Part shown: positions 1-64,000 of the stretch, piece after piece
Layout of the letters: every line of letters begins with the position of its first letter
Position numbering within the stretch: position 1 is the stretch's first letter
Source: Trichocoleus sp. FACHB-46
GTDB taxonomy: Bacteria; Cyanobacteriota; Cyanobacteriia; FACHB-46
DNA length: 64,000 bases
Assembly (NCBI RefSeq): GCF_014695385.1
Contig: NZ_JACJOD010000030.1
Coordinates: forward strand, 186,001 to 250,000
Direction of reading: 5' to 3'
Notes under the pieces: generated by a model
Told to the model about the DNA's origin: nothing
The model's input: only the letters and a program-made list of their open reading frames with translations
Database searches by the model: none
Made by a program: the position numbers and the translations under genes

Positions 1-138
1 ATCCACGTTGATAGCTTGCTGTCGCGTCAGTTGCAGAGCTGCCAAAATGAAAAATGTCAGGATACAAAAGATGACATCAATCAGCGGAATAATCTGGATT
101 TGAACTTCTTCGCCGGGAGACTCCAGGTTGATTTTCAT
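1..138 (-). CDS. exbD: ExbD/TolR-family biopolymer transport protein, 5' part only
   Basis: The 46 visible codons carry the typical ExbD start: a short cytoplasmic Glu-rich head, then one hydrophobic helix (IIPLIDVIFCILTFFILAAL) containing the conserved Asp of the proton path. The gene runs off the left edge of the window, so the periplasmic domain is unseen. It lies 27 bp downstream of an ExbB-type gene on the same strand, the usual ExbB-ExbD order. In this family the two proteins form a proton-driven inner-membrane motor that energises TonB-dependent outer-membrane transport. Family assignment is firm; the substrate system cannot be told from here. Confidence 0.85.
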   Translation of the reverse strand, partial: MKINLESPGEEVQIQIIPLIDVIFCILTFFILAALQLTRQQAINVD

Positions 139-165
139 GACCTTGTGAAAATAGGGGCAGCAAAC

Positions 166-882
166 TTAATAGTCAGTCAGGTTAGGAGTATCCGTTTTTG
201 TCTCCGAAGTAGAAGGATAGGTAGCGGCAGCACTGCCTACCAAAGGCGAAACCCCTTTTCTTTCCAGCCATTGCTGGCGGTGGAGGAGCTCTAAATCGTT
301 ACCAGCTTTGCGAAATAGTTTCACTTGATTAAACAGCAGACCTTGAAATAGTCGATAGAATGCTAACGCCAAAATTGCCACAATTAGGCCAGCGGCTGTA
401 CTAATCAACGCTTCACCAATACCAGTGGTAACCCCTGCTGTAGAAGCAGTACCAATGTCACCAATCCGAATCGATCGCAGCGATTGGATCAAGCCCACGA
501 CTGTTCCTAAAAGTCCTAAGAGCGGAGAGAGCGCAATCACTGCTTCCAACGCTTTGTCACCTCGGCGCATAGAGGCCAATTCTTCATCAGCAGAGGCTTC
601 CAACGCCAGCTTAAATAACTCTGGGTCAGGATTTTGTAGTCTTAGAGGCGCATAGAGAAAACGCCCAACGGGTTGATCGTCAGCTCTTCTAGCCAAGTCG
701 GCAGCTTTACCCCAGTCATGCGGTGCTGCATCCATCACCCGTTCTACTATTTCTTTCTCTTGGGTCAAGATGCGAGACCAAAACCACAAGCGTTCAATAA
801 TGGCACTCAGAGCAATGATCGACAAGACCAGCAACGGCCACATTGCGATTCCGCCCTTCTGAAATAGCTCTGCAATATTCAC
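166..882 (-). CDS. exbB: MotA/TolQ/ExbB proton channel family protein
   Basis: This 238-residue membrane protein has an N-terminal helix ([22 protein letters not shown]), a cytoplasmic loop, and the paired C-terminal helices of the family ([18 protein letters not shown] and the [20 protein letters not shown] region). The Gly/Thr-rich GLLGTVVG and TAAGL motifs are the signature of ExbB/TolQ. I place the start at a GTG preceded by AGGAAA about 6 nt upstream; an in-frame ATG at 942 would add 20 polar residues without homologous character. It is followed 27 bp later by exbD, so the two are co-transcribed. Its role is the stator/channel that converts proton motive force for outer-membrane import. 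Confidence 0.88.
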
Positions 883-1100
883 AGTTATTTCCTGCCTCCG
901 TGCATTCCTCAAGCCAGCATTTTCTCTACAGGGTACCTGCAATTGGTGCCAAGAAGTAGAGAGCGATCGCCCGCTGAAATAGTTTCTAGAAAATTAAAAG
1001 AGTTTTTTAAGTAGAGCTTGCCGACCGGATGCACCAGATATCCACACCAGAAATTCTATGCAAAATTTGCCAAAATCAAGATAACTTCAAAGGCAAGCTT

Positions 1101-1430
1101 ATGAACTTCTCTATTCAATCCGTTTACAACTGGTACCGCGACACCATCCGGAACCCCAAATATCGTTGGTGGATTATTCTCGGCTCGTTGCTGTACTTAT
1201 TCAGCCCGATTGATATTGCGCCCGATTTTATCCCTGTGATTGGTTGGATCGACGATACCGTCATTCTGACCCTCCTAATTGGTGAAGTCTCCCAGATGTT
1301 AACCGCCCGCTTGAAGTCTGCCTCTAAGCCTACTGAGTCAGATGAAGCTTTCGAGTACACCAATAATGCCTCTGCGACTGGTTCTGGTGGTTCCAGCACA
1401 GTTGATGTAGATGCTGTTTCTGTTAAATAG
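1101..1430 (+). CDS. DUF1232 (YkvA-like) small membrane protein
   Basis: The 109-residue product has the DUF1232 core, LYLFSPIDIAPDFIPVIGWIDD, with the conserved Pro-Asp pairs between two short hydrophobic helices, followed by a Ser/Thr/Ala-rich acidic tail. The chosen ATG follows CAAAGGCAAGCTT, a fair ribosome binding site; an upstream in-frame ATG at 1029 would add a 24-residue Cys/Asn-rich stretch not typical of the family. The function of DUF1232 proteins is not established. The gene stands alone between the exb pair (opposite strand) and a sensor kinase. A possible 6-bp hairpin (ATGGGG/CCCCAT, 1453-1476) lies just after the stop. Confidence 0.8.
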   Translation: MNFSIQSVYNWYRDTIRNPKYRWWIILGSLLYLFSPIDIAPDFIPVIGWIDDTVILTLLIGEVSQMLTARLKSASKPTESDEAFEYTNNASATGSGGSSTVDVDAVSVK

Positions 1431-1700
1431 TGCTGCATAGTGCCGCTAAATGATGGGGAAGTCGCGATCGCCCCATGCCACCACTAATACTCCTGCATCA
1501 CTTACAACTGCATAACTTCTATCGCCCCTCCGGATTGGTGCTCGTTAATGACCAGACTAGAGGGGATTTTGCTGTGCTTTTTGGCTTTGGGGCAGACTTA
1601 TGGCCTTTTTTGAGATAAAGAGATCTAGCTGGATTTCTGCTAACTCAGTTAATCTTCATTAGCCTAGTAGGTACATTGCTGTTGATAGCTGTGGTTTTAG

Positions 1701-4397
1701 ATGACTTTTCCTAGCCGCTGGGTTCAATTGAATCCTTCTCGTAGCCTTCAAGCTCGATTGGGGTTAGCAACAGGTGGCATTGTGCTGCTGCTATCAATCT
1801 TGCTGAGCTGGTTGGTAGGGTATACCACGAGTGTGCAGCTACAAAATACTCAGGGGCAATCTCTGGCTGAGTTGGCTTATCAAATGGCCGACAAACTCGA
1901 TCGCGGCATGTTTGAGCGCTACCGCGAAATCCAAATTTTGGCGGCTCTGCCACCCATTCGAGAGGCAACTTATTCGCAACCAGCTCGGCGATCGCTATTA
2001 GAAAAGTTGCAATCCACCTTTTCTGACTACGCCTGGATTGCGCTGATCGATCCTCAGGGCAACGTACTTACAAGTACAGGCGGCATTCTGGAAGGGGTTA
2101 GTGTTGCTTCGAGGGATGTGTTTCAGCAGGGACGCAACAAAACTTTTGTTGGCGATGTTCACGATGCCGTCATGCTGGCTAAGCTGCTGCCACATCCGAA
2201 TGGCGAACCTTTAAGATTTCTCGACTTAGCAGCTCCGGTGCTGAGTGAGCAGGGGCAGTTTCAAGGCGTGATTGCAGCGCATCTTAGTTGGGCCTGGGCG
2301 GAGGAAGTGAAGAAGTCCCTGCTGGAGCCGCTGGGACAGCACAGCCAAGTCGAAATTTTTGTGCTGAGTACTGACGGCAAAGTCTTACTGGGACCAGATG
2401 CTTTGCAAGGCAAAACCCTCACCGTACCGAGTGTGCAGAAGGTGCAGGCGAACCAGAATCACTATCTGCTTGAATCTTGGGCAGGGGAAGGAAAATTTCT
2501 AACTGGATTTGCTCGCGCTCAAGGGTATCGAGATTACCCCGGTTTAGATTGGCTCGTGCTAGTGAGGCAAAAAGCAGAGGTAGCGCTAGCCCCCGCTCGC
2601 AAACTGCAAAGGCAAATTTTGGGACTGGGGTTAATCTGTGGCGTTGGGTTTGCGCTCCTCAGTTGGCTGAGTGCTAGTCGCATTGTTGATCCGATGTTGG
2701 AAATTGCCGCGATCGCCAACCGGATGAGACAAGGAGACCAACGAGTACCAATTCCGCTCTTGGAGGGGCGAGACGAGCTAGCCAAACTATCGCAATCTCT
2801 GCGCTACCTGGTTTCAACGCTAAACGGACAACAAGAGGCGTTGTACCAAAGTGAAGAGCAATATCGATTACTCTCAGAAGCGCTGCCACAGTTTGTTTGG
2901 CTTCTAGACCCAGAAGGACAAGTTGAATACTGCAATCGCTATTGGTACAACTACACTGGCTTGAGTGAAGCTCAAACTCTAGGCTGCGGCTGGGAAGTAG
3001 CGCTACACCCAGAGGATTACGCTCACACGAGACGACAGTGGCGGCAAGCAACCAAAACAGGTGATCCCTGCGAGATTGAGTACCGAATGCGCTCAGCTAC
3101 CGGAGAATATCGCTGGTATTTGGCTTCCCTAGGACCAGCCCATGACCAAGCAGGACGCATTATCAAATGGGTGGGCACGGCTATTGACATCGAAGCTCGT
3201 AAGCGAGTGGAGGTGGAACGAAGCGAACTACTGAATCGAGAAAAAACCGCCCGCGAACAAGCAGAAACGGCTAACCAGCTCAAAGACGAGTTTCTGGCGG
3301 TGTTGTCCCACGAGTTGCGATCGCCCCTGAACCCAATTTTGGGATGGGCCAAGTTACTACGCACTCGCCAATTTGACCCGGAAACAACGGATCAAGCTCT
3401 AGAAACGATTGAACGTAACGCTAAGCTACAAGCCCAACTTGTAGAAGATTTGCTCGATGTCTCTCGGATTCTGCAAGGTAAGTTGAGCTTAAATGTCGCC
3501 ACCGTGAACCTAGCGACAACCATTCAATCGGCGATCGAAACAGTGCGGTTAGCCGCAACGGCAAAGTCGATTCAGATTCACGCGGAGCTAGATCAATGGG
3601 TGGGGTTGGTGGCGGGAGATGCCAACCGACTTCAGCAAGTCGTGTGGAACTTACTATCGAATGCGGTCAAGTTTACGCCTGCTGGCGGCAACGTAGAAGT
3701 GCGCTTAGAGGCGATCGCGCCTTATGCCCAGATTCAAGTGATTGATACAGGCCGAGGCATTCGTCCAGAATTTCTACCCCATGTATTCGATCATTTTCGG
3801 CAGGCGGACAGTAGCACGACTCGGCAGTTTGGTGGCTTGGGTCTAGGTCTGGCGATCGTGCGTCAAGTCGTTGAGTTGCATGGCGGTACAGTACAAGTAG
3901 ACAGCCTGGGCGAAGGAATGGGCGCAACTTTCACTGTGCGGCTACCCATGATGCAAGCCGCGACCGAAACAGAGCCTCAGCCATCCTTAGCTCCAGAAGA
4001 AACGAGCTTAGAGGGCATTAGAGTCCTAGTGGTAGATGACGAGGCCGATATGAGGACATTAGCCAGCACAGTCCTCAAGCAAGCAGGGGCTGAGGTGAAG
4101 CTAGCTGCCTCTGCAAGTGAGGCATTGGCGGTTTTGCGCCAGTCAGGAGCAGATGTGTTGGTGAGTGATATTGGTATGTCCGAAATGGATGGCTATCGGC
4201 TGATTCGCCAAGTCAGGACCATTGATCAAGATCTGGAGGAACCCATTCCTGCGATCGCCCTCACCGCTTACGCTGCTGATTCTGACCAAAAACAAGCCCT
4301 GTCAGCTGGCTTCCAAAAGCATTTGGCTAAACCTGTGGAACCGGATGAACTTATTCAAGCGATCGCAACCCTGGTAAAACCAAAAGCTTCACGGTAA
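1701..4397 (+). CDS. Hybrid sensor histidine kinase (Cache-HAMP-PAS-HisKA-HATPase-REC)
   Basis: This 898-residue protein has two transmembrane helices (about 20-42 and 303-325) bracketing a roughly 260-residue periplasmic Cache-like sensor. HAMP follows (about 325-378), then PAS (about 385-500), a linker coiled coil, HisKA with the H-box VLSHELRSPLNPILGW (His537), HATPase_c with N, G1 (DTGRGI) and G2 (GGLGLGLAI) boxes, and a C-terminal receiver with phospho-acceptor Asp823 (VSDIGMSEMDG). The layout fits an extracytoplasmic ligand sensor that relays phosphate internally to its own receiver. A separate single-domain response regulator starts 176 bp downstream and may be a partner. The ligand cannot be predicted. 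Confidence 0.9.
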   Translation: MTFPSRWVQLNPSRSLQARLGLATGGIVLLLSILLSWLVGYTTSVQLQNTQGQSLAELAYQMADKLDRGMFERYREIQILAALPPIREATYSQPARRSLLEKLQSTFSDYAWIALIDPQGNVLTSTGGILEGVSVASRDVFQQGRNKTFVGDVHDAVMLAKLLPHPNGEPLRFLDLAAPVLSEQGQFQGVIAAHLSWAWAEEVKKSLLEPLGQHSQVEIFVLSTDGKVLLGPDALQGKTLTVPSVQKVQANQNHYLLESWAGEGKFLTGFARAQGYRDYPGLDWLVLVRQKAEVALAPARKLQRQILGLGLICGVGFALLSWLSASRIVDPMLEIAAIANRMRQGDQRVPIPLLEGRDELAKLSQSLRYLVSTLNGQQEALYQSEEQYRLLSEALPQFVWLLDPEGQVEYCNRYWYNYTGLSEAQTLGCGWEVALHPEDYAHTRRQWRQATKTGDPCEIEYRMRSATGEYRWYLASLGPAHDQAGRIIKWVGTAIDIEARKRVEVERSELLNREKTAREQAETANQLKDEFLAVLSHELRSPLNPILGWAKLLRTRQFDPETTDQALETIERNAKLQAQLVEDLLDVSRILQGKLSLNVATVNLATTIQSAIETVRLAATAKSIQIHAELDQWVGLVAGDANRLQQVVWNLLSNAVKFTPAGGNVEVRLEAIAPYAQIQVIDTGRGIRPEFLPHVFDHFRQADSSTTRQFGGLGLGLAIVRQVVELHGGTVQVDSLGEGMGATFTVRLPMMQAATETEPQPSLAPEETSLEGIRVLVVDDEADMRTLASTVLKQAGAEVKLAASASEALAVLRQSGADVLVSDIGMSEMDGYRLIRQVRTIDQDLEEPIPAIALTAYAADSDQKQALSAGFQKHLAKPVEPDELIQAIATLVKPKASR

Positions 4398-4573
4398 CTG
4401 GTCGAACAAGTAGATTGAATCACACAAGCCATGGAAGTGATATATATCACTTTTCAACTTCATGGCATTTCCACTCCTTAGGGGCTTCCTCAGTAACATC
4501 GCAATCCATTAATTTAGCAAGAGTTATTCTCATAGCTCCTAATCAGCGTCAGCAGGGGCTTTTCAGTTCTGCT

Positions 4574-5020
4574 ATGTCCAGATCCGCAGACCAAAAAACA
4601 ATTGAGCAGCCATTACCGTTAGCAGATTTATGGTTGCTGCTGATAGAAGATGAGCCAGATACTGCTGAGTTGCTAACTTTTGTCCTAGAACAGTATGGGG
4701 CTCAAGTCATCACTGTGAAGTCGGGCTACGAAGCGCTCAAAACAATGGAATGCTTTGTTCCCAACGTGCTCATTACTGATATTCGGTTGCCTGATACAGA
4801 TGGCTGGTCGCTCTTAGCCGAGGTAAGAGCTTTAGGGGACCAAAAAAGGATACAAGCTGTTCCTGCGATCGCCATCACTAATTACAGCACCAAGCTATTA
4901 GACCAACAAGTAAACAGCAAAGCGTTAGCTGTCGGGTTTCAGAAGTACTTTTCTAAGCCACTAGAGTTTAATGAATTTGTGATGGCTGTGGCTGAGTTAG
5001 CTCAACGTCAGTCCTACTAG
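4574..5020 (+). CDS. Single-domain response regulator (CheY-like)
   Basis: The 148-residue protein is one receiver domain after a short leader: acidic pair Glu25-Asp26 (LLIEDEPDT), phospho-acceptor Asp69 (VLITDIRLPDTDG), a Thr (AIAITNY) and the conserved Lys in YFSKPLEF. There is no output domain, so it probably acts by protein contact. I use the ATG at 4574; a TTG at 4415 would prefix 53 residues of low-complexity, Ser/His-rich sequence that is unlike a receiver N-terminus. It follows the hybrid kinase on the same strand, which makes it a candidate partner, although the 176-bp gap leaves room for its own promoter. Confidence 0.85.
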   Translation: MSRSADQKTIEQPLPLADLWLLLIEDEPDTAELLTFVLEQYGAQVITVKSGYEALKTMECFVPNVLITDIRLPDTDGWSLLAEVRALGDQKRIQAVPAIAITNYSTKLLDQQVNSKALAVGFQKYFSKPLEFNEFVMAVAELAQRQSY

Positions 5021-5052
5021 AACGTCAGGCTTACTAACGCGATCGCGTTTTG

Positions 5053-5145
5053 TCATCGTCTGCCCAAGAACCAAATCAATAAAGCAATCCCCAACCCAAT
5101 TAAAATTGCCACCAGAATCAGCGTAGACCAAGAAATACCAACCAT
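5053..5145 (-). CDS. Possible 30-residue single-pass membrane peptide
   Basis: Read on the minus strand this frame gives a 30-residue peptide: a short polar start (MVGISWST), one continuous hydrophobic helix of about 19 residues (LILVAILIGLGIALLIWFL) and a basic end (GRR). That is the shape of the tiny single-helix subunits common in cyanobacterial thylakoid complexes. I do not recognise it as PetL, PetM, PetN, PsbT or another named subunit. No convincing ribosome binding site precedes the ATG. It sits between the response regulator (convergent) and thioredoxin (divergent). It could be chance in a 180-bp spacer, hence the modest confidence. Confidence 0.4.
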   Translation of the reverse strand: MVGISWSTLILVAILIGLGIALLIWFLGRR

Positions 5146-5204
5146 AGATCAGGTTCGCTTTTCGTAGCGTAACTGTGGGACAATCATATCTTTGCAAGAA
5201 TCTT

Positions 5205-5528
5205 ATGACTGCTGCGTATATTCAAGGCGAAACTGAGTTCAATACGCTTTTAGAGAGCGAGCCACTGTTGGTAGTAGACTGTACCGCTACTTGGTGCGGT
5301 CCTTGTAAACTAGTTGCCCCTTTAGTCGATCAACTGGCAATAGATTATAGCGATCGCGCGAAGGTCTGCAAACTAGACCTTGACTCCAACAAGGACGTGG
5401 CTAAGCGGTTTGGCATCCGCAGTATTCCTGCCATCATGATCTTCAAGCAAGGCGAATTAGCAGAAACGCTAGTAGGCGCTAAACCTTATGCAGAGTTCAC
5501 TAGCGCTCTAGATAAATACCTTGCTTAA
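5205..5528 (+). CDS. trxA: Thioredoxin
   Basis: The 107-residue protein has the canonical active site WCGPC (Cys31, Cys34), the preceding beta strand (LLVVDCTATW), the buried Asp, and the cis-Pro loop (IRSIPAIMIFKQG) of a classical thioredoxin. Length and motif order match the m/x-type cyanobacterial thioredoxins. It reduces disulfides in target enzymes using electrons from thioredoxin reductase. The start is the ATG directly before TAAYIQGE; an upstream ATG at 5175 would add ten unrelated residues. The stop codon lies inside a 14-bp tandem duplication (5523-5550). The upstream divergent neighbour is a candidate small membrane peptide. Confidence 0.93.
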   Translation: MTAAYIQGETEFNTLLESEPLLVVDCTATWCGPCKLVAPLVDQLAIDYSDRAKVCKLDLDSNKDVAKRFGIRSIPAIMIFKQGELAETLVGAKPYAEFTSALDKYLA

Positions 5529-5550
5529 TCTTAAAAGCTTAATCTTAAAA
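5523..5550. repeat. Perfect 14-bp tandem duplication over the trxA stop codon
   Basis: GCTTAATCTTAAAA occurs twice head to tail with no mismatch. The first copy contains the trxA TAA stop, and the second lies in the 3' flank. Confidence 0.9.
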
Positions 5551-5587
5551 AGATAAGCACTTTTGCGTAACTACAGAAGACGTATTT

Positions 5588-5622
5588 GGAAGTAGAGAGA
5601 AAGCTTAAAACTCTCTACTTCC
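5588..5622. other. Perfect 12-bp stem-loop downstream of trxA
   Basis: GGAAGTAGAGAG and CTCTCTACTTCC pair perfectly around an 11-nt A-rich loop. No T-run follows on either strand, so it is not a classical intrinsic terminator. It may stabilise the trxA 3' end. Confidence 0.7.
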
Positions 5623-6325
5623 CTTCATTAAAATGTCACAGAAACTTTTTATTTGAAAAGCGATCGCTTTACAGGTAGCTAAATATAGCTAAATTTTAGC
5701 GATCGCTTTGGCGCTTGAATTAGCAGATTGAGGATGAGGTAAGACCTCTCTGCTGTGCTAAGCCGATCCTAATTGAAGTAATTGAAATACTCTTAACTTC
5801 AGCTATTGAAGATAGCTAAAGATACTCTTTGAGCAGAACTATAAGAGCAATTTTTCAGTATTTCATCAGAGTAATAGAAGTACTAATACCAATTCTCCAA
5901 ATTCTATTTACAGATATTCGTAGAGGCGAACGACCGTTCGCCTACAGCCAAGCATTTGTAGCCTGATTTTCAGGAATTGGTATAAGAGCAGCAGGCTGGA
6001 AATAATTAAACCTCACCATTAGCGGTTACCTGTACTAATTTGACAACTTCATTTTGGCCGATTCTGGGCTTGAGTTAAGTCGGACTGCATCGCTAACCAC
6101 AGTCACTATCTATGTCTTTAGATAGGCTGCTGCCTATATCATCTATCCCTGTAGATTAGTTAAGTACTTACTGCTTATTGTTAAATTGTCGCTAACAACG
6201 CTTGGTTTTAGAGGGTGTAAAAAGTTTTGCTTAAAGCTGTATAAAGCAATATTTTGGGTGCATCTTCTAGCCAGGCGTTAAACGAATTTTATACAGTTTT
6301 TGACACCAAAAAGGAAGCAGTTGTA
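5623..6325. other. Long non-coding region upstream of the glycine-zipper genes
   Basis: About 700 bp without a supportable gene. It contains two HIP1 octamers about 40 bp apart within AGCGATCGCTTT contexts (around 5660 and 5700), the palindromic element described separately at 5886-5983, and an AT-rich stretch before the next gene that probably holds its promoter and long 5' leader. An in-frame ATG at 6254 exists, but the ribosome site AAGGAAGC favours 6326. Confidence 0.6.
5886..5983. repeat. MITE-like palindromic element, about 98 bp
   Basis: The ends are perfect 10-bp inverted repeats, ATACCAATTC and GAATTGGTAT. The centre (5920-5945) is a strong palindrome with arms GGCGAACG and CGTTCGCC plus a further GTA/TAC pair. 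No transposase is encoded. Terminal repeats plus a central hairpin are typical of small non-autonomous elements in cyanobacterial spacers. Only one copy is seen in this window. Confidence 0.6.
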
Positions 6326-7057
6326 ATGGCAGACAATTATCAATCTGTAATTCAGCCTGAGGAGAATATTTCTTCTGTAGGCACCGCACAACCCTACGCT
6401 GGCACAACAGAAAGAAGCGCAGATTATAGAGCAGTTGAAGTGCCAAAAGAGCCAGTCACCTATAGCCCTTCCACGGAAGCCAAATCTGTAGATAAAGCAA
6501 TGAGTCCCGCCTTGTCTAGAGCTTTAGTAGGCGGACTAATTGGTGCGACATTAGGCACATTGGCTGGCGCTTTGGCAGGTAGAAAAACCTCTGAAGGTGT
6601 TAATCATGCCATCAAAGGCGTTAGTAATGCTTTTAGGACAATCGGTGAAGGCTTAGGTCAAACTGCGAAAGGCGTAGGAGACGCAGCCAAGAGCGTCGGT
6701 GAAGGTGTAACTTATGCTGTGGTTGGTGGTAGTTCCGATGCAGCCAAAGGTATTGTTGAAGGCGCTAAGCAAGCAGGAATGGCGACAGCAAATGTAGTGC
6801 AAGCAACAGCAGAAGGCGTTAACGAAACGATTCAACGCGCAGCACATTCCATTGAAGTTTCTAGTGAATCTGCTAAGCAATCTATTACTGATGTAGCAGA
6901 GCAAAGTAAAGAGATGGTTAAGGACAACGCAATATCCACAAGTCAAAAGTTTGACAGCGTTGAAAGTGGATATGTTAGCCCTATTGACCCAGTATTTGAC
7001 CCCACTGCTAGTTCAGCTGATGCTTTTGATTCCAGCATTAGTTCAACTGGTATTTAG
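6326..7057 (+). CDS. Glycine-zipper protein with 18-residue amphipathic repeats (paralog 1)
   Basis: I do not recognise a named family. The 243-residue protein has a polar N-terminus (1-60), one Gly/Ala-rich hydrophobic segment (about 64-85, ALVGGLIGATLGTLAGALAG) resembling a glycine zipper, then six units of about 18 residues (92-200; one unit has 19). The units follow a pattern such as LGQTAKGVGDAAKSVGEG. Eighteen residues is five alpha-helical turns, so each unit should put the same face on a long amphipathic helix, as in LEA-like or apolipoprotein-like proteins. The acidic C-terminus is Ser/Asp-rich. The start follows AAGGAAGC. A shorter paralog lies 60 bp downstream. Inferred role: membrane-anchored stress or membrane-shaping protein. 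Confidence 0.75.
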   Translation: MADNYQSVIQPEENISSVGTAQPYAGTTERSADYRAVEVPKEPVTYSPSTEAKSVDKAMSPALSRALVGGLIGATLGTLAGALAGRKTSEGVNHAIKGVSNAFRTIGEGLGQTAKGVGDAAKSVGEGVTYAVVGGSSDAAKGIVEGAKQAGMATANVVQATAEGVNETIQRAAHSIEVSSESAKQSITDVAEQSKEMVKDNAISTSQKFDSVESGYVSPIDPVFDPTASSADAFDSSISSTGI

Positions 7058-7102
7058 AACACCTATCTGAGACCTAATAGTAAACCGTTGTAATGAGCAA
7101 CC

Positions 7103-7113
7103 AAGGAGGTGAT
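7103..7113 (+). promoter_or_regulatory. Near-perfect extended Shine-Dalgarno
   Basis: AAGGAGGTGAT is complementary over 11 nt to the conserved 3' end of 16S rRNA. It sits a few bases before a GTG codon at 7118 and decides that start over the GTG at 7109, which lies inside the motif itself. Confidence 0.75.
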
Positions 7114-7117
7114 AACA

Positions 7118-7618
7118 GTGACTAACAGCGATCAGCTTTTAACTGAAGAGGAAGATAGCACTAGCAGCTTAGCAAAAGTGATCATTGGAGCCTTAATAGG
7201 CGCTACAGTAGGCGGCATTGCTGGTGCTTTAACTAATAAGCGTGTAGTCAGTCGAATTAATCAGACCGTCAAAGATGTTGGCAATGCGGCTAAAGATGCG
7301 GCTAGAGGGGTCAACGATACGGTCAGGGGAGTTGGAGATGCCGTGCAATCAGTTGCTATGGGCGTGAATGATACGGTCAGCGATGTTGGAGATGCAGTTA
7401 AAGATGCGGCTGAGGGTGTGAACGGTACTGTAAAAGACACATTTTATTCTGTCAAAGGCACGGCAGAAGATGTTAACACCACCGTCAAAAGTACTTTAGA
7501 CAGTATCAAGCACCAGTCTGAAGACATCATGGAATCTCCCAAAGATAGTATTGATGTGCCAGCTGAGGAAATGCTTTATAAGCTAGTACCCGTTAGCCCA
7601 AGTAAACCAGAGTCGTAA
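7118..7618 (+). CDS. Glycine-zipper protein with five exact 18-residue repeats (paralog 2)
   Basis: This is a 166-residue paralog of the upstream gene. It has an acidic head, a glycine-zipper segment (about 21-38, VIIGALIGATVGGIAGAL), then five successive 18-residue units at 47-64, 65-82, 83-100, 101-118 and 119-136. Each begins (V/I)N-x-T-V, for example VNDTVSDVGDAVKDAAEG, and the tail is polar. No unit has an insertion, so the helical register is strictly kept. Start: GTG after the extended Shine-Dalgarno. An intrinsic terminator follows at about 7705-7738, so the two paralogs probably form one operon. Function unknown; the layout suggests a membrane-anchored amphipathic helix. Confidence 0.78.
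   Translation: MTNSDQLLTEEEDSTSSLAKVIIGALIGATVGGIAGALTNKRVVSRINQTVKDVGNAAKDAARGVNDTVRGVGDAVQSVAMGVNDTVSDVGDAVKDAAEGVNGTVKDTFYSVKGTAEDVNTTVKSTLDSIKHQSEDIMESPKDSIDVPAEEMLYKLVPVSPSKPES
7256..7525 (+). repeat. Five 54-bp in-gene tandem repeats
   Basis: These are the DNA units encoding the five 18-residue repeats. They are diverged at the nucleotide level but keep the period of 54 bp exactly. Confidence 0.8.
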
Positions 7619-7704
7619 GTCTTTGATCTTGCGATTTCTGCCAGATTCCTATTTTGGCTAAAACACTTTTTTGAGCTTTGGCGTTTTAATCCGTTTTAAA
7701 AAGA

Positions 7705-7738
7705 CTGCCTACTAACACTAAGTTGGTAGGTGGTTTTT
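7705..7738 (+). terminator. Intrinsic terminator after the glycine-zipper pair
   Basis: GCCTACTAAC pairs with GTTGGTAGGT (two G-T pairs) around a 5-nt loop, and the stem is followed by GGTTTTT. Confidence 0.75.
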
Positions 7739-7874
7739 GCAAGAAAAAGATACGAAGTTGAATCTGAAAACCCATAAGAAATTGTGATTTTATTCAATCC
7801 TAGGATTGATGAATATAGATTCTTTAAATGTTCTAAATGTTTGGTAGAGACATAGCAGTATCACACTAATTATT

Positions 7875-8540
7875 ATGGGCTGGTTACAAAAGCTTTTTCT
7901 GAAAAAACAATTTCAAGAGCAAGAACAGCCATCCACTGATTCCAGAATGCGAGATTCTAAGATGGTGCAAGTCGTGGCAGAAGAAGTAATTATGGCTGTA
8001 GCACACTGGTTAACCGCTGTCGTGAATCGTAGTTTACAGCCTAAGCCTGCTCCTCAACCCAAAGTTGAAGAACAACCTGTGGTCAATAACACCAGTGAGA
8101 CAGAGCAATTATTGCTGAAACTTAGCACCTTAGTAGAACGATTGTATGAACGCGATCAAGCAATGGCAGCTTTAGAAAAGCGGATTAATTCAATCGAGCA
8201 ATATCTGGGAGAAAAAGGTGCTTTGGGACAGCATATGAAAGACTCTCGTCAGGCGATCGCTACTCTAGACAACCGCCTTGATTGTGTGGAAACTTTGACA
8301 CAAGAAATTACACCTTCTTTAGAAAAAGCGGAACTAAATACCCAGCTAATTACAGTTTTAGAAAATCGCACTAAACTAGTGGAAAGCTTATTAGTTAGAT
8401 TTAGAGTGGTGCCCAGATCGGTAGGAGGAAACTCTCAAGCGATCGCTCTATTGAAAAATCGTGTTGAAGCTTTAGAAGCTGCTCAAGATTCAAGTCACGA
8501 AAACAGCCATAAAAGCGTACCTATTACCAAAGTTTTCTAA
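7875..8540 (+). CDS. Coiled-coil protein with four exact 31-residue repeats
   Basis: The 221-residue protein is not recognised. The N-terminus (MGWLQKLFLKKQF) is basic and amphipathic; residues 31-50 are a moderately hydrophobic helix; 51-75 is Pro/Gln-rich. From about 78 it is helical and repetitive. The pattern Q-x4-L-x2-R begins at Gln95, Gln126, Gln157 and Gln188, a period of exactly 31 residues, with instances QAMAALEKRINSIE, QAIATLDNRLDCVE, QLITVLENRTKLVE and QAIALLKNRVEALE. This should form a regular coiled coil or helical bundle. It lies downstream of the glycine-zipper pair but behind a terminator, so it is probably transcribed separately. Structural or scaffold function is inferred only. 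Confidence 0.72.
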   Translation: MGWLQKLFLKKQFQEQEQPSTDSRMRDSKMVQVVAEEVIMAVAHWLTAVVNRSLQPKPAPQPKVEEQPVVNNTSETEQLLLKLSTLVERLYERDQAMAALEKRINSIEQYLGEKGALGQHMKDSRQAIATLDNRLDCVETLTQEITPSLEKAELNTQLITVLENRTKLVESLLVRFRVVPRSVGGNSQAIALLKNRVEALEAAQDSSHENSHKSVPITKVF

Positions 8541-8562
8541 AACATTAAATTCCTAACTTGAT

Positions 8563-8604
8563 GAGTAGAGGTTTCTCAAATTCTAGAGGAGTCTCTATTT
8601 TTGT
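8563..8604 (+). terminator. Probable intrinsic terminator
   Basis: An imperfect stem, TAGAGGTTTCTC with GAGGAGTCTCTA, is followed by TTTTTG and lies just after the coiled-coil gene. Confidence 0.45.
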
Positions 8605-8762
8605 TTAGGCAAAGTTTAGGCGAAACCTGAAGTGCAAATAACGGTATTAGGCCTGAGCGATCGCCTTACTTTGGGTCCATAGCCCTGCAAAAGCCAACTT
8701 GTTAGGAGCCTATAATTTAGATTTGGGAATGATAGAGGCGTTGTGTCTTTAGAATCATTCTT

Positions 8763-9329
8763 ATGTTTGATGAGCTATTCAAGAATTTGACGGGCTTGAT
8801 TGGTTCTAAAGTGCAGGAAGCTGCCAAAGAGCTTGAAAAACGTCTCGCTGTTCCTGAACCCGCAGAACCATTTACCCTCATCCGCCAATTCACGATTGCT
8901 GATTCAACCATCACAAAAGGAGGCATTGCGATCGTTGGGGAAAGCTGGCGGCTTGAAGCCTATGAAGATAATTCCCTACGCCTAATTGACAACGAGCCTC
9001 TACGAAAGGTCATTTTGTTCGAAATCGCCGAACCTACTGACCCAGAATGTGTCCTTGCCTGCCGATTTCAAGCAAAGGCACTAAATACCGAAAAAGCAAT
9101 CACAGTGAAGTTGGGTTTGTGTAAGCAAAGGCAAGTAGGCACATCGGCAAAAGCTTGGTCGAAAAGCGTTTCACCAACTGAAGATTTCCATTCGTTTGAA
9201 ATTCGCGCTCATTTCAAGCAAGACACTACCCCTGCTAAAGTTCAGGTCCTTATCGACTTTGAAAGTAGCGGCATTCTTGAGATTAGGAATGTCGAACTCC
9301 TGCAAGCTCCCGTGAAATTGCAAGCGTAG
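8763..9329 (+). CDS. Conserved-looking hypothetical protein, beta-rich
   Basis: The 188-residue protein is not recognised. It opens with a short helix (MFDELFKNLTGLIGSKVQEAAKELEKRL), then alternates short hydrophobic and polar stretches as in a beta-sandwich (FTIADSTITKGGIAIVGESWRLEAYED ... VQVLIDFESSGILEIRNVELLQ). The C-terminal part, with an acidic loop followed by ILEIRNVELL, resembles carbohydrate-binding-module-like folds that end in an 'I-x-N-V-x-L' strand; this is an impression, not an assignment. No signal peptide. It is monocistronic: flanked upstream by a terminator-containing spacer and followed within 12 bp by a strong hairpin terminator. Confidence 0.7.
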   Translation: MFDELFKNLTGLIGSKVQEAAKELEKRLAVPEPAEPFTLIRQFTIADSTITKGGIAIVGESWRLEAYEDNSLRLIDNEPLRKVILFEIAEPTDPECVLACRFQAKALNTEKAITVKLGLCKQRQVGTSAKAWSKSVSPTEDFHSFEIRAHFKQDTTPAKVQVLIDFESSGILEIRNVELLQAPVKLQA

Positions 9330-9340
9330 TCGTCCCAACT

Positions 9341-9377
9341 AAAAAAGCACCCCTTTAACTTAAAGTAGGTGCTTTTT
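9341..9377. terminator. Bidirectional intrinsic terminator
   Basis: AAAAAAGCACC pairs with GGTGCTTTTT around an A/T-rich loop, with A-run and T-run on the two sides. It serves the upstream plus-strand gene and may also stop readthrough from the minus-strand tRNA. Confidence 0.85.
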
Positions 9378-9420
9378 AGACCAAATCTATATCAGCTATT
9401 TACGTTGGTCGCTGAAATAA

Positions 9421-9495
9421 GGGCGAACGACGGGACTCGAACCCGCGAGTAGTGGAACCACAATCCACTGCCTTAACCTCTTGGCCACGCTCGCC
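9421..9495 (-). tRNA. trnH: tRNA-His (anticodon GTG)
   Basis: On the minus strand the cloverleaf reads acceptor GGCGAGC/GTTCGCC, anticodon stem GTGGA/TCCAC around loop TTGTGGT, and a T-arm with GGTTCGAGTCC. The anticodon is GTG and the discriminator base is C73, both diagnostic of tRNA-His. CCA is not encoded. The base preceding position 1 is T rather than the G(-1) normally encoded for tRNA-His in bacteria. Confidence 0.95.
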
Positions 9496-9643
9496 ATTGC
9501 GTTTCTAAGTATAGCACCCCTTTGAGAAAATTCTCCAGATCTGGGAGCAAAAAAACTGGATTTGCAATCAGTTAATCTGTAATGGGTAAATCGAGCGATT
9601 CACTCAGCACAGATCACGGCAGAGCAATTCTTAGCAGGGTTTT

Positions 9644-10054
9644 ATGAAAGGTGTCAGGACAGCCGCATTGTTGACTGGATTGGTGGCTCTGCTAGGCGTG
9701 GGAGTTGGCTCAGCAGTAACTAATCCGAGTGAAGCGGCTTACAACAAGTATGCGGCTGAGCAGCTAGGCGCATATTTAAAAGATAATATTTGCTCTCAAG
9801 CTCCCACTGCCTTCGGCTTGCAAAAGCGCTGTCTCTCCTTAGCCGCCAACAATCGTGGCGAGATGGAGCAACTAATCGCTGAAAATACCCAGCGCCAAGA
9901 CTATATCTTCTTTAGTACTTACCAAACTGATTTGTCGATCAATTCACTCCTGCCGCCTTATCTCTCGCTTGGTGGCTCTTTTTTGCCCGCTTACCGTTTT
10001 GAGACGGTCGGGGCATTCAACACTTTCTATATTCACAAAGCCCAAAGACGGTAG
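9644..10054 (+). CDS. DUF4359-type exported protein
   Basis: The 136-residue protein begins with a signal-anchor-like helix (TAALLTGLVALLGVGVGSAV), followed by NPSEAAYNKYAAEQL. It contains two cysteines (ICSQ, KRCLSL) and ends with a strand-rich region around YRFETVGAFNTFYIH. The N-P-S-x-x-x-Y motif right after the membrane helix and the final 'GxFxTF' motif match the cyanobacterial DUF4359 family as I know it; its function is unknown. It is single, with the tRNA-His gene upstream on the other strand and a kinase gene downstream. Confidence 0.7.
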   Translation: MKGVRTAALLTGLVALLGVGVGSAVTNPSEAAYNKYAAEQLGAYLKDNICSQAPTAFGLQKRCLSLAANNRGEMEQLIAENTQRQDYIFFSTYQTDLSINSLLPPYLSLGGSFLPAYRFETVGAFNTFYIHKAQRR

Positions 10055-10193
10055 GGCGATCGCGTCAGCTAGCGGGTTGCGTTTAACGCTTGTAGTACTT
10101 GGTGGCTGAAGCAATATTCAAGAATTGTGAGAAATTGTTCTAGCAGCTCAAAAATCCTTTAGGTATAGAACATTACCTAATCCGCGATCGCCC

Positions 10194-11753
10194 ATGAGCT
10201 ACTGCCTGAATCCGGATTGCCAACGACCGACCAACCCCAGTGCTACTCAGTTTTGTCAGCATTGTGGAGGTCGCCTGTTACTCAGAGAGCGTTATCGGCC
10301 CCTCCAACCGTTAGGTCGAGGCGGGTTTGGTAGAACCTTTTTAGCCATAGATGAGGATCTCCCCTTCAAGCCGCTTTGCGTTATTAAGCAACTGCATGTG
10401 CCGAGACATACAGGCAGCCACTTCACAAAGGCAGTGGAGCTGTTTCACCGGGAAGCAATGCGCTTGCAAGAGTTGGGGGAATATCCTCAAATTCCCAGAT
10501 TACTCGCCCACTTTGAGCAAGAAAAACGCCTGTACTTAGTCCAAGCCTGGATTAGTGGGCAGACCCTGGCACAGGAACTGCATGAACAAGGCAGATTTAG
10601 CGAGGGCAAGATTTGGGAATTGCTGCAAGACTTGCTGCCTGTGTTGCAGTTTATCCATCAGCACCAAGTCATTCATCGAGATATTAAACCTGCCAATATT
10701 ATTCGCTACAACCGGACTCCAACGTTGCCACAGGGAAGCTCAGGCTGGTCTGGTTTATCTGCTTCAGGAATCGACCCAGCAGCTCGATCGCTGGTGGAGT
10801 CATTGAGCGATCGCAAATTAGTGTTGATTGATTTTGGCGTGGCAAAATCTCTAGCTAGCCCTACGCCTTGCACTGGCACGATTATTGGCAGCCCAGAGTA
10901 TATGCCACCGGAGCAAATCAAAGGTAAGGTTGTGCCTGCCAGCGATCTTTACAGTTTGGGAGTCACCTGCATTCATCTGCTGACCCAAGTGCCTGCGTTA
11001 GATATGTTCGACATTGCCAACAACCACTGGGCGTGGCGCGATTTTTTGCTCAAGGGAACCAGAATTAGCGATCGCTTGGGGCAGATTCTAGACAAACTTC
11101 TCCAAGAGGCTATCAGTCAGCGCTATCAGTCAGTGGATGAAGTGTTGCAAGCTATCAATGCCAGTCAAATCACGAGTCAGCTTACCTCGGTTCAGGCTCG
11201 GGCTCTGCATCTATCGCCACTCACCTCGGCCTCAGCGCGATCCTCTGCGGTTACTCCAACTCATTGCCCTGGTCAGTTAAGCTCAGCCATCGGAGTGGAC
11301 TATACAAAGTTGCGAGATTTGTTAGCCGCAGCCCATTGGAAAGAAGCTGACCAAGAGACTTGGGCTGTGCTCTGTCAAGCTTTAGGTAAGCCGTTGGGTC
11401 GCTATTTGCTGCCCGGTGACCTGAGCAAATTGCCCTGTGAAGACTTGCAGTCGATCGATGGCTTGTGGATGAAACACAGCCAGAGGCGGTTTGGTTGGAC
11501 GGTGCAAGTCCAGGTCTATCAAAGTGTCGGTGCAGATTACGGCAGCTTTTGCCAACGAGTGGGCTGGCCTCTGCACAACTCCACTTCTAGCTATAGCAGC
11601 CTCAAATTCAACCGTTCCGCGCCGATCGGCCATTTACCTTCACGAGTTTGGGTAGGAGGCTCCTACTGGTGGCGACATATGGAAGCGATCGCGACAAAAT
11701 TAACTGAATGTAGCCCTCAATCTGTGAAGAAAATTGGAGTAAACCCAGCTTGA
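10194..11753 (+). CDS. Ser/Thr protein kinase with N-terminal zinc ribbon and C-terminal GUN4 domain
   Basis: The 519-residue protein starts with a Cys4 ribbon (Cys4, Cys9, Cys21, Cys24). A Hanks-type kinase domain follows: Gly loop GRGGFG (41-46), Lys65 (VIK), catalytic HRDIKPAN (161-168), and DFG (213-215). About 45 residues separate the HRD and DFG motifs, longer than usual. The APE position reads MPPEQIKG. After a Ser/Thr-rich linker (330-365), residues about 368-515 are a GUN4 domain (DYTKLRDLLAAAHWKEADQE ... YGSFCQRVGWP). GUN4 binds protoporphyrin and Mg-protoporphyrin and activates Mg-chelatase. The fusion therefore looks like a tetrapyrrole-responsive kinase; that link is inference. 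All catalytic residues are present. Confidence 0.9.
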   Translation: MSYCLNPDCQRPTNPSATQFCQHCGGRLLLRERYRPLQPLGRGGFGRTFLAIDEDLPFKPLCVIKQLHVPRHTGSHFTKAVELFHREAMRLQELGEYPQIPRLLAHFEQEKRLYLVQAWISGQTLAQELHEQGRFSEGKIWELLQDLLPVLQFIHQHQVIHRDIKPANIIRYNRTPTLPQGSSGWSGLSASGIDPAARSLVESLSDRKLVLIDFGVAKSLASPTPCTGTIIGSPEYMPPEQIKGKVVPASDLYSLGVTCIHLLTQVPALDMFDIANNHWAWRDFLLKGTRISDRLGQILDKLLQEAISQRYQSVDEVLQAINASQITSQLTSVQARALHLSPLTSASARSSAVTPTHCPGQLSSAIGVDYTKLRDLLAAAHWKEADQETWAVLCQALGKPLGRYLLPGDLSKLPCEDLQSIDGLWMKHSQRRFGWTVQVQVYQSVGADYGSFCQRVGWPLHNSTSSYSSLKFNRSAPIGHLPSRVWVGGSYWWRHMEAIATKLTECSPQSVKKIGVNPA

Positions 11754-11895
11754 GCTCCACCAGGAAAGTTGTAGAGATTATAAAATTCCAAATTTTATTT
11801 ATGTGAATTAATCTCACTTAATTGAAGCTGAAGGTCTACGAAAATAAGGGCGATCGCGATCTGAGTAAAATTTTCTCCAGCAGAATTTCTAAGTG

Positions 11896-11916
11896 TATTG
11901 ACAATCATTCCTAATA
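11896..11916. promoter_or_regulatory. Possible Fur/PerR-type operator upstream of dps
   Basis: TTGACAATCATTC matches 10 of 11 positions of the TGATAATCATT core of the Fur box, and TTGACA could also serve as a -35 hexamer. It lies about 100 bp before the dps start. Confidence 0.35.
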
Positions 11917-12005
11917 GAAATAGATCTCTATGTTGACTATCAGAATCAGCATGGTAAATTGAGCTTATTCACAGTCTTGAAGACAGTGACACGGGAGGGG
12001 AAACG

Positions 12006-12566
12006 ATGTCTGAAACTCAAAACTTATTACGTTCTGTTGACCAGGTTTACGATAATCCAATTTTGTTGGAGCGGAGTGTAACTGTTCCTGTCTGTGAAGG
12101 GCTAAATATTGCCCTCGCAAGTTTCCAGGCGCTCTATCTGCAATATCAAAAGCACCATTTTGTCGTTGAAGGTGCAGAATTTTATTCCCTACACGAATTT
12201 TTCTCGGAAGGTTACGAAGCTGTCCAAGGCCATGCTCATGATGTGGGCGAACGCTTAGATGGTTTGGGTGGTGTGCCAGTGGCTAGCTTTACGAAGCTGG
12301 CAGAACTGTGCTGCTTTACTCCAGAGCCAGATGGGGTTTTCTCTTGCCGTCAAATGGTAGAGAACGACTTGCAAGCGGAGCAAGCCCTAATCAAGCTGCT
12401 GCGTCGTCAAGCAGGTCAAGCTGAAAGCTTAGGTGATCGCGCTACTCGCTACCTCTATGAGCAAATCTTGCTGAAGACGGAAGACCGAGCGTTCCACCTG
12501 TCTCATTTCCTGACTCACGACAGCCTAACCTTGGCCTTTGTTCAGGCAGCTAATTCGAGTAATTAA
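12006..12566 (+). CDS. dpsA: Dps-family ferritin with a three-histidine ferroxidase site
   Basis: The 186-residue protein has the Dps signature [10 protein letters not shown] ... [10 protein letters not shown] ... [14 protein letters not shown]. Aligning to E. coli Dps gives ligands His51, His63, His78 and Glu82, where position 78 is Asp in most Dps proteins. A three-histidine site of this kind is described for DpsA of Thermosynechococcus elongatus, which uses O2 rather than H2O2 efficiently. The family forms 12-subunit cages that oxidise and store iron and protect DNA. The start follows a strong GGGAGGGGAA ribosome site. A Fur-like box lies upstream and a clean terminator downstream, so the gene is monocistronic and probably iron- or peroxide-regulated. 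Confidence 0.92.
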
Positions 12567-12619
12567 AGGTTTTGCCAAAAGGTTGTAAACCCAACTACAC
12601 TTTTCGCTAAACTTCGCTG

Positions 12620-12645
12620 AGGTGCCATTAGGCACCTTTCTTTTT
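12620..12645 (+). terminator. Intrinsic terminator of dps
   Basis: AGGTGCC-ATTA-GGCACCT, a perfect 7-bp stem, is followed by TTCTTTTT. Confidence 0.9.
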
Positions 12646-12896
12646 GGCCAGAAGTTCTAAATCTAAAAAAGTTGTAACTTTGACCAGAATTTTGCATTTT
12701 AGCTTGTTGTTTTCTTCAGCTCATCCATTTCAGTCACAACCCTAAGAAATTAGGCTGCGCTAAATTGTTTTACTCGCCGTTCTATTTGAGTGGTAGAAAT
12801 TGCAGATTTGTGAGATAAACAGCGACTATTTATACAAAGTATTGAGATTGGAAAGATACAATTTACAAAGAAGACCTCTATCTTTTCGGCGCACTC
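12646..12896. other. Spacer before the siroheme genes
   Basis: About 250 bp of AT-rich sequence with no coding frame I can support. It presumably carries the promoter of the chelatase gene; I see no clear conserved operator. Confidence 0.4.
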
Positions 12897-13778
12897 TTGA
12901 ACTTACCCTCTGCCTATTTGTTGGTGTTTCATGGTAGCCGTGATCCTCGGCCTGCGATCGCGGTGGAACAGTTAGCGCTATTGGTCAGCAAAGAGATTCA
13001 ACAGCGCTATCACTTATGGGATGAGGGCCAAGATGTGGCACCGCGCTTAAGTTATGTTGGTAGCCCTTACTCAGCAGAAGGCTGGCTCACACCGACTGTT
13101 GCTTCAACTCCAGCGACTATTAGTAATCCACGATTGCCTTTAGTTGGAACTGCTTGCCTAGAGCTAGGCCCTCAGCCTCTACATCAACAAATTCAACAAT
13201 TTGGCGATCGCATTTTGGCCTTAAAGCGGCAGCAAGTGCTTCAGATTGAATCTTCACTCATGCAATTAGTTCCCCTGTTTTTGTTGCCTGGGGTGCATGT
13301 GATGGAAGACATTCCTACCGAAGTGGAATTGGCTCAAACCGCTTTAGATTCACACCTTAATTTACAGATTTGCCCTTACTTGGGCACGCACCCGAACTTG
13401 GTGCAACTCTTAGCAAATCAGATGGCTGCGGCTAGCGTAGATGTTTGGATTTTGCTGTCGCATGGGAGTCGCCGCCCTGAGGCAAATGCGCCCATTGAGG
13501 CGATCGCCACACAACTGAAAGCTATGCCAGCTTATTGGTCAGTTCCACCCAATCTGGAATCGACTGTGGCTGACTTGGTGCAGATGGGACATCACCGAGT
13601 TGGCATCCTGCCTTATTTCTTGTTCGCTGGAGGAATCACAGATGCGATCGCTCAGTTAGTGACTCGGCTGTCTTGGCAATTTCCAGAGATAGAACTCACG
13701 TTGGCCGAGCCAATAGGAACCAGCCCAGCTTTAGCCTCCCTGGTTTTAGACCTTGCCTTGAGTACTGTCCCCAGCTAG
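12897..13778 (+). CDS. Sirohydrochlorin chelatase, long two-domain CbiX/SirB type
   Basis: The 293-residue protein carries two copies of the chelatase half-domain signature: LVFHGSRDPRP near the N-terminus (His12) and LLSHGSRRPEANAPI in the second half, each with the conserved His-Gly-Ser-Arg. In the second half the strand GHHRVGILPYFLFAGGITDAI is typical of CbiX/SirB. The enzyme inserts metal (Fe2+ for siroheme, Co2+ for B12 in some organisms) into sirohydrochlorin. It is followed 164 bp later by the SUMT gene that makes the substrate precursor, supporting a siroheme role. The start is TTG, as no in-frame ATG precedes the conserved YLLVFHGS strand. Confidence 0.87.
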   Translation: MNLPSAYLLVFHGSRDPRPAIAVEQLALLVSKEIQQRYHLWDEGQDVAPRLSYVGSPYSAEGWLTPTVASTPATISNPRLPLVGTACLELGPQPLHQQIQQFGDRILALKRQQVLQIESSLMQLVPLFLLPGVHVMEDIPTEVELAQTALDSHLNLQICPYLGTHPNLVQLLANQMAAASVDVWILLSHGSRRPEANAPIEAIATQLKAMPAYWSVPPNLESTVADLVQMGHHRVGILPYFLFAGGITDAIAQLVTRLSWQFPEIELTLAEPIGTSPALASLVLDLALSTVPS

Positions 13779-13942
13779 CGATCGCCCTATGCAACTTGCT
13801 AGCAAATAGCAGGTCAAAATTGGGTATTTTTTGTATCAAATCTTTCAGTTTTGTGAAACCAACTCTCTTAGGCTGAAACATTGCCAATTCAGTTGGTGCA
13901 CGATTTTCGGTTCCTCCTCTCCCCGCTTGCCTCAAAACTTCT

Positions 13943-14758
13943 ATGACTGCTGAAGCTAACCTTGCGCCTGCTCCGACTCGAATCTGCCTCGGTAAAGTGT
14001 ATCTAGTTGGGGCAGGGCCAGGAGACCCCGGATTGCTGACGGTAAAAGGCAAGACCTTGCTGGAGTGCGCCGATGTCGTCATCTACGATGCGTTGGTTAG
14101 TCCGCAGATTTTGGACTTGATTAATCCCCACGCTGAGAAAATCAATGCAGGCAAGCGGCGAGGGCGGCACTCCCTAGTTCAGGAAGAAACGACCCAACTA
14201 CTAATTGAGAAAGCTCAAACTCAAGCCGTGATCGTGCGTTTGAAGGGAGGCGACCCGTTTGTGTTTGGGCGTGGCGGCGAGGAAATGGAAGACTTGATCC
14301 AGGCAGGAGTGCCTGTAGAAGTGGTGCCAGGGGTAACTTCTGGAATTGCTGCCCCTGCCTACGCTGGAATTCCCCTCACCCATCGATCGCACAGTTCTTC
14401 TGTCACCTTTGTCACAGGTCACGAATCTGCTGGCAAGTATCGTCCAGAGGTAAATTGGGCTGCGCTCGCCCACGGCTCAGAAACAATCGTGGTCTATATG
14501 GGCATTCACAACTTGCCCTACATCCTGAGCGAGCTGCAAGCGGCTGGACTGGGAGCAGAGACCCCCATCGCCTTAATCCGCTGGGGCACTCGTCCCGACC
14601 AAGAAGAACTGATTGGCACCTTCAGCACCATCGTGGCCCAGATGGAAGCCGCTGAGTTTAGTGCTCCGGCGATCGCGGTGATTGGCTCGGTCGTTAATTT
14701 ACATGGGCTGCTTTCTGGTTCTCGACCTTCGGAGTTGGGGGTAAGGCGTGGGCTGTAA
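13943..14758 (+). CDS. cobA: Uroporphyrinogen-III C-methyltransferase (SUMT)
   Basis: The 271-residue protein has the full set of SUMT motifs: [18 protein letters not shown] (SAM site loop), [14 protein letters not shown], the [13 protein letters not shown] segment, [38 protein letters not shown] and the final AIAVIGSVV. It is monofunctional; there is no fused HemD or CysG part. It methylates uroporphyrinogen III twice with SAM to precorrin-2, the branch point to siroheme and cobalamin. Its position after the sirohydrochlorin chelatase on the same strand indicates a siroheme-synthesis pair serving nitrite and sulfite reductases. Confidence 0.94.
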
Positions 14759-14783
14759 TGAGTAATGAGTGAGAAGTGAGAAC
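14758..14783. repeat. Short tandem purine-rich repeat
   Basis: GAGTAATGAGTGAGAAGTGAGAA is built of degenerate 7-nt units of the (A/G)AGTGA(G/A) kind, like the short tandemly repeated repetitive sequences common in cyanobacterial spacers. Confidence 0.5.
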
Positions 14784-14864
14784 TTATTCCTCGTTGTAGC
14801 TAAATAGCGACTGCAGATAGTCTTGGAGCGGCTGCACAACCGACAATGGAAGAAGCGCATCCAT
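14784..14864 (-). CDS. Very short candidate ORF of 26 residues
   Basis: On the minus strand between cobA and the pseudouridine synthase, an ATG opens a 26-codon frame whose peptide (starting MDALLPLSVVQPLQDYLQ) has balanced, protein-like composition with a Leu/Gln amphipathic pattern and an acidic end (SYNEE). No ribosome binding site is visible and it is antisense to the direction of both flanking genes. I recognise no family. It could equally be a relic or chance, so the call is weak. Confidence 0.2.
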   Translation of the reverse strand: MDALLPLSVVQPLQDYLQSLFSYNEE

Positions 14865-14889
14865 GATTCGGTTTTGAGGGCTGGTTACT

Positions 14890-15855
14890 TTGGCTTCAGA
14901 AGTTAATTTACAGGTTGAACAGGCTGGCGAACGGCTCGATCGCTGGCTATCGGAGCAACTGCCTGACTTGTCTCGTTCGCGGCTGCAAAAGCTGATTGAG
15001 CAAGGCCAAGTGCAGGTAAATGGTCAAGTCTGCACCTCTAAGAAGGCTACTGTGCAGATGGGCGATCGCGTACAGGTCGAGATTCCTGAAGCACAACCGC
15101 TGGAGTTGCAACCTGAAGCCATCCCCCTTGATATTCTCTACGAAGACGACCATCTACTGATTGTAAATAAGCCTGCTGGGCTAGTGGTCCATCCCGCACC
15201 GGGACATGACTCGGGCACGCTGGTACACGCGCTGTTGGCTCACTGTCAAACTTTGTCTGGATTAAATACTCTGCCTGGAATTGGCGGCGTGCAGCGACCG
15301 GGAATTGTCCATCGTCTCGACAAAGACACCAGTGGCGCGATCGCGATCGCTAAAACTGACCAGGCCCATCACCACTTACAAGCCCAACTAAAAGCAAAAA
15401 CGGCTCGCCGGGAATATCTAGCTGTGGTTTACGGTTCCCCCAACGCCGAAAGTGGCACCATTGACCTGCCCATCGGTCGGCATCCGGTAGACCGTAAAAA
15501 AATGGCGATCGTTGTGGAAGCAAAGGGAGGACGCCGAGCTGTGACCCATTGGCGAGTATTGGAGCGCTTGGGGAACTACACGCTGATGCACTTTCAGCTA
15601 GAAACTGGCCGCACTCATCAAATTCGGGTCCACAGTGGCCATATAGGTCATCCCATCGTCGGAGATCCGGTTTACAGTTCCCAGCGCCCTATCGGTGTAA
15701 ACCTGCCAGGTCAAGCACTACATGCTTGGAAACTCCGATTGCAGCACCCTGTCTCAAATGACTGGATCGAAGCGACAGCCCCTCCTCCGCCTGTTTTTAA
15801 GACGCTGTTGGAAGTCTTAAAGAAACGAATTGCTTTACCAAACTTAAAGATTTAG
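14890..15855 (+). CDS. RluA-family pseudouridine synthase (RluD-like)
   Basis: The 321-residue protein has an N-terminal S4 RNA-binding domain (about 12-70; ERLDRWLSEQLPDLSRSRLQ) and the RluA catalytic core (about 85-290). The signature is HRLDKDTSG with catalytic Asp144, and ETGRTHQIRVH and GHPIVGDPVY follow. The S4-plus-RluA layout and length match RluD-type enzymes that modify helix 69 of 23S rRNA, though tRNA-directed relatives look similar. The apparent start is TTG directly before the first conserved residues; the gene follows a 131-bp spacer after cobA and is probably independent of it. Confidence 0.88.
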   Translation: MASEVNLQVEQAGERLDRWLSEQLPDLSRSRLQKLIEQGQVQVNGQVCTSKKATVQMGDRVQVEIPEAQPLELQPEAIPLDILYEDDHLLIVNKPAGLVVHPAPGHDSGTLVHALLAHCQTLSGLNTLPGIGGVQRPGIVHRLDKDTSGAIAIAKTDQAHHHLQAQLKAKTARREYLAVVYGSPNAESGTIDLPIGRHPVDRKKMAIVVEAKGGRRAVTHWRVLERLGNYTLMHFQLETGRTHQIRVHSGHIGHPIVGDPVYSSQRPIGVNLPGQALHAWKLRLQHPVSNDWIEATAPPPPVFKTLLEVLKKRIALPNLKI

Positions 15856-16421
15856 TCGAAAATTTGCGTTACACATATCTACACAAGAGCGGAGTTTACA
15901 AGAAACAGCTCGAAATTTAGATCCTTTGCTATATCTAGTTTTGAGGTTTTATTAAGAATCTATAAAACTATTAACTGGTAGTGACTAAGTATAAATACTC
16001 TACAAAAATGTAACGAAATGTTTTGAATTTTCTGGTTAATGGTCGGCTGAAGCCTTTGATTGATAAGGATTTGAATTAATCGTTCGCATAGATTTGCTGG
16101 TTTTAATAACTTGTAATAAATAAAGCCTTTACCGCGGTGTATAAAAATAACCTGAAGGGTATAAACAACAGGCAAAAGTTGACCAAAGCGCCGAGTTATT
16201 GAGTTTTGAGTTCTCTCATACAAATATGAAATTTTCTCAGATTTCTTAAATTGCCTTTACTTTTACCGTCGGTAACGAGTTAGAGGGTGGGAGAGCTAAA
16301 TAGTTTTGGTTGATGTCTGTTGCAACCTTTCTGGGCTACCTGAGCAGCTTCAAGTGGCTGAACTAACATCCCAGCTCTGAATCCAGATTCAAACTCAAGT
16401 CAAAATTAGGAGAAAAAGTCC
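15856..16421 (+). promoter_or_regulatory. Upstream region and long leader of the phycocyanin operon
   Basis: 566 bp with no plus-strand gene. The first 350 bp is strongly AT-rich and should hold the cpc promoter(s). The last 100 bp is less AT-rich and ends with the ribosome site TAGGAGAAAAAG. Long untranslated leaders are usual before cpcB. An 87-codon open frame on the opposite strand (15960-16223) has no database-like features and I regard it as fortuitous. I cannot assign exact -10/-35 hexamers. Confidence 0.6.
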
Positions 16422-16940
16422 ATGTTAGATGCATTCGCCAAGGTTGTTTCTCAGGCTGATGCTAAGGGTGAATTCCTCAGCACCTCTCAGCTCGATGCTT
16501 TGACCAACATGGTTAAAGAAGGCAACAAGCGCCTGGATGTTGTTAACCGCATCACTGGCAACGCTTCCACCATCGTTGCTAATGCAGCTCGCGCTTTGTT
16601 CGAAGAACAGCCTCAGTTGATCCAACCCGGCGGTAACGCATACACCAACCGTCGGATGGCTGCTTGCCTCCGCGACATGGAAATCATCTTGCGTTATGTA
16701 ACCTACGCAACCATCGCTGGTGATTCCAGTGTTCTTGACGATCGCTGCTTGAATGGCCTCCGCGAGACCTACCAAGCTCTAGGTGTACCTGGTGGTTCTG
16801 TGGCTTCTGGCGTTCAAAAAATGAAGGATGCTGCGATCGCAGTTGCTAACGACCCCAACGGTATCACCAAGGGCGATTGCAGTGCGTTGGTCTCCGAACT
16901 CGCTAGCTACTTCGACCGCGCTGCTGCTGCAGTTGGCTAA
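16422..16940 (+). CDS. cpcB: C-phycocyanin beta subunit
   Basis: The 172-residue globin-like biliprotein has both phycocyanobilin attachment cysteines, Cys82 ([12 protein letters not shown]) and Cys153 ([11 protein letters not shown]), and Asn72 (GGNAYTN), the residue methylated in the family. The length is exactly standard. It pairs with CpcA to build the (alpha-beta)6 hexamers of phycobilisome rods that absorb near 620 nm. It is the first gene of a ten-gene operon, after a strong AGGAGA ribosome site, 83 bp before cpcA. Codon choice is markedly biased (AAC, ACC, TTC, CGC), as expected for one of the most abundant cell proteins. Confidence 0.98.
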
Positions 16941-17023
16941 TTGAGCCTCTGTTTCAACCAAGTCACGGAATACGTTTCTACAAAAACTTTGCAGAACAGG
17001 ATATTTAGGGAGATACCGTAACT

Positions 17024-17512
17024 ATGAAGACCCCCATTACCGAAGCGATCGCCGCAGCAGATACTCAAGGCCGTTTCCTCAGCAACGCTGAGATGCACCA
17101 AGTTTATGGTCGCTATGAGCGTGCCGCTGCTGCTATGGAAGCTGCTCGTGCTTTGACCAGCAATGCTCAAAAGTTGGTTGATGGTGCAGCTAATGCTGTT
17201 TACCAAAAATTCCCTTACACCACTCAGCAAGCTGGCAACAACATGGCTTCTGATGCTCGTGGTAAGTCCAAGTGTGCTCGTGACATCGGTTACTACGTGC
17301 GCATCATCACTTACAGCTTGGTAGCTGGTGGCACAGGTCCTTTGGATGAGTACCTCCTCGCTGGTCTAGATGAAATGCACCGGACCTTCGACCTCTCCAA
17401 CAGCTGGTACGTTGAAGCTCTGAAGCACATCAAAGCTAACCACGGTATCACCGGACAAGCTGCTGTAGAAGCTAACGCTTACATCGACTACGCGATCAAC
17501 GCTCTAAGCTAA
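17024..17512 (+). CDS. cpcA: C-phycocyanin alpha subunit
   Basis: The 162-residue protein has the single chromophore site Cys84 ([13 protein letters not shown]), and the N- and C-termini ([31 protein letters not shown]) are diagnostic of phycocyanin alpha. Phycoerythrocyanin alpha is excluded by KCARDIGYY and RALTSNAQ. Residues 68-79 ([12 protein letters not shown]) differ from the more usual 'MQGxxYASTPEG' stretch just before the chromophore site. CpcE/CpcF, encoded downstream, attach the bilin here. A large stem-loop follows the stop and probably limits expression of the linker genes. Confidence 0.97.
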
Positions 17513-17523
17513 TTGAACGCATG

Positions 17524-17588
17524 GCCCGGAAAGATATGCAAGTGCTGGCGAGTGTTAGCAGTTGTTTATCTTCCCGGGCATTGTTTTT
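17524..17588 (+). terminator. Attenuator hairpin between cpcA and cpcC
   Basis: GCCCGG-AAAGATA pairs with TATCTT-CCCGGGC (one bulge) to enclose a roughly 30-nt loop that can itself fold. The stem is followed by ATTGTTTTT. A partial terminator at this place is known to set the high ratio of cpcBA to linker mRNA in other cyanobacteria. Confidence 0.8.
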
Positions 17589-17640
17589 CTCAATTTGAAT
17601 ATAAGAATCTTCGAAAATCTTTTGTGTTGGGAGGGCATGC

Positions 17641-18513
17641 ATGAGCGGTTTAGCAGCGTCCAATTTGGCGGCAGCAGGGAAGCTCGGTGTTTCTGCTTTT
17701 GATGCGACCAGAGTAGAATTGCGTCCAGACTGGTCAGAAGATGATCTCCGGGCCGTAATCCGGGTTGCCTATCGCCAAGTTTTAGGCAATGACTACGTGA
17801 TGAAGTCTGAGCGCCTCAGTAATAGCGAGTCTCAACTCCGCCAAGGCAACATCACGGTGCGGGAGTTTGTCCGAGCGATCGCGAAGTCCGACCTTTATAA
17901 AAACAAATTTCTTTTTCCTAATTCCAATACGCGCTTTATTGAACTGAATTACAAGCACTTACTCGGTCGTGCTCCCTATTCAGAAGACGAAATCAATTTT
18001 CACCTTAACCTTTACAACGAAAAAGGTTACGACGCTGAAATCGACTCTTACATCGACAGTGCTGAATACGAAGATAACTTTGGCAACAACGTAGTTCCTT
18101 ACTACCGTGGCTTCTCGGTTGATCCTGGTGTTAGAACCACGGGCTTTACCCGCATGTTCCGCCTTTATCGGGGTTATGCCAATAGCGATCGCGCTCAAGT
18201 TGCAGGTAAAGCTCCTCACGTATTCCGCGAGTTGGCTCAGAACCGCGCTTCTAGCATCGTAAAGCCTACGGGTGAAGGTAGCCGTAGCTTCCATAGCAGC
18301 GTTGGTGATGACACTCCCAACAAGGCATTGGGTGGCTCTTGGGGCGAAGGCGGACGGATTTATCGTCTAGAGGTGACAGGAATTCGCAACCCTGGATATC
18401 CAAAAGTCCGTCGCAGCAGTGTTGCTTATCTCATTCCCTACGAGCAGATGCTCCCCAAGATGCAGCAGATTCATCGCATGGGCGGCACAATTGTCAGCGT
18501 TACGCCTGCTTAA
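17641..18513 (+). CDS. cpcC: Phycobilisome rod linker polypeptide with C-terminal CpcD domain
   Basis: The 290-residue protein has an N-terminal PBS linker (Pfam00427-type) domain at about 20-150, with [40 protein letters not shown] and [13 protein letters not shown] flexible Ser/Gly-rich joint follows, then a CpcD-like domain (about 232-288; [20 protein letters not shown] ... [14 protein letters not shown]). It joins phycocyanin hexamers end to end in the rods. Only one cpcC copy is present, suggesting either short rods or a second copy elsewhere. GGGAGG precedes the start. A stem-loop lies in the spacer to cpcD. Confidence 0.96.
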
Positions 18514-18558
18514 GGCTGCTAATCGCATCTTACTGAATTAAGTCTTTAAGAAAAGACG

Positions 18559-18595
18559 GTAATGGCAGGCATCAATTTAATGAGCTTGCCATTAC
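18559..18595 (+). other. Intra-operon stem-loop between cpcC and cpcD
   Basis: GTAATGGCA and TGCCATTAC form a perfect 9-bp stem around a 19-nt loop. No T-run follows, so it is more likely an mRNA processing or stability element than a terminator. Confidence 0.6.
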
Positions 18596-18639
18596 TGCCT
18601 GCAATCATCTAGTTCAACTTCATAGGAGCTATTGTAACG

Positions 18640-18873
18640 ATGTTTGGTCAAACTGCTTTAGGAAAAGCTTCTTTAAGCGATTCCGCTAGCCGCATGTTTC
18701 GCTTTGAAGTTCAAGGCTTGCGTCAAAACGAAGAAGCTGACAAGCTCAACTACTCGATTCGTCGCAGCGGTAGCACCTATGTAACTGTGCCCTACGGTCG
18801 CATGAATGAAGAAATGCAGCGAATTAGCCGTTTGGGCGGCAAGATTGTCAACATCACCTCGGTCTCTGCTTAG
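18640..18873 (+). CDS. cpcD: Phycobilisome rod-capping small linker
   Basis: The 77-residue protein is a stand-alone CpcD domain (MFRFEVQGLRQNEEADKLNY ... VPYGRMNEEMQRISRLGGKI), the usual size for CpcD. It caps the distal end of phycocyanin rods and so limits their length. AGGAG precedes the start. A second, longer copy follows after a 127-bp spacer containing a tandem 15-bp duplication; the two proteins are very similar up to about residue 73, so they arose by tandem gene duplication. Confidence 0.95.
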   Translation: MFGQTALGKASLSDSASRMFRFEVQGLRQNEEADKLNYSIRRSGSTYVTVPYGRMNEEMQRISRLGGKIVNITSVSA

Positions 18874-18891
18874 TTAGTGCCTATGGCACCA

Positions 18892-18913
18892 GGGAGTGAA
18901 GCTTTTTGCTCCC
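18892..18913 (+). other. Small hairpin between the two cpcD genes
   Basis: GGGAG and CTCCC flank TGAAGCTTTTTG; the short stem sits just 3' of cpcD. It is a weak structure and may be an mRNA-end stabiliser. Confidence 0.35.
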
Positions 18914-18914
18914 A

Positions 18915-18944
18915 TTCGATTCACACTGGTTCGATTCACACTGG
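18915..18944. repeat. Perfect 15-bp tandem duplication
   Basis: TTCGATTCACACTGG occurs twice without interruption in the cpcD to cpcD2 spacer. Confidence 0.9.
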
Positions 18945-19000
18945 ATTGATTTCGTCCCAGAGCTAATCTTCTAAGTTTTGATGAGGGAGTTGTTGCAATT

Positions 19001-19336
19001 ATGTTTGGTCAAAGTTCCTTAGGAAGCAATACCTCGGTGGATGATTCTGCTAGCCGCATGTTTCGGGTTGAAGTGCGGGGTCTGCGTCAAACCTATCGCT
19101 CTAATAAGCTCAGCTATCCGATTCGCCGTAGTGGCAGTACTTACGTCACTGTACCCTACGGTCGCATGAGTGAAGAGATGCAGCGGATTAATCGTTTGGG
19201 CGGCAAGATTGTCAGCATTGAACCTCTGAACGCTGATCATCCTCAAGCAAAAGCAGAGGCGACGGCGGCACATCAGAATATTGAGGCGACCGCAGAAGCT
19301 GATAACGTGACAGCCGCACCCGTTGCCAAAGGTTAA
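19001..19336 (+). CDS. Second CpcD-type small linker with Ala/Glu-rich tail
   Basis: This 111-residue tandem copy of cpcD shares MFGQxxLG, SASRMFRxEVxGLRQ and the VPYGRMxEEMQRIxRLGGKIV core. It differs by a short insertion near the N-terminus (SNTSVDD) and by a tail of about 35 residues rich in Ala, Glu, Gln and Thr with no counterpart in ordinary CpcD. It starts after GAGGGAG. It could cap rods with altered geometry or carry an interaction tail; either idea is inference. It lies 50 bp before cpcE. Confidence 0.9.
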   Translation: MFGQSSLGSNTSVDDSASRMFRVEVRGLRQTYRSNKLSYPIRRSGSTYVTVPYGRMSEEMQRINRLGGKIVSIEPLNADHPQAKAEATAAHQNIEATAEADNVTAAPVAKG

Positions 19337-19386
19337 CTTGGGTGCCATTGTCTGTTCCCTGTTCCTGTGCTGAACCTGTTAGATTC

Positions 19387-20238
19387 ATGTCCGAAACCAG
19401 CCTACAGCAGTCTTTTGAATCAGAGTCACAACCCACTGAGTCTTCTGGCGAAGCTTTAACTGTTGAGCAAGCGATCGCCAACCTCACTCATGAGGACTTG
19501 AGTCTCCGTTATTATGCTGCTTGGTGGCTGGGAAAGTTTGCCAAAGGCGAACCTGAAGTCGTTGACGCTCTGATTGCCGTCCTAGAGGATGAAGCCGATC
19601 GCACTGAGCTAGGAGGCTATCCACTGCGGCGAAATGCAGTTCGGGCATTGGGGAAGCTGGCAGACGACCGGGCCGTACCAGGATTGTTAGGTTGTTTAGA
19701 CTGCCCTGACTATTATGTCCGCGAAGCTGCGGCTCAGTCTTTAGGCATGTTGGGCGATCGCACCTGCATTCCGGTTTTGATGTCTTGGCTAGAAGGCGGC
19801 GTGGCAGCGGTGCAACTGTTTCCAGGGCGACCTCACCTGACGCAACCTGCTGAGGCAGCAATGGAAACCTTAGAAGCCTTAAAGGTAACAGAGGCAGTAC
19901 CGCTGATCGAACCCTTTCTCCAGCATTCGTTGGACCGGGTGCGGCATGGAGCAGCAAGAGCTTTATATGTGCTAACTCAAGATCCGGTTTATGGAGAACG
20001 GTTGGTTCAAGAGTTAGGCAATAGCGATCTGAAAATGCGTCGCATGATTTTGCTAGATATGGGCGCGAGTGGCTATTTGTCAGGAGCTGAGGCGATTGCC
20101 CAAGCTTCTGTGGAAAATAGCTTTAAAGTAATGGCCCTTAAAAGCTTGCTAGAAAACCATCTTAAGCAGCAGCTAGAGGCTGTCTTGGTTTCACCGTCTA
20201 CTGAGCGAGTCATGAATTTGCTGGACTCATTGCTGTAG
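19387..20238 (+). CDS. cpcE: Phycocyanin alpha-subunit phycocyanobilin lyase, CpcE subunit
   Basis: The 283-residue protein is built of HEAT-like (PBS lyase) repeats, for example LSLRYYAAWWLGKFAKGEPEVV, PLRRNAVRALGKLADDRAVPGL and YYVREAAAQSLGMLGDRTCIPVL. CpcE forms a heterodimer with CpcF that attaches phycocyanobilin to Cys84 of CpcA. The start is the ATG before SETSLQQS; an earlier in-frame ATG at 19342 lies almost on the end of the preceding gene and adds a Cys/Pro-rich stretch. It occupies the usual place in the operon, directly before cpcF. Confidence 0.95.
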   Translation: MSETSLQQSFESESQPTESSGEALTVEQAIANLTHEDLSLRYYAAWWLGKFAKGEPEVVDALIAVLEDEADRTELGGYPLRRNAVRALGKLADDRAVPGLLGCLDCPDYYVREAAAQSLGMLGDRTCIPVLMSWLEGGVAAVQLFPGRPHLTQPAEAAMETLEALKVTEAVPLIEPFLQHSLDRVRHGAARALYVLTQDPVYGERLVQELGNSDLKMRRMILLDMGASGYLSGAEAIAQASVENSFKVMALKSLLENHLKQQLEAVLVSPSTERVMNLLDSLL

Positions 20239-20324
20239 GCGGTTACGGATTTTGAGGTCATCAGCACTCAGTTCATTGAACTCCCTCAAAATCTATTGCC
20301 CATCTTCTTGAACTTGATACAGCT

Positions 20325-20993
20325 ATGACCCATTCTGCTTGCGCTTCTGATCTGATTTTTGCTATCGAACAAGCGGCTACTCCCGCTAGTTTAGTGGTGG
20401 CAGTTCAAGCTTTGGCAGAAGCTCGTCTAGAGGCAGGCATTCCCACACTTATTTCAGCGCTGGGCTACAACAACCCCGAAGCGGCTGTGATTGCAGTGCA
20501 AGGATTGGTTGAGTTGGGAGAAGCAGCAGTTCAACCTTTAATTGAGCGGTTAGATGATTACAACTATGGCGCTAGGGCTTACTCATTTCGAGCTTTAGCC
20601 GCGATCGCCGACCCTCAAGCTTTAGACGTTCTCATTAATGCCGCAGAAACTGACTTTGCTCCGAGTGTACGTCGGGCAGCAACTAAGGGGATTGGGCAAC
20701 TTCACTGGTCTCAACTTCCAGATGAACAACGCCAAGCAGCTCAAGATCGGGCATTGCAGTCACTGTTGGCCTTAGCCCAGCATCCAGATTGGGACATTCG
20801 TTATGCAGCGGTAGTGGGTCTCCAAGCTTTAGCCTCCTCCGGAGAGGCGACTGAAGTGGAGCTGGCTGCACGAATCTTAGCCCAGTTCAATCACATTGCT
20901 CAAACCGATGCCGACTTAGCTGTGCGTGCTAGAGCTGAAATGGCTCAGCAGCAACTAAACGCATTGAGCAATCAGTTGGCAGCGATCGGCTAG
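20325..20993 (+). CDS. cpcF: Phycocyanin alpha-subunit phycocyanobilin lyase, CpcF subunit
   Basis: The 222-residue HEAT-repeat protein (EARLEAGIPTLISALGYNNPEAAVIAVQGLVELG, YGARAYSFRALAAIADPQALDVL, VRRAATKGIGQLHW) matches CpcF in length and order. It partners CpcE in the lyase acting on CpcA. It sits 86 bp after cpcE and 62 bp before the first cpcG. No in-frame alternative start competes with the ATG before THSACASDL. Confidence 0.94.
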   Translation: MTHSACASDLIFAIEQAATPASLVVAVQALAEARLEAGIPTLISALGYNNPEAAVIAVQGLVELGEAAVQPLIERLDDYNYGARAYSFRALAAIADPQALDVLINAAETDFAPSVRRAATKGIGQLHWSQLPDEQRQAAQDRALQSLLALAQHPDWDIRYAAVVGLQALASSGEATEVELAARILAQFNHIAQTDADLAVRARAEMAQQQLNALSNQLAAIG

Positions 20994-21055
20994 CGATCGG
21001 CTGTCATTTTTTGTTACTCGATACCTGTTCCTCGATACAGTGGTAAACGTTACCT

Positions 21056-21901
21056 ATGTCTATTCCACTCCTTGAAGTTACACCCAAAACCCAGAATCAA
21101 CGGGTTCCTGGTTTCGAGGTGCCCAATGAAGATGCTCCTCAGCCTTACCGCTTTAGGGAACCTGCTTCCCAGTCGGATGTGCAAGAGTTGATTTGGTCGG
21201 CCTATCGCCAAATCTTCAGTGAGCACTTAATTCTAGAAGAGTACCGTCAACTCGCCTTAGAGTCGCAACTACGCAACCGTCAACTTTCTGTGCGGGAGTT
21301 CATCCGTGCCCTCGGAAAGTCGGATGTCTACCGTCGTGAAGTTGCCGACACCAACTCGAACTATCGCTTGGTTGATATTACCTTCAAGCGCTTCTTAGGG
21401 CGGGCTACCTACGGCAAAGATGAGCAAATCGCTTGGTCAATTGTGATTGCCACACGAGGTTTGCACGGCTTCATTGACGCTGTCGTAGATAGCGATGAGT
21501 ATCAGCAAAACTTTGGTGACTCCATCGTGCCTTATCAGCGCCGACGCATGGAGGGGAGACCCTTCAACTTAGTGACTCCTCGTTACAGCGACTACTGGCG
21601 GATCCAGAAGTCTACTTCAGGTAGCAGTAGTGCGTTTGCTCAAGGTCGGCAGTACCAAGCGGGCGATCGCGATCTGCAAGTCATTCGCAGAGGGATTCCG
21701 GCAAGCTTCTTGAATATGGCTCAAGGTATCTTGGTGCCTCAAATGAACTATCAGCGAACAACTGACCAGGCTCGGGGTGTCGCAGCAGCTTATACCTCCG
21801 GTCAGACTGCTTCTACCCATGATGTGCCACCACCCCCCACTGTGAAGCGGACCAATGTAGCACTGCCCTACCGTTATATTCCGACTCAACCCAAGGTCTA
21901 A
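21056..21901 (+). CDS. cpcG1: Phycobilisome rod-core linker (CpcG, copy 1)
   Basis: The 281-residue protein has the CpcG N-terminus SIPLLEVTPKTQNQRVPGFEVPNEDAPQ and one PBS linker domain (about 35-175, VQELIWSAYRQIFSEHLILE ... FIRALGKSDVYRREV ... FLGRATYGKDEQIAWSI). The C-terminus (VALPYRYIPTQPKV) is long and hydrophilic, with no membrane helix, so it is a true rod-core CpcG rather than the CpcL type. It is the longest of three tandem copies. CpcG proteins attach rods to the allophycocyanin core; differences in the C-terminal half probably dictate different core positions. Confidence 0.94.
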   Translation: MSIPLLEVTPKTQNQRVPGFEVPNEDAPQPYRFREPASQSDVQELIWSAYRQIFSEHLILEEYRQLALESQLRNRQLSVREFIRALGKSDVYRREVADTNSNYRLVDITFKRFLGRATYGKDEQIAWSIVIATRGLHGFIDAVVDSDEYQQNFGDSIVPYQRRRMEGRPFNLVTPRYSDYWRIQKSTSGSSSAFAQGRQYQAGDRDLQVIRRGIPASFLNMAQGILVPQMNYQRTTDQARGVAAAYTSGQTASTHDVPPPPTVKRTNVALPYRYIPTQPKV

Positions 21902-21966
21902 CTCAGTCCACGTTTCAAACTGATGAATCGGGGCGATCGCTTACAGGACTATTTAGGAGTTTACTG

Positions 21967-22710
21967 ATGGCAATTCCTCTACTAGAGTACAAACCCTCTT
22001 CACAAAATCAGCGAGTTGCTGGTTATGAAGTGCCAAACGAAGATAATTCCGATATCTATAAGCTAGATAGCGGTAGCGCCAGCGATGATATTCAAGCAAT
22101 CATTTGGGCTGCTTACCGTCAGGTGTTTAGTGAGCACGAAACCCTCCGCAACCACCGCCAAACGGCTTTAGAGTCTCAACTGAAAAATCGGGCGATTACA
22201 GTCCGCGATTTCATTCGGGGCTTGGCTAAGTCCGATGTGTATTGGCGGCTAGTTGTAGAAACCAATTCCAACTATCGCGTGGTGGAGTTAACCCTCAAGC
22301 GCTTGTTGGGCCGTGCTCCCTACAACAAAGACGAAGAAATCGCTTGGTCAATCAAGATTGCGACCCAAGGCCTGAGCGGCTTTGTGGATGCTTTGGTAGA
22401 TAGCGAAGAGTACACCCAAAACTTTGGCGACAACACGGTGCCTTATCAGCGCCGTCGCTATAAAGATCGCCCGTTCAATTTAGTCACGCCACGCTACAAC
22501 AGCTACTGGCGCGATAAGGAAGAAGGCGATCGCTACAAGTGGGGCGATGTGAATAACTTCTTGGAGATGGCGCGATCGCTCAAGCTGCCTCAAGCCAAGT
22601 TTGTGACTGTCAAAACCGCTAACATCCAGATTCCGAATACCACTCGCGACGCGCAGCCCACAGGCACCCTCGCTTCAATCAATACATCCGCTGGTTTTCC
22701 GATCCGCTAA
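21967..22710 (+). CDS. cpcG2: Phycobilisome rod-core linker (CpcG, copy 2)
   Basis: The 247-residue protein is the second tandem CpcG. It starts AIPLLEYKPSSQNQRVAGYEVPNEDNSD, with the linker domain at about 38-175 ([21 protein letters not shown] ... LLGRAPYNKDEEIAWSI) and a hydrophilic C-terminus ending in SINTSAGFPIR. No hydrophobic terminal helix. TAGGAG precedes the ATG, and 65 bp separates it from copy 1. Copies 2 and 3 share the AYRQVF and [10 protein letters not shown] variants, so they look closer to each other than to copy 1, consistent with stepwise duplication. Confidence 0.94.
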   Translation: MAIPLLEYKPSSQNQRVAGYEVPNEDNSDIYKLDSGSASDDIQAIIWAAYRQVFSEHETLRNHRQTALESQLKNRAITVRDFIRGLAKSDVYWRLVVETNSNYRVVELTLKRLLGRAPYNKDEEIAWSIKIATQGLSGFVDALVDSEEYTQNFGDNTVPYQRRRYKDRPFNLVTPRYNSYWRDKEEGDRYKWGDVNNFLEMARSLKLPQAKFVTVKTANIQIPNTTRDAQPTGTLASINTSAGFPIR

Positions 22711-22835
22711 AAGCGTACAATCCAAGAGAGGCGTGGAATTGTCAAATTCCTTTGGCGACGCAGTTTGCGGGTGATCCAGTTTGCACGCTCTAGGCATTGT
22801 AAGTTTTTAACTATTTTCATAAGGGAGATTCTGGC

Positions 22836-23594
22836 ATGGCATTGCCGTTACTTGCATACAAACCAACTGCCCCAAATCACCGGGTTCGTAGCTTTGGTAT
22901 TTCTGACCAAAACGAGGACACCCCTTACATCTATCGGACGGAGAACGTCAGCTCTCCCGAAGAACTGCGCCAGTTGATTTGGGCAGCTTATCGTCAAGTC
23001 TTTAACGAACAGTTAGTTCTGAGATTTAACCGTCAAGTGACTCTAGAAACTCGCTTGGCAAACGGCTCCATTACGGTTCGTGACTTCATCCGAGAATTGG
23101 CGAAATCAGAGCGCTTCTACACCTTGGTGGTAGGCGTGAATGATAATTACCGCTTGGTAGAAGTCTGCCTCAAGCGCTTGCTAGGTCGTGAACCTTACAA
23201 CCAAGATGAAAAGATCGCTTGGTCGATCAAGATTGGTACTCTAGGCTTCCACGGCTTCGTTGATGCCTTAGTAGATAGCGAAGAGTACACCCAAAACTTT
23301 GGGGACAGCACTGTCCCTTATCAGCGGAAGCGGATGCAGAATCGGCCCTTTACCTTCCTGCCTCGCTACGGCGAAGACTATCAGGAAGTGGCTGGAACTG
23401 CTACCACCGACTGGCGCATCACCTTGGAGAAATTCTACACTCGCAAGTTCCAAGATCGGCAGTTGCCTGAAGGCGATCCTCGTCGCTTCCGGGATGTTGC
23501 AGCTGCGATCGCACCCAAAGGAAATTATGCACAGCGGATTTCTGCTTTTGACATTGACTACCTGAACAAGGTACCTGTGCGCGGTAGACGCTAA
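22836..23594 (+). CDS. cpcG3: Phycobilisome rod-core linker (CpcG, copy 3)
   Basis: The 252-residue protein is the third CpcG. It begins [29 protein letters not shown], has the linker domain at about 42-180 ([19 protein letters not shown] ... [17 protein letters not shown]), then a distinct C-terminal part with a basic end (VPVRGRR). No membrane helix. AAGGGAG precedes the ATG. It closes the operon: the long inverted repeat at 23638-23726 follows. Three adjacent cpcG genes recall the four-copy arrangement of heterocystous cyanobacteria such as Anabaena PCC 7120. Confidence 0.94.
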
Positions 23595-23637
23595 ACTTTA
23601 CAGCCCGCTCCTTGGAGTGGCTAACGAGTAATTTTTA

Positions 23638-23732
23638 ACTGGGTCTAGTTACTGTTGACTAAAAACTTGATGGAGCCCGATCGCGGTTCCGTAAGTTCTC
23701 TAGATACAACAGTAGGTAGACCCAGTAGTTTT
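23638..23732 (+). terminator. Long interrupted inverted repeat ending the cpc operon
   Basis: Arms of 20 nt (23638-23657 and 23707-23726) pair as ACTGGGTCTA/TAGACCCAGT and ACTGTTG/CAACAGT, separated by a symmetric 3-nt mismatch (GTT opposite AGG), around a 49-nt loop. AGTTTTAT follows. It is probably the operon terminator or 3' stabiliser. Confidence 0.75.
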
Positions 23733-23792
23733 ATAAATTCATGGGTGTAAAGTGTTGCACTTGTTCGCACTAGTTATTTCTAGGGAAACTCT

Positions 23793-24788
23793 ATGTCTCG
23801 CCTGATTAAAGTTTTAGCGATTGATGGCGGTGGTATCCGGGGTGTGATTCCGGCGATGCTCCTAGCCGAAATTGAGAAACGCACAGGCCAAGCGATCGCT
23901 GAATTATTCGATGTCATTGCTGGAACCTCAACCGGTGGCATCCTAGCTTTAGGTTTAACTAAGCCCAACGCTAGCGGCAAACCTGCCTATTCGGCAGCTA
24001 ATCTCGTACATTTATACGAAGCTGAAGGAGCACGGATTTTCCCCAAGTCTTCGCTGAGTAAAATACGCGGCTTAGTCAATCAAAAATATCCAGCAATCGG
24101 TATTGAAGCCGTCCTCAGGCAGTACTTTGGCGACACCATGCTGAGCCAAGCGCTAAAGACTGTTTTGGTGCCTAGCTACGATACTGAGTTGCGGCGTCCT
24201 TATTTTTTCAAAAGTCGCAAAGCGAAGGCAGATAGCGATCGCAATTTTCCTATGGCAACTGTTGCTCGCGCCACCTCTGCGGCCCCAACTTACTTTGAGC
24301 CGCTACAAGCTAAATCGAATCAGGGTTTGGTGCCCTCCACCTTTATTGATGGTGGCGTGTTTGCTAACAATCCCGCCATGTGTGCTTACGTGGAAGCCAG
24401 AAAAAATCACCCAGAAGCCCATGATTTTTTGGTGGTTTCACTCGGCACAGGTGAACTAACCACTAGTTTCAACTATGCTCAGATCAAAAATTGGGGCTTA
24501 CTGGAGTGGGCACGCCCTATTTTTAATATTGTTTCAGATGGCGTCAGTGACACCGTAGACTATCAATTACAAGAGTTGCTAGCTAACGAGGAAAACCCAC
24601 CGCGCTACTACCGTTTTCAGGCTTCACTCCATGCTCTCGGTAAGCTCGATCGCGGTAACCACATCGATAATGCCAGCCCCGAAAATATTGCTTTCCTCAA
24701 GCGAATTGCTCAAAACACGATTCACAACAATGAGCGGGAACTGAACTCACTCTGTCACCAGCTAGTTGCTGGACTAGTCGTTAGCTAG
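23793..24788 (+). CDS. Patatin-like phospholipase
   Basis: The 331-residue protein is a complete patatin domain: oxyanion loop DGGGIRG (11-17), nucleophile elbow GTSTGG with Ser46, and the dyad partner Asp186 in DGGVFANNP. The family hydrolyses acyl esters of membrane lipids. No signal peptide, so it acts in the cytoplasm or at thylakoid or inner-membrane surfaces. It lies immediately after the phycocyanin operon terminator with its own leader. Some patatins (CapV) are effectors in CBASS antiphage systems, but no CD-NTase gene is nearby, so a housekeeping or lipid-turnover role is more likely. Confidence 0.9.
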   Translation: MSRLIKVLAIDGGGIRGVIPAMLLAEIEKRTGQAIAELFDVIAGTSTGGILALGLTKPNASGKPAYSAANLVHLYEAEGARIFPKSSLSKIRGLVNQKYPAIGIEAVLRQYFGDTMLSQALKTVLVPSYDTELRRPYFFKSRKAKADSDRNFPMATVARATSAAPTYFEPLQAKSNQGLVPSTFIDGGVFANNPAMCAYVEARKNHPEAHDFLVVSLGTGELTTSFNYAQIKNWGLLEWARPIFNIVSDGVSDTVDYQLQELLANEENPPRYYRFQASLHALGKLDRGNHIDNASPENIAFLKRIAQNTIHNNERELNSLCHQLVAGLVVS

Positions 24789-24836
24789 CCTGCTTCACCA
24801 ATCGAACAAGCTAGCTGAGGGTTAGTTGAGGTTGCC

Positions 24837-25568
24837 TTAAGCGGAGGGAGCTTCGTCTCTAGGAGCATCAGCAATGGCTGCTTCACTCTTGGCCTGTGCT
24901 CTTTGCTCACGTTGCTTGCGATCGGCGTTGAGGATATCTTCCATCGCTGCTTGCGCCTGAGCCATTTTCTCCAAATTGCTGCGGTATAGTTCCAGATCTT
25001 TTTGCACTTTATCCTCTGGCAAGTGCAGTGTGGCTCCTACTTGCTTCAGGAACTCAGTGCGCTGCTTTTCATCCTTCACCATTTCTGGGTCAGCCAACTC
25101 CAGAATCGTGAATAAGCCAATGGCAAACAAGCGACTATATTTGAACTTAGAACTGGCAGCGATCGCTTGCAGGGTCTCTTGGAGCGCTTGACCACCCTCT
25201 AGGCTGCTAAGTTGCCCAGTTGGGGAAATCAACTCTTGGGCCGATACCTGAGTCGCTAAGGTTTTTAATTGTTCAGCATCTTGACGATACTTTTGAGGGT
25301 CGGCTCCTAAAGCTTGACAAAGGGCATTGAAAATTGAGACTTTATCTTGCTCAGGACGATAGCCTTTCATAAAACGGTCAAAGGAAGACACAACCCCCAA
25401 CGCGTAAATTGGGTCGTAGTGAAAGTCAACATTGACCGAAAGCAAGTGCATTTCTACCATCAACTCTTCCACCACTCGTCGATAGATCGAGTTGATGGGA
25501 CGGGTATGAACCGTATAGAAGTTGCGCTTAGTATCGGAGACGGTGCGAACGTTATTCACAGGAAGCAT
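24837..25568 (-). CDS. thf1: Thf1/Psb29 photosystem II biogenesis and thylakoid protein
   Basis: The 243-residue protein has the highly conserved Thf1 start NNVRTVSDTKRNFYTVHTRP and INSIYRRVVEELMVEMHLLS, VDFHYDPIYALGVVSSFDRF and a C-terminal Ala/Gln/Glu-rich coiled coil (about 190-243). In cyanobacteria Psb29 supports photosystem II repair through association with FtsH2/FtsH3; in plants it is THF1. The ATG at 25568 adds three residues to an in-frame GTG at 25559, which corresponds to the usual family start; neither has a clear ribosome site. It converges with the patatin gene 48 bp away. Confidence 0.94.
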   Translation of the reverse strand: MLPVNNVRTVSDTKRNFYTVHTRPINSIYRRVVEELMVEMHLLSVNVDFHYDPIYALGVVSSFDRFMKGYRPEQDKVSIFNALCQALGADPQKYRQDAEQLKTLATQVSAQELISPTGQLSSLEGGQALQETLQAIAASSKFKYSRLFAIGLFTILELADPEMVKDEKQRTEFLKQVGATLHLPEDKVQKDLELYRSNLEKMAQAQAAMEDILNADRKQREQRAQAKSEAAIADAPRDEAPSA

Positions 25569-25822
25569 TCAGGGGATCAGTAACTTCATTGTCTCGCTTG
25601 GCGGGAGGTTTGCCAAGGCAACAGCACGCCAATCAAGGATGGCTGTCTCTGTATTCTACAATTTGAGATTGCAGAGACTCGCCTACTCTGAAATTTTCAC
25701 CTGAATGAGTGGCCTTAGCCTACTACCTTGGTGGTGAATTTGAGCACCACGACCAAGCGATCGCTGAGGCAACTTGATTTGTGCATCTGCGGTCACGGCA
25801 AGGTTCGATTAAATCAATATAT

Positions 25823-26182
25823 TTAGCTAGCAATACCTCTAGGTACGCCTTCTAAAGCTTCTTCCTCAGTTTCAAAAATTTCAAAAACTGAGTCCATCAT
25901 GGTGACTTCAAAGACTAGCTTGGCTTCTGGATGGACGTTACAAATACGGAAGCTGCCTTTGACTTTTTCCGCATCGCGCATTCCTGCAACCAGAGAGGTG
26001 AGACCAGAACTGTCAATAAAATTGACCTGGCCTAAATTCACCACCACATGGCGGCTCAATTTGGAAATACATTCCTGTAACTTTAAGCGAAACTGCCAGG
26101 CGGTTGTAATGTCTAAGCGTCCGGTGGGGGTTAAGACAATGACTGTAGTACCGTCTTGGGTTGTGTAAGTTCTCTGCTCCAT
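25823..26182 (-). CDS. STAS-domain anti-sigma factor antagonist
   Basis: The 119-residue single STAS domain has the phosphorylation-site motif FIDSSGLTSL, where Ser58 is the predicted target, and the expected beta-alpha pattern. Proteins of this SpoIIAA/RsbV kind release partner factors by binding an anti-sigma kinase when dephosphorylated. No kinase or PP2C phosphatase gene is adjacent, so partners must be elsewhere. It reads alone on the minus strand, about 250 bp upstream of thf1 in the direction of transcription, and probably has its own promoter. Confidence 0.87.
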   Translation of the reverse strand: MEQRTYTTQDGTTVIVLTPTGRLDITTAWQFRLKLQECISKLSRHVVVNLGQVNFIDSSGLTSLVAGMRDAEKVKGSFRICNVHPEAKLVFEVTMMDSVFEIFETEEEALEGVPRGIAS

Positions 26183-26451
26183 TGGGATCGCTGATCCTCC
26201 CCTAGCAATAATGGGTATTTGGGAAATGAACTGGTGCTGGCAATAACTGAGAAGATCAGGAGCAGCCGCAACTTAAATAAAAATTGAGCTACTGATCCGT
26301 AGATTAGTGGGTACCAGCCATTGTTAAGCCTGTAGACTCCCCGAGTTAGACACGAGTTGCGCCTTATCTATAGTTGGCAGGTGGCAGAGGTTTATAACAT
26401 ATCGGGCAGAAAAATTTCTGGCGATCGCAGCCCTACCTCCCGTAGTTTACC

Positions 26452-27498
26452 TCAGCTCTCAGAGGCGGGAGAAAACCAGTTAACCCAGTCTTGCGGCTTA
26501 AGAAAGGTTTGGTACAGCTCGGCTTCAGGGGTGTTGGGTTCTGGTTCGTAACCATACTCCCAACGTACGAGGGGCGGGAGAGACATCAAAATTGATTCGG
26601 TGCGGCCATTGGTTTGTAAACCAAAAATGGTGCCTCGGTCGTAGACTAAGTTGAACTCGACGTAACGACCCCGACGATAAAGCTGGAAATTCCGTTCGCG
26701 ATCGCCATACTCAGTCCCTTGTCTGCGCTCTGCAATGGGCACATAGGCGGGCAAGAAAGCCTGACCGCAGGACTGAATGAAGCTAAAAATTTCCTCCCAG
26801 CTACGGCTACCGATCTGACCTACTTGATTGCTATGGAGTGCCGCTGGGCCGTCTGCCGCTGGACCGCGATACAAGTGATTAGTGAGTCCATCTTGATAGT
26901 CGAAGAAGATGCCGCCAACTCCTCGCGTTTCTTGGCGATGATTTAAGTAGAAGTATTCGTCGCACCACAGCTTAAAGGTGGGGTAGTACTCAGGATGGTG
27001 AGCATCACAAGCTTGCTTCAGAGTTTGGTGAAAATGCACCACATCTTCAGCAAAAGGATAGTAAGGGGTTAGGTCAATGCCACCACCGAACCACCAAACG
27101 GGACCCGCTTCAAAATAACGGTAGTTGAGATGCACCGTGGGGATGTAGGGATTTCGGGGGTGCAGCACCATGGAAGTGCCTGTGGCATAAAACTTGTGAC
27201 CCGCCGCTTCTGGTCGTTGAACCAGCACGGAGGGAGGGAGATGAGTACCCCAAACTTCAGAAAAGTTTACGCCTCCCTGCTCAAACACTCTGCCTTCTCG
27301 CATCACCCGCGATCGCCCGCCACCGCCTTCGGGCCGTTCCCAGGCATCTTCCTGAAACGTTGCTTGCCCGTCTAGCTGTTCCAAACCTTGGCAAATTTGA
27401 TCTTGCAGGTCTTTCAAGAATTGGCTGACCTGCTGCCGTGAGTCAGTAGGAAGGGTCAGTTTAGATGCAGTTGCCTCAGGAGTGGAAGAAGTAGTCAT
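26452..27498 (-). CDS. hemF: Oxygen-dependent coproporphyrinogen III oxidase
   Basis: The 348-residue protein has the HemF hallmarks: [14 protein letters not shown] near the C-terminus, [33 protein letters not shown] and the [10 protein letters not shown] loop, with [28 protein letters not shown] at the dimer core. It decarboxylates coproporphyrinogen III to protoporphyrinogen IX with O2, on the way to haem, chlorophyll and bilins. The first 20 residues (Ser/Thr-rich) are not conserved. About 525 bp of non-coding sequence lies upstream. Full-length and intact. Confidence 0.96.
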
Positions 27499-28023
27499 AA
27501 CCTTCAGTGCAATACCGTTAAAAATTTTGGCTGGCGTGCTGGAATCTCAACAGAAGTTAAAAAATGATCGCAAGCCCGAAGTTTAACTGGGCTTAGTTAG
27601 GCTAAGTGAAATGCATCAAGACCGAGTTTCAAGGTCTTCCAGTGCGTAAACTTCTATAGAGTTTTATCGAGAGAATCGCAAAAAGCTTAACAGATAGCCG
27701 CACAAAATTGGCGAACTTGATACGTTTTTACAACATTATCTAGCAGTCTAACTTTTCCCTAGATTACTCTGAAACTTATTCTCTGCGGTTGGATTAATGT
27801 GAGGGCGCGAAGGTCGTTGATTTTGCCTGCTAGACCTCAGTTTAAATGGCTTAATCACACACAAAATCTGTGGCGTCGTTGATCTATCTTTAGTGCGATC
27901 GCACCTGATTGTGACAATCGTTATGATGGCTGATCCGAGATGAGCGATCGCAATTGTTAGGATCGAGCTAGGCAGCGATCGCGCTATCCCAACCTGTTGA
28001 AGTGACTCGATGCGGGAACAAAA
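27499..28023. promoter_or_regulatory. Divergent intergenic region between hemF and the SRPBCC gene
   Basis: 525 bp without coding potential I trust. It should hold the promoters of both divergent genes. One operator-like dyad is present at 27907-27919 (GATTGT-G-ACAATC, 6-bp arms, one-base centre), and several HIP1 sites cluster near the plus-strand gene. Confidence 0.45.
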
Positions 28024-28557
28024 ATGGCAAAATTTTTAACTAAACTGCGACTTCGGCGTCATCGGATCAGGTTTCAGTATTCTTTGGTGAGAACTTATCA
28101 AGCGCTCAGTACGGCTTCTGTAGAAGATCTATGGTGCAAGATTGGTGACCTCACCGATGTGTCTTGGCATCCTTTACTGGCTAGCACTGATGTCCCGCAT
28201 GGCTTGGTCGTGAAACCAGGGCTAATTTATCGAGCCGTGACGCGTTTGAGCCCCATTCCAGTTCGGATTTTTGTGGAGCGGGTGAATCCAGGAGAATTAC
28301 TCAGCGTCCGAATTTTAGCAATTCCTGGGGTGGAAGAACGTGTTACTTACCAGGTTGAATCAACGGTTTGTGGAACCCGTGTATCTTATTCAGTGACGTT
28401 GCGCGGTTGGCTTTCCCCTTTAATTTGGTCCTTGACTCAACCTTACGCAGCTAGGGTGGCAACAAAATTAGTGCAAGCGGCAGAGCAAGCAGCCCTATCC
28501 ACAGTGCCAGTTGATGCCAGGACGCGATCGCCCGGAAATAGTTGTTTTGATTTTTGA
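28024..28557 (+). CDS. SRPBCC-family (START/Bet v1 fold) protein
   Basis: The 177-residue protein begins with a basic stretch (KLRLRRHRIRFQ) followed by an SRPBCC core: an N-terminal strand and helix (TASVEDLWCKIGDLTDVSWHPLL), central strands (LIYRAVTRLSPIPVRIFVERV, LSVRILAIPGVEERVTYQVE) and a long C-terminal helix (YAARVATKLVQAAEQAAL). Such proteins bind lipids, polyketides or cofactors in a deep cavity. The ligand is unknown. It stands alone, with hemF divergent upstream and mrp 132 bp downstream after a HIP1-containing hairpin (28558-28585). Confidence 0.75.
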   Translation: MAKFLTKLRLRRHRIRFQYSLVRTYQALSTASVEDLWCKIGDLTDVSWHPLLASTDVPHGLVVKPGLIYRAVTRLSPIPVRIFVERVNPGELLSVRILAIPGVEERVTYQVESTVCGTRVSYSVTLRGWLSPLIWSLTQPYAARVATKLVQAAEQAALSTVPVDARTRSPGNSCFDF

Positions 28558-28585
28558 TAGGCGATTCGGCAGTCGCGATCGCCTA
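28558..28585. other. HIP1-containing hairpin
   Basis: TAGGCGAT and ATCGCCTA form an 8-bp stem directly after the SRPBCC stop codon. No T-run follows. Confidence 0.45.
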
Positions 28586-28689
28586 CAGACACGAATCCAC
28601 CCGCGGTAACGGTAAGATTGCACTAGAGGACAAAGCCACTTACCTTATATCCTCCCGTTGCAGTTAGGGTGGAGAATTTATAATCTCGT

Positions 28690-29757
28690 ATGCTTAATGC
28701 TGATTCAGTTCTAGAAGTTCTGCGCCCCGTTCAAGACCCCGAACTTCGCAAGAGTTTGGTGGAATTGAATATGATTCGCAACGTCGCGATCGCAGATGGC
28801 ACCGTTAGCTTTACCTTAGTGCTCACAACCCCTGCTTGCCCCCTGCGCGAATTTATTGTTGAAGATTGTCAGAGAGCAGTCAAAACTCTACCTGGAGTTC
28901 AAGAAGTCAAGGTAGAGGTTACTGCTGAAACTCCACACCAAAAGTCGCTGCCCGATCGCACTGGCATCGAGGGTGTAAAAAATATTGTTGCGATTTCTAG
29001 CGGTAAGGGTGGTGTTGGCAAAAGCACCGTGGCTGTGAACGTGGCAGTAGCCCTGGCCCAAGCGGGAGCCAAAGTAGGACTGATCGATGCAGATATTTAT
29101 GGTCCCAACGCTCCGACGATGCTAGGTCTAGCTGATGCCCAAGTGATGGTCTCTAAAGGCCCTCAAGGAGATATTCTGGAGCCTGCCTTTAACCACGGCG
29201 TTAAGCTGGTTTCAATGGGCTTTTTGATTGACCCTGACCAGCCTGTAATCTGGCGGGGACCAATGCTGAATGGCATCATTCGGCAGTTTCTCTATCAGAC
29301 GCAGTGGGGTGACCTAGACTACCTGATTGTGGATATGCCACCTGGGACGGGGGATGCTCAACTGACACTGGCGCAAGCGGTACCGATGGCTGGAGCCGTG
29401 ATTGTCACGACGCCGCAAACGGTCGCGCTATTAGACTCCCGCCGGGGCTTAAAGATGTTCCAGCAGATGGGAGTGCCTGTCTTGGGCATTGTAGAGAATA
29501 TGAGCTACTTTATTCCTCCTGACATGCCCGATCGCCAATATGACATTTTTGGTTCAGAAGGCGGAGCGAAGGCGGCTCAGGAACTGGGTGTACCTTTGCT
29601 GGGATGTGTGCCGCTAGAAATTCCGCTCCGACAAGGAGGCGATCGCGGCCTACCAATTACAGTTGGTGATCCTGAATCAGCCTCAGCCAAAGCTTTAAAA
29701 GCAATTGCTCAACAAATTGCGGCAAAAGTTTCTGTCGCCGCGCTGGCATCAGCGTAA
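28690..29757 (+). CDS. mrp: Mrp/NBP35-type iron-sulfur carrier ATPase (lacks CxxC)
   Basis: The 355-residue protein has an N-terminal MIP18/DUF59 domain (1-80, with TTPACPLREF) and a P-loop ATPase of the deviant Walker A kind (SGKGGVGKST, 104-113), plus DADIYGPNAPTM and VDMPPGTGDAQLTLAQ. It should bind and transfer Fe-S clusters. In most bacterial Mrp/ApbC proteins a CxxC lies just after ENMSYF; here that stretch reads IPPDMPDRQYDIFG with no cysteine. The cluster-binding ligand is therefore changed. It is followed 77 bp later by rodA on the same strand. Confidence 0.92.
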   Translation: MLNADSVLEVLRPVQDPELRKSLVELNMIRNVAIADGTVSFTLVLTTPACPLREFIVEDCQRAVKTLPGVQEVKVEVTAETPHQKSLPDRTGIEGVKNIVAISSGKGGVGKSTVAVNVAVALAQAGAKVGLIDADIYGPNAPTMLGLADAQVMVSKGPQGDILEPAFNHGVKLVSMGFLIDPDQPVIWRGPMLNGIIRQFLYQTQWGDLDYLIVDMPPGTGDAQLTLAQAVPMAGAVIVTTPQTVALLDSRRGLKMFQQMGVPVLGIVENMSYFIPPDMPDRQYDIFGSEGGAKAAQELGVPLLGCVPLEIPLRQGGDRGLPITVGDPESASAKALKAIAQQIAAKVSVAALASA

Positions 29758-29834
29758 TAGATGTTTATGGTGATTGGGACAACCCAGTTACCTCCCTAAC
29801 AGCTTTCGACTTAAACTTGACCATTTGCTAGAAC

Positions 29835-31103
29835 ATGTTGCAGAAATCGCTAGCCCGAATTCGCTGGAAATCTTTAATTCAACCTTGGCAAGAGACTGAC
29901 GGCTGGTTGTTTTTCCTCCCTATTGGTCTCACGTTCCTCGGTGGCGTGATGATTTATAGCACCGAGTTGAATCAAGGCTGGACTGACTGGTGGCAACACT
30001 GGTTGATCGGCGGCATTGGGTTAGTGCTGGCGTTAATAATCTCTAGGTGCCGCTACGAAAACTTGTTGCAGTGGCGTTGGGTGATTTACGGCATCACCAA
30101 TGCATCTCTGCTAGCCGTTATGTTTATCGGCACCACAGCGCTGGGAGCCCAGCGCTGGATTACGATTGCTGGTTTTAACATTCAGCCGTCTGAGTTTGCC
30201 AAGTTAGGCATGATTATTACCTTGGCGGCCATGTTGCACGGGCGGACTGCTTCCACCCTGACTGCGGCGATTCAGACTTTAGCAGTGACGGCGCTGCCTT
30301 GGGGTTTAGTATTTTTGCAGCCAGATTTGGGTACGTCGCTGGTCTTTGGGGCAATTACCATTGGTATGCTCTATTGGGGAAACGCCAATCCTGGTTGGCT
30401 GGTGCTGCTGATTTCTCCAATTGTTTCGGCCATCCTGTTTAATGTCTTTTTCTCTAGTTGGTTGCTGGGTTTGGAGCTTATCTGGGTGGTGGCGATGGGG
30501 GCGATCGCCTGGATGACCTTACCCTGGCCTAGGCTCGGAGCACTAGGGGCAGTGGCTGTTAACCTGATCTCTGGAGCGCTAGGGCATGTTCTCTGGGGAT
30601 TGCTCAAGGATTACCAGAAAGACCGCCTAATTTTGTTCTTAGATCCAGACAAAGACCCCTTGGGCGGCGGCTATCACTTGATTCAATCTCGAATTGCGAT
30701 CGGAGCGGGTGAGTGGTGGGGCCGAGGGTTTATGAAAGGCACTCAGACGCAGCTCAACTTCATTCCGGAGCAACATACCGACTTTATCTTTTCTGCGATT
30801 GGCGAGGAACTTGGTTTTATTGGTTCTTTTCTGGTGTTGCTCGCTTTTTGGTTGGTCTGCCTGCGGCTGATTATGGTGGCGCAGAATGCCAAGGACAACT
30901 TTGGTTCGTTGCTAGCAGTGGGTGTGTTTTCCATGCTAGTGTTCCAGGTTGTCGTGAACGTCGGGATGACCATTGGCTTGGCTCCCGTAACTGGAATTCC
31001 CCTGCCTTGGATGAGTTATGGGCGATCGGCCCTCTTAACCAACTTCGTCGCGATCGGCTTGGTGCAATCGGTGGCAAATTACCGCCAAAGGCTAAAGTTC
31101 TAG
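29835..31103 (+). CDS. rodA: Rod-shape-determining peptidoglycan glycosyltransferase RodA
   Basis: The 422-residue SEDS-family membrane protein has about ten transmembrane helices, with the family motifs GAQRWITIAGFNIQPSEFAKLG, FLQPDLGTSLVFG, IGEELGFIG and the C-terminal GIPLPWMSYGRSALLTN. SEDS proteins polymerise lipid II. The sequence is closer to RodA (elongation) than to FtsW, judging from IPLPWMSYG and overall layout; FtsW cannot be fully excluded. The gene follows mrp on the same strand with a 77-bp spacer. Confidence 0.9.
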   Translation: MLQKSLARIRWKSLIQPWQETDGWLFFLPIGLTFLGGVMIYSTELNQGWTDWWQHWLIGGIGLVLALIISRCRYENLLQWRWVIYGITNASLLAVMFIGTTALGAQRWITIAGFNIQPSEFAKLGMIITLAAMLHGRTASTLTAAIQTLAVTALPWGLVFLQPDLGTSLVFGAITIGMLYWGNANPGWLVLLISPIVSAILFNVFFSSWLLGLELIWVVAMGAIAWMTLPWPRLGALGAVAVNLISGALGHVLWGLLKDYQKDRLILFLDPDKDPLGGGYHLIQSRIAIGAGEWWGRGFMKGTQTQLNFIPEQHTDFIFSAIGEELGFIGSFLVLLAFWLVCLRLIMVAQNAKDNFGSLLAVGVFSMLVFQVVVNVGMTIGLAPVTGIPLPWMSYGRSALLTNFVAIGLVQSVANYRQRLKF

Positions 31104-31149
31104 AGCGGCAGAATTAGGCTAGCTGCTAGTACTTTACTCAATTGGATTT

Positions 31150-31174
31150 GTTGAGTGGGCTTCGCCTAACCAAC
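31150..31174. repeat. Degenerate palindromic repeat
   Basis: GTTGAGTGGGC-TTC-GCCTAACCAAC folds into an imperfect hairpin with a GTTG/CAAC base. It resembles the 'GTTGGGTTTCGC...CAAC' class of intergenic palindromes frequent in cyanobacteria. Confidence 0.45.
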
Positions 31175-31272
31175 AACCAAAACTAACACGGTGAAATACT
31201 AGTAAGCTATTTAGAAGAGAAGCGACTCCAGTCACTCCATCCTATTCACTGAACACCTATTCACTGAACACT

Positions 31273-31470
31273 ATGATTTTGCCTGGCTCAGCAGTTCGTG
31301 TGACCAGCACCTCTGATATTTACTACGGCTTCCAAGGTCTTGTGCAGCGTGTAACCGATGGCAAGGCAGCCGTCTTGTTTGAAGGAGGTAACTGGGACAA
31401 GTTGGTTACGTTCCGCTTATCGCAGTTGGAATTAGTAGACGCGACGGCAGGCCGTAAGAAAGCGAAGTAG
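31273..31470 (+). CDS. ndhS: NAD(P)H-quinone oxidoreductase subunit S
   Basis: The 65-residue SH3-like protein ([52 protein letters not shown]) matches cyanobacterial NdhS closely in length and sequence, with a Lys-rich end. NdhS forms the ferredoxin-binding site of the photosynthetic NDH-1 complex, used in cyclic electron flow and CO2 uptake. It begins after a short leader and is 5 bp ahead of the next gene, with which it should be co-transcribed. Confidence 0.92.
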
Positions 31471-31475
31471 CACCT

Positions 31476-32144
31476 ATGCGGTTGCCCCTACCCCAATTTG
31501 CTCACCAAAATCGTCCACCGAATCACATTGCTGAAGTGATTGAGACGGCAACGACGGAGTTTTTGGCGCAGTGCTTAGAACCGGAGGACTTAAGTTTTCC
31601 GGTCATGCCGCCTTTTGGCAGTTGGGTACGCTCTATTGATGAAGAGTCGGGGAATCACGTTTATGCTGTGGTGTATCATGCCACGACGAGCCCGATCGAT
31701 TCAGTGCATCGGGCGCGGGCTTTAGGGTTGTCGTTACAAGATTTACGCGAGCAGCAACCCCAGATTTTTGCCATGCTGAAGACAGAGTTTCGGGCTGCGA
31801 TCGTTGGATTTCGGCCCTGCGAAACTGGAGTAGCTGGGACACAACGCCTGAGTGAAACGATTTATCAGCACTTGCCGCCTCGACCGCCACAAATTCACCA
31901 AGCAGTATATGTTTGTGAATCAGAGGAAGTGCTGCACTTTAGTGAAAAGCTAGATTTTTTGCGAGCTTTGCTACAAGTGAATGGAGCTCCAGTCGATGCG
32001 TTAACTGCGGCAGCCATTCGAGAGATTTATCAATTACGCCAAGCCGATCGCACTTGGCTAGTGAACGCGGGACGCACTTTGAGTGTGTTACTCAAAGATG
32101 ATTACGATCGCCTGCGAGTAATCTTGAGTCAGATCCACCTATAG
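31476..32144 (+). CDS. HAS-barrel domain protein
   Basis: The 222-residue protein is one I recognise as the cyanobacterial/plastid-lineage HAS-barrel type. An N-terminal beta barrel (IAEVIETATTEFLAQCLEPEDLSFPVMPPFGSWVRS ... YAVVYHATTSPIDSVHRARALGLS) resembles the HAS barrel of HerA and ATP-synthase-like ATPases, and a helical C-terminal part follows (LRALLQVNGAPVDALTAAAIREIYQLRQADRTWLV). No ATPase domain is attached. The function is unknown. The 5-bp spacing to ndhS suggests a common transcript and a possible link to NDH-1 or thylakoid function, which is inference only. Confidence 0.75.
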   Translation: MRLPLPQFAHQNRPPNHIAEVIETATTEFLAQCLEPEDLSFPVMPPFGSWVRSIDEESGNHVYAVVYHATTSPIDSVHRARALGLSLQDLREQQPQIFAMLKTEFRAAIVGFRPCETGVAGTQRLSETIYQHLPPRPPQIHQAVYVCESEEVLHFSEKLDFLRALLQVNGAPVDALTAAAIREIYQLRQADRTWLVNAGRTLSVLLKDDYDRLRVILSQIHL

Positions 32145-32269
32145 GTATTTACTTCTTCTTCCTTTAGAGCCTTAAGGTTTGGAATGATGCGGACAAGTCA
32201 GCACTCAAGCAAGACTTTCCGCGTAATGCCTGAGAGCTGCTGGCACTCATTCACTTTAATGGACGCTCT

Positions 32270-34372
32270 ATGGAATCGATTTTGAAATTTTTTGAGGAAC
32301 CCATCGTTTCGTTTGCGGTTCTCCTAGCAGTAATTCTGACTGTACCTATCCTAGTAGAGCGGTTCCGGATACCAGGCTTAGTAGGGTTGTTAGCAGCAGG
32401 GGTGGTTTTAGGGCCGAATGGCTTGCACTTGCTGCAAAAAGAGTCAGAAACGCTCAGCCTGCTGGCGGAAATTGGGTTGCTCTATTTAATGTTTGTGTCG
32501 GGTCTGGAAGTCGATATTGAAGAGTTCCGCCGCAAAAAATATCGTTCGATTGGGTATGGTAGCCTGACTTTTGCCATACCCCTAATATTTGGCACGGTTG
32601 TAGGTCGCCTATTTGGGTTTGACTGGAACGCTTCGGTCTTGATCGGTTCGTTGTTTGCTTCTCACACTTTGCTGGCTTACCCAATGGTCAGCCGCTTAGG
32701 GGTGGTGTCCAATGAGGCGGTGACGGTGACGATTGGAGCGACTATTTTTACCGATGTCGGGTCACTGTTAGTTCTGGCAATTTGTATTGGGATTAATGCG
32801 GGTGATTTTACCGCTACCAAACTAGCAATCTTACTCGGCTCTCTAGCAATCTACTCAGTAGTGGTGCTGTTTGGGTTTGATTGGGCAGGTCGTCAATTCT
32901 TTAAACGCACTGGAGATGACGAAGGCAATCAGTTTTTATTCGTCTTGTTAGCCATCTTCCTAGCTTCTCTAGGGGCACAACTCATTGGGGTTGAGAAGAT
33001 TGTGGGGGCTTTCCTCGCAGGTTTAGCAGTTAATGATGCTGTTGGTCAAAGCCCCGTTAAAGAAAAAGTGGTATTTGTCGGTAGCGTTTTATTTATTCCA
33101 ATTTTCTTTGTTAACTTAGGTCTGCTGATTGATATTCCTGCTTTCATCGCCAGCATCTCCTCGATTTGGTTAACCCTAGCGATTGTCACTGGCTTAATTA
33201 TTAGCAAGTTCTTGGCTGCCTATGGCGCAAAACTGTTATATCACTATAACCAAGACGAATTGCTCACGATGTGGTCGATGTCGATGCCTCAAGTAGGGGC
33301 AACTTTGGCTGCAACTTTGGTAGGCTATCGAGCTGGCATGTTGACTGAAGGCGTGCTGAATAGCGTCATTGTATTGATGCTGGTGACTGCTACGTTGGGT
33401 CCCTTAATTACGAGTCGGGTTGCTCCCAAGCTGATTACTTCAGACACGACATTGGAGCCTGATACTACGCCCAGCAATTGGGGTGCTGGCACAACCGATC
33501 ATCCTTTTACGGTGGTGGTTCCGGTTTATAACCCTAAAACGGAGCAGTATTTAATTGAGATGGCAGCGCTGCTGGCTCGGTATGAGTCGGGGCGGATTGT
33601 CCCTTTAGCGATCGCCACAGCTCAAGCCAACATGGATACTCCCACCATCGGTGCAGCAATGGAGCGCAGTGAAGCGTTGCTAGCCAATGCTAAAGCTGTC
33701 AGCCAAGAAATCGGAGTTGAGGCAGAGCCATTATTACGAATTGATGATGGAATCGCTCAAGGAATTAGCCGTGCCAGCCGAGAACAAGACGCCAGCCTCA
33801 TCGTGATGGGTTGGGGACGGCGAACTGGGTTCCGGGCTCGTCTATTTGGGAATGTGCTAGACAGCGTGCTTTGGTCGTCCCACTGTCCAGTCGCAATTAC
33901 CCGCCTGTTAAACTCTCCCAGCACCATGCAGCGCATTTTGGTGCCGATTGATAACTTGGGATCTGCGTCTAGCAGAACGGTGCAATTTGCTCAAATGCTA
34001 GCCGCCGCCAATCAAGCCACTGTGACGCTGCTCCATATCACCGATCGCCGAGCTTCGGCGGGCAAAAGAGCTTGGACTGAATCACAATTAGCGATGTCCG
34101 TAGCGAAATGGGCACCCCAACTGAAGCCAGAGATTCAGGTGGTGAGTAGTGATAATGTCGTGACGGCCATTTTGCAGGCTGCTAAATCTTGCGATTTGGT
34201 GGTGTTGCGATCGCTCCGCCGTCGGACTAACGCTGGACTCGACATTAGCGATGTCACCACTCAAGTCGCTCAACAATTGACCTGTTCTGTGGTGCTGTTA
34301 GGAGAACCTCAGCGATCGCAACCTGGTGTAGTAGTGAATCAGACTCGGGACCAGTTGGCTACCCAGGCTTAG
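32270..34372 (+). CDS. Kef-type (CPA2) cation/proton antiporter with two C-terminal UspA domains
   Basis: The 700-residue protein has about twelve transmembrane helices (1-390), including VPILVERFRIPGLVGLLAAGVVLGPNG and the conserved Asp-containing segment ATIFTDVGSLLVLAI. Two universal-stress-protein domains follow (about 408-545 with VMGWGRRTGFRARLFGNVLDSVLWSSHCPVAI; about 555-680 with RILVPIDNLGSASSRTVQFAQML ... CDLVVLRSLRRR). The protein exchanges Na+ or K+ for H+; the USP part probably binds nucleotide and regulates it. The stop codon overlaps by 4 bp the stop of the convergent downstream gene. Confidence 0.9.
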   Translation: MESILKFFEEPIVSFAVLLAVILTVPILVERFRIPGLVGLLAAGVVLGPNGLHLLQKESETLSLLAEIGLLYLMFVSGLEVDIEEFRRKKYRSIGYGSLTFAIPLIFGTVVGRLFGFDWNASVLIGSLFASHTLLAYPMVSRLGVVSNEAVTVTIGATIFTDVGSLLVLAICIGINAGDFTATKLAILLGSLAIYSVVVLFGFDWAGRQFFKRTGDDEGNQFLFVLLAIFLASLGAQLIGVEKIVGAFLAGLAVNDAVGQSPVKEKVVFVGSVLFIPIFFVNLGLLIDIPAFIASISSIWLTLAIVTGLIISKFLAAYGAKLLYHYNQDELLTMWSMSMPQVGATLAATLVGYRAGMLTEGVLNSVIVLMLVTATLGPLITSRVAPKLITSDTTLEPDTTPSNWGAGTTDHPFTVVVPVYNPKTEQYLIEMAALLARYESGRIVPLAIATAQANMDTPTIGAAMERSEALLANAKAVSQEIGVEAEPLLRIDDGIAQGISRASREQDASLIVMGWGRRTGFRARLFGNVLDSVLWSSHCPVAITRLLNSPSTMQRILVPIDNLGSASSRTVQFAQMLAAANQATVTLLHITDRRASAGKRAWTESQLAMSVAKWAPQLKPEIQVVSSDNVVTAILQAAKSCDLVVLRSLRRRTNAGLDISDVTTQVAQQLTCSVVLLGEPQRSQPGVVVNQTRDQLATQA

Positions 34373-34746
34373 ATCAACACGAGGCAACAAGGGCTTAATA
34401 CGGTCTTGGCTCGTTCGTTGAGAAGTAATTGGCCGTTTTCGCTCACACTGATATCTCTACCGGGTAAAAAGCCTTTACCGATCAGCCGTTGGTAGATCGC
34501 AGGAGAGGTGATGCTGCGGATTTCTGCCATCACATCGGCAGGAACTAAGTGTTCAACTGCCCAAAAAAAGGAATCAGTGTCAAAACTAATTAAACGCTCA
34601 AAACTGACGAGCAATACTCCTGCTACCTCTACAAGAGTTAATTGGCATTTTAGATTGGCTATGAGATCTCTACCGACGTGAGTGTTGCGGATCATCATAG
34701 CCAAAGCCATTCTTTCGATTTCTTGCTCTAACTTCAAGTCGCTCAT
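34369..34746 (-). CDS. Hypothetical protein, 125 residues
   Basis: The family is not recognised. The protein is mixed alpha/beta without signal peptide or membrane helix. Noticeable segments are an N-terminal helix LEQEIERMALAMMIRNTHVGRD, a hydrophobic strand VAGVLLVSFERLISFDTDSFFW, and a C-terminal region (YQRLIGKGFLPGRDISVSENGQLLLNERAKTVLSPCCLV). I choose the ATG before SDLKLEQ; an in-frame GTG three codons upstream is possible. Its last 4 bp overlap the end of the antiporter gene tail-to-tail. About 200 bp of AT-rich sequence separates it from the upstream Nudix gene. Confidence 0.65.
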   Translation of the reverse strand: MSDLKLEQEIERMALAMMIRNTHVGRDLIANLKCQLTLVEVAGVLLVSFERLISFDTDSFFWAVEHLVPADVMAEIRSITSPAIYQRLIGKGFLPGRDISVSENGQLLLNERAKTVLSPCCLVLI

Positions 34747-34964
34747 GTTGGGCACTAAGTCAATTCTTAAGGAATTGTGATTTTGCCAAGTATACCTGAA
34801 GGTAGATAAAAAATAGCTCCCAAGATAGACGCAAATACTAGTATTTTTTAATCAATCTTTTATTTCTCTAAAAAAGAAATCTTTAGAAGTAGCTGTTCAA
34901 TTTCTAGAAGAATTGCTGAGACTGCTTTTTAGGAAAAATAGCTCAATTTGTAAAGAAATAAAAA

Positions 34965-35534
34965 CTATGGCACTAGTGGAATTGAAACCTTAAGAAATTG
35001 CATACCCAAAAATAAAGCTGCGATCGTTCCAGAAACGCAAATTTCTCCACCCCATATCCTTTCTGATAATTCTTCCACCGGGATTAAAACAACTTCAATG
35101 GCTTCAGTCATATCAAGGTTTTGTTCAGCAAAAACAAAAGCATTTTGCGCGAGAAATAAGTGAATTTGGTTAGTATCTTTGACGGGGTTATCGTGGAGCG
35201 TCGCCAGCTTTACTAAATGCTCAGCTCTATAACCTGTTTCTTCTTGCAGCTCTCTCTGGGCAGCAACTTCTGGGCTTTCAGTTTCGGGGTCAAACGTGCC
35301 CGCTGGGAGTTCTAATAAGATTTCCCTCACCCCGTGGCGATATTGCCGCACAAAGACAACTTCTTGGTTGGGCGTGATCGCAAGCACCAAAGCCACATCA
35401 GGTCGAACCACAACAAAATAGTCATCAATTAATTGCTGATTGCCTAGTCTCACGGTGTCTTGGCGGACTCGGCACCATTTGTGCTCAAAGACCATGCGTG
35501 AAGTTAAGGTCTGCCATTTGGAAATCGGCTGCAT
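34965..35534 (-). CDS. Nudix hydrolase, ADP-ribose pyrophosphatase-like
   Basis: The 189-residue protein has a Nudix box in the segment AGTFDPETESPEVAAQRELQEETGY. The Glu-x7-Arg-Glu-x2-Glu-Glu-x-Gly spacing is correct, with one extra residue between the leading Gly and the first Glu compared with the strict consensus. The surrounding motifs (VFVRQYRHGVREILLELPAG, LHDNPVKDTNQIHLFLA) point to the ADP-ribose pyrophosphatase/NudF group, which hydrolyses NDP-sugars. I start at the ATG before QPISKWQ; a longer frame from 35594 would add a 20-residue hydrophobic leader of doubtful meaning. Confidence 0.87.
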   Translation of the reverse strand: MQPISKWQTLTSRMVFEHKWCRVRQDTVRLGNQQLIDDYFVVVRPDVALVLAITPNQEVVFVRQYRHGVREILLELPAGTFDPETESPEVAAQRELQEETGYRAEHLVKLATLHDNPVKDTNQIHLFLAQNAFVFAEQNLDMTEAIEVVLIPVEELSERIWGGEICVSGTIAALFLGMQFLKVSIPLVP

Positions 35535-35882
35535 AACTTTAAGGTTTTCTGGTAGTTCTGGAAGGGAAAGAATGTAGGCAAAGAAAATAAGCAAATCTAG
35601 GCTAGATCTCCTGCTGCCATAAAATCTGCCCCTATTGGCAAGCCATGAATACGCTTGACTCAGTTTCAGGTAAAACTAGAGGCTGCGTCTGAGTGATTAG
35701 TACGTCCCCAGTAGAGTTGTAGGGATTCTGCTCAGACTCCGAAACTTAAGGTGTTGCCTTGTAGTCAGGTTTAAGCAGCAGTGACTTGAGTGTTAATCGC
35801 AAAGCTCGCCTAGATGGGTTGCTAAATGCGCTGGCTGCTGCAAATCACTAACCCCCTACATGTCCCCTACAGTTTTCTCGTG

Positions 35883-37946
35883 ATGCAACGTCGTCTCTCT
35901 TCCATTAGCAAAGTTTTCATGGGTGCTACCCTAGCCCTACAACTCTTGCCCCCTTCTGCGATCGCGGCTCCTCCTCGAACCCCTGACCAAACTGTGACCT
36001 GCGAAGTGTTAGTTGCAGGAGGTGGCTTGGCGGGTGTCGCAACGGCTTACGAAGCTTTGTTGGCAGGACGCACTGTCTGCATGACCGAGATTACAGATTG
36101 GGTCGGCGGGCAAATTTCAGCTCAAGGCACCTCAGCGCTGGATGAACGGCAGACTCAGCGATCGCTCTTGTTCTATCCGCGCGGCTATCTCGAACTGCGG
36201 CAACGTCTAGAGCGTTATTACAAAGGCGATTTGAATCCGGGTGATTGTTGGGTAAGCGAGTCTTGTTTCTTGCCACGGGACGGCCACAAAGTTTTGTTCG
36301 ATGAGTTGCAGAGTGCTGCTAAGCGTGGCAAGGGGACGCTGAAATGGTTTCCCTCCACTGTGATTAAAGAGTTAAACACAACTCCTGTCGGAGCTGGGCA
36401 ACAGATTCAAGGAGCGATCGCCATTCAGCATCGGCCTGCTCCTAGTGCAAGTCCGCTCAATGCCTTGCCCCTTTCCCAAACGATTGAAGATGCCTATCGC
36501 TACGAAAACTCAGCCCAGTTTCAAAAAGCGATCGTGCGGTTTGTGCCAGCTCCAGCAAAACCGTCTAAATCTCAAACCACTCAATCCCCGGCTAATGCTC
36601 CGCAATGGTATGTGGTAGATGCCACCGAAACCGGGGAACTAGTAGCACTGGCTGATGTGCCTTATCGCTTGGGCATCGATCCTCGCTCTTATCTAGAACC
36701 GTCTTCCTCTAGTGAAGCGGGTGACCCCTATTGCACTCAAGGCTTTACCTACACCTTTGCAATGCAGGCCACGGAGCAACCCCAACGGCATACTGAGCCT
36801 GCGTTTTACCCCAATTACGCCGGGTACTACAGCTACGAATTGCCCCGGTTGGCGAGTTTCCCGCTTGTCTTCACCTACCGCCGGATTCTGAACCAAAACC
36901 CCACTCGCCAAGAAGTGAAGGTTCAGTCGAACACTGGCGCGGTTACCCCTGGTGATATTTCCATGCAGAACTGGACTTGGGGGAACGATTATCGCCCTGG
37001 CACCGCAACCGATAACTTTGTCTACACCCGCGATCAACTTGCCAGTACGGGGCAATTGCAACCAGGAGCGTGGATGGGTGGTTTACGAACGGAAAGTCTC
37101 CAGCGAGCTGAGGAGTTGTCTCAGGGATATTTCCATTGGTTAGTTGCGGGTACGACCGACTCTCAACTCGGAGCAGGCGTAAAACAACCGCAACCCAATC
37201 ACCGTTACCTGACAGGATTTGATACACCCATGGGGACTGCTCATGGTCTGTCTAAGTATCCTTACATCCGCGAGGGTCGCCGGATTATTGGGCGTCCGTC
37301 TTGGGGGCAGCCTCAAGGTTTTACAGTTTGGGAGGTAGATATTTCTCGACAGGATTATTTCAAAGATGAGTACTACCGCAAAACACTGTCACCCCAGATG
37401 TATCGCAGCTTGCAAGCAACTTTGGCAGGCCTAGAAGCTACGTCTTTTGTAGGTAGCAAATTGCCGTCTGAAAAAGTGACCCGCCGGACGCGATCGACCA
37501 TTTATCCAGACGCGGTTGGGATTGGACACTATGCGATCGATTTTCATCCTTGCATGACTCAGAGTCCGCCTGAGCAACCTGGCAATACCGAGCGAGCAGG
37601 AGAGCGACGTGGGGCGGGTAATGCCTACCCCTTCCAAGTGCCGCTACGAGCCATGATTCCACAAAAAATTGACAACATGCTGGTGGCGGGTAAGAGTATT
37701 GCCACTAGCCACGTTGCCGCAGCAGCTTACCGGGTACATTCATTTGAGTGGTCTTCAGGCGCAGCAGCAGGCACGACAGCCGCCTTTGCGCTCGAAAAGG
37801 GCATCATGCCTTATCAGCTGGTTGACCAATTACCGCGAGCAGAGCCACAACTCGAACTTTTGCAACGTCGGCTGGCGGAAAATGGCAATCCGATCACATT
37901 CCCTGATACTTCGATCTTCAATGAGAAATGGGAGGATTGGAAATAG
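35883..37946 (+). CDS. Exported FAD-dependent oxidoreductase
   Basis: The 687-residue protein has a signal peptide (MQRRLSSISKVFMGATLALQ, then LLPPSAIAAP, cleavage after AIA), then a Rossmann FAD site VLVAGGGLAGVATAYEALLAGRTVCMTE followed by DWVGGQISAQG, as in the FAD_oxidored family. Near the C-terminus, MLVAGKSIATSHVAAAAYRVHSFEWSSGAAAG closes the FAD domain. The middle contains a Pro/Tyr/Arg-rich region with few recognisable motifs. An exported flavoprotein must presumably receive FAD before Tat export or outside the membrane; the RR pair after Met fits Tat only loosely. Substrate unknown. A longer frame from 35826 is possible but the ATG at 35883 gives the clean signal peptide. Confidence 0.82.
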   Translation: MQRRLSSISKVFMGATLALQLLPPSAIAAPPRTPDQTVTCEVLVAGGGLAGVATAYEALLAGRTVCMTEITDWVGGQISAQGTSALDERQTQRSLLFYPRGYLELRQRLERYYKGDLNPGDCWVSESCFLPRDGHKVLFDELQSAAKRGKGTLKWFPSTVIKELNTTPVGAGQQIQGAIAIQHRPAPSASPLNALPLSQTIEDAYRYENSAQFQKAIVRFVPAPAKPSKSQTTQSPANAPQWYVVDATETGELVALADVPYRLGIDPRSYLEPSSSSEAGDPYCTQGFTYTFAMQATEQPQRHTEPAFYPNYAGYYSYELPRLASFPLVFTYRRILNQNPTRQEVKVQSNTGAVTPGDISMQNWTWGNDYRPGTATDNFVYTRDQLASTGQLQPGAWMGGLRTESLQRAEELSQGYFHWLVAGTTDSQLGAGVKQPQPNHRYLTGFDTPMGTAHGLSKYPYIREGRRIIGRPSWGQPQGFTVWEVDISRQDYFKDEYYRKTLSPQMYRSLQATLAGLEATSFVGSKLPSEKVTRRTRSTIYPDAVGIGHYAIDFHPCMTQSPPEQPGNTERAGERRGAGNAYPFQVPLRAMIPQKIDNMLVAGKSIATSHVAAAAYRVHSFEWSSGAAAGTTAAFALEKGIMPYQLVDQLPRAEPQLELLQRRLAENGNPITFPDTSIFNEKWEDWK

Positions 37947-38040
37947 ATTTTTGACCTGGAGGCCGAAGCGATGGTAAGTCGCTAGAATTGCACTAGGATA
38001 AAATACGTAGTTTTGTTAAAAGTGTTTCCGGTAACGGCCT

Positions 38041-38367
38041 ATGAATCTGGTACTTACGGCAGCTTCCCATTTTGCAGCCGTTGCGCCTACGGTAGCGCCT
38101 GAAAAAGCTGGTCAAGTTACCCGTCAAACTTACCCGAATTACAAAATCATTGTGCTGAATGACGACTTCAACACGTTTCAGCATGTCACCGAGTGTTTGA
38201 TTAAGTACATCCCGTTTATGACTAGCGATCGCGCTTGGGAATTGACCAATCAAATTCACTTTGAAGGTCAGGCAGTGGTTTGGGTAGGGCCGCAAGAGCA
38301 GGCGGAACTTTATCACACGCAACTAAGCCGCGCTGGTTTGACGATGGCTCCTCTAGAAGCGGCCTAA
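38041..38367 (+). CDS. clpS: ATP-dependent Clp protease adaptor ClpS
   Basis: The 108-residue protein has the ClpS core YKIIVLNDDFNTFQHVTECLIKYIP, with the Asn-Asp-Asp that binds the N-degron amino group, and the second helix region TNQIHFEGQAVVWVGPQEQAELYHTQL. The first 30 residues are a variable extension. ClpS delivers N-end-rule substrates to ClpAP/ClpC. It is followed 85 bp later by a DUF2103 gene on the same strand. Confidence 0.92.
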   Translation: MNLVLTAASHFAAVAPTVAPEKAGQVTRQTYPNYKIIVLNDDFNTFQHVTECLIKYIPFMTSDRAWELTNQIHFEGQAVVWVGPQEQAELYHTQLSRAGLTMAPLEAA

Positions 38368-38452
38368 CTCAAACTCTCCGGTCGCTGCGATTTCCTCTAT
38401 GCTGAGAAGTGCTGGAACTCGGCGATCGCAGCACACTTCAACTGGCAAAACA

Positions 38453-38746
38453 ATGGGTAACCCCTCTCGCGGCAGGCTTGTTCTCAACCACTCCACCCAC
38501 ATTCCGGGCTTGATTCCGTTGTTGGAACGGCTGCTTCAGCAAGAGGGGATTCAAACGATTACTCCTGGTGTGATTGGTGCCGTACGAGCGCACTCTCCAA
38601 AGCTCAGACTTAAGATCTCTGTCCCGATTCGCGGCGGTTTTAAGGTGCTCGCCCGACAAGGTAAAACGGTACAGGAAGTGTTTATTTTGACGAGCTTAAG
38701 TCAGGAAGTTTTGGAAAGTGCGATCGCTACGGTTTTAGCGAAGTAA
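38453..38746 (+). CDS. DUF2103 family protein
   Basis: The 97-residue protein starts MGNPSRGRLVLNHSTHIPGLIPLLERLLQQ and contains PKLRLKISVPIRGGFKVLARQGKTVQEVFILTSL. This is the pattern I know from cyanobacterial DUF2103 proteins, sometimes annotated as metal-binding on the basis of the N-terminal His residues. The function is unknown. The ATG at 38453 matches the family start; an earlier ATG at 38399 adds 18 Ser/Thr/Arg-rich residues. It lies downstream of clpS and may share its transcript. Confidence 0.8.
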   Translation: MGNPSRGRLVLNHSTHIPGLIPLLERLLQQEGIQTITPGVIGAVRAHSPKLRLKISVPIRGGFKVLARQGKTVQEVFILTSLSQEVLESAIATVLAK

Positions 38747-38782
38747 CAGCCTTAACAAAGCCATTATTCTACTGAGCTAGTA

Positions 38783-39106
38783 CTACTCAACCTGACGCAG
38801 TACGACGGCCAAACGATTTAGCGGCAAACTAATCATGCAGGCAAAAGTGAGTAAGTAAGAAATAATTGCCGTGAATTTCAGGCTTAGCAGCAGAACTTCC
38901 CAGTCAGGTAAGGCAAATTTCTGCACGCCCAAAGCGACGCAGTGAACAGCCCAGTAGGTAAAAATCATCAGCATCAGCATGCTTTCAGCTTGTTCAAAAT
39001 CTTCCCCTTGATCTTGAGGCATGCCAACCAGCAAGCCGAGACCAGCCAGACAAGCAAAAAATGATAGCAAAACCAACCAGTCATGCCAGAGGAGCGTTGG
39101 CATCAT
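38783..39106 (-). CDS. Small membrane protein, three predicted helices
   Basis: The 107-residue protein is unrecognised. Hydrophobic segments lie at about 10-28 (WLVLLSFFACLAGLGLLVG), 43-63 (MLMLMIFTYWAVHCVALGV) and 73-97 (VLLLSLKFTAIISYLLTFACMISL), with a short acidic loop (QDQGEDFEQAES) between the first two. It converges with the DUF2103 gene and diverges from trm1. No motif suggests a function. Confidence 0.65.
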   Translation of the reverse strand: MMPTLLWHDWLVLLSFFACLAGLGLLVGMPQDQGEDFEQAESMLMLMIFTYWAVHCVALGVQKFALPDWEVLLLSLKFTAIISYLLTFACMISLPLNRLAVVLRQVE

Positions 39107-39326
39107 TGTGTCCTTGATTACGCATTGAATCGAAAATTAGTCTAAAAGATTAGAGCTTTTAACTCACGAAAATATTACAAACTGCAATGAATTTGTGCGA
39201 GAAAGAATCTTGTTTCGCACTTTTATAATTCCCTATTAACTGCGAGAACTAAAGCAGATTAAAGCTTTAACCAATCCTTTCTAATTTGGGATCAATTTTT
39301 TAGTTAATTAAAGTTAATCAAGAAAA

Positions 39327-40466
39327 ATGAATCGAAATTCACTTTGGCAGCAGGAGGGTAAAGTCAAATTTCAAATCGGCAATACTTTCTATCGCTCTCA
39401 GAGCCAAATTGGCCGAGACCTAGGGTTGTTAGCCGCTGCGATTTATAAAGCTGATACTGGAAAACTGCGAGTTCTGGACGTTATGACCGCTTGTGGCGTG
39501 CGGTCTCTACGGTATGTGCTAGAGAGCCAAGCAGATTGGGTTTGGGTGAATGATGCCAACCCAGAAGTAAACGTGACTTTAAGCCAAAATCTAGCTAGCT
39601 ATTTAGAGCCAAGTTCTTATCAAATCACCTATCAAGATGCCAATCGCGTCTTTTTTGATTGCTATCAACGGCAAGACTACTACGACTTAGTAGATGTAGA
39701 TAGTTTTGGCAGTCCTGCACCCCACTTCAGCACTAGTCTCTGGGCAACAAAAATTGGTGGATTGCTCTATCTAACGAGTACCGATGGACGCACCAGTTCG
39801 GGCCATGAACCTGAAAAAAGCCTGCAAGTATATGGGGCTTACGCCCGCTGGCATCCTGCTTTGCATGAACAGGGATTGCGGCTGTTACTTGGTAGTGTTC
39901 TACAACAAGCCAATAACAAGGGCTTAAGTATTCAACCAATTTTTTCGCTGTTTAATGGTCAGGTTTACCGGGTGATGGTGCGAGTTCTAGCCCATCCTAG
40001 TTCTGAGCTAAAACACTATGGATTTCTGGGCTACTGCCATCATTGCGGCCACTATGAAACCGTGTCTTGGCGTCAACTCAGCCGTGCTGTTTGCCACCAC
40101 CACGCTTCCCCAGAACCACTCACCCTCAGCGGCCCAATGTGGCTCGGCCCCCTACACGATCGCCCCATGTTGCAACGAATGGAGCAGTTGGCCCAACAGT
40201 GGAATTGGCCAGAACGAGTGCAACTGCTACAAACTATGCAGGCTGAAGCAGACCTACCTCCCTACTTTTTCGGTTTAGGTGAAATTGGTCGGCGCGGCAA
40301 AATGGACCCACCTCCTCGCGATCGCCTGATCCAGCTACTTCAGGCTGAGGGCTACCAAGCCAGCCCCACTCACATTAATGCTCAGGCCATCAAAACCAAC
40401 GCCGCGATCGCCGTTTGCATTGAACTAGCCAGGCAATGCCAATCTGCCACTAGTTCTAGCTCCTAG
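39327..40466 (+). CDS. trm1: tRNA (guanine-N2) dimethyltransferase, Trm1 family
   Basis: The 379-residue protein has the Trm1 layout: an N-terminal EGKVKFQIGNTFYRSQSQIGRDLGLL segment, SAM site LRVLDVMTACGVRSLRYVLES, the acidic loop VNDANPEVN, catalytic-region DVDSFGSPAPHFSTSLWATKIGGLLYLTSTDG, and a C-terminal Cys/His cluster (GYCHHCGHYE ... CHHHASPE) plus KMDPPPRDRLIQLLQAEGYQASPTHINAQAIKTN. Trm1 dimethylates G26 of tRNA. It is typical of archaea and eukaryotes but also occurs in cyanobacteria and Aquifex. Full-length. Confidence 0.9.
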   Translation: MNRNSLWQQEGKVKFQIGNTFYRSQSQIGRDLGLLAAAIYKADTGKLRVLDVMTACGVRSLRYVLESQADWVWVNDANPEVNVTLSQNLASYLEPSSYQITYQDANRVFFDCYQRQDYYDLVDVDSFGSPAPHFSTSLWATKIGGLLYLTSTDGRTSSGHEPEKSLQVYGAYARWHPALHEQGLRLLLGSVLQQANNKGLSIQPIFSLFNGQVYRVMVRVLAHPSSELKHYGFLGYCHHCGHYETVSWRQLSRAVCHHHASPEPLTLSGPMWLGPLHDRPMLQRMEQLAQQWNWPERVQLLQTMQAEADLPPYFFGLGEIGRRGKMDPPPRDRLIQLLQAEGYQASPTHINAQAIKTNAAIAVCIELARQCQSATSSSS

Positions 40467-40506
40467 AATTAAAACAAAATAGATGCGATCGCCTTCGCTC
40501 AACATC

Positions 40507-41082
40507 ATGATCTCAACTAAACCCAGATTTGAGAGCTTTGAAGAGTACCTAGCCTACGACGATGGCACAGAAAAGCTGTATGAACTGTTCAATGGAGAAC
40601 TAATCGAGGTGCCACCCGAATCAGGAGAAAATGTAGCGATCGCAATCTTTTTACTGTTAAAGTTGGCAACGATCGTAGGTCATGCCAGAGTGAGACCTCA
40701 CGGGCTGGAACTCGAAGTCCGAGGCGAGCCGAGAAACCGCTACCCCGATTTGACAGTGATCGGAGAGGAGCATGTTGAGCAGTTGAGACGACGCAATACC
40801 TTACGGTTTGATATGGCTCCTCCCTTGCTTGTGGTTGAAATTGTCAGCCCCGGAGAGTTGCAGCGCGATCGCGACTATATTGCCAAACGGATGCAATACC
40901 AAGATCGGGGCATCCCAGAATACTGGATCGTAGACCCGCAACTACAAACAGTGCTGGTTTTAGAACTAAGTGGTGATGTCTATACAGAAATTTCCACGCT
41001 CCAGGGTGAGGATCAGATGCGATCGCCCCAGCTTGAAGAACTAAATTTAACAGTATCTCAACTGTTTACGGCAGGTCAGTGA
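40507..41082 (+). CDS. Uma2-family (DUF820) putative endonuclease
   Basis: The 191-residue PD-(D/E)XK-fold protein shows the Uma2 motifs FEEYLAYDDGTEKLYELFNGELIEVPPES, ELEVRGEPRNRYPDLTVI (catalytic Asp), PLLVVEIVSPGE (Glu-Ile-Val-Ser-Pro) and YIAKRMQYQDRGIPEYWIVDPQ. These genes exist in many copies in cyanobacterial genomes and have the fold of restriction-like nucleases; their biological role is not settled. Start: ATG before ISTKPRF, whereas an ATG at 40483 adds eight residues. It is the only Uma2 gene in the window. Confidence 0.88.
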   Translation: MISTKPRFESFEEYLAYDDGTEKLYELFNGELIEVPPESGENVAIAIFLLLKLATIVGHARVRPHGLELEVRGEPRNRYPDLTVIGEEHVEQLRRRNTLRFDMAPPLLVVEIVSPGELQRDRDYIAKRMQYQDRGIPEYWIVDPQLQTVLVLELSGDVYTEISTLQGEDQMRSPQLEELNLTVSQLFTAGQ

Positions 41083-41140
41083 GTTAAGTGAGAGGCGATC
41101 GCTACAGCAGTTCAGTCGCTACGAACTTGGTTTCAGGCAT

Positions 41141-41668
41141 TCAGGTAGCTACCTTAGCTTCACAAGCGCCAATACTCACCCAACTGCTAGAACCATCAGC
41201 CCAATGTTCTTTTTTCCAAATGGGGGCATTGTGCTTCAGCGTATCGATCGCGTACTGACATGCCTCAAATGCCTCAGTGCGGTGCGGACAGCCTACAGCA
41301 ACAAGAACGCTGATTTCTCCAATTCCTAGCTTCCCAGTGCGGTGATGAATCACCACCCGCGTTACGTCTGTCCACTTCTGCCGAATCTGGGTGGCAATTT
41401 GCTTAAAAACCTCGATCGCCATTGGCTCATATGCTTGATATTCCAATGCAACCACAGGTTTGCCATCGGTTTGGTTACGCACCATCCCACTCATCACCAC
41501 GATCGCTCCGTTGGCAGCATCGTCTGCTAAGCGATACACCTCGTCTAGAGATAACGGTGCAAACGCCATAGCAAAACTGTCTCGCTCGTCTAGGGAAGTG
41601 GGGGCAGAAATGGCTAGGGTGGTAGCAGCATCCATTGGCATCAGCTTTGTAGAACGTCCTGCCTCCAT
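41141..41668 (-). CDS. moaE: Molybdopterin synthase catalytic subunit MoaE
   Basis: The 175-residue protein carries the MoaE core: LSLDEVYRLADDAANGAIVVMSGMVRNQ, VVALEYQAYEPMA, VVIHHRTGKLGIGEISVLVAVGCPHRTEAFEACQYAIDTLKHNAPIWKKEHW. MoaE with MoaD adds the dithiolene sulfurs of molybdopterin. The first 30 or so residues are not conserved, and the true start could also be an ATG at 41641 or 41635; a TTG at 41740 is less likely. pyrB lies directly upstream on the same strand. No moaD is adjacent. Confidence 0.88.
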   Translation of the reverse strand: MEAGRSTKLMPMDAATTLAISAPTSLDERDSFAMAFAPLSLDEVYRLADDAANGAIVVMSGMVRNQTDGKPVVALEYQAYEPMAIEVFKQIATQIRQKWTDVTRVVIHHRTGKLGIGEISVLVAVGCPHRTEAFEACQYAIDTLKHNAPIWKKEHWADGSSSWVSIGACEAKVAT

Positions 41669-41750
41669 TGTGCGGATCTTTGCGTGAAACAGAGAAAATT
41701 TTGGATTGAGATTGCAGAATTTCTCCGCCGCTCTCTCCAATCCAAACGTC

Positions 41751-42740
41751 TTAAGCTTTGCCGCTGCCCATCAAGTACAACAAAGCCATTCGGACAGCTA
41801 CGCCACTGGTGACTTGTTGCGAAATTAAGCTGAACTCTGGGTCGTCCATCAAGTCGGAGCTAATTTCTACCCCCCGGTTCACAGGGCCCGGATGAAGGAC
41901 TTTGACATTTGGCTTGCAGAGCTTGAGGCGATCGCGAGTAATGCCGAATTGTTGATGGTACTCTCGCAAGCTAGGCAACAAATGCTGGGTCATGCGTTCT
42001 TTTTGCAGCCGTAGCGTCATGACAAAATCAGCATCTTGCAAAGCGGGCTCTAGATTCCAGTGCAAAAATAGCTTGCCCGCTCGGTCTTTGCCACAGTCAG
42101 CAAACAGTTGGGGCAGAAGCGTCGGAGGTCCAGCCAAATGTACTTCTGCGCCACTGGCCGTTAAGCTCCAGATGTTCGATCGCGCCACCCGTGAATGCAA
42201 AATATCTCCGACGATCGCGATTTTTTTGTCAGCCAATAAATCTAAGCGGGGTCGTTCTGGATCAAGCAGGGTACAAATTGTGAATAGATCGAGCAGAGCT
42301 TGGGAGGGATGCTCATGTTGGCCATCTCCGGCATTTAGCACCCCAACTAGCGAGGCTAATCGGTCCATCTCATCGGCGATCGCTTGGGGTACGCCTGCCT
42401 GCTGATGACGAATCACCATCAAATCAGTACCCATCGCCAAGTAGGTTTTGGCCGTATCGAGAATCGTTTCTCCTTTTGTTAAAGAAGAATTTCCCGGAGT
42501 AAAATTAAGAGTATCAGCGGATAAACGTTTGGCCGCGAGCTCAAAACTACTCCGAGTGCGTGTAGATGGCTCGAAAAACAGGTTAGCAACTACCTGCCCC
42601 TGAAGAGTTGGAACTTTCTTGGTTCGCCGAGATAAAACCTCTCGAAAACTGGCAGCAGTTTGTAAGACTGTGTCGTACTCTGCGGGAAAAAAATCAATCA
42701 AAGAAATGACGTGACGGCGAGTCCAAGCTGTAGTAGCCAT
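41751..42740 (-). CDS. pyrB: Aspartate carbamoyltransferase catalytic chain
   Basis: The 329-residue protein has the carbamoyl-phosphate site STRTRSSFE, the second motif [37 protein letters not shown], and the C-terminal [19 protein letters not shown]. It condenses aspartate and carbamoyl phosphate in pyrimidine synthesis. No pyrI regulatory chain is encoded. It precedes moaE on the same strand and may share a transcript. A 406-bp spacer separates it from the divergent LOV kinase. Confidence 0.96.
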
Positions 42741-43146
42741 GCTGGTGATTTAGCCCGATAGTCTCAGGTTCCAACTTTAAAACTTTTACGGAACCATTAG
42801 ACCAATCAGCCGATAAATCAGCCCCAATTAAAGTTACTCAAAGTCAACGAGCACAACCTTCCAAATCGGTCCTGTAAGCTTCGAGCTTCGACCATTGCGC
42901 TTTAGCGGATTAGATTCAGCCATCTAGCTAAGGTAACTCTCCCCTCAAATGGGCACTATATACGGGTATGTACGGAGTCGCTACAGGTTTAAACCGATGG
43001 GTGGCATGCCATTTGTTTAGCCTTCATTGATCCAGGCTGGATAGACAGGTCCGCTAGATATGTTGGCGAGATCTAGAGACTTGTCTCAAGACAACCAATC
43101 CCACGGCTTTAGCAAAGCACTACTTCTTCAGGAACCATAAAAATTC
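42741..43146. promoter_or_regulatory. Divergent spacer between pyrB and the LOV kinase
   Basis: 406 bp with no supportable gene; it should hold both promoters. I see no strong dyad or conserved operator in it. Confidence 0.4.
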
Positions 43147-46100
43147 ATGAAAGCTGCTTGTCCAGATCATGAGACAGAGAGACTACAGTCTCTTCAGCAA
43201 TATCAGATTTTGGATACAGAATCTGAATCTACTTTTGATGAACTAACTAGCTTAGCTGCCCGCATTTGCAGTACGCCAGTTGCTCTCATTAGTCTCATTG
43301 ATCGCGATCGCCAGTGGTTTAAGTCAAAGGTTGGTTTGTCCATCAGCGAAACTCCGCGAGATCTGGCATTTTGCGCTCACGCAATTTTGCAAAATGACAT
43401 CTTGGTCGTCCCCAACGCTTTGTCAGATGTCCGCTTTGCCCAAAATCTTTTAGTGATTACGGAACCCTATATTCGCTTCTACGCTGGGGTGCCGTTAACG
43501 ACTCCTGAAGGCTTTAACTTAGGAACGCTTTGTATCATTGATTATGTTCCTAGAGAGATAAATGTTGATCAGCTCGAAGCCCTGCGGGTTCTGAGCCATC
43601 AAGTAGTAGCTCAGCTAGAACTCAGACGTCAGCGCTTAAGCCTGAGTCAAGCCAGTCAACTACCGCAGGCAAGCGAATCTCTAGGGTTGCGAACCAGTGA
43701 AGACATTCAAACTCATATTCAAACGCAACTAGGCTTTGTACCACCCTTTTTTGGTCCCGCTCAGACCTATCCTCAAGTCCTAGAAAACCTATGGCACCAG
43801 ACTCAGCTAGCTTATCTAGGTAATCCTTTATCGCCAGTATTCAAAGAAAAGCTCTCTGCCTATCTTTCTCGTTATTGCGCGATTCCTTACTGCATGATCT
43901 GCCATAGCTGCTCTTTGCGTCCTTTGGGAGTAGAAGCTCAGGAGGTCCTAGCTTTGTTGGAAGCGCCACCTCCTACGGAGCTAGAGGTAGACGACCACCT
44001 CACCTTATTGTCGGCTCATCCCGAAGTGCTGAGTGCTCTATCCGAAGGCGACAGAGCTGTAGAAACAAGTTTGCTGTATTGCTCTATCTTTATTTTTCTC
44101 AATTCCGAGGAAGCAGAGTTTTGTCGGCAGGAGCTACGTCGGATGTTAGGGCTGGAAATGTACCAGCACTTAATTGCCTTTATCGCCTATGTCAAAACCT
44201 GCCACATGTGGATGGAGGCCCATCCTGAGGTGGCTTATACCAATGATGCGCGGGTTTTGGGGCATTTTCAGGCTTTATTAGAAGAAGCGCCTAACTTAGC
44301 AGATTTCTTTGAGCACTACCGAGAACGGGTGCAACAAGAACAACAAAATTGGGTAAAGCAGCAAGCGGCGATCGTGGCTCATAAGCAGCAGGAACAAGCT
44401 CTACGCCAAGCAGCGGTAGAAAATTTGCGTTTAGCTAGGGCGATCGCGGCGGTGACTGATGGAGTACTGATTACTGACCCGCATCAAGTAGACAATCCGA
44501 TCATTTATGTCAACTCTGCTTTCAGTCGCATGACGGGGTATGAACCCGAAGAAGTGATAGGCCAGAACTGTCGGTTTTTGCAAGGTCCAGAGACTGACTT
44601 GCAAGAGGTGGCAAAAATTCGTCAGGCGATCGCAGCAGGTAAAGAAGCGCAGACTACTTTGTTGAACTATCGCAAAGATGGACAGCCCTTCTGGAGCGAA
44701 CTCCGCATCTCGCCCATTTTCTCGGAGTTAGGAGAACTGCTTTACTTCGTGGGGGTTCAAACGGATGTAACACCACGTAAGCAAGCGGAAGAAGAGCGGC
44801 GTTGCTTCTTGGCCCGCGAGCAGACAGCGCGAGCAGAGGCAGAAGTAGCGCGTGAGCGAATGACGAATATTTTAGAGAGCATTACAGATGCCTTCTTCGC
44901 CGTCGATCATGAGTGGCGATTTACTTACATCAACCCGCACGCAGAACGCTTATTGCAAAAGGCTCAACACCAACTATTAGGGCAACGCTTGTGGGATGAG
45001 TTTCCTGAAGCCGTTGATTCAACCTTTCAACAGCAGTATCAGCTAGCAATGACGAGGGGAGTGAGTGTTGAGTTTGAGGGACTCTGCCCCGCTCTAGGGG
45101 CATGGTTTGAGGTGCATGCCTACCCGACTCAAGATGGTTTGTCGGTCTATTTCCAGGACATCACCGCCCGAAAACAAGCCGAGCACAAACTCCGAGAACA
45201 AGCAGCATTTCTAGAAGTTGCAACCGATGCCATTTGGGTGCAAGACCTCAACAGTGAAATTTTGGTCTGGAACCGAGGTGCTGAGACTCTGTACGGTTGG
45301 ACAGCGGCAGAAGCGATAGGGCAACCTGCCAACCAGTTCTTGGCTAAAGAGACTTCCTTGCAGCTAGAAACAGCTTGGCAGCAAACTCTAGCGAAGGGGG
45401 AGTGGTATGGCGAGCTACACCAGGCTACCCACGATGGCCCCGAGGTCGTGGTGTCTAGCCGCTGGACTTTATTGCGAGATGAGCAAAGTCAGCCTAAATC
45501 GATTCTGGTCGTGAATACCGATATCACTCAGAAGAAGCAAATCGAGGCTCAGTTTCTCCGAGCGCAGCGCATGGAGAGTATCGGCACCTTGGCAGGCGGT
45601 ATTGCTCATGACTTGAACAATGTGTTGGCTCCGATTTTGATGTCTACTCAATTGTTAGAGCGCAAAATCAAAGATGAACAAAGCCAACGCTTACTGAACA
45701 CCGTTGAGTTGAATGCTAAACGAGGAGCGGATTTAGTTAGACAAGTTCTATCCTTTGCGCGGGGATTAGAAGGAGAAAGAACTTTACTCCAAATTAGGCA
45801 TTTAATTCTAGAGATCGCCAAGATCGCCAAAGAGACATTTCCCAAGTCGATTGAGATCTACACAGATATTCCGCAGGAATTGTGGCCAGTTTCGGGAGAT
45901 GCTACTCAGCTCCACCAAGTACTGATGAATCTCTGCGTGAATGCTAGAGATGCCATGAATGAGGGAGGCACGCTGAGCATCACGGCTGAGAATTTGCTGA
46001 TTGATGAAAATTATGCTCAGATGCACCTTGATGCTCAAGCAGGCTCCTATATTGTTGTGACGGTATCGGATACAGGAGCCGGAATTCCACCAGAAATTCT

Positions 46101-46683
46101 CGATCGCATTTTTGAACCCTTCTTTACTACCAAAGACTTAGGCAAGGGTACAGGTTTAGGGCTGTCAACGGTGATGGGAATTATTAAGAGTCATGGGGGC
46201 TTTGTGCATGTCTCTAGCAAACTCAATCAAGAAACTCACTTTAAGGTGTTCTTGCCAGCCACAGAAGCGACGGTACCCCAACCGATAGCTGAAGCCTCAG
46301 ACCTACCTTGGGGCAGGGGTGAGCAAATTTTGGTGGTGGATGACGAAGCAGCAATTCGGGATATTACCAAAACTTCGCTAGAGGCGTTTGGTTACCGAGT
46401 ATTGGTGGCTAATGACGGCATTGAGGCGATCGCTCTCTATGCTCAACACAAGGATGACCTCAGCGCTGCTTTAGTAGACATGATGATGCCCTCTATGGAC
46501 GGTCCCACCACCATCCGGACTCTCCAGAAGATTAACCCCCAGCTAAAAACCATCGCGGTGAGCGGTTTGGTAACCAGCGATAAGTTAGTTGCGGCAGCCA
46601 AGGCTGGGGTTAAAACCTTTTTAAACAAACCCTTTACTGCTAAAGAGCTACTCCAAACCCTCGATCAGTTGTTGCATACCTAA
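43147..46683 (+). CDS. LOV hybrid histidine kinase with GAF and embedded AhpD-like domain
   Basis: The 1178-residue protein is cytoplasmic, with no membrane helix. In order: GAF (about 20-160), an AhpD/CMD-like helical domain (about 190-360), LOV (about 425-545, with [10 protein letters not shown] and photoactive Cys475), PAS (about 572-675), PAS (about 682-795), HisKA ([15 protein letters not shown], His821), HATPase_c ([15 protein letters not shown]) and receiver (Asp1111 in [11 protein letters not shown]). The AhpD-like part reads [20 protein letters not shown], aligning with the CxxCxxxH motif except that Ile246 replaces the first Cys. The kinase probably integrates blue light with a second, perhaps redox, signal. 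It is not in an evident operon. Confidence 0.9.
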
Positions 46684-46780
46684 ACTCCCTTAGCTGGAGC
46701 TAGAGCTACATCGGCAGACCATCAGGACGATTCTCGTGATTCTCCTGCTTCAAAACTTTAAGAGCTTTGCGTATCCAGCT

Positions 46781-48127
46781 TTACTTGAAAACTTGTAGAG
46801 CGATGGAAATCAGGGTCAGGAAGGTGAGAAAGCCGACTGCATCTAGCAGGGTAGTAAGCAGTGGCCCACTGATCAAGGCGGGATCTAGATTTAGCCGTTT
46901 CAAGCCCATTGGCAGCACTGTTCCTAAGCTGGCAGCAATGAAGACATTAATCGCCATTACCGTTCCTGCCACCAAAGCCACCCAGCGTTCATCTGGGGGA
47001 GACCAAATCAGGGAGAGGAGGCTGAGGGATAGACCTAAGCCTACAGCAGTGCCCAAGCCAGCTAAAACTTCTTTGCGTAGAATTTGCAATGTGTCATCTG
47101 GTGTGACCTCACCCACCCCTAAACCTCGAACGGTAACCGATAAAGCTTGAATCGCTACGTTGCCGCTAGCGTTAGACAAAATTGGCATAATCACAGCTAG
47201 AACAGGCACCAGAGCAATCGTCTTTTGGAAAGGAGCGATCGCACTGGCTGCACCTACGTAAAGCACAATGTTGCCCATTAACCAAGGCAAGCGCTTGCGA
47301 ATTGTGACATGGGGAGCCGACAAAGCTGCTTCGTCTCCACCACTTACCCCTGCCAGCTTTTGAATATCTTCTGTGGCTTCTTCTTCCAAAATATCGACCA
47401 CATCGTCAATTGTGACAATGCCTACTAAGCGGTCTTCTCGATCGACTACAGGCACAGCCAGCAGGTCATAGCGCTTCATCAACTGCGCCACTTCTTCTTG
47501 AGGCATTTCGGTGCGAGCTTTGAGGACGCGATCGCTAGCAATATCCTGAATTAGGACATTGGGCAGTGAAAAGAGAAGTTGGCGCAGTGACACAACCTGC
47601 ACCAGTTTGCGGTTGTTGTCAGTCACATAAGCGTAGTAAATCGTTTCTTTGTCTTGGTCAGTCAGGCGGATTTTGCGAATGGCTTCTTCGACGGTTAATC
47701 CTTGGCGTAACCGCACATACTCGGTGGTCATCACCCGTCCAGCAGTGCCTTCGGGATAGCCTAGAATTGTCGCTGTTGCTTGGCGTTCCGTAGGGCTGAG
47801 CTGTTGCAAGAGCCGCTTGACCACGCCAGCAGGCAACTCGTCAAATAACTCGGCTCGATCGTCGGGTCGCATCGACTCAACGATCTGACAGACCTGGGTA
47901 CCGTGCATGGAATTAATCAATTCTTCCTGCACTTCAGAGGGGAGATATTCAAAAACATCGGTGGCTTGATCTTTCCTCAGCAACCGAAACGCGATCGCTC
48001 GCCGCTCTGGCGGGAGTTCAACAATGTAGTCCCCCACATCCACAGCAGGTAATTGATTCAGCTCAGACTTGAGCTGGTTTAAGTCCGCAATATCGGACAG
48101 CAAGGCACGGTTTTCCTGAGTTAGCAT
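46781..48127 (-). CDS. mgtE: Magnesium transporter MgtE
   Basis: The 448-residue protein has the MgtE layout: N domain with helical repeats (VFEYLPSEVQEELINSMHG, RAELFDELPAGVVKRLLQQL), two CBS domains (TAGRVMTTEYVRLRQGLTVEEAI; DLLAVPVVDREDRLVGIVTIDDVVDILEEEATEDIQK) and five transmembrane helices with the pore motifs (RLPWLMGNI, PILSNASGNVAIQA, DPALISGPLLTTLLDAVGFLTF). It forms a Mg2+-gated channel. No M-box-like leader could be recognised in the 200 bp upstream. It converges with the LOV kinase gene, 97 bp apart. Confidence 0.94.
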   Translation of the reverse strand: MLTQENRALLSDIADLNQLKSELNQLPAVDVGDYIVELPPERRAIAFRLLRKDQATDVFEYLPSEVQEELINSMHGTQVCQIVESMRPDDRAELFDELPAGVVKRLLQQLSPTERQATATILGYPEGTAGRVMTTEYVRLRQGLTVEEAIRKIRLTDQDKETIYYAYVTDNNRKLVQVVSLRQLLFSLPNVLIQDIASDRVLKARTEMPQEEVAQLMKRYDLLAVPVVDREDRLVGIVTIDDVVDILEEEATEDIQKLAGVSGGDEAALSAPHVTIRKRLPWLMGNIVLYVGAASAIAPFQKTIALVPVLAVIMPILSNASGNVAIQALSVTVRGLGVGEVTPDDTLQILRKEVLAGLGTAVGLGLSLSLLSLIWSPPDERWVALVAGTVMAINVFIAASLGTVLPMGLKRLNLDPALISGPLLTTLLDAVGFLTFLTLISIALQVFK

Positions 48128-48332
48128 ACAACCTCCTACGTCTCCCCCGCGCTGGGAGACTTACGCCACCAGGCTAGAGGAGATATCTACTACCAGGGAA
48201 TGGACTAGAGTCCATGGAATCAATAAAACTCAACATCGACACCCAAACCAGGTATCGCTACGTTCTATGCTAACCCTCTCCTGCTTCTGGCGGTAGAGTC
48301 CGGTTGAAGTTTATGGAATCACAGGTAAGAAG

Positions 48333-48974
48333 ATGATGAAATTTTATAAAGTATCTTTAATAATTTTGCTGGCTGGTAGTTTGTGTTTAGGCATCAGCAG
48401 TTGTGATACGCCTCCCAGCGAAGAAGGCGATCGCACCCGCTCATCTCCGCCCAACTCAACCTCAGCGAACTCAACCATTCAACCAGCCGCCTCCGTTCCA
48501 AAGGCAACGCCAACCCCCACAATTAGCCCTTCCTCAGCAACTCCATCTCTAGCCGCTCGCAGCCAACCGCTAAAGGCACCCGCTAAAACCGTGGCGGCAA
48601 CCACAACGGCTCAGACTCAAAATACAGTCCCCGTGACGATCTACAAGGTGGATGGTCAATGCCAAAACTTGGTGCCGCAAAAAGTAACGGTGTCAGCTCA
48701 GAAATCGATGGAGGCAGCAGTTAGTAAAACCCTAGCGCAATGGGATACCGCTGATTTTAGTTTGACAGGCTACCGGGTCAGCGTTGATCCAGACAGTCGG
48801 GTTGCCACCGTGGATCTGCGCGTCAGCCCAAGCTCGAAACGGCAACTAGAGTCGCTCTCTAGCTGTGAGCAATTAGCTTTGCTGGGGGCAGTAAATAAAA
48901 CCTTGACTACCAATCCGCAATGGAAAATTGAGTCTGTTCGTTTTACAGAGCAAGGAGAAGAAGTGGTGCTTTAG
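48333..48974 (+). CDS. GerMN-domain lipoprotein
   Basis: The 213-residue protein has a lipoprotein signal peptide (MMKFYKVSLIILLAGSLCLG, then ISSC lipobox), a long Ser/Thr/Pro/Ala-rich linker (25-100), then a GerMN domain (about 104-210; VPVTIYKVDGQCQNLVPQKVTVS ... YRVSVDPDSRVATVDLRVS ... LALLGAVNKTLTTNPQWKIESVRFTEQGEEV). GerMN domains occur in spore and envelope lipoproteins; in cyanobacteria the role is unknown, probably at the inner or outer membrane face. It converges with the glycosylase gene, 12 bp apart. Two adjacent ATG codons are both plausible starts. Confidence 0.83.
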   Translation: MMKFYKVSLIILLAGSLCLGISSCDTPPSEEGDRTRSSPPNSTSANSTIQPAASVPKATPTPTISPSSATPSLAARSQPLKAPAKTVAATTTAQTQNTVPVTIYKVDGQCQNLVPQKVTVSAQKSMEAAVSKTLAQWDTADFSLTGYRVSVDPDSRVATVDLRVSPSSKRQLESLSSCEQLALLGAVNKTLTTNPQWKIESVRFTEQGEEVVL

Positions 48975-48986
48975 AAGGCGCAAACT

Positions 48987-49679
48987 CTAGGGCTTAGAAA
49001 CCGCAGGACACTGTTTGACATACCAGCGCCAAGGAAGATCAATCCCTTGAGTTAAACCAATCCGGGTGGTTTGTACCAACGCGATCGCCCCTTGCTCGAA
49101 ATCCTCTTGCCAGTTGGGTTGACGATGCTCCAGCCAGAGGGGTTGGCCTAGGGCGAATGGCAAAGCCGTCAAACTTAAGTCAATTTGGAAGGCACGGCAA
49201 AGTTTTCCGGGTCCGGCGGCTACTCGGTCTAGTTTGCGTTCTTTGAGGGGGTCGGTTCCCGGAGGCATAGCATCCAACTGCAAAGCCCGAATCAAGACAG
49301 CACTAGGGATGCCATCAAGATCAGTGACCACATTCAGACAGTGATACATGCCGTAAATCAGATAAACATAGCTCAGCCCTGCGGGACCAAACATCACAGA
49401 ATTCCGAGTGGTCTGCCGTCGGTAGGCATGGCAAGCAGGATCTCCGGGTGCATAGGCCTCTGTTTCTACAATCAAGCCACGCAACACGGTACCATCCGCA
49501 GTTTGTCTAACCAAGGTGCAGCCTAAGAGATCGGGGGCTACCTCTGTAGAAGGACGAGCCAGCCAAGCGGGCTGAATAAACTGGGCAGTGGAAATCGAAC
49601 TCGGGGAGATTGTGTCAAAAATGTTGCGATCGCTAAGATCTTGATTGGTTTGTTCTACAATGCCGTCAAGTTTGGTCAC
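48987..49679 (-). CDS. DNA-3-methyladenine glycosylase, AAG/MPG family
   Basis: The 230-residue protein has the AAG motifs VAPDLLGCTLVR, GLIVETEAYAPGDPACHAYRRQTTRNSVMFGPAGLSYVYLIYGMYHCLNVV and RVAAGPGKLCRAFQI. The Glu in VETEAY and the Tyr residues correspond to the catalytic and base-stacking positions. It excises alkylated purines. The first 35 residues are not conserved and an internal start is possible. It is transcribed divergently from the 40-residue membrane protein gene. Confidence 0.92.
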   Translation of the reverse strand: MTKLDGIVEQTNQDLSDRNIFDTISPSSISTAQFIQPAWLARPSTEVAPDLLGCTLVRQTADGTVLRGLIVETEAYAPGDPACHAYRRQTTRNSVMFGPAGLSYVYLIYGMYHCLNVVTDLDGIPSAVLIRALQLDAMPPGTDPLKERKLDRVAAGPGKLCRAFQIDLSLTALPFALGQPLWLEHRQPNWQEDFEQGAIALVQTTRIGLTQGIDLPWRWYVKQCPAVSKP

Positions 49680-49750
49680 TGAATTCCTACTTCACATTCC
49701 ATAAGTTACTGAATTTAAGCCTGATATTGCTGTTTACCTAGTTTATAAAT

Positions 49751-49873
49751 ATGGACGTTAAATTAATTTTGGCCGTTCTCACCGTTGTATTTACCATTTC
49801 CTGCCTATTCTTTGGCACCCAAAACGGCTTTTACGATTCAGACGATTACCACGGAAATGGTTCCGCTCACTAA
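49751..49873 (+). CDS. Conserved-looking 40-residue single-helix membrane protein
   Basis: The frame encodes one N-terminal hydrophobic helix (KLILAVLTVVFTISCLFFG) followed by a polar, aromatic/acidic tail (TQNGFYDSDDYHGNGSAH). The tail motif is strikingly specific, and I have the impression that similar tiny proteins occur across cyanobacteria, but I cannot name this one. One-helix proteins of this size are typical of accessory subunits of thylakoid complexes. It starts 71 bp from the divergent glycosylase gene. No strong ribosome site is seen. The coding reality is supported by clean composition rather than by homology I can verify. Confidence 0.7.
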   Translation: MDVKLILAVLTVVFTISCLFFGTQNGFYDSDDYHGNGSAH

Positions 49874-50141
49874 TAGCGGCTAAGTGCTATAGAGTTGATT
49901 TAATTCACATTTTACTGGCACGAGATAGCATCAAGGTAAGGGCAGAGTGTGCTGCCCTAAGCTGAGAGTAGAAATATCAGAATTTGGGTTTTTAGCGCTC
50001 CCTAGTTAAAACCCAAGTTTTGCTATATCTAGCCTACATTCGCAACTATGCTGATTTTTCGTGGCTAAAGAGATAGTGGTTGCCCTCGGAAAATCCGGCA
50101 CACTTCTCTGATTTTGGGTTCTGCGGAGATGTAATACGGAC

Positions 50142-51935
50142 GTGGTTGAGCTGGAATGTTTGCCCTATGGTGCTGGTCAAGCAGGTGAAGGCATCTGCTT
50201 ACTAGTACGGATGGGACCTTATCGGATTTTGTTAGATTGCGGTCTGCAAGATGTTTCGCCTCTGGTCGTAGATGCCGCTCGCTCGCTGCCTGCCGATTTG
50301 GTTTTATGCACACATGCCCACCTAGACCATGCCAGAGGTCTCTTGGCGCTGCACCAGGCGTTTCCACAACTTCCTATCTATGCTAGCGAAGTTACCACCG
50401 AATTGTTGCCTTTTAACTGGCCAGAGCTAGATCCAGCTCAGATTCCGCCTTTCTGCCAAGCCTTGCCGTGGCGATCGCCGATTGAGTTTCAAGAAGGGTT
50501 GACGGCTGAGTTATGGCCCGCAGGTCATCTTCCAGGGGCCGCAGCATTCTTACTCACCTACACCACACCGCAGCGTACCTACACGGTTTTTTACACAGGA
50601 GACTGCTTCCTCTCTAATTCTCGCTTGGTTGAGGGGTTTCCACTGGAAGAGTTACGGGGGTTGCGGCCTGACGTGTTGATTGTCGAAGGCAGTTATGGAA
50701 CTTCGCGGCATCCACGTCGCCGTCAGCAAGAAAATCAATTAGCCGAACGAGTCAGCCAAGCTATTACAGAGGGCTATTCTGTCTTGCTGCCTACGCCTAC
50801 TTTAGGTTTAGGGCAAGAGTTATTAATGTTGCTGCGGAGCCATCACCACTTCACGGGGCGTGACCTCAATATCTGGGTTAGTGGCACTGTGGCAGCTGCT
50901 TGTGATGCTTATATTCAATTGCTGCCCCATCTACCTACGACAGTGCAGAATTTTGCTCAACATCAACCTTTGTTTTGGGATGAGCGAGTTCGTCCACGAG
51001 TAAGACGGCTGCACGCCGACCCTATCGGCACCGCTGAGGAGTTGAGAACCAGGGATTTACAACCTCCTTGTATTATTCTCACCGATGCAACTGCCGACTT
51101 GAGCCAGTACTGCCGTCCTGGAAATGGGCCTTGGCTGCTAATGCTGCCCCAGCAGTTAGTCACAATTCACTCATCCTCGGACGAGCCATCCTTAGCTGAG
51201 CGATCGCAGCGTCATCGTCAATTGGTATTGTCGCAGTCGAGGACCGTTGAGAAGAAGCTGCAAGCCGAGATCCGAGCGGGTCGCCTAGCCGTAGAAACCT
51301 ACCTGCTCGCTGACCACTGCGATGGACCAGGCACTACCCAACTGATTCACAATTTACGGCCTCAGCATGTAGTGTTTGTACACAGTTCTCCTACCTACTT
51401 GTCTGATCTGACTAGTCTGGATGAGCTGCATAACCGCTATCACCTGCATTCCCCCGCATCGGGTACGGTAGTCGAGTTACCAGTCGGCGAAACGTTTTTG
51501 CAACCTGCCGCACCTGAAACCAGTTACGAGGGTGAGCTAACCGAGCTAGGCACTGTAGTCACTATTACGCTACCTGATGCCATCACGGTGGATACTCGAT
51601 GGCACAATTTTGCCGATACGGGTCTGATTGAAGCTCGTTGGCAGGGGGAGGAACTCGTGCTACGTGGTTTGCCTCAATGGGAGCTACTGACCCAAGGTAG
51701 CGATCGCCCTGCTCCAGTGACGCTAGATTGTTGTGGCAACTGTCAGCACTACCGAGGTCAGCGGTGTTGGAATCAAACTTCGCCTCTGTTCGACTTCAAA
51801 GTTGCCCCTGAAGGGTACTGCCCTGTTTTTGAACCCATTCACCCTGAGTCCCCTAGCTCCATCTCGCCTCTGAGCAACACCTTGACAGGAGATCTAGAAG
51901 GGCCAAACAGTGACGACGAACCAGAACTTAACTAA
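50142..51935 (+). CDS. Metallo-beta-lactamase/beta-CASP-like hydrolase with C-terminal Cys4 motif
   Basis: The 597-residue protein has the MBL motifs THAHLDHARG (metal ligands), the His of PAGHLPGAAAF and the Asp of YTGDCFLSN. A following domain (ENQLAERVSQAITEGYSVLLPTPTLGLGQELLMLL) resembles the beta-CASP insertion of RNase J/CPSF-like nucleases. LIHNLRPQHVVFVHS recalls the C-terminal His motif of that group. The last 70 residues carry Cys531, Cys534, Cys542 and Cys560 (CCGNCQHYRGQRCWNQ ... GYCPVFEP), which looks like a zinc or Fe-S site, and then an acidic tail. It may be an RNA-processing enzyme, but the substrate is unknown. The start is GTG. Confidence 0.82.
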   Translation: MVELECLPYGAGQAGEGICLLVRMGPYRILLDCGLQDVSPLVVDAARSLPADLVLCTHAHLDHARGLLALHQAFPQLPIYASEVTTELLPFNWPELDPAQIPPFCQALPWRSPIEFQEGLTAELWPAGHLPGAAAFLLTYTTPQRTYTVFYTGDCFLSNSRLVEGFPLEELRGLRPDVLIVEGSYGTSRHPRRRQQENQLAERVSQAITEGYSVLLPTPTLGLGQELLMLLRSHHHFTGRDLNIWVSGTVAAACDAYIQLLPHLPTTVQNFAQHQPLFWDERVRPRVRRLHADPIGTAEELRTRDLQPPCIILTDATADLSQYCRPGNGPWLLMLPQQLVTIHSSSDEPSLAERSQRHRQLVLSQSRTVEKKLQAEIRAGRLAVETYLLADHCDGPGTTQLIHNLRPQHVVFVHSSPTYLSDLTSLDELHNRYHLHSPASGTVVELPVGETFLQPAAPETSYEGELTELGTVVTITLPDAITVDTRWHNFADTGLIEARWQGEELVLRGLPQWELLTQGSDRPAPVTLDCCGNCQHYRGQRCWNQTSPLFDFKVAPEGYCPVFEPIHPESPSSISPLSNTLTGDLEGPNSDDEPELN

Positions 51936-52062
51936 GGCAATGTATAGATGAGCAGGTAAGCTGACAAACAGGGTTAGCAGTCGTTTAAAGCAAAAAGACA
52001 GGCTGAGGAACCTGCCTTAAAGTCTGTCTTAACCTGCTAAGGAACCTACATCAGGTTAGGTC

Positions 52063-52371
52063 TTAGTCTGGGTTGGAATCAGGGTGATTACGAATTTGCT
52101 CTGCTTCAGGACAGTCATCGGAAACTAAAGGTTCAACATCGCCTCTGGGGACTGTGGCTAGCTTCTGGGTCACAGCACCGATGCTTTCTAGCCGCACCAT
52201 CTCCTCCCAGGAGCACATTTCATCCTCTTCTTCAGTTTCGTAGCGAAGCGTAACTAAATCTCCCTCAATGTCAAGAATGCGTGCGCGTTCAATCCAGCGC
52301 TGCTGGTCCCGCAAGAAGATCCAGACTTCGCGACCATCTGAACAGAGCTGATAGATCTTGCGGTGTAGCAT
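52063..52371 (-). CDS. DUF6679-like hypothetical protein
   Basis: The 102-residue protein begins MLHRKIYQLCSDGREVWIFLRDQQRWIERARILDIEGDLVTLRYETEEEDEMCSWEEMVRLESIGAV. It has a small beta-barrel pattern, with conserved aromatic residues (VWIFLRDQQRWI, CSWEEMV), and a disordered acidic C-terminus. I believe it belongs to the cyanobacterial DUF6679 group, although the number is from memory. The fold may be SH3/Sm-like. The function is unknown. It converges with the MBL gene; an imperfect hairpin (AAGACAG/CTGTCTT) lies between the two. Confidence 0.7.
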   Translation of the reverse strand: MLHRKIYQLCSDGREVWIFLRDQQRWIERARILDIEGDLVTLRYETEEEDEMCSWEEMVRLESIGAVTQKLATVPRGDVEPLVSDDCPEAEQIRNHPDSNPD

Positions 52372-53152
52372 GTTTGGTTTCTCCTGAGCACCTAACTCTT
52401 CGAATACTTAATCAATTGCCGTAGCTTTACCCGAATCAATGCTGTCGCCTTCAACGTGAAACACCCAAACCTAACAGCGGTTCTGGCTGACTTTGAAAGC
52501 GTCCAATGGGTAATTGGAAGTGAGCATTGCTGAGTTATTGCCTGCCTGCCTGTAAGGTGCAGTTAATAGCAGGTAGCCCTTGATTGATGTGATTTGAAAA
52601 TTTAGCAAGTTGAGCCTGATTCAAATGGAAGAGAGTAGTTTGGAAACGTTCTTGGAGATGGATGGTACCTGTTACAGTCATTATCCAAGGTTGTTAAGGA
52701 ATAATTCAGCGAGAGCGCAAATGAAGCCGTTTGCCGGGAGGTGTGGAGGAGCTGCTGAAAGACATTATGGTTTCAACCGTCAATGCTGCTGAGGGGCAAA
52801 CGTAACTTCTTACCAGCAACTTGGCCAGTGATCTGGAGCACTGAGTTTCCATCATTCTAGCGACTGTTGAGCAGAGTTTGCGGTTTCCAGAAGGGATTTA
52901 CCAAAAAATTGCACTTTAGGCGAAAAGTGAATTGGTTTCATGAATATTTTCTCCCTTCAGGAATGAGGTGAATTCGAGAGCCACACCAAGCTTTAAGAGG
53001 TTGATGCGATCGCCATGACCGACACTTGAGCTTGCGCTTTGAAGTCTAGCAATACACCCTAGTTGAGGTAGTAGCAGACTAACCTGCCTCAATCCTCGCA
53101 TAATATGAACTTCAGTCTACTGCCAAGCAGATCCAGATTTTTAGCTTAAAAG
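52372..53152. other. Long intergenic region without recognised gene
   Basis: About 780 bp. The only open frames (52610-52792 on plus, 52916-53101 on minus, 60-61 codons) have no features of a real protein. The region is not AT-rich like a usual promoter spacer, and could hold a small RNA or a decayed gene. I could not match it to RNase P RNA, tmRNA, SRP RNA or a known riboswitch by eye. Confidence 0.5.
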
Positions 53153-53992
53153 TTAGGACTGCACACCCAAACCTGAAATAGAGGCTGATAAAGTCAGGTC
53201 ATCTTGATACATCAAAAAATTATGCTGACGCATAATCTCGTAAAGATTGACATTTGCTTCTAAGAGGCAGGCGTGACCACTATCGGGCAGAACCACCGTT
53301 GTGACGTTTGGCAAAACTGCTGCTAAGCGCTCTGCCTCGGCTAAGGAAGGTAGCAGGCGATCGGCGGCACTGGCTAAGAGTAAAACAGGTTGTGTGAGAC
53401 AACGCAGTTGGTCATCGGCAATGTCAAACTCATTGAGCAGAGAGAGACGCCAGATGGAAGTTTTTTGCGGGACTGACTGCACCGCTGTGAGCAGCGCTTG
53501 GCGATCTTCCGGTAGTATGCGCCCAAAGGATGCTAGAAACGGCAGCAATCCTACCGATGAGATTTGGTACCAAGTTTCTGGCAACCAACGAGTCAAAGAT
53601 GAACCCCACTGAATCCAAGGCCGCCGTTTAAAGGACGAAGCTGGATTGACGAGCACGAGCCGATCAAAAAGGTGAGGAGCTTGAGTGGCAACTCGAAGCG
53701 CTAGACAGCCACCGAAGGACTCACCGCAGAGGTAGACCGCCCGTGGTTGCTCCTGTTTGGCAATTTCTTCTTGAATCAAATTGATGACTTTGGTGGCTAA
53801 GACATCCCAGTTAGTTAGATCATCGGGAGGAATGGCTAAGCAGCGGATATCAAAGCTGGTTTCTAGCCCTGAAGTCTGCGATCGCAAAAGTTGCCCAGTC
53901 CCATCCATACCCGGTAGGAACACAAACAGGGAATGGTGAGGATTCAGCCGTCTGGGCGTGAGAAAACAGATTTGGCTCTTGACTTCCTGCAT
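53153..53992 (-). CDS. Alpha/beta hydrolase resembling the N-terminal half of phytyl ester synthase
   Basis: The 279-residue protein is an alpha/beta hydrolase: oxyanion region FVFLPGMDGTG, nucleophile elbow GESFGG with Ser92, acid Asp in ASAADRLLPS, and His in PDSGHACLLEANVNLYEI. The LPGMDGTG and PDSGHA...E motifs are those of the esterase part of the plant PES/DGAT-like (esterase/lipase/thioesterase) proteins. It lies 68 bp after a separate acyltransferase gene on the same strand; the two together match the two domains of that plant protein. Inferred role: acyl transfer to phytol or other lipophilic alcohols, or galactolipid deacylation. Confidence 0.82.
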   Translation of the reverse strand: MQEVKSQICFLTPRRLNPHHSLFVFLPGMDGTGQLLRSQTSGLETSFDIRCLAIPPDDLTNWDVLATKVINLIQEEIAKQEQPRAVYLCGESFGGCLALRVATQAPHLFDRLVLVNPASSFKRRPWIQWGSSLTRWLPETWYQISSVGLLPFLASFGRILPEDRQALLTAVQSVPQKTSIWRLSLLNEFDIADDQLRCLTQPVLLLASAADRLLPSLAEAERLAAVLPNVTTVVLPDSGHACLLEANVNLYEIMRQHNFLMYQDDLTLSASISGLGVQS

Positions 53993-54060
53993 TTTCTGAG
54001 GGAGGTGAGAATTAGTAAATTCCAGCTGGAGCGTTAAGCAGCAGCCTCAGGTAGGCGGCT

Positions 54061-54783
54061 CTAATAGCAGCCTTGAGCAAGTAACTGGTCAATTTCGGCG
54101 TGACAGTAGTTGGTTAAGTCAGCGACAACTGTTTTGGCATCCTTGCCTCGGTAATGTTGGCGTTCAGAGGTTTTGACCCAGTGTGGCCGACCAATGAACA
54201 CATTGACCCGATGGTAGATTACCAAAGGATGCCAACCATTTTGGTCAAATAAAGGCTCTGACGGATCGATTAGGCTTAATAATTTCAGCGGGACCCCGGC
54301 ACCATTGCTTTCCTCGCAGGAGGCGATCGCGACAGGCAACACGGCCAAATTCTGAATCGGAGCCCGCAAAGCCAGGTGAGCAAAGCCTCGATGGAACTCT
54401 CCAGTTTTTTGAGGATGAGTCGCTTGCACCATAGGCTCTCCTCCTTCAGGAAACACACCAATCATTTGAGGGGACTGGAGTAGTTGACTAGCCTGCCGGA
54501 AGAAACTCTGTTGTCGATGTTCCAGCGAATCTAAAGGAAAACAGCCTAATAGTTTGACGATCTCCCGCATCACTGGCACTTGGTCCATATAGTGATGGCA
54601 GGCAAACCGAATGGGGCGATTAACTGCGGCCATCAGGATCGGAGCATCCATAAAACTGCGGTGGTTGCTCACTACCAAAACAGCGCTATTCCGAGGAACC
54701 AAATTCTCATGGTAGAGAAACATGCGAGTTCCTAAGGCAGTTAGCAGCCAGCGAGAAATTTGCAGTGGGCTATCTGAAGACAT
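54061..54783 (-). CDS. Lysophospholipid/glycerol acyltransferase family protein
   Basis: The 240-residue protein has the PlsC-type HxxxxD motif NHRSFMDAP (His41, Asp46) and FPEGGEPMV, as well as an extended C-terminal part (VNVFIGRPHWVKTSERQHYRGKDAK). It is not a classic PlsC; the sequence recalls the acyltransferase half of plant phytyl ester synthases. The ATG at 54783 is preferred to a TTG at 54804. It is the first gene of a two-gene unit with the alpha/beta hydrolase. Its product would use acyl-ACP or acyl-CoA as donor. Confidence 0.82.
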   Translation of the reverse strand: MSSDSPLQISRWLLTALGTRMFLYHENLVPRNSAVLVVSNHRSFMDAPILMAAVNRPIRFACHHYMDQVPVMREIVKLLGCFPLDSLEHRQQSFFRQASQLLQSPQMIGVFPEGGEPMVQATHPQKTGEFHRGFAHLALRAPIQNLAVLPVAIASCEESNGAGVPLKLLSLIDPSEPLFDQNGWHPLVIYHRVNVFIGRPHWVKTSERQHYRGKDAKTVVADLTNYCHAEIDQLLAQGCY

Positions 54784-55216
54784 CGGAGAAAATAAACGCC
54801 TCAATCCTTAACTTAATGACAGTGTTAACATTGCTTTACTCGGCTTGACACATGTCTTAGAGTAGAAACTAACGAGTCTAGCTAAGTAAAGAGTTGCGGC
54901 TAGTCCTGCTGCTTCTATCCAACGAGGCAGACTGAAAACTTAATCCGCTTACGAGCTAGAACTCCTTGTCGCGTAAAGTGACAAGGTATAGTTGCTTTGT
55001 TTCGATTGATTTAAGGTTCTGTAACCTATTTTAAGTAAAGTTTACGGTTAAGATAGTAAGTAACTTCAGTTTTGTCACCTTAATTATATTTTTGTTTGAT
55101 TCTAGACTTATTAATTAAAGCTAATTAGCCTACGATCAAAGAGCAAATAAAGGACTTATTTGCAGGTGCTCATGTATGATTAAAAACGGCTTTAGTGTAT
55201 TGTATTTTTCTCTTCC
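54784..55216. promoter_or_regulatory. Divergent spacer between the acyltransferase and metG
   Basis: About 430 bp, increasingly AT-rich towards metG. No gene or clear operator was seen. It presumably holds both promoters and the metG leader. I could not identify a T-box-like structure. Confidence 0.4.
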
Positions 55217-56818
55217 ATGATTTCTATCGATACGAATAAAGAAAAATTTGCTCTTACAACACCTCTTTATTATGTAAATGATTTACCGCATATTGGCAGC
55301 GCTTACACCACGATCGCCGCAGATGTAATTGCGCGCTTTCAAAGATTGCAAGGTAAATCAGTTTTACTAATTACAGGTACTGATGAACATGGGCAGAAAA
55401 TCCAGCGTACGGCTGAAGCGCTAGGGCGATCGCCGCAAGCACATTGTGATGAAGTTTCAGCTGGGTTCTCTCAGCTCTGGCAGCAACTCAATGTCCAGTG
55501 CGATCGCTTTATTCGTACCACTGACCCACGTCACGCAGCCATTGTCAAAGAGTTTTTCCAACGGGTGTGGGAGCGCGGCGACATCTATTTAGGCCAACAG
55601 AAAGGTTGGTACTGTGTTTCTTGCGAAGAATTCAAAGAAGAGCGAGATTTATTAGAAGGTCATCGTTGTTCCATTCACCAACGCGAAACAGAATGGCGTG
55701 ACGAGCAAAATTACTTTTTTCGGCTATCGAACTATCAAACAAAACTAGAAGAGCTTTACCAACAGCAACCAGATTTTATTCAACCAGAAATTCGCCGTAA
55801 CGAAGTGCTCAGTTTCGTGAGCCAAGGGCTAAAGGATTTTTCGATTTCTCGCGTCAATTTAGACTGGGGATTCCCGGTACCCAACGATCCTGGTCATACC
55901 CTGTATGTGTGGTTTGATGCCTTATTAGGTTATGTAACGGCTTTGCTGGACCCGGACAACGAACCCACCCTAGAAAATGCCTTAGCCCATTGGTGGCCGA
56001 TCAATTTGCATTTGATTGGCAAGGATATCTTACGCTTTCATGCGGTTTATTGGCCTGCCATGTTGATGTCAGCCGAGGTGCCCTTACCAAGGCGCTTGTT
56101 TGGTCATGGCTTTTTGACTAAAGACGGTCAAAAAATGGGCAAAAGCTTGGGCAACACGATCGACCCAGTGGCCTTGGTTAATCGGTATGGCTCAGACGCA
56201 GTGCGTTACTATTTCCTCAAGGAAATCGAGTTTGGCCGAGATGGCGACTTCAATGAAACTCGTTTCATCAATATTTTGAATGCTGACTTAGCCAACGACT
56301 TAGGCAACTTGCTAAATCGGACCTTGAAGATGGTCTATAAGTACTGTGATGGCAAGGTTCCCGCTGTCGTGGGCGCAGAGGTTGCTGCTGATCATCCGTT
56401 GAAGGCAATTGGCGTAACTCTAGGCGATCGCACGTCCCAATCTTACCAAGCCCTAGCCTTCAGTGAAGCCTGTGAAGCCATTCTGGCCCTAGTGAGAATG
56501 GGCAACAAATTTATTGATGAACAAGCTCCCTGGAGTCTCTATAAGCGAGGAGAACAACAAGCAGTCGAGCAAGTCCTCTACTCAGTTCTAGAATCGGTCA
56601 GGCTTGCCGCTTATCTCTTGTCTCCAATTATTCCGAATGTCAGTGGTGCCATCTACCAGCAGCTCGGGTTTGCTGTAGATTTTAATGATCGAAGTTTAAT
56701 TGATGTTTCGCTGCCGTTTGTGACCCATGCTACCTGGGGAATACTACCTGGTAACCAATCCTTAGGTGACGCTAAACCTGTGTTTCAACGCTTAGAGGCT
56801 CCGGAAGCAGTGATCTAA
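55217..56818 (+). CDS. metG: Methionyl-tRNA synthetase
   Basis: The 533-residue class I synthetase has the HIGH-type motif (LPHIGSAY), a single Cys-based zinc knuckle (YCVSCEEFKEE ... HRCSIHQ), WFDALLGYVTALL, the KMSKS-type loop as KMGKSLGNTIDP and the helical anticodon-binding C-terminus. There is no C-terminal EMAP/tRNA-binding appendage, as is usual for short cyanobacterial MetG. It charges tRNA-Met. Full-length; a 103-bp spacer precedes labA. Confidence 0.96.
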   Translation: MISIDTNKEKFALTTPLYYVNDLPHIGSAYTTIAADVIARFQRLQGKSVLLITGTDEHGQKIQRTAEALGRSPQAHCDEVSAGFSQLWQQLNVQCDRFIRTTDPRHAAIVKEFFQRVWERGDIYLGQQKGWYCVSCEEFKEERDLLEGHRCSIHQRETEWRDEQNYFFRLSNYQTKLEELYQQQPDFIQPEIRRNEVLSFVSQGLKDFSISRVNLDWGFPVPNDPGHTLYVWFDALLGYVTALLDPDNEPTLENALAHWWPINLHLIGKDILRFHAVYWPAMLMSAEVPLPRRLFGHGFLTKDGQKMGKSLGNTIDPVALVNRYGSDAVRYYFLKEIEFGRDGDFNETRFINILNADLANDLGNLLNRTLKMVYKYCDGKVPAVVGAEVAADHPLKAIGVTLGDRTSQSYQALAFSEACEAILALVRMGNKFIDEQAPWSLYKRGEQQAVEQVLYSVLESVRLAAYLLSPIIPNVSGAIYQQLGFAVDFNDRSLIDVSLPFVTHATWGILPGNQSLGDAKPVFQRLEAPEAVI

Positions 56819-56921
56819 GGTCAGTCTAAGCAGACAGTGTTAGCAAACAGTGCTACGGTCATCAATAGGTAAACTAATGAAACATCAATTTTTTTCATAA
56901 TAAAAAAGAGGTATAACAACA

Positions 56922-57527
56922 ATGTTGAACAATTTAGAAAGCAATACTGTATTCACCCCAGAACAAGTTCTAGAGAATCGGGGTCGAGTGGCCATTTTTA
57001 TTGATGGCTCTAATCTGTTTTATGCCGCGTTGCAGTTAGGGATTGAAATTGATTACACCAAACTGCTTTGTCGTCTGACGGCGGGTTCTCGCTTATTACG
57101 GTCATTTTTCTATACAGGAGTCGATCGCACCAACGAAAAACAGCAAGGCTTTTTGTTGTGGATGCGTCGCAATGGCTACCGAGTGATCTCTAAGGATTTG
57201 GTGCAGCTGCCAGATGGCTCTAAAAAAGCCAATTTGGATGTAGAAATTGCTGTAGATATGATGGCCTTGGTCGATTCCTACGATACGGCGGTTTTAGTGA
57301 GTGGCGATGGTGACTTAGCCTATGCGGTTAATGCCGTTAGTTACCGAGGTGTGCGGGTTGAAGTGGTCAGCCTTCGCTCCATGACCAGTGATAGCTTAAT
57401 CAATGTGTCAGATCGCTATATTGATCTGGACAACATTAAAGAAGATATTCAAAAAACACCGCGACAAAGCTATACCTATCGGCCTCTCTCCGGTATTAGC
57501 ATCGTTGAAGAGCCAGAGGAGCGGTAG
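56922..57527 (+). CDS. labA: LabA-like NYN-domain protein
   Basis: The 201-residue protein is a NYN (PIN-like) domain: VAIFIDGSNLFYA (Asp28), KANLDVEIAVDMMALVDSYDTAVLVSGDGDLAYAVNAV and the C-terminal SDSLINVSDRYIDLDNIKEDIQK. It matches the LabA/LALA family of cyanobacteria; in Synechococcus elongatus LabA acts in negative feedback of the circadian output from KaiC. NYN domains may be RNases; the metal-binding Asp residues are present. GAGG precedes the ATG. No kai genes are in the window, so clock involvement here is by family only. Confidence 0.88.
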   Translation: MLNNLESNTVFTPEQVLENRGRVAIFIDGSNLFYAALQLGIEIDYTKLLCRLTAGSRLLRSFFYTGVDRTNEKQQGFLLWMRRNGYRVISKDLVQLPDGSKKANLDVEIAVDMMALVDSYDTAVLVSGDGDLAYAVNAVSYRGVRVEVVSLRSMTSDSLINVSDRYIDLDNIKEDIQKTPRQSYTYRPLSGISIVEEPEER

Positions 57528-57692
57528 GGAAACTGCCAACTCGGCGCGGCGTTAATGGCTGAGAAACGGCCATCTTGGATGAGGCAATCGTTTTACTGCT
57601 GTTAAAAGGCGATCGCGAGAAAAGGGCATCAGCGTCTAGAGTGGAACCAGAAGCCTACTGTATAGTCAATTCTGGTATTGAACACTTTGAGA

Positions 57693-58868
57693 ATGCTGAT
57701 GTCACTGCTGCCTCGCTTGAGACCCTCTAGCTTGCACCGACACCCAATTTACTCCTCGCAGCTTGTGTGGTTGATCTTGCTGGTGGGTCTCAGTGCTTGT
57801 GGGGGACCCAAGAAAAGCCAAACGGTTGATAAGCTGGCTCAAGATAGTTCTGCGGTGCAGAATTTTGATAACAACTTGACGTTTAATGATGTCACCCTAG
57901 AGCAGGTAGACGAAAAAGGTCAGTTGCTGTGGAAAGTCAAAGCCAAGCAAGCACGCTACAGTAAAGACCAAAAAATTGCTAACGTTCAAAGCCCTGCGGG
58001 TGAGTTGTTTCAGGATGGCAAAGCGGTCTACAAAATTCAGGCTCAGAGTGGCGAAGTTCGAAAAGACGGCCAAACTATCCTGCTGAAAGGGCAAATTGTC
58101 GCTACTGACATCCAAAGTGGGGCGATCGTCAAGGGTAATGAGCTGGAATGGCAGCCCAAAATCGATCTTTTGCTAGTTCGTAATAACATCACGGGCACTC
58201 ATCCCCAATTCCAAGCTACGGCCAAAGAAGCCAAAGTATACAGTCGGGCGCGGCGGATGGAGTTTTTTGGTCAGGTAGCAGCTATGTCTAAAGATCCTGC
58301 TATGGGCTTTAAGAGCGAGCATTTGATCTGGGAAATTGCTAAGCAGTTAGTAGTGGTTGATAAGCCAGTCCAAATCGATCGCTATGTGGGGACTGTCGTG
58401 AGCGATCGCGCCGTAGCTGACCAAGCTGAAGTGCAGCTAAAAAACAAAGTCGCGACGCTGAAACAGAACGCTAAACTATCTGTGGCTGATCCACCACTCG
58501 AAATTGCTAGCAATTCCTTGGTTTGGAACCTTAATGACCAAACAGTAGTTTCCGACCAGCGAGTTGATGTGTTGCACCGGGAGCAACTGGTCGCTATCAC
58601 GGCCAATCAAGGACGTGGTAATCTGGAGCCGCGAATTTTTTACCTGACGGGAAATGTGAAAGGAAACGGACAGCGCAACCAATCCCAACTAGCAGCAGAC
58701 AACCTCACTTGGTATATCCCGACGCAGCAAATTGAAGCCACAGGAAACGTGGTTTATAGCCAAGCGAATCCACCCTTTAACCTCAAAGGCCCCAAAGCTT
58801 CAGGAACTTTGCAAGACCAGAATATTGTGGTGAGTGGTGGCCGAGTAGTGACGGAAATTATTCCCTAA
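57693..58868 (+). CDS. lptC: LptC-family LPS export protein, long cyanobacterial form
   Basis: The 391-residue protein has a lipoprotein-like leader (LVWLILLVGLSACGG, lipobox LSAC), then the LptC fold (VQNFDNNLTFNDVTLEQVDEKGQLLWKVKAKQARYSKDQKIANVQSPAGEL). Repeated OstA-like beta units follow (TILLKGQIVATD, RMEFFGQVAAMS, IFYLTGNVKG, QIEATGNVVYS). Cyanobacterial LptC is about twice the size of the enterobacterial protein. It bridges LptB2FG and LptA in LPS transport. Several starts are possible (TTG 57678, ATG 57693, ATG 57699). The gene converges with dacB 9 bp away. Confidence 0.88.
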   Translation: MLMSLLPRLRPSSLHRHPIYSSQLVWLILLVGLSACGGPKKSQTVDKLAQDSSAVQNFDNNLTFNDVTLEQVDEKGQLLWKVKAKQARYSKDQKIANVQSPAGELFQDGKAVYKIQAQSGEVRKDGQTILLKGQIVATDIQSGAIVKGNELEWQPKIDLLLVRNNITGTHPQFQATAKEAKVYSRARRMEFFGQVAAMSKDPAMGFKSEHLIWEIAKQLVVVDKPVQIDRYVGTVVSDRAVADQAEVQLKNKVATLKQNAKLSVADPPLEIASNSLVWNLNDQTVVSDQRVDVLHREQLVAITANQGRGNLEPRIFYLTGNVKGNGQRNQSQLAADNLTWYIPTQQIEATGNVVYSQANPPFNLKGPKASGTLQDQNIVVSGGRVVTEIIP

Positions 58869-58877
58869 GCTCGAACC

Positions 58878-60305
58878 TTAAACCTGGACCTTAAACAAAA
58901 TTTGATTGCGCCTGTCATCGCCTAGTTGAAACTTTTGGTGCAGGGTCGGTGATGCTGCCTTGGGATTGCTAGGAGCAGTTGTAGTTCCCATTAGCTGAGT
59001 AGCGGCGGGTTCACTGCTGGAGGCTGGAGCTGAGAAATTGAGTGGTGTATTAGAGCTTGGTGCGCTGTTGGGCGCAATCTCAGCCACAACCGATTGATCG
59101 GCTCCCCACTGCTCTAGTAAGTTTTGCAGCAGTTGGTCTTGGCGATTCCGCAACCCGTCTAGGTCTTCGCCTCGGTTTAAAATCGCAAACCAAATTAAGC
59201 CGCGATCGCGAGTAGGTAAGGCTCCTGCCAGAGTACTCACATCCCAAAGCGTCCCAGTTTTAACGACTGAGGCGACAGGAATATTGCGGTCTTCGAGCGT
59301 ACCACCGTCGCGACCAGAGACGGGAAACAAGTCAGCTACACTCATCTGCTGAGGCTTTAAGTAATTTTCAATCGCCATAAACATGGCGCAAACAGCCCGT
59401 GGGGAAATTTGATTTTCTGGCCCCAAACCAGAGCCATTAATCAGTTGAATTTCTGCTTGTGGCACCCCCGCAGCTTTAGCAGCCTGAGCGGCAACGACAG
59501 GTGCTCCTCCCACGGAAGCAGCTAACATCTCAGCCATCGGATTGTTGCTGTAGATGTTCATCTGTTTGAGGATTTGTGCCAATGGCAGGGATTGGTGCCG
59601 TAACAAAGCAATTTGCTTAGGAATCGGCAAGGTAGCGACCTTCACATCGCCCGCGATCGCGACTTGAGGCTGAGGGGTGCCTTTGGGTAAGTTGAGGTGC
59701 TGTGCCTTGGCTTCCTCAGACCACAGTTGAGCATTTAACCCTTGCTTTAGCAACGTTCCTGCTAGCAAGGGATCAGTCTCATAGTTCATGGCGAAGTTGC
59801 CAGTGATTACTAGGCTGCCTGTGACTTGGCGAATACCCATGCGATTGAGGGTATTGCCGAGGGCGATCGCTTCTTCCCAGACAAAGAAAGGGTCGTTATT
59901 GCCCTGAATTACCAAGTCTCCCTGTAACACTCCGTTCTGAATCGGTCCCGTGGCCCCGATCAACGTGTCAAATTGGTGAGCAGGCCCCCAAGTTTCTAGT
60001 GCGGCCAAAGAAGTCGCGACCTTGGTTAAAGAGGCCGCAGGTAGGGGTTGCGTTCCTTGGTGATTGGCCAACAGATTGTAGCCCACTTGCACCCAGACCC
60101 CTTGGGTCGTCTCAGTCAGCCCTGTGGCGCTCAGACCTTGCAAATACTGTTTCACAGTTGCTTCGCCTGCTGGGTCAGGCTGGGCAGAAAAAACTAGGCC
60201 AGGTGTATTCCAAGACGCAAGCAAGCTGTCGGGATTGATGGGTTGTGGCACATGGGCCATTTTGAACCAAAGCGAAACCAACCCAGAGCTGACTAATTCC
60301 AGCAC
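58878..60305 (-). CDS. dacB: D-alanyl-D-alanine carboxypeptidase, PBP4/DacB (peptidase S13) type
   Basis: The 475-residue protein has the three penicillin-binding motifs: SxxK as SLTK (Ser92, Lys95), SxN in IYSNNPMAEML, and KTG in VVKTGTLWDV. PINPDSLLASWN and LINGSGLGPENQISPRAV also match DacB. It trims or cleaves peptidoglycan cross-links. The N-terminus is only weakly hydrophobic and a clear signal peptide is lacking, so the start may be misplaced. The tail (about 415-460) is Ser/Pro/Ala-rich. The divergent upstream gene is the CCB protein. Confidence 0.88.
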   Translation of the reverse strand: MLELVSSGLVSLWFKMAHVPQPINPDSLLASWNTPGLVFSAQPDPAGEATVKQYLQGLSATGLTETTQGVWVQVGYNLLANHQGTQPLPAASLTKVATSLAALETWGPAHQFDTLIGATGPIQNGVLQGDLVIQGNNDPFFVWEEAIALGNTLNRMGIRQVTGSLVITGNFAMNYETDPLLAGTLLKQGLNAQLWSEEAKAQHLNLPKGTPQPQVAIAGDVKVATLPIPKQIALLRHQSLPLAQILKQMNIYSNNPMAEMLAASVGGAPVVAAQAAKAAGVPQAEIQLINGSGLGPENQISPRAVCAMFMAIENYLKPQQMSVADLFPVSGRDGGTLEDRNIPVASVVKTGTLWDVSTLAGALPTRDRGLIWFAILNRGEDLDGLRNRQDQLLQNLLEQWGADQSVVAEIAPNSAPSSNTPLNFSAPASSSEPAATQLMGTTTAPSNPKAASPTLHQKFQLGDDRRNQILFKVQV

Positions 60306-60397
60306 TACTGATTTGCCTCCACACGGCTGAAGCTAAAACCAAGACGGAAACATTCTATCTATTACGATGGTGAATAGATAGAATCAGGCCCCAAGGC

Positions 60398-61054
60398 ATG
60401 GCAAAACCCGACCAAAATCAAGTTTTACGTCGTTTACCCATTGTTGTGGGCGCTTTGGCAGGGACGTTGCTGCTGGTGAATCGCCTGCTTACGCCCAATT
60501 TAACGGATGCTCAAGCTCGTTCTGACGCTTTAGGCGTCATTCTCAGTGCCCTATTGATTCTAACCGGGTTGCTGTGGCAGCGCATTCAACCGCGATCGCC
60601 CGATGCTGTGAAGTTAGTTGGTGAAGAAGGACTGGAACTAGCTTCAAACCTGCCAGAAGCGGTGCGGCTAGAACTGGCTTGGGCCTCTCAGATTTTGCTC
60701 ACCAATACCATGACGCGATCGCTGGTGGTGTTGTATCAGGGGCGCGTCTTACTGCGGCGAGGAATTTTGGCAACCAACGCAGAGGTGAAGCCAGGCCCGA
60801 TTCTGCAACGGGTCTTAGAGAAGCAAAAACCCGTTTATTTAGTCGATGTAAAAGCTTATCCTGGACGCATTGAGTTTGACTATTTGCCAGAAAATACTCA
60901 AGGTATTATCTGCCAACCCATTGGCAATCAAGGAGCTTTGATCCTGGCCGCCAATGCTCCGCGCAGCTATACCAAGCAGGACGAAAACTGGGTGGAGGCG
61001 ATCGCTGACAAGCTAGACAATACTCTGAGTCATCATTTATCCGTCACTATTTAG
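60398..61054 (+). CDS. Cofactor assembly of complex C, CCB2/CCB4-type protein
   Basis: The 218-residue protein has two N-terminal membrane helices (LPIVVGALAGTLLLVNRLL, LGVILSALLILTGLLW) and a soluble domain (EEGLELASNLPEAVRLELAWASQILLTNTMTRSLVVLYQGRVLLRRGIL). This matches the CCB2/CCB4 family (one cyanobacterial CcbB protein corresponds to the two chloroplast proteins). The family attaches haem c(n) to cytochrome b6 in the b6f complex. GUN4- or GAF-like folds have been suggested for the soluble part; not needed here. A 26-bp gap separates it from the DUF456 gene, a likely operon. Confidence 0.86.
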   Translation: MAKPDQNQVLRRLPIVVGALAGTLLLVNRLLTPNLTDAQARSDALGVILSALLILTGLLWQRIQPRSPDAVKLVGEEGLELASNLPEAVRLELAWASQILLTNTMTRSLVVLYQGRVLLRRGILATNAEVKPGPILQRVLEKQKPVYLVDVKAYPGRIEFDYLPENTQGIICQPIGNQGALILAANAPRSYTKQDENWVEAIADKLDNTLSHHLSVTI

Positions 61055-61080
61055 AAGTTGCTCAACCTCACGCTTAAACT

Positions 61081-61596
61081 ATGACCGTACTCTATTGGCT
61101 GCTTGTAGCTGTGATGGTGCTTGGGGTAATTGGGGCCGTGGTCCCAGCTATCCCAGGCACCAGCTTGATTGTGGCTGCCATCGTGATCTGGGGTGTTATC
61201 CACGGATTTGGCACAGTGACCGTTCCCTTAGTGGTGGCGATCGGAGTGCTGGTGGTCAGCATGGGTGTAGATTTTCTGGCAAGCTTTTGGGGAGCCCAGC
61301 GCTTTGGAGCCAGCAAGTGGGGCCAAATTGGCGCAGTAGTAGGATTGCTGCTCGGCTTTTTTGGTTTGCTACCTGCATTGCCTTTTGGTGGGCCATTGTT
61401 GGGGATTTTGATTGGTCCCTTATTGGGCGCGATCGTGGGTGAATTGATTTATCGACGAGATTTTGTTGTAGCTGTCAAAGCTGGCATCGGGATTGTTGTC
61501 GGTTCGTTGATCGGTAACTTAATTCAAGGTTTGCTGGCATTAGGAGCTGTGATTGTGTTCCTTGTGACCACTTGGCCACTGGGAGCAGTTACTTAA
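61081..61596 (+). CDS. DUF456 membrane protein
   Basis: The 171-residue protein is almost wholly hydrophobic and Gly-rich, with about five helices; ipsi-motif GVIGAVVPAIPGTSLIVAA and the GASKWGQIGAVVGLLLGFFG segment are typical of DUF456. The fold has internal glycine-zipper repeats (LLGILIGPLLGAIVGELIYRRD). The function is unknown. It follows the CCB gene with a 26-bp gap. A MITE-like palindrome lies downstream. Confidence 0.8.
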   Translation: MTVLYWLLVAVMVLGVIGAVVPAIPGTSLIVAAIVIWGVIHGFGTVTVPLVVAIGVLVVSMGVDFLASFWGAQRFGASKWGQIGAVVGLLLGFFGLLPALPFGGPLLGILIGPLLGAIVGELIYRRDFVVAVKAGIGIVVGSLIGNLIQGLLALGAVIVFLVTTWPLGAVT

Positions 61597-61622
61597 CCTC
61601 AACGCCTACATGTCAACGCCTG

Positions 61623-61695
61623 GTAGGGGCATCCGTTGCGGATGTGTTGTGGGTGCCTTTTCACCATTGAGGGCATCCCTTGTGGGTGCCCCTAC
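61623..61695. repeat. MITE-like palindromic element, about 73 bp
   Basis: The ends are 8-bp inverted repeats, GTAGGGGC and GCCCCTAC, and GGGCATCC or GTGGGTGCC motifs recur inside, so the unit folds on itself. It sits between the DUF456 gene and the end of rfbB. Confidence 0.6.
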
Positions 61696-61737
61696 AATAG
61701 AGCAAAAATTTTGTGTCTACGCAGCTATCAAGTAGGT

Positions 61738-62847
61738 TTAGGCGTAGACCTTGCGGTAATAGGCTTGATATTCCTCAGAGAGCAGAGGTCGCCACCAATT
61801 GGGGTGGTCTAAATACCATTGCACAGTTTTGCGTAAGCCTGCTGCAACCGTTTCTTGGGGAGTCCAGCCCAGCTCGGTTTTAATCTTGCTGGCATCAATG
61901 GCGTAACGGCGATCGTGCCCTGGGCGGTCTTTGACATACGTAATCAGCTGATGGCAAGGACGCACAGGCAAGTCAGGAGCCAACTCGTCCATCAAGTCGC
62001 ACAGCATGTGAACTAGGTCAATATTTTTGACTTCGTTATTGCCGCCAATATTATAAGTTTCTCCTGGCTGCCCTTGGTGGATCACGGTGTCTAAGGCGCG
62101 GCAATGGTCTTCCACGTAAAGCCAGTCACGCACGTTTTGACCATCACCATACACAGGTAACGACTTGCTCAGCAAAATGTTGATACACATCAAAGGAATC
62201 AACTTTTCTGGGAAGTGGTAAGGACCGTAATTGTTGGAGCAGTTAGTAATGAGGGTGGGCAGGTTGTAAGTGTGGTAGTAAGCGCGGGCGAAATGATCAC
62301 TACCTGCTTTGGAGGCTGAGTAGGGGCTGTTCGGAGCGTAGGGAGTGGTTTCGCTAAAGGCTGGATCGTCAGAACCTAAGCTGCCATAAACTTCGTCGGT
62401 AGAGACGTGCAAGAAGCGATAGTGACTCGGTTTTTGATGGGCTTCCCAATGGTGACGAAACGCCTCTAGAAGCGTGAAAGTGCCGACAACATTGGTGCGT
62501 ACGAAAGCACCAGGCGATAGAATCGAGCGATCGACATGGGATTCGGCAGCGAGGTGAGCGATCGCATCAACTTTTTCTTGCTTCAGTAAGGCATCTAGCA
62601 ACAAGCGATCGCAGATGTCTCCTTGAACAAAGCGAAAATTAGGCCGCTCCTCTAAACTTTCCAGGTTCCGCAGATTGCCAGCATAGGTCAGCGCATCCAG
62701 CACAATCACGCGATCTTCTGGATAGCGATCGCACCAGTAATGGACAAAATTGGAGCCAATAAACCCAGCTCCTCCCGTGATGATGATGCGGCGGGGATGA
62801 CGGCGCTGAGATTTTTGGTCTGCTGTGCCTTTGCCTGTCTCTGTCAT
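61738..62847 (-). CDS. rfbB: dTDP-glucose 4,6-dehydratase
   Basis: The 369-residue SDR enzyme has the NAD motif [55 protein letters not shown], the active-site [56 protein letters not shown] and [14 protein letters not shown]. These residues identify RmlB. It makes dTDP-4-keto-6-deoxyglucose for rhamnose and related sugars in LPS or exopolysaccharide. It follows the RfaE1-like kinase by 23 bp, so the two form an operon. The N-terminal 18 residues are a basic extension. Confidence 0.95.
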
Positions 62848-62870
62848 GTCGCTTGTTGTCTCCAGGTTAC

Positions 62871-63893
62871 TTAGTTCAGTAAATTTTGTAAGGCTAGTTT
62901 AATTTCAGAGGTAGTGGTTGTAGCAGTTCCAAACTGCCGCACCACAATGCTGGCTGCTAAGTTACCTAGAACAGCGGCTTCCCATACCGATGCTCCTGCA
63001 GTTAACCCCAGAGTTAAAGCTGCTACGACAGTATCGCCTGCCCCAGTGACATCAAATACGTCAGTGCGGTTAAAGGCAGGAATATGAAATTCCCCCCCTG
63101 ATTGCTCAAACAGGGTCATACCTGCTTCCCCACGGGTGATCAAAATATTTTGGGCCTCAGTTAAGTCTAAAAGATCACGTCCCGCTCGACTCAAATCCTG
63201 AGGAGTCGCGATCGCATAACCAACCGCTTGCTCCGCCTCTGGCAGGTTGGGCGTAAACAACAGGGCACCTCGATAGCGGTTCAGTTCTTTCTGAGTGTCC
63301 ACAATCGTGCAAGGATGCTGCAAAGCTGCGGCAGTTACCAATTGGGTGAGAGTGCCATCCCCGTAATCTGAACAAACAACTGCATCTACGGTGTCTTGAT
63401 GTTGCTGAATATACTGCGCTAATTGGAGCTGCAACTCTAGGTCTGGTGGCTCATCCGATTTGCGATCGACCCGCACAATCTGCTGCGTTACTGACTGACG
63501 AGCATGCCCAGAAATGCGAGTTTTAGTCACAGTGGGACGCTGGGCATCGACTAAGACTCCTTGAGTATCAATCCCAGCACTGGCGAAAATCTCGCGAATC
63601 ACCTGTCCTTGCTCATCCTTGCCAATCAGCCCTACCGCTTTGACCTGGGCTCCCAACTGAGCAAAGTTATAGACCGCGTTCGCGCCGCCTCCCGGAACTT
63701 GCCTGGTATTTTCATGCCGAATAATCAGCACCGGAGCTTCGCGAGAAATCCGCTCTACTTGACCTGTGAGAAATTCGTCTAGGGTTAAATCTCCCACCAC
63801 AAGAACCTTCGCCTGACTAAACTGCTCCAAGTAGTGAAACAGTTGGTCAGCCGCAGCGGTTAATTGCTTTGTAAACGAACGGTCTAAAGCCAT
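62871..63893 (-). CDS. rfaE1: PfkB-family heptose 7-phosphate kinase-like protein (RfaE domain 1)
   Basis: The 340-residue kinase has the RfaE/PfkB motifs [56 protein letters not shown] and the C-terminal [20 protein letters not shown] with catalytic Asp. It contains only the kinase domain; the adenylyltransferase part found fused in HldE is absent. The family phosphorylates D-glycero-D-manno-heptose 7-phosphate, and with the adjacent rfbB points to surface-polysaccharide synthesis. Other carbohydrate substrates of PfkB kinases are possible. Full-length, with the start ATG before ALDRSFTK. Confidence 0.85.
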
Positions 63894-63962
63894 ATCTGCT
63901 GAAGCAGCCTAAGCTACCTGGAACAAACTTACAAAATTTGTTACACAAGTTCAAACAAAAAC

Positions 63963-63998
63963 TTAGCTAGGGGGTGCTTCCTCTGAAGGGATATCAGC
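63963..63998 (-). CDS. Possible 3' end of a further minus-strand gene
   Basis: Read on the minus strand, the last bases give ADIPSEEAPPS and a TAA stop. That acidic, Pro/Ser-rich sequence looks like a normal protein C-terminus, but only eleven codons are visible and other frames are open too. It would lie upstream of rfaE1 in the same direction. Confidence 0.25.
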   Translation of the reverse strand, partial: ADIPSEEAPPS

Positions 63999-64000
63999 AC

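Follow-up and report, generated by a model that had tools for sequence, protein, structure and literature searches.

What do two neighbouring genes do that encode a glycine-zipper helix followed by strict 18-residue repeats, and do their products belong to a known family? We analysed this locus within a window of 64,000 nucleotides (64 kb) from Trichocoleus sp. FACHB-46. A preliminary description, made from the sequence alone, had read the two proteins as membrane-anchored, very long amphipathic helices, as in LEA or membrane-coating proteins.

Architecture and repeat geometry of A and B

Genes A and B lie in tandem on the forward strand, 60 bases apart (Table 1). The span first given for them (6599–7525) takes in the repeats, but the genes themselves are larger. 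As first described, the two proteins are paralogues; their identity is 36–38%.

Table 1. Features of the A-B locus, in window positions
Feature	Position	Strand	Description
Perfect dyad ATAGGC-TGCT-GCCTAT	6122–6137		Just before the promoter-like element; from the alignment of upstream regions
Promoter-like element	6140–6189	+	Upstream of A; best site of the weight matrix
-35-like AGTTAA; -10-like ATTGTTAAA	6158–6163; 6177–6185	+	Spacing as fixed in relatives
Gene A	6326–7057	+	243 aa; ATG start; ribosome site AAGGAAG; between polar N- and C-terminal tails, a glycine-zipper helix and then an amphipathic repeat helix
A glycine-zipper segment SRALVGGLIGATLGTLAGALAG (GxxxG series)	6515–6580	+	Invariant glycines; hydropathy 1.75; low-confidence AlphaFold helix 61–82
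A repeat helix	6581–6907	+	Units of 18, 18, 19, 18, 18 and 18 residues
B ribosome binding site AAGGAGGTGA	7103–7112	+	Before the GTG start; read from the sequence
Gene B	7118–7618	+	166 aa; GTG start; acidic tail at the N-terminus, then the glycine-zipper helix and five units of 18 residues; polar tail with C-terminal YxLVP motif
B glycine-zipper segment SLAKVIIGALIGATVGGIAGAL	7166–7231	+	Invariant G24, G28, G32; hydropathy
B repeat helix, 5 x 18 residues	7244–7513	+	Periodicity; 0 gaps in 41 orthologues; spectrum peak at 100 degrees
B C-terminal motif Y-K-L-V-P-V	7577–7594	+	Alignment
Gene C	7875–8540	+	221 aa, coiled-coil-like protein; behind A-B here and in G185; cassette membership uncertain

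Compared to shuffles of B itself, the self-similarity of B is highest at lag 18 (z 9.0) and lag 36 (z 7.2), which confirms the five exact units that had been described (VVSRINQTVKDVGNAAKD / AARGVNDTVRGVGDAVQS / VAMGVNDTVSDVGDAVKD / AAEGVNGTVKDTFYSVKG / TAEDVNTTVKSTLDSIKH). For A, six units with one single-residue insertion had been proposed, and these can indeed be written from Arg86 onwards, though the signal is weaker: lag 18 reaches a z of 3.9 against shuffles and is outscored by lags 7, 4 and 11. The mean hydrophobicity of the B repeat peaks at exactly 100.0 degrees per residue, with an amplitude of 0.41 compared to 0.29 as the maximum of 300 shuffles. The hydrophobic face of B thus keeps to one straight line on an ideal alpha helix, in line with the earlier claim that the same residues face one side throughout. 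Because of its inserted residue, A fits a phase of 98.2 degrees (0.31) better than 100 degrees (0.17). The A family as a whole peaks at 98.5 degrees, and the family of a third paralogue, S, at 99.5 degrees.

In front of the repeats, both proteins carry a glycine zipper with GxxxG steps, which is the spacing of packing helices. In addition to the three invariant glycines of B, G69, G73, G81 and G85 are invariant in A, and G77 is nearly so. The best 19-residue Kyte–Doolittle hydropathy is 1.99 for B and 1.75 for A, and none of the 41 B orthologues falls below 1.72. The zipper is thus real and membrane-like, as first described; it appears hydrophobic enough to cross a membrane and probably inserts into one.

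AlphaFold2 places helices at residues 16–37 and 41–138 of B and at residues 61–82, 91–132 and 137–206 of A. Although these long helices match the expectation, they carry little weight since the mean pLDDT is very low (39.6 for B, 37.7 for A), and a role in coating lipids is therefore inferred from the sequence. The structure prediction proposed earlier as a check returned long helices and no globular fold, but with a pLDDT below 40 it neither proved nor refuted the model. Furthermore, the helix is long but less so than the wording "very long" implied: for B, the predicted 98 residues correspond to about 15 nm at the usual rise of 1.5 Å per residue.

Conservation of the A-B pair and its upstream element

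Homologues had been named as a check on the repeat register, and the register is kept in them. The 121-residue block of B that comprises the glycine zipper and the repeats is free of gaps in all 41 unique orthologues, and together with the peak at 100.0 degrees this shows that the length of the B helix is strictly kept. By contrast, with the first possible start codon taken as the beginning, lengths range from 248 to 636 aa in the A family and from 265 to 723 aa in the S family. Most B orthologues close with the motif Y-x-L-V-P-[VL], which may serve as a docking peptide. The fixed helix length and this motif suggest that B provides a set spacing and a docking site.

Using a threshold of E < 1e-40, we found B orthologues in 50 of the 192 genomes sampled from one cyanobacterial family. 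The four named loci are all from Nostoc, one of them from Nostoc flagelliforme. Among 292 genomes sampled across the phylum, the pair was detected beyond that family only in the FACHB-46 genome and in genome G185. In all 30 testable loci, which include the window and some of which come from near-identical genomes, A lies immediately 5' of B on the same strand. The surroundings of A-B vary between groups of genera; thus, the pair stays together while its context changes.

The paralogue S is located behind B in 10 of the 30 testable A-B loci, and in an eleventh locus whose contig ends before A. In these loci (L104–L112, L120 and L121), S follows B directly and its repeats contain proline. Another contig of the FACHB-46 genome encodes an S-like glycine-zipper repeat protein (G000:C34:65975-66901, L132). 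In the window, A and B are followed by gene C, which has no Pfam family above cut-off. Across the 292 sampled genomes, C adjoins A-B only in FACHB-46 and G185 and is absent from the others. These two genomes belong to different families, their B proteins are sisters in the tree, and two congeners of FACHB-46 lack A, which together suggests horizontal transfer or repeated loss. A mobile-element origin was rejected, as the plasmids, phages and viral contigs searched contain no homologue. For a 188-aa open frame at 8763–9329 (+), neither Pfam nor NCBIfam gave a match at E up to 1.

The regions before A have about 50 bp in common, with the consensus TATnTCTGnCTTnAGAnCGGTTAA-N13-ATCGTTAAATT; the core in the relatives reads GGTTAA-N13-ATCGTTAAA. 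The element is usually found about 80–115 bp 5' of the A start codon, with a spacing that is fixed in most lineages; in the window the distance to the start codon is greater, about 140 bp. We built a weight matrix from 20 homologous upstream regions, leaving the window out, and scanned both strands of the 64 kb. The best site, which is the one before A, scores 15.2, compared to -5.5 for the runner-up and to a maximum of 9.6 in a Markov control of twenty 128-kb sequences. Searching 20 genomes with a strict pattern gave roughly a single site in each genome, in most cases that before A; a wider regulon was rejected, since the other matches did not exceed a reversed-pattern control. In many cyanobacteria of the Nostoc type, A and B are kept as neighbours behind a conserved DNA element of their own.

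The element resembles the -35/-10 promoter of an alternative sigma factor and may act as such. SigJ recognises a J-box, GGGaAtacT (PMC6495340), which the conserved element before A does not resemble, and membership in the SigJ regulon was thus rejected. The perfect dyad just before the element can be regarded, speculatively, as a possible operator; in some relatives, the aligned positions are occupied by another perfect inverted repeat (TAGACT-GTAT-AGTCTA). For an RNA element upstream of A, we obtained neither an Rfam match nor an RNAalifold consensus fold.

Relation to known families and to lipid-binding helices

The first reading had found no obvious name for the proteins, and indeed no curated family takes in A or B. 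B scores 25.8 bits against the YtxH-like family PF12732 (cut-off 37.5; no match for A), 25.2 bits against GvpT/GvpP NF041669 (cut-off 80; A 11.3), 23.3 bits against apolipophorin III PF07464 (cut-off 36.3) and 19.8 bits against the phasin model TIGR01985 (cut-off 99.7). Neither protein has a Pfam LEA match at E up to 1, and no perilipin profile is matched; for B, both statements refer to the best 25 of 32 Pfam families. The repeats differ as well: the period of B is 18 residues and not the 11-mer of perilipins, and lag 18 (z 9.0) exceeds lag 11 (z 5.4), the unit of LEA group 3. With scores or repeats failing in each case, membership in the YtxH, GvpT, apolipophorin III, phasin, LEA and perilipin families was rejected. 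Low-complexity helices gather weak matches to many families. A sequence search of the PDB likewise returned solely weak matches, most of them to designed helical bundles or coiled coils (one of the hendecad type), the others to SHERP and apolipophorin III.

Some of these families nevertheless share features with A and B. In YtxH and GvpT/GvpP, too, a charged helical tail comes after a glycine-rich helix at the N-terminus, but A and B score below their cut-offs and have no gas-vesicle link, and to our knowledge neither family shows a strict 18-residue repeat. LEA group 3 and tardigrade heat-soluble proteins are repetitive and potentially form amphipathic helices, whereas LEA group 3 proteins have 11-mer repeats and no anchor. 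Apolipophorin III and the exchangeable apolipoproteins have amphipathic helices of similar hydrophobic moment and give weak profile matches. Apolipophorin III is the commonest weak Pfam match, found in 11 of 11 B and 6 of 6 S members scanned. It is, however, a secreted five-helix bundle, whereas A and B fall below its cut-off and carry a membrane anchor. A stand-alone S relative (L048, genome G005) exceeds the Pfam cut-off for this family with 66.4 bits.

The closest likeness in helix chemistry is analogous in kind. On the B repeat, a Val stripe at 20–80 degrees is flanked by Thr on one side and by Ala/Gly on the other, and the unit has conserved Asn (86% of position 6), Thr (86% of position 8) and Lys (80% of position 17). 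The B helix has a hydrophobic moment of 0.42, a hydrophobic fraction of 0.36, an aromatic fraction of 0.012 and a charged fraction of 0.22, and thus sits among the tabulated lipid-binding helices, for instance Plin3 (0.35/0.37/0.01/0.23) and ApoA-I (0.39/0.40/0.065/0.35) (PMC5889406). Its basic residues are centred at 179 degrees and its acidic residues at 237; the median separation of 55 degrees exceeds the maximum of 27 obtained with permuted charges, although the sequences scored are related and thus represent one inherited pattern and not 41 independent ones. Like Plin4 and Plin3, B has a long, repetitive and weakly hydrophobic helix that is rich in Thr, Gly and Val, with almost no aromatics, a conserved Asn and Lys on one side of the polar face (PMC5889406, PMC8064757). 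In Plin4, targeting and the stability of the coat depend on a conserved Asn-Gln pair and the one-sided Lys, which was attributed to contacts between neighbouring helices; when amide residues are changed or Lys is replaced by Arg, targeting is abolished or nearly so (PMC8064757). Perilipins differ in being eukaryotic, in their 11-mers (33-mers in Plin4) with a slightly extended 3-11 helix and in lacking a glycine-zipper anchor (PMC5889406, PMC8064757), whereas B has exact 18-mers at 100 degrees and no detectable homology to them. Weak hydrophobicity, few aromatics and segregated charges, all present in B, would thus point to a shared mechanism and not a shared family, and we regard the likeness to perilipin and apolipophorin helices as probable analogy, not kinship.

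A proposed anchored coat and its alternatives

With moderate confidence, we favour the explanation that A and B, and S where present, form an anchored coat on a lipid surface that zips up laterally. The GxxxG helix would insert into the membrane and pack with its own copies or with its paralogues. Behind it, the long, straight and weakly hydrophobic helix of Val, Thr, Ala and Gly would lie along the membrane or lipid surface, where the Lys stripe and the Asp/Glu stripe on different sides of the polar face, together with the conserved Asn, could join neighbouring parallel helices. The resulting protein layer would stabilise or shape the surface and may be protective, with A and B acting as a pair under a dedicated promoter. 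The gap-free block, the peak at 100.0 degrees, the helix metrics, the charge separation, the conserved Asn and Thr with their parallel in Plin4, the weak apolipophorin III matches and the tandem arrangement of A and B in varied neighbourhoods are consistent with such a coat. Against it stand the low pLDDT and the fact that A and B match lipid-protein models only below the curated cut-offs; furthermore, the conserved polar residues and the narrow Val stripe would be compatible with helix-helix packing, too.

The main alternative, which we consider possible but doubtful, takes up this last point: the helices of A, B and S would associate into a straight bundle or tether that projects from the membrane as a rod of set length and holds a partner via YxLVP. 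At 3.6 residues per turn, such a bundle is almost untwisted. The fixed, indel-free length of B, the conserved Asn and Thr together with the narrow Val stripe, the constant pairing of the paralogues and the predominance of designed bundles among the weak PDB matches would all fit, but A and S vary in length, and stable coiled coils do not usually have so little Leu and so much Gly and Thr. The spectrum of B rules out a classical heptad coiled coil, with an amplitude of 0.07 at 102.9 degrees versus 0.43 at 100 degrees. Stress protection in the manner of LEA or tardigrade heat-soluble proteins, i.e. disordered when wet, helical when dry and shielding membranes during desiccation or freezing, seems unlikely to us. 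The composition is low in complexity, poor in Cys and mostly hydrophilic, the low AlphaFold confidence is typical of disorder, and one of the four named loci is from Nostoc flagelliforme, known for desiccation tolerance (PMC12157317). Nevertheless, a membrane anchor suggests that the proteins stay in one place, the upstream element differs from the SigJ box, and presence of the genes does not track the trehalose gene TreZ, a proxy for desiccation (31 of 50 genomes with a B orthologue versus 83 of 142 without, p 0.74; a weak test, as the genomes share ancestry). Together with the lack of a Pfam LEA match, this speaks against the LEA comparison drawn initially.

Still less probable is a phasin-like coat of storage granules, i.e. 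polyhydroxyalkanoate or lipid bodies: apart from the TIGR01985 match of B there are weak Phasin_2 matches in a single B and a single S member, but the former is far under its cut-off and a transmembrane-like anchor is unsuited to a granule without a bilayer. An accessory gas-vesicle protein of the GvpT/GvpP kind would share the outline of a glycine-rich helix followed by a repeat helix, and GvpT is the best NCBIfam match of B (E 1.8e-5), though at 25 bits versus a cut-off of 80. In FACHB-46, however, gvpA is located on another contig, and presence of the genes is independent of gvpA (18 of 50 versus 59 of 142, p 0.51). Since G167 and G199 contain A-B without gvpA, a gas-vesicle role is effectively refuted.

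Within the favoured anchored coat, a more specific version can be put forward tentatively, and we think it rather improbable as a whole: a bacterial counterpart of perilipins, in which two or three paralogous anchored 18/5 helices, B of fixed and A and S of variable length, would assemble next to one another on the surface of thylakoids or lipids, with a promoter that serves hardly any genes but A and B. Glycine zippers and amphipathic helices are known kinds of structure; what is new here is the exact 18/5 geometry, the fixed length, the constant pairing of the paralogues and the dedicated upstream element. A literature search largely outside subscription journals found no description of the family. 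As a natural model of an alpha helix that is ideal and straight, the exact 18-residue repeat, free of indels across many genera, is unusually clean. Furthermore, with paralogues that are always paired and an upstream element of their own, both the function and the regulation of A and B can be approached directly. If the pair does coat membranes or lipid bodies, cyanobacteria would have an anchored analogue of perilipins that is open, in a laboratory Nostoc, to simple genetics.
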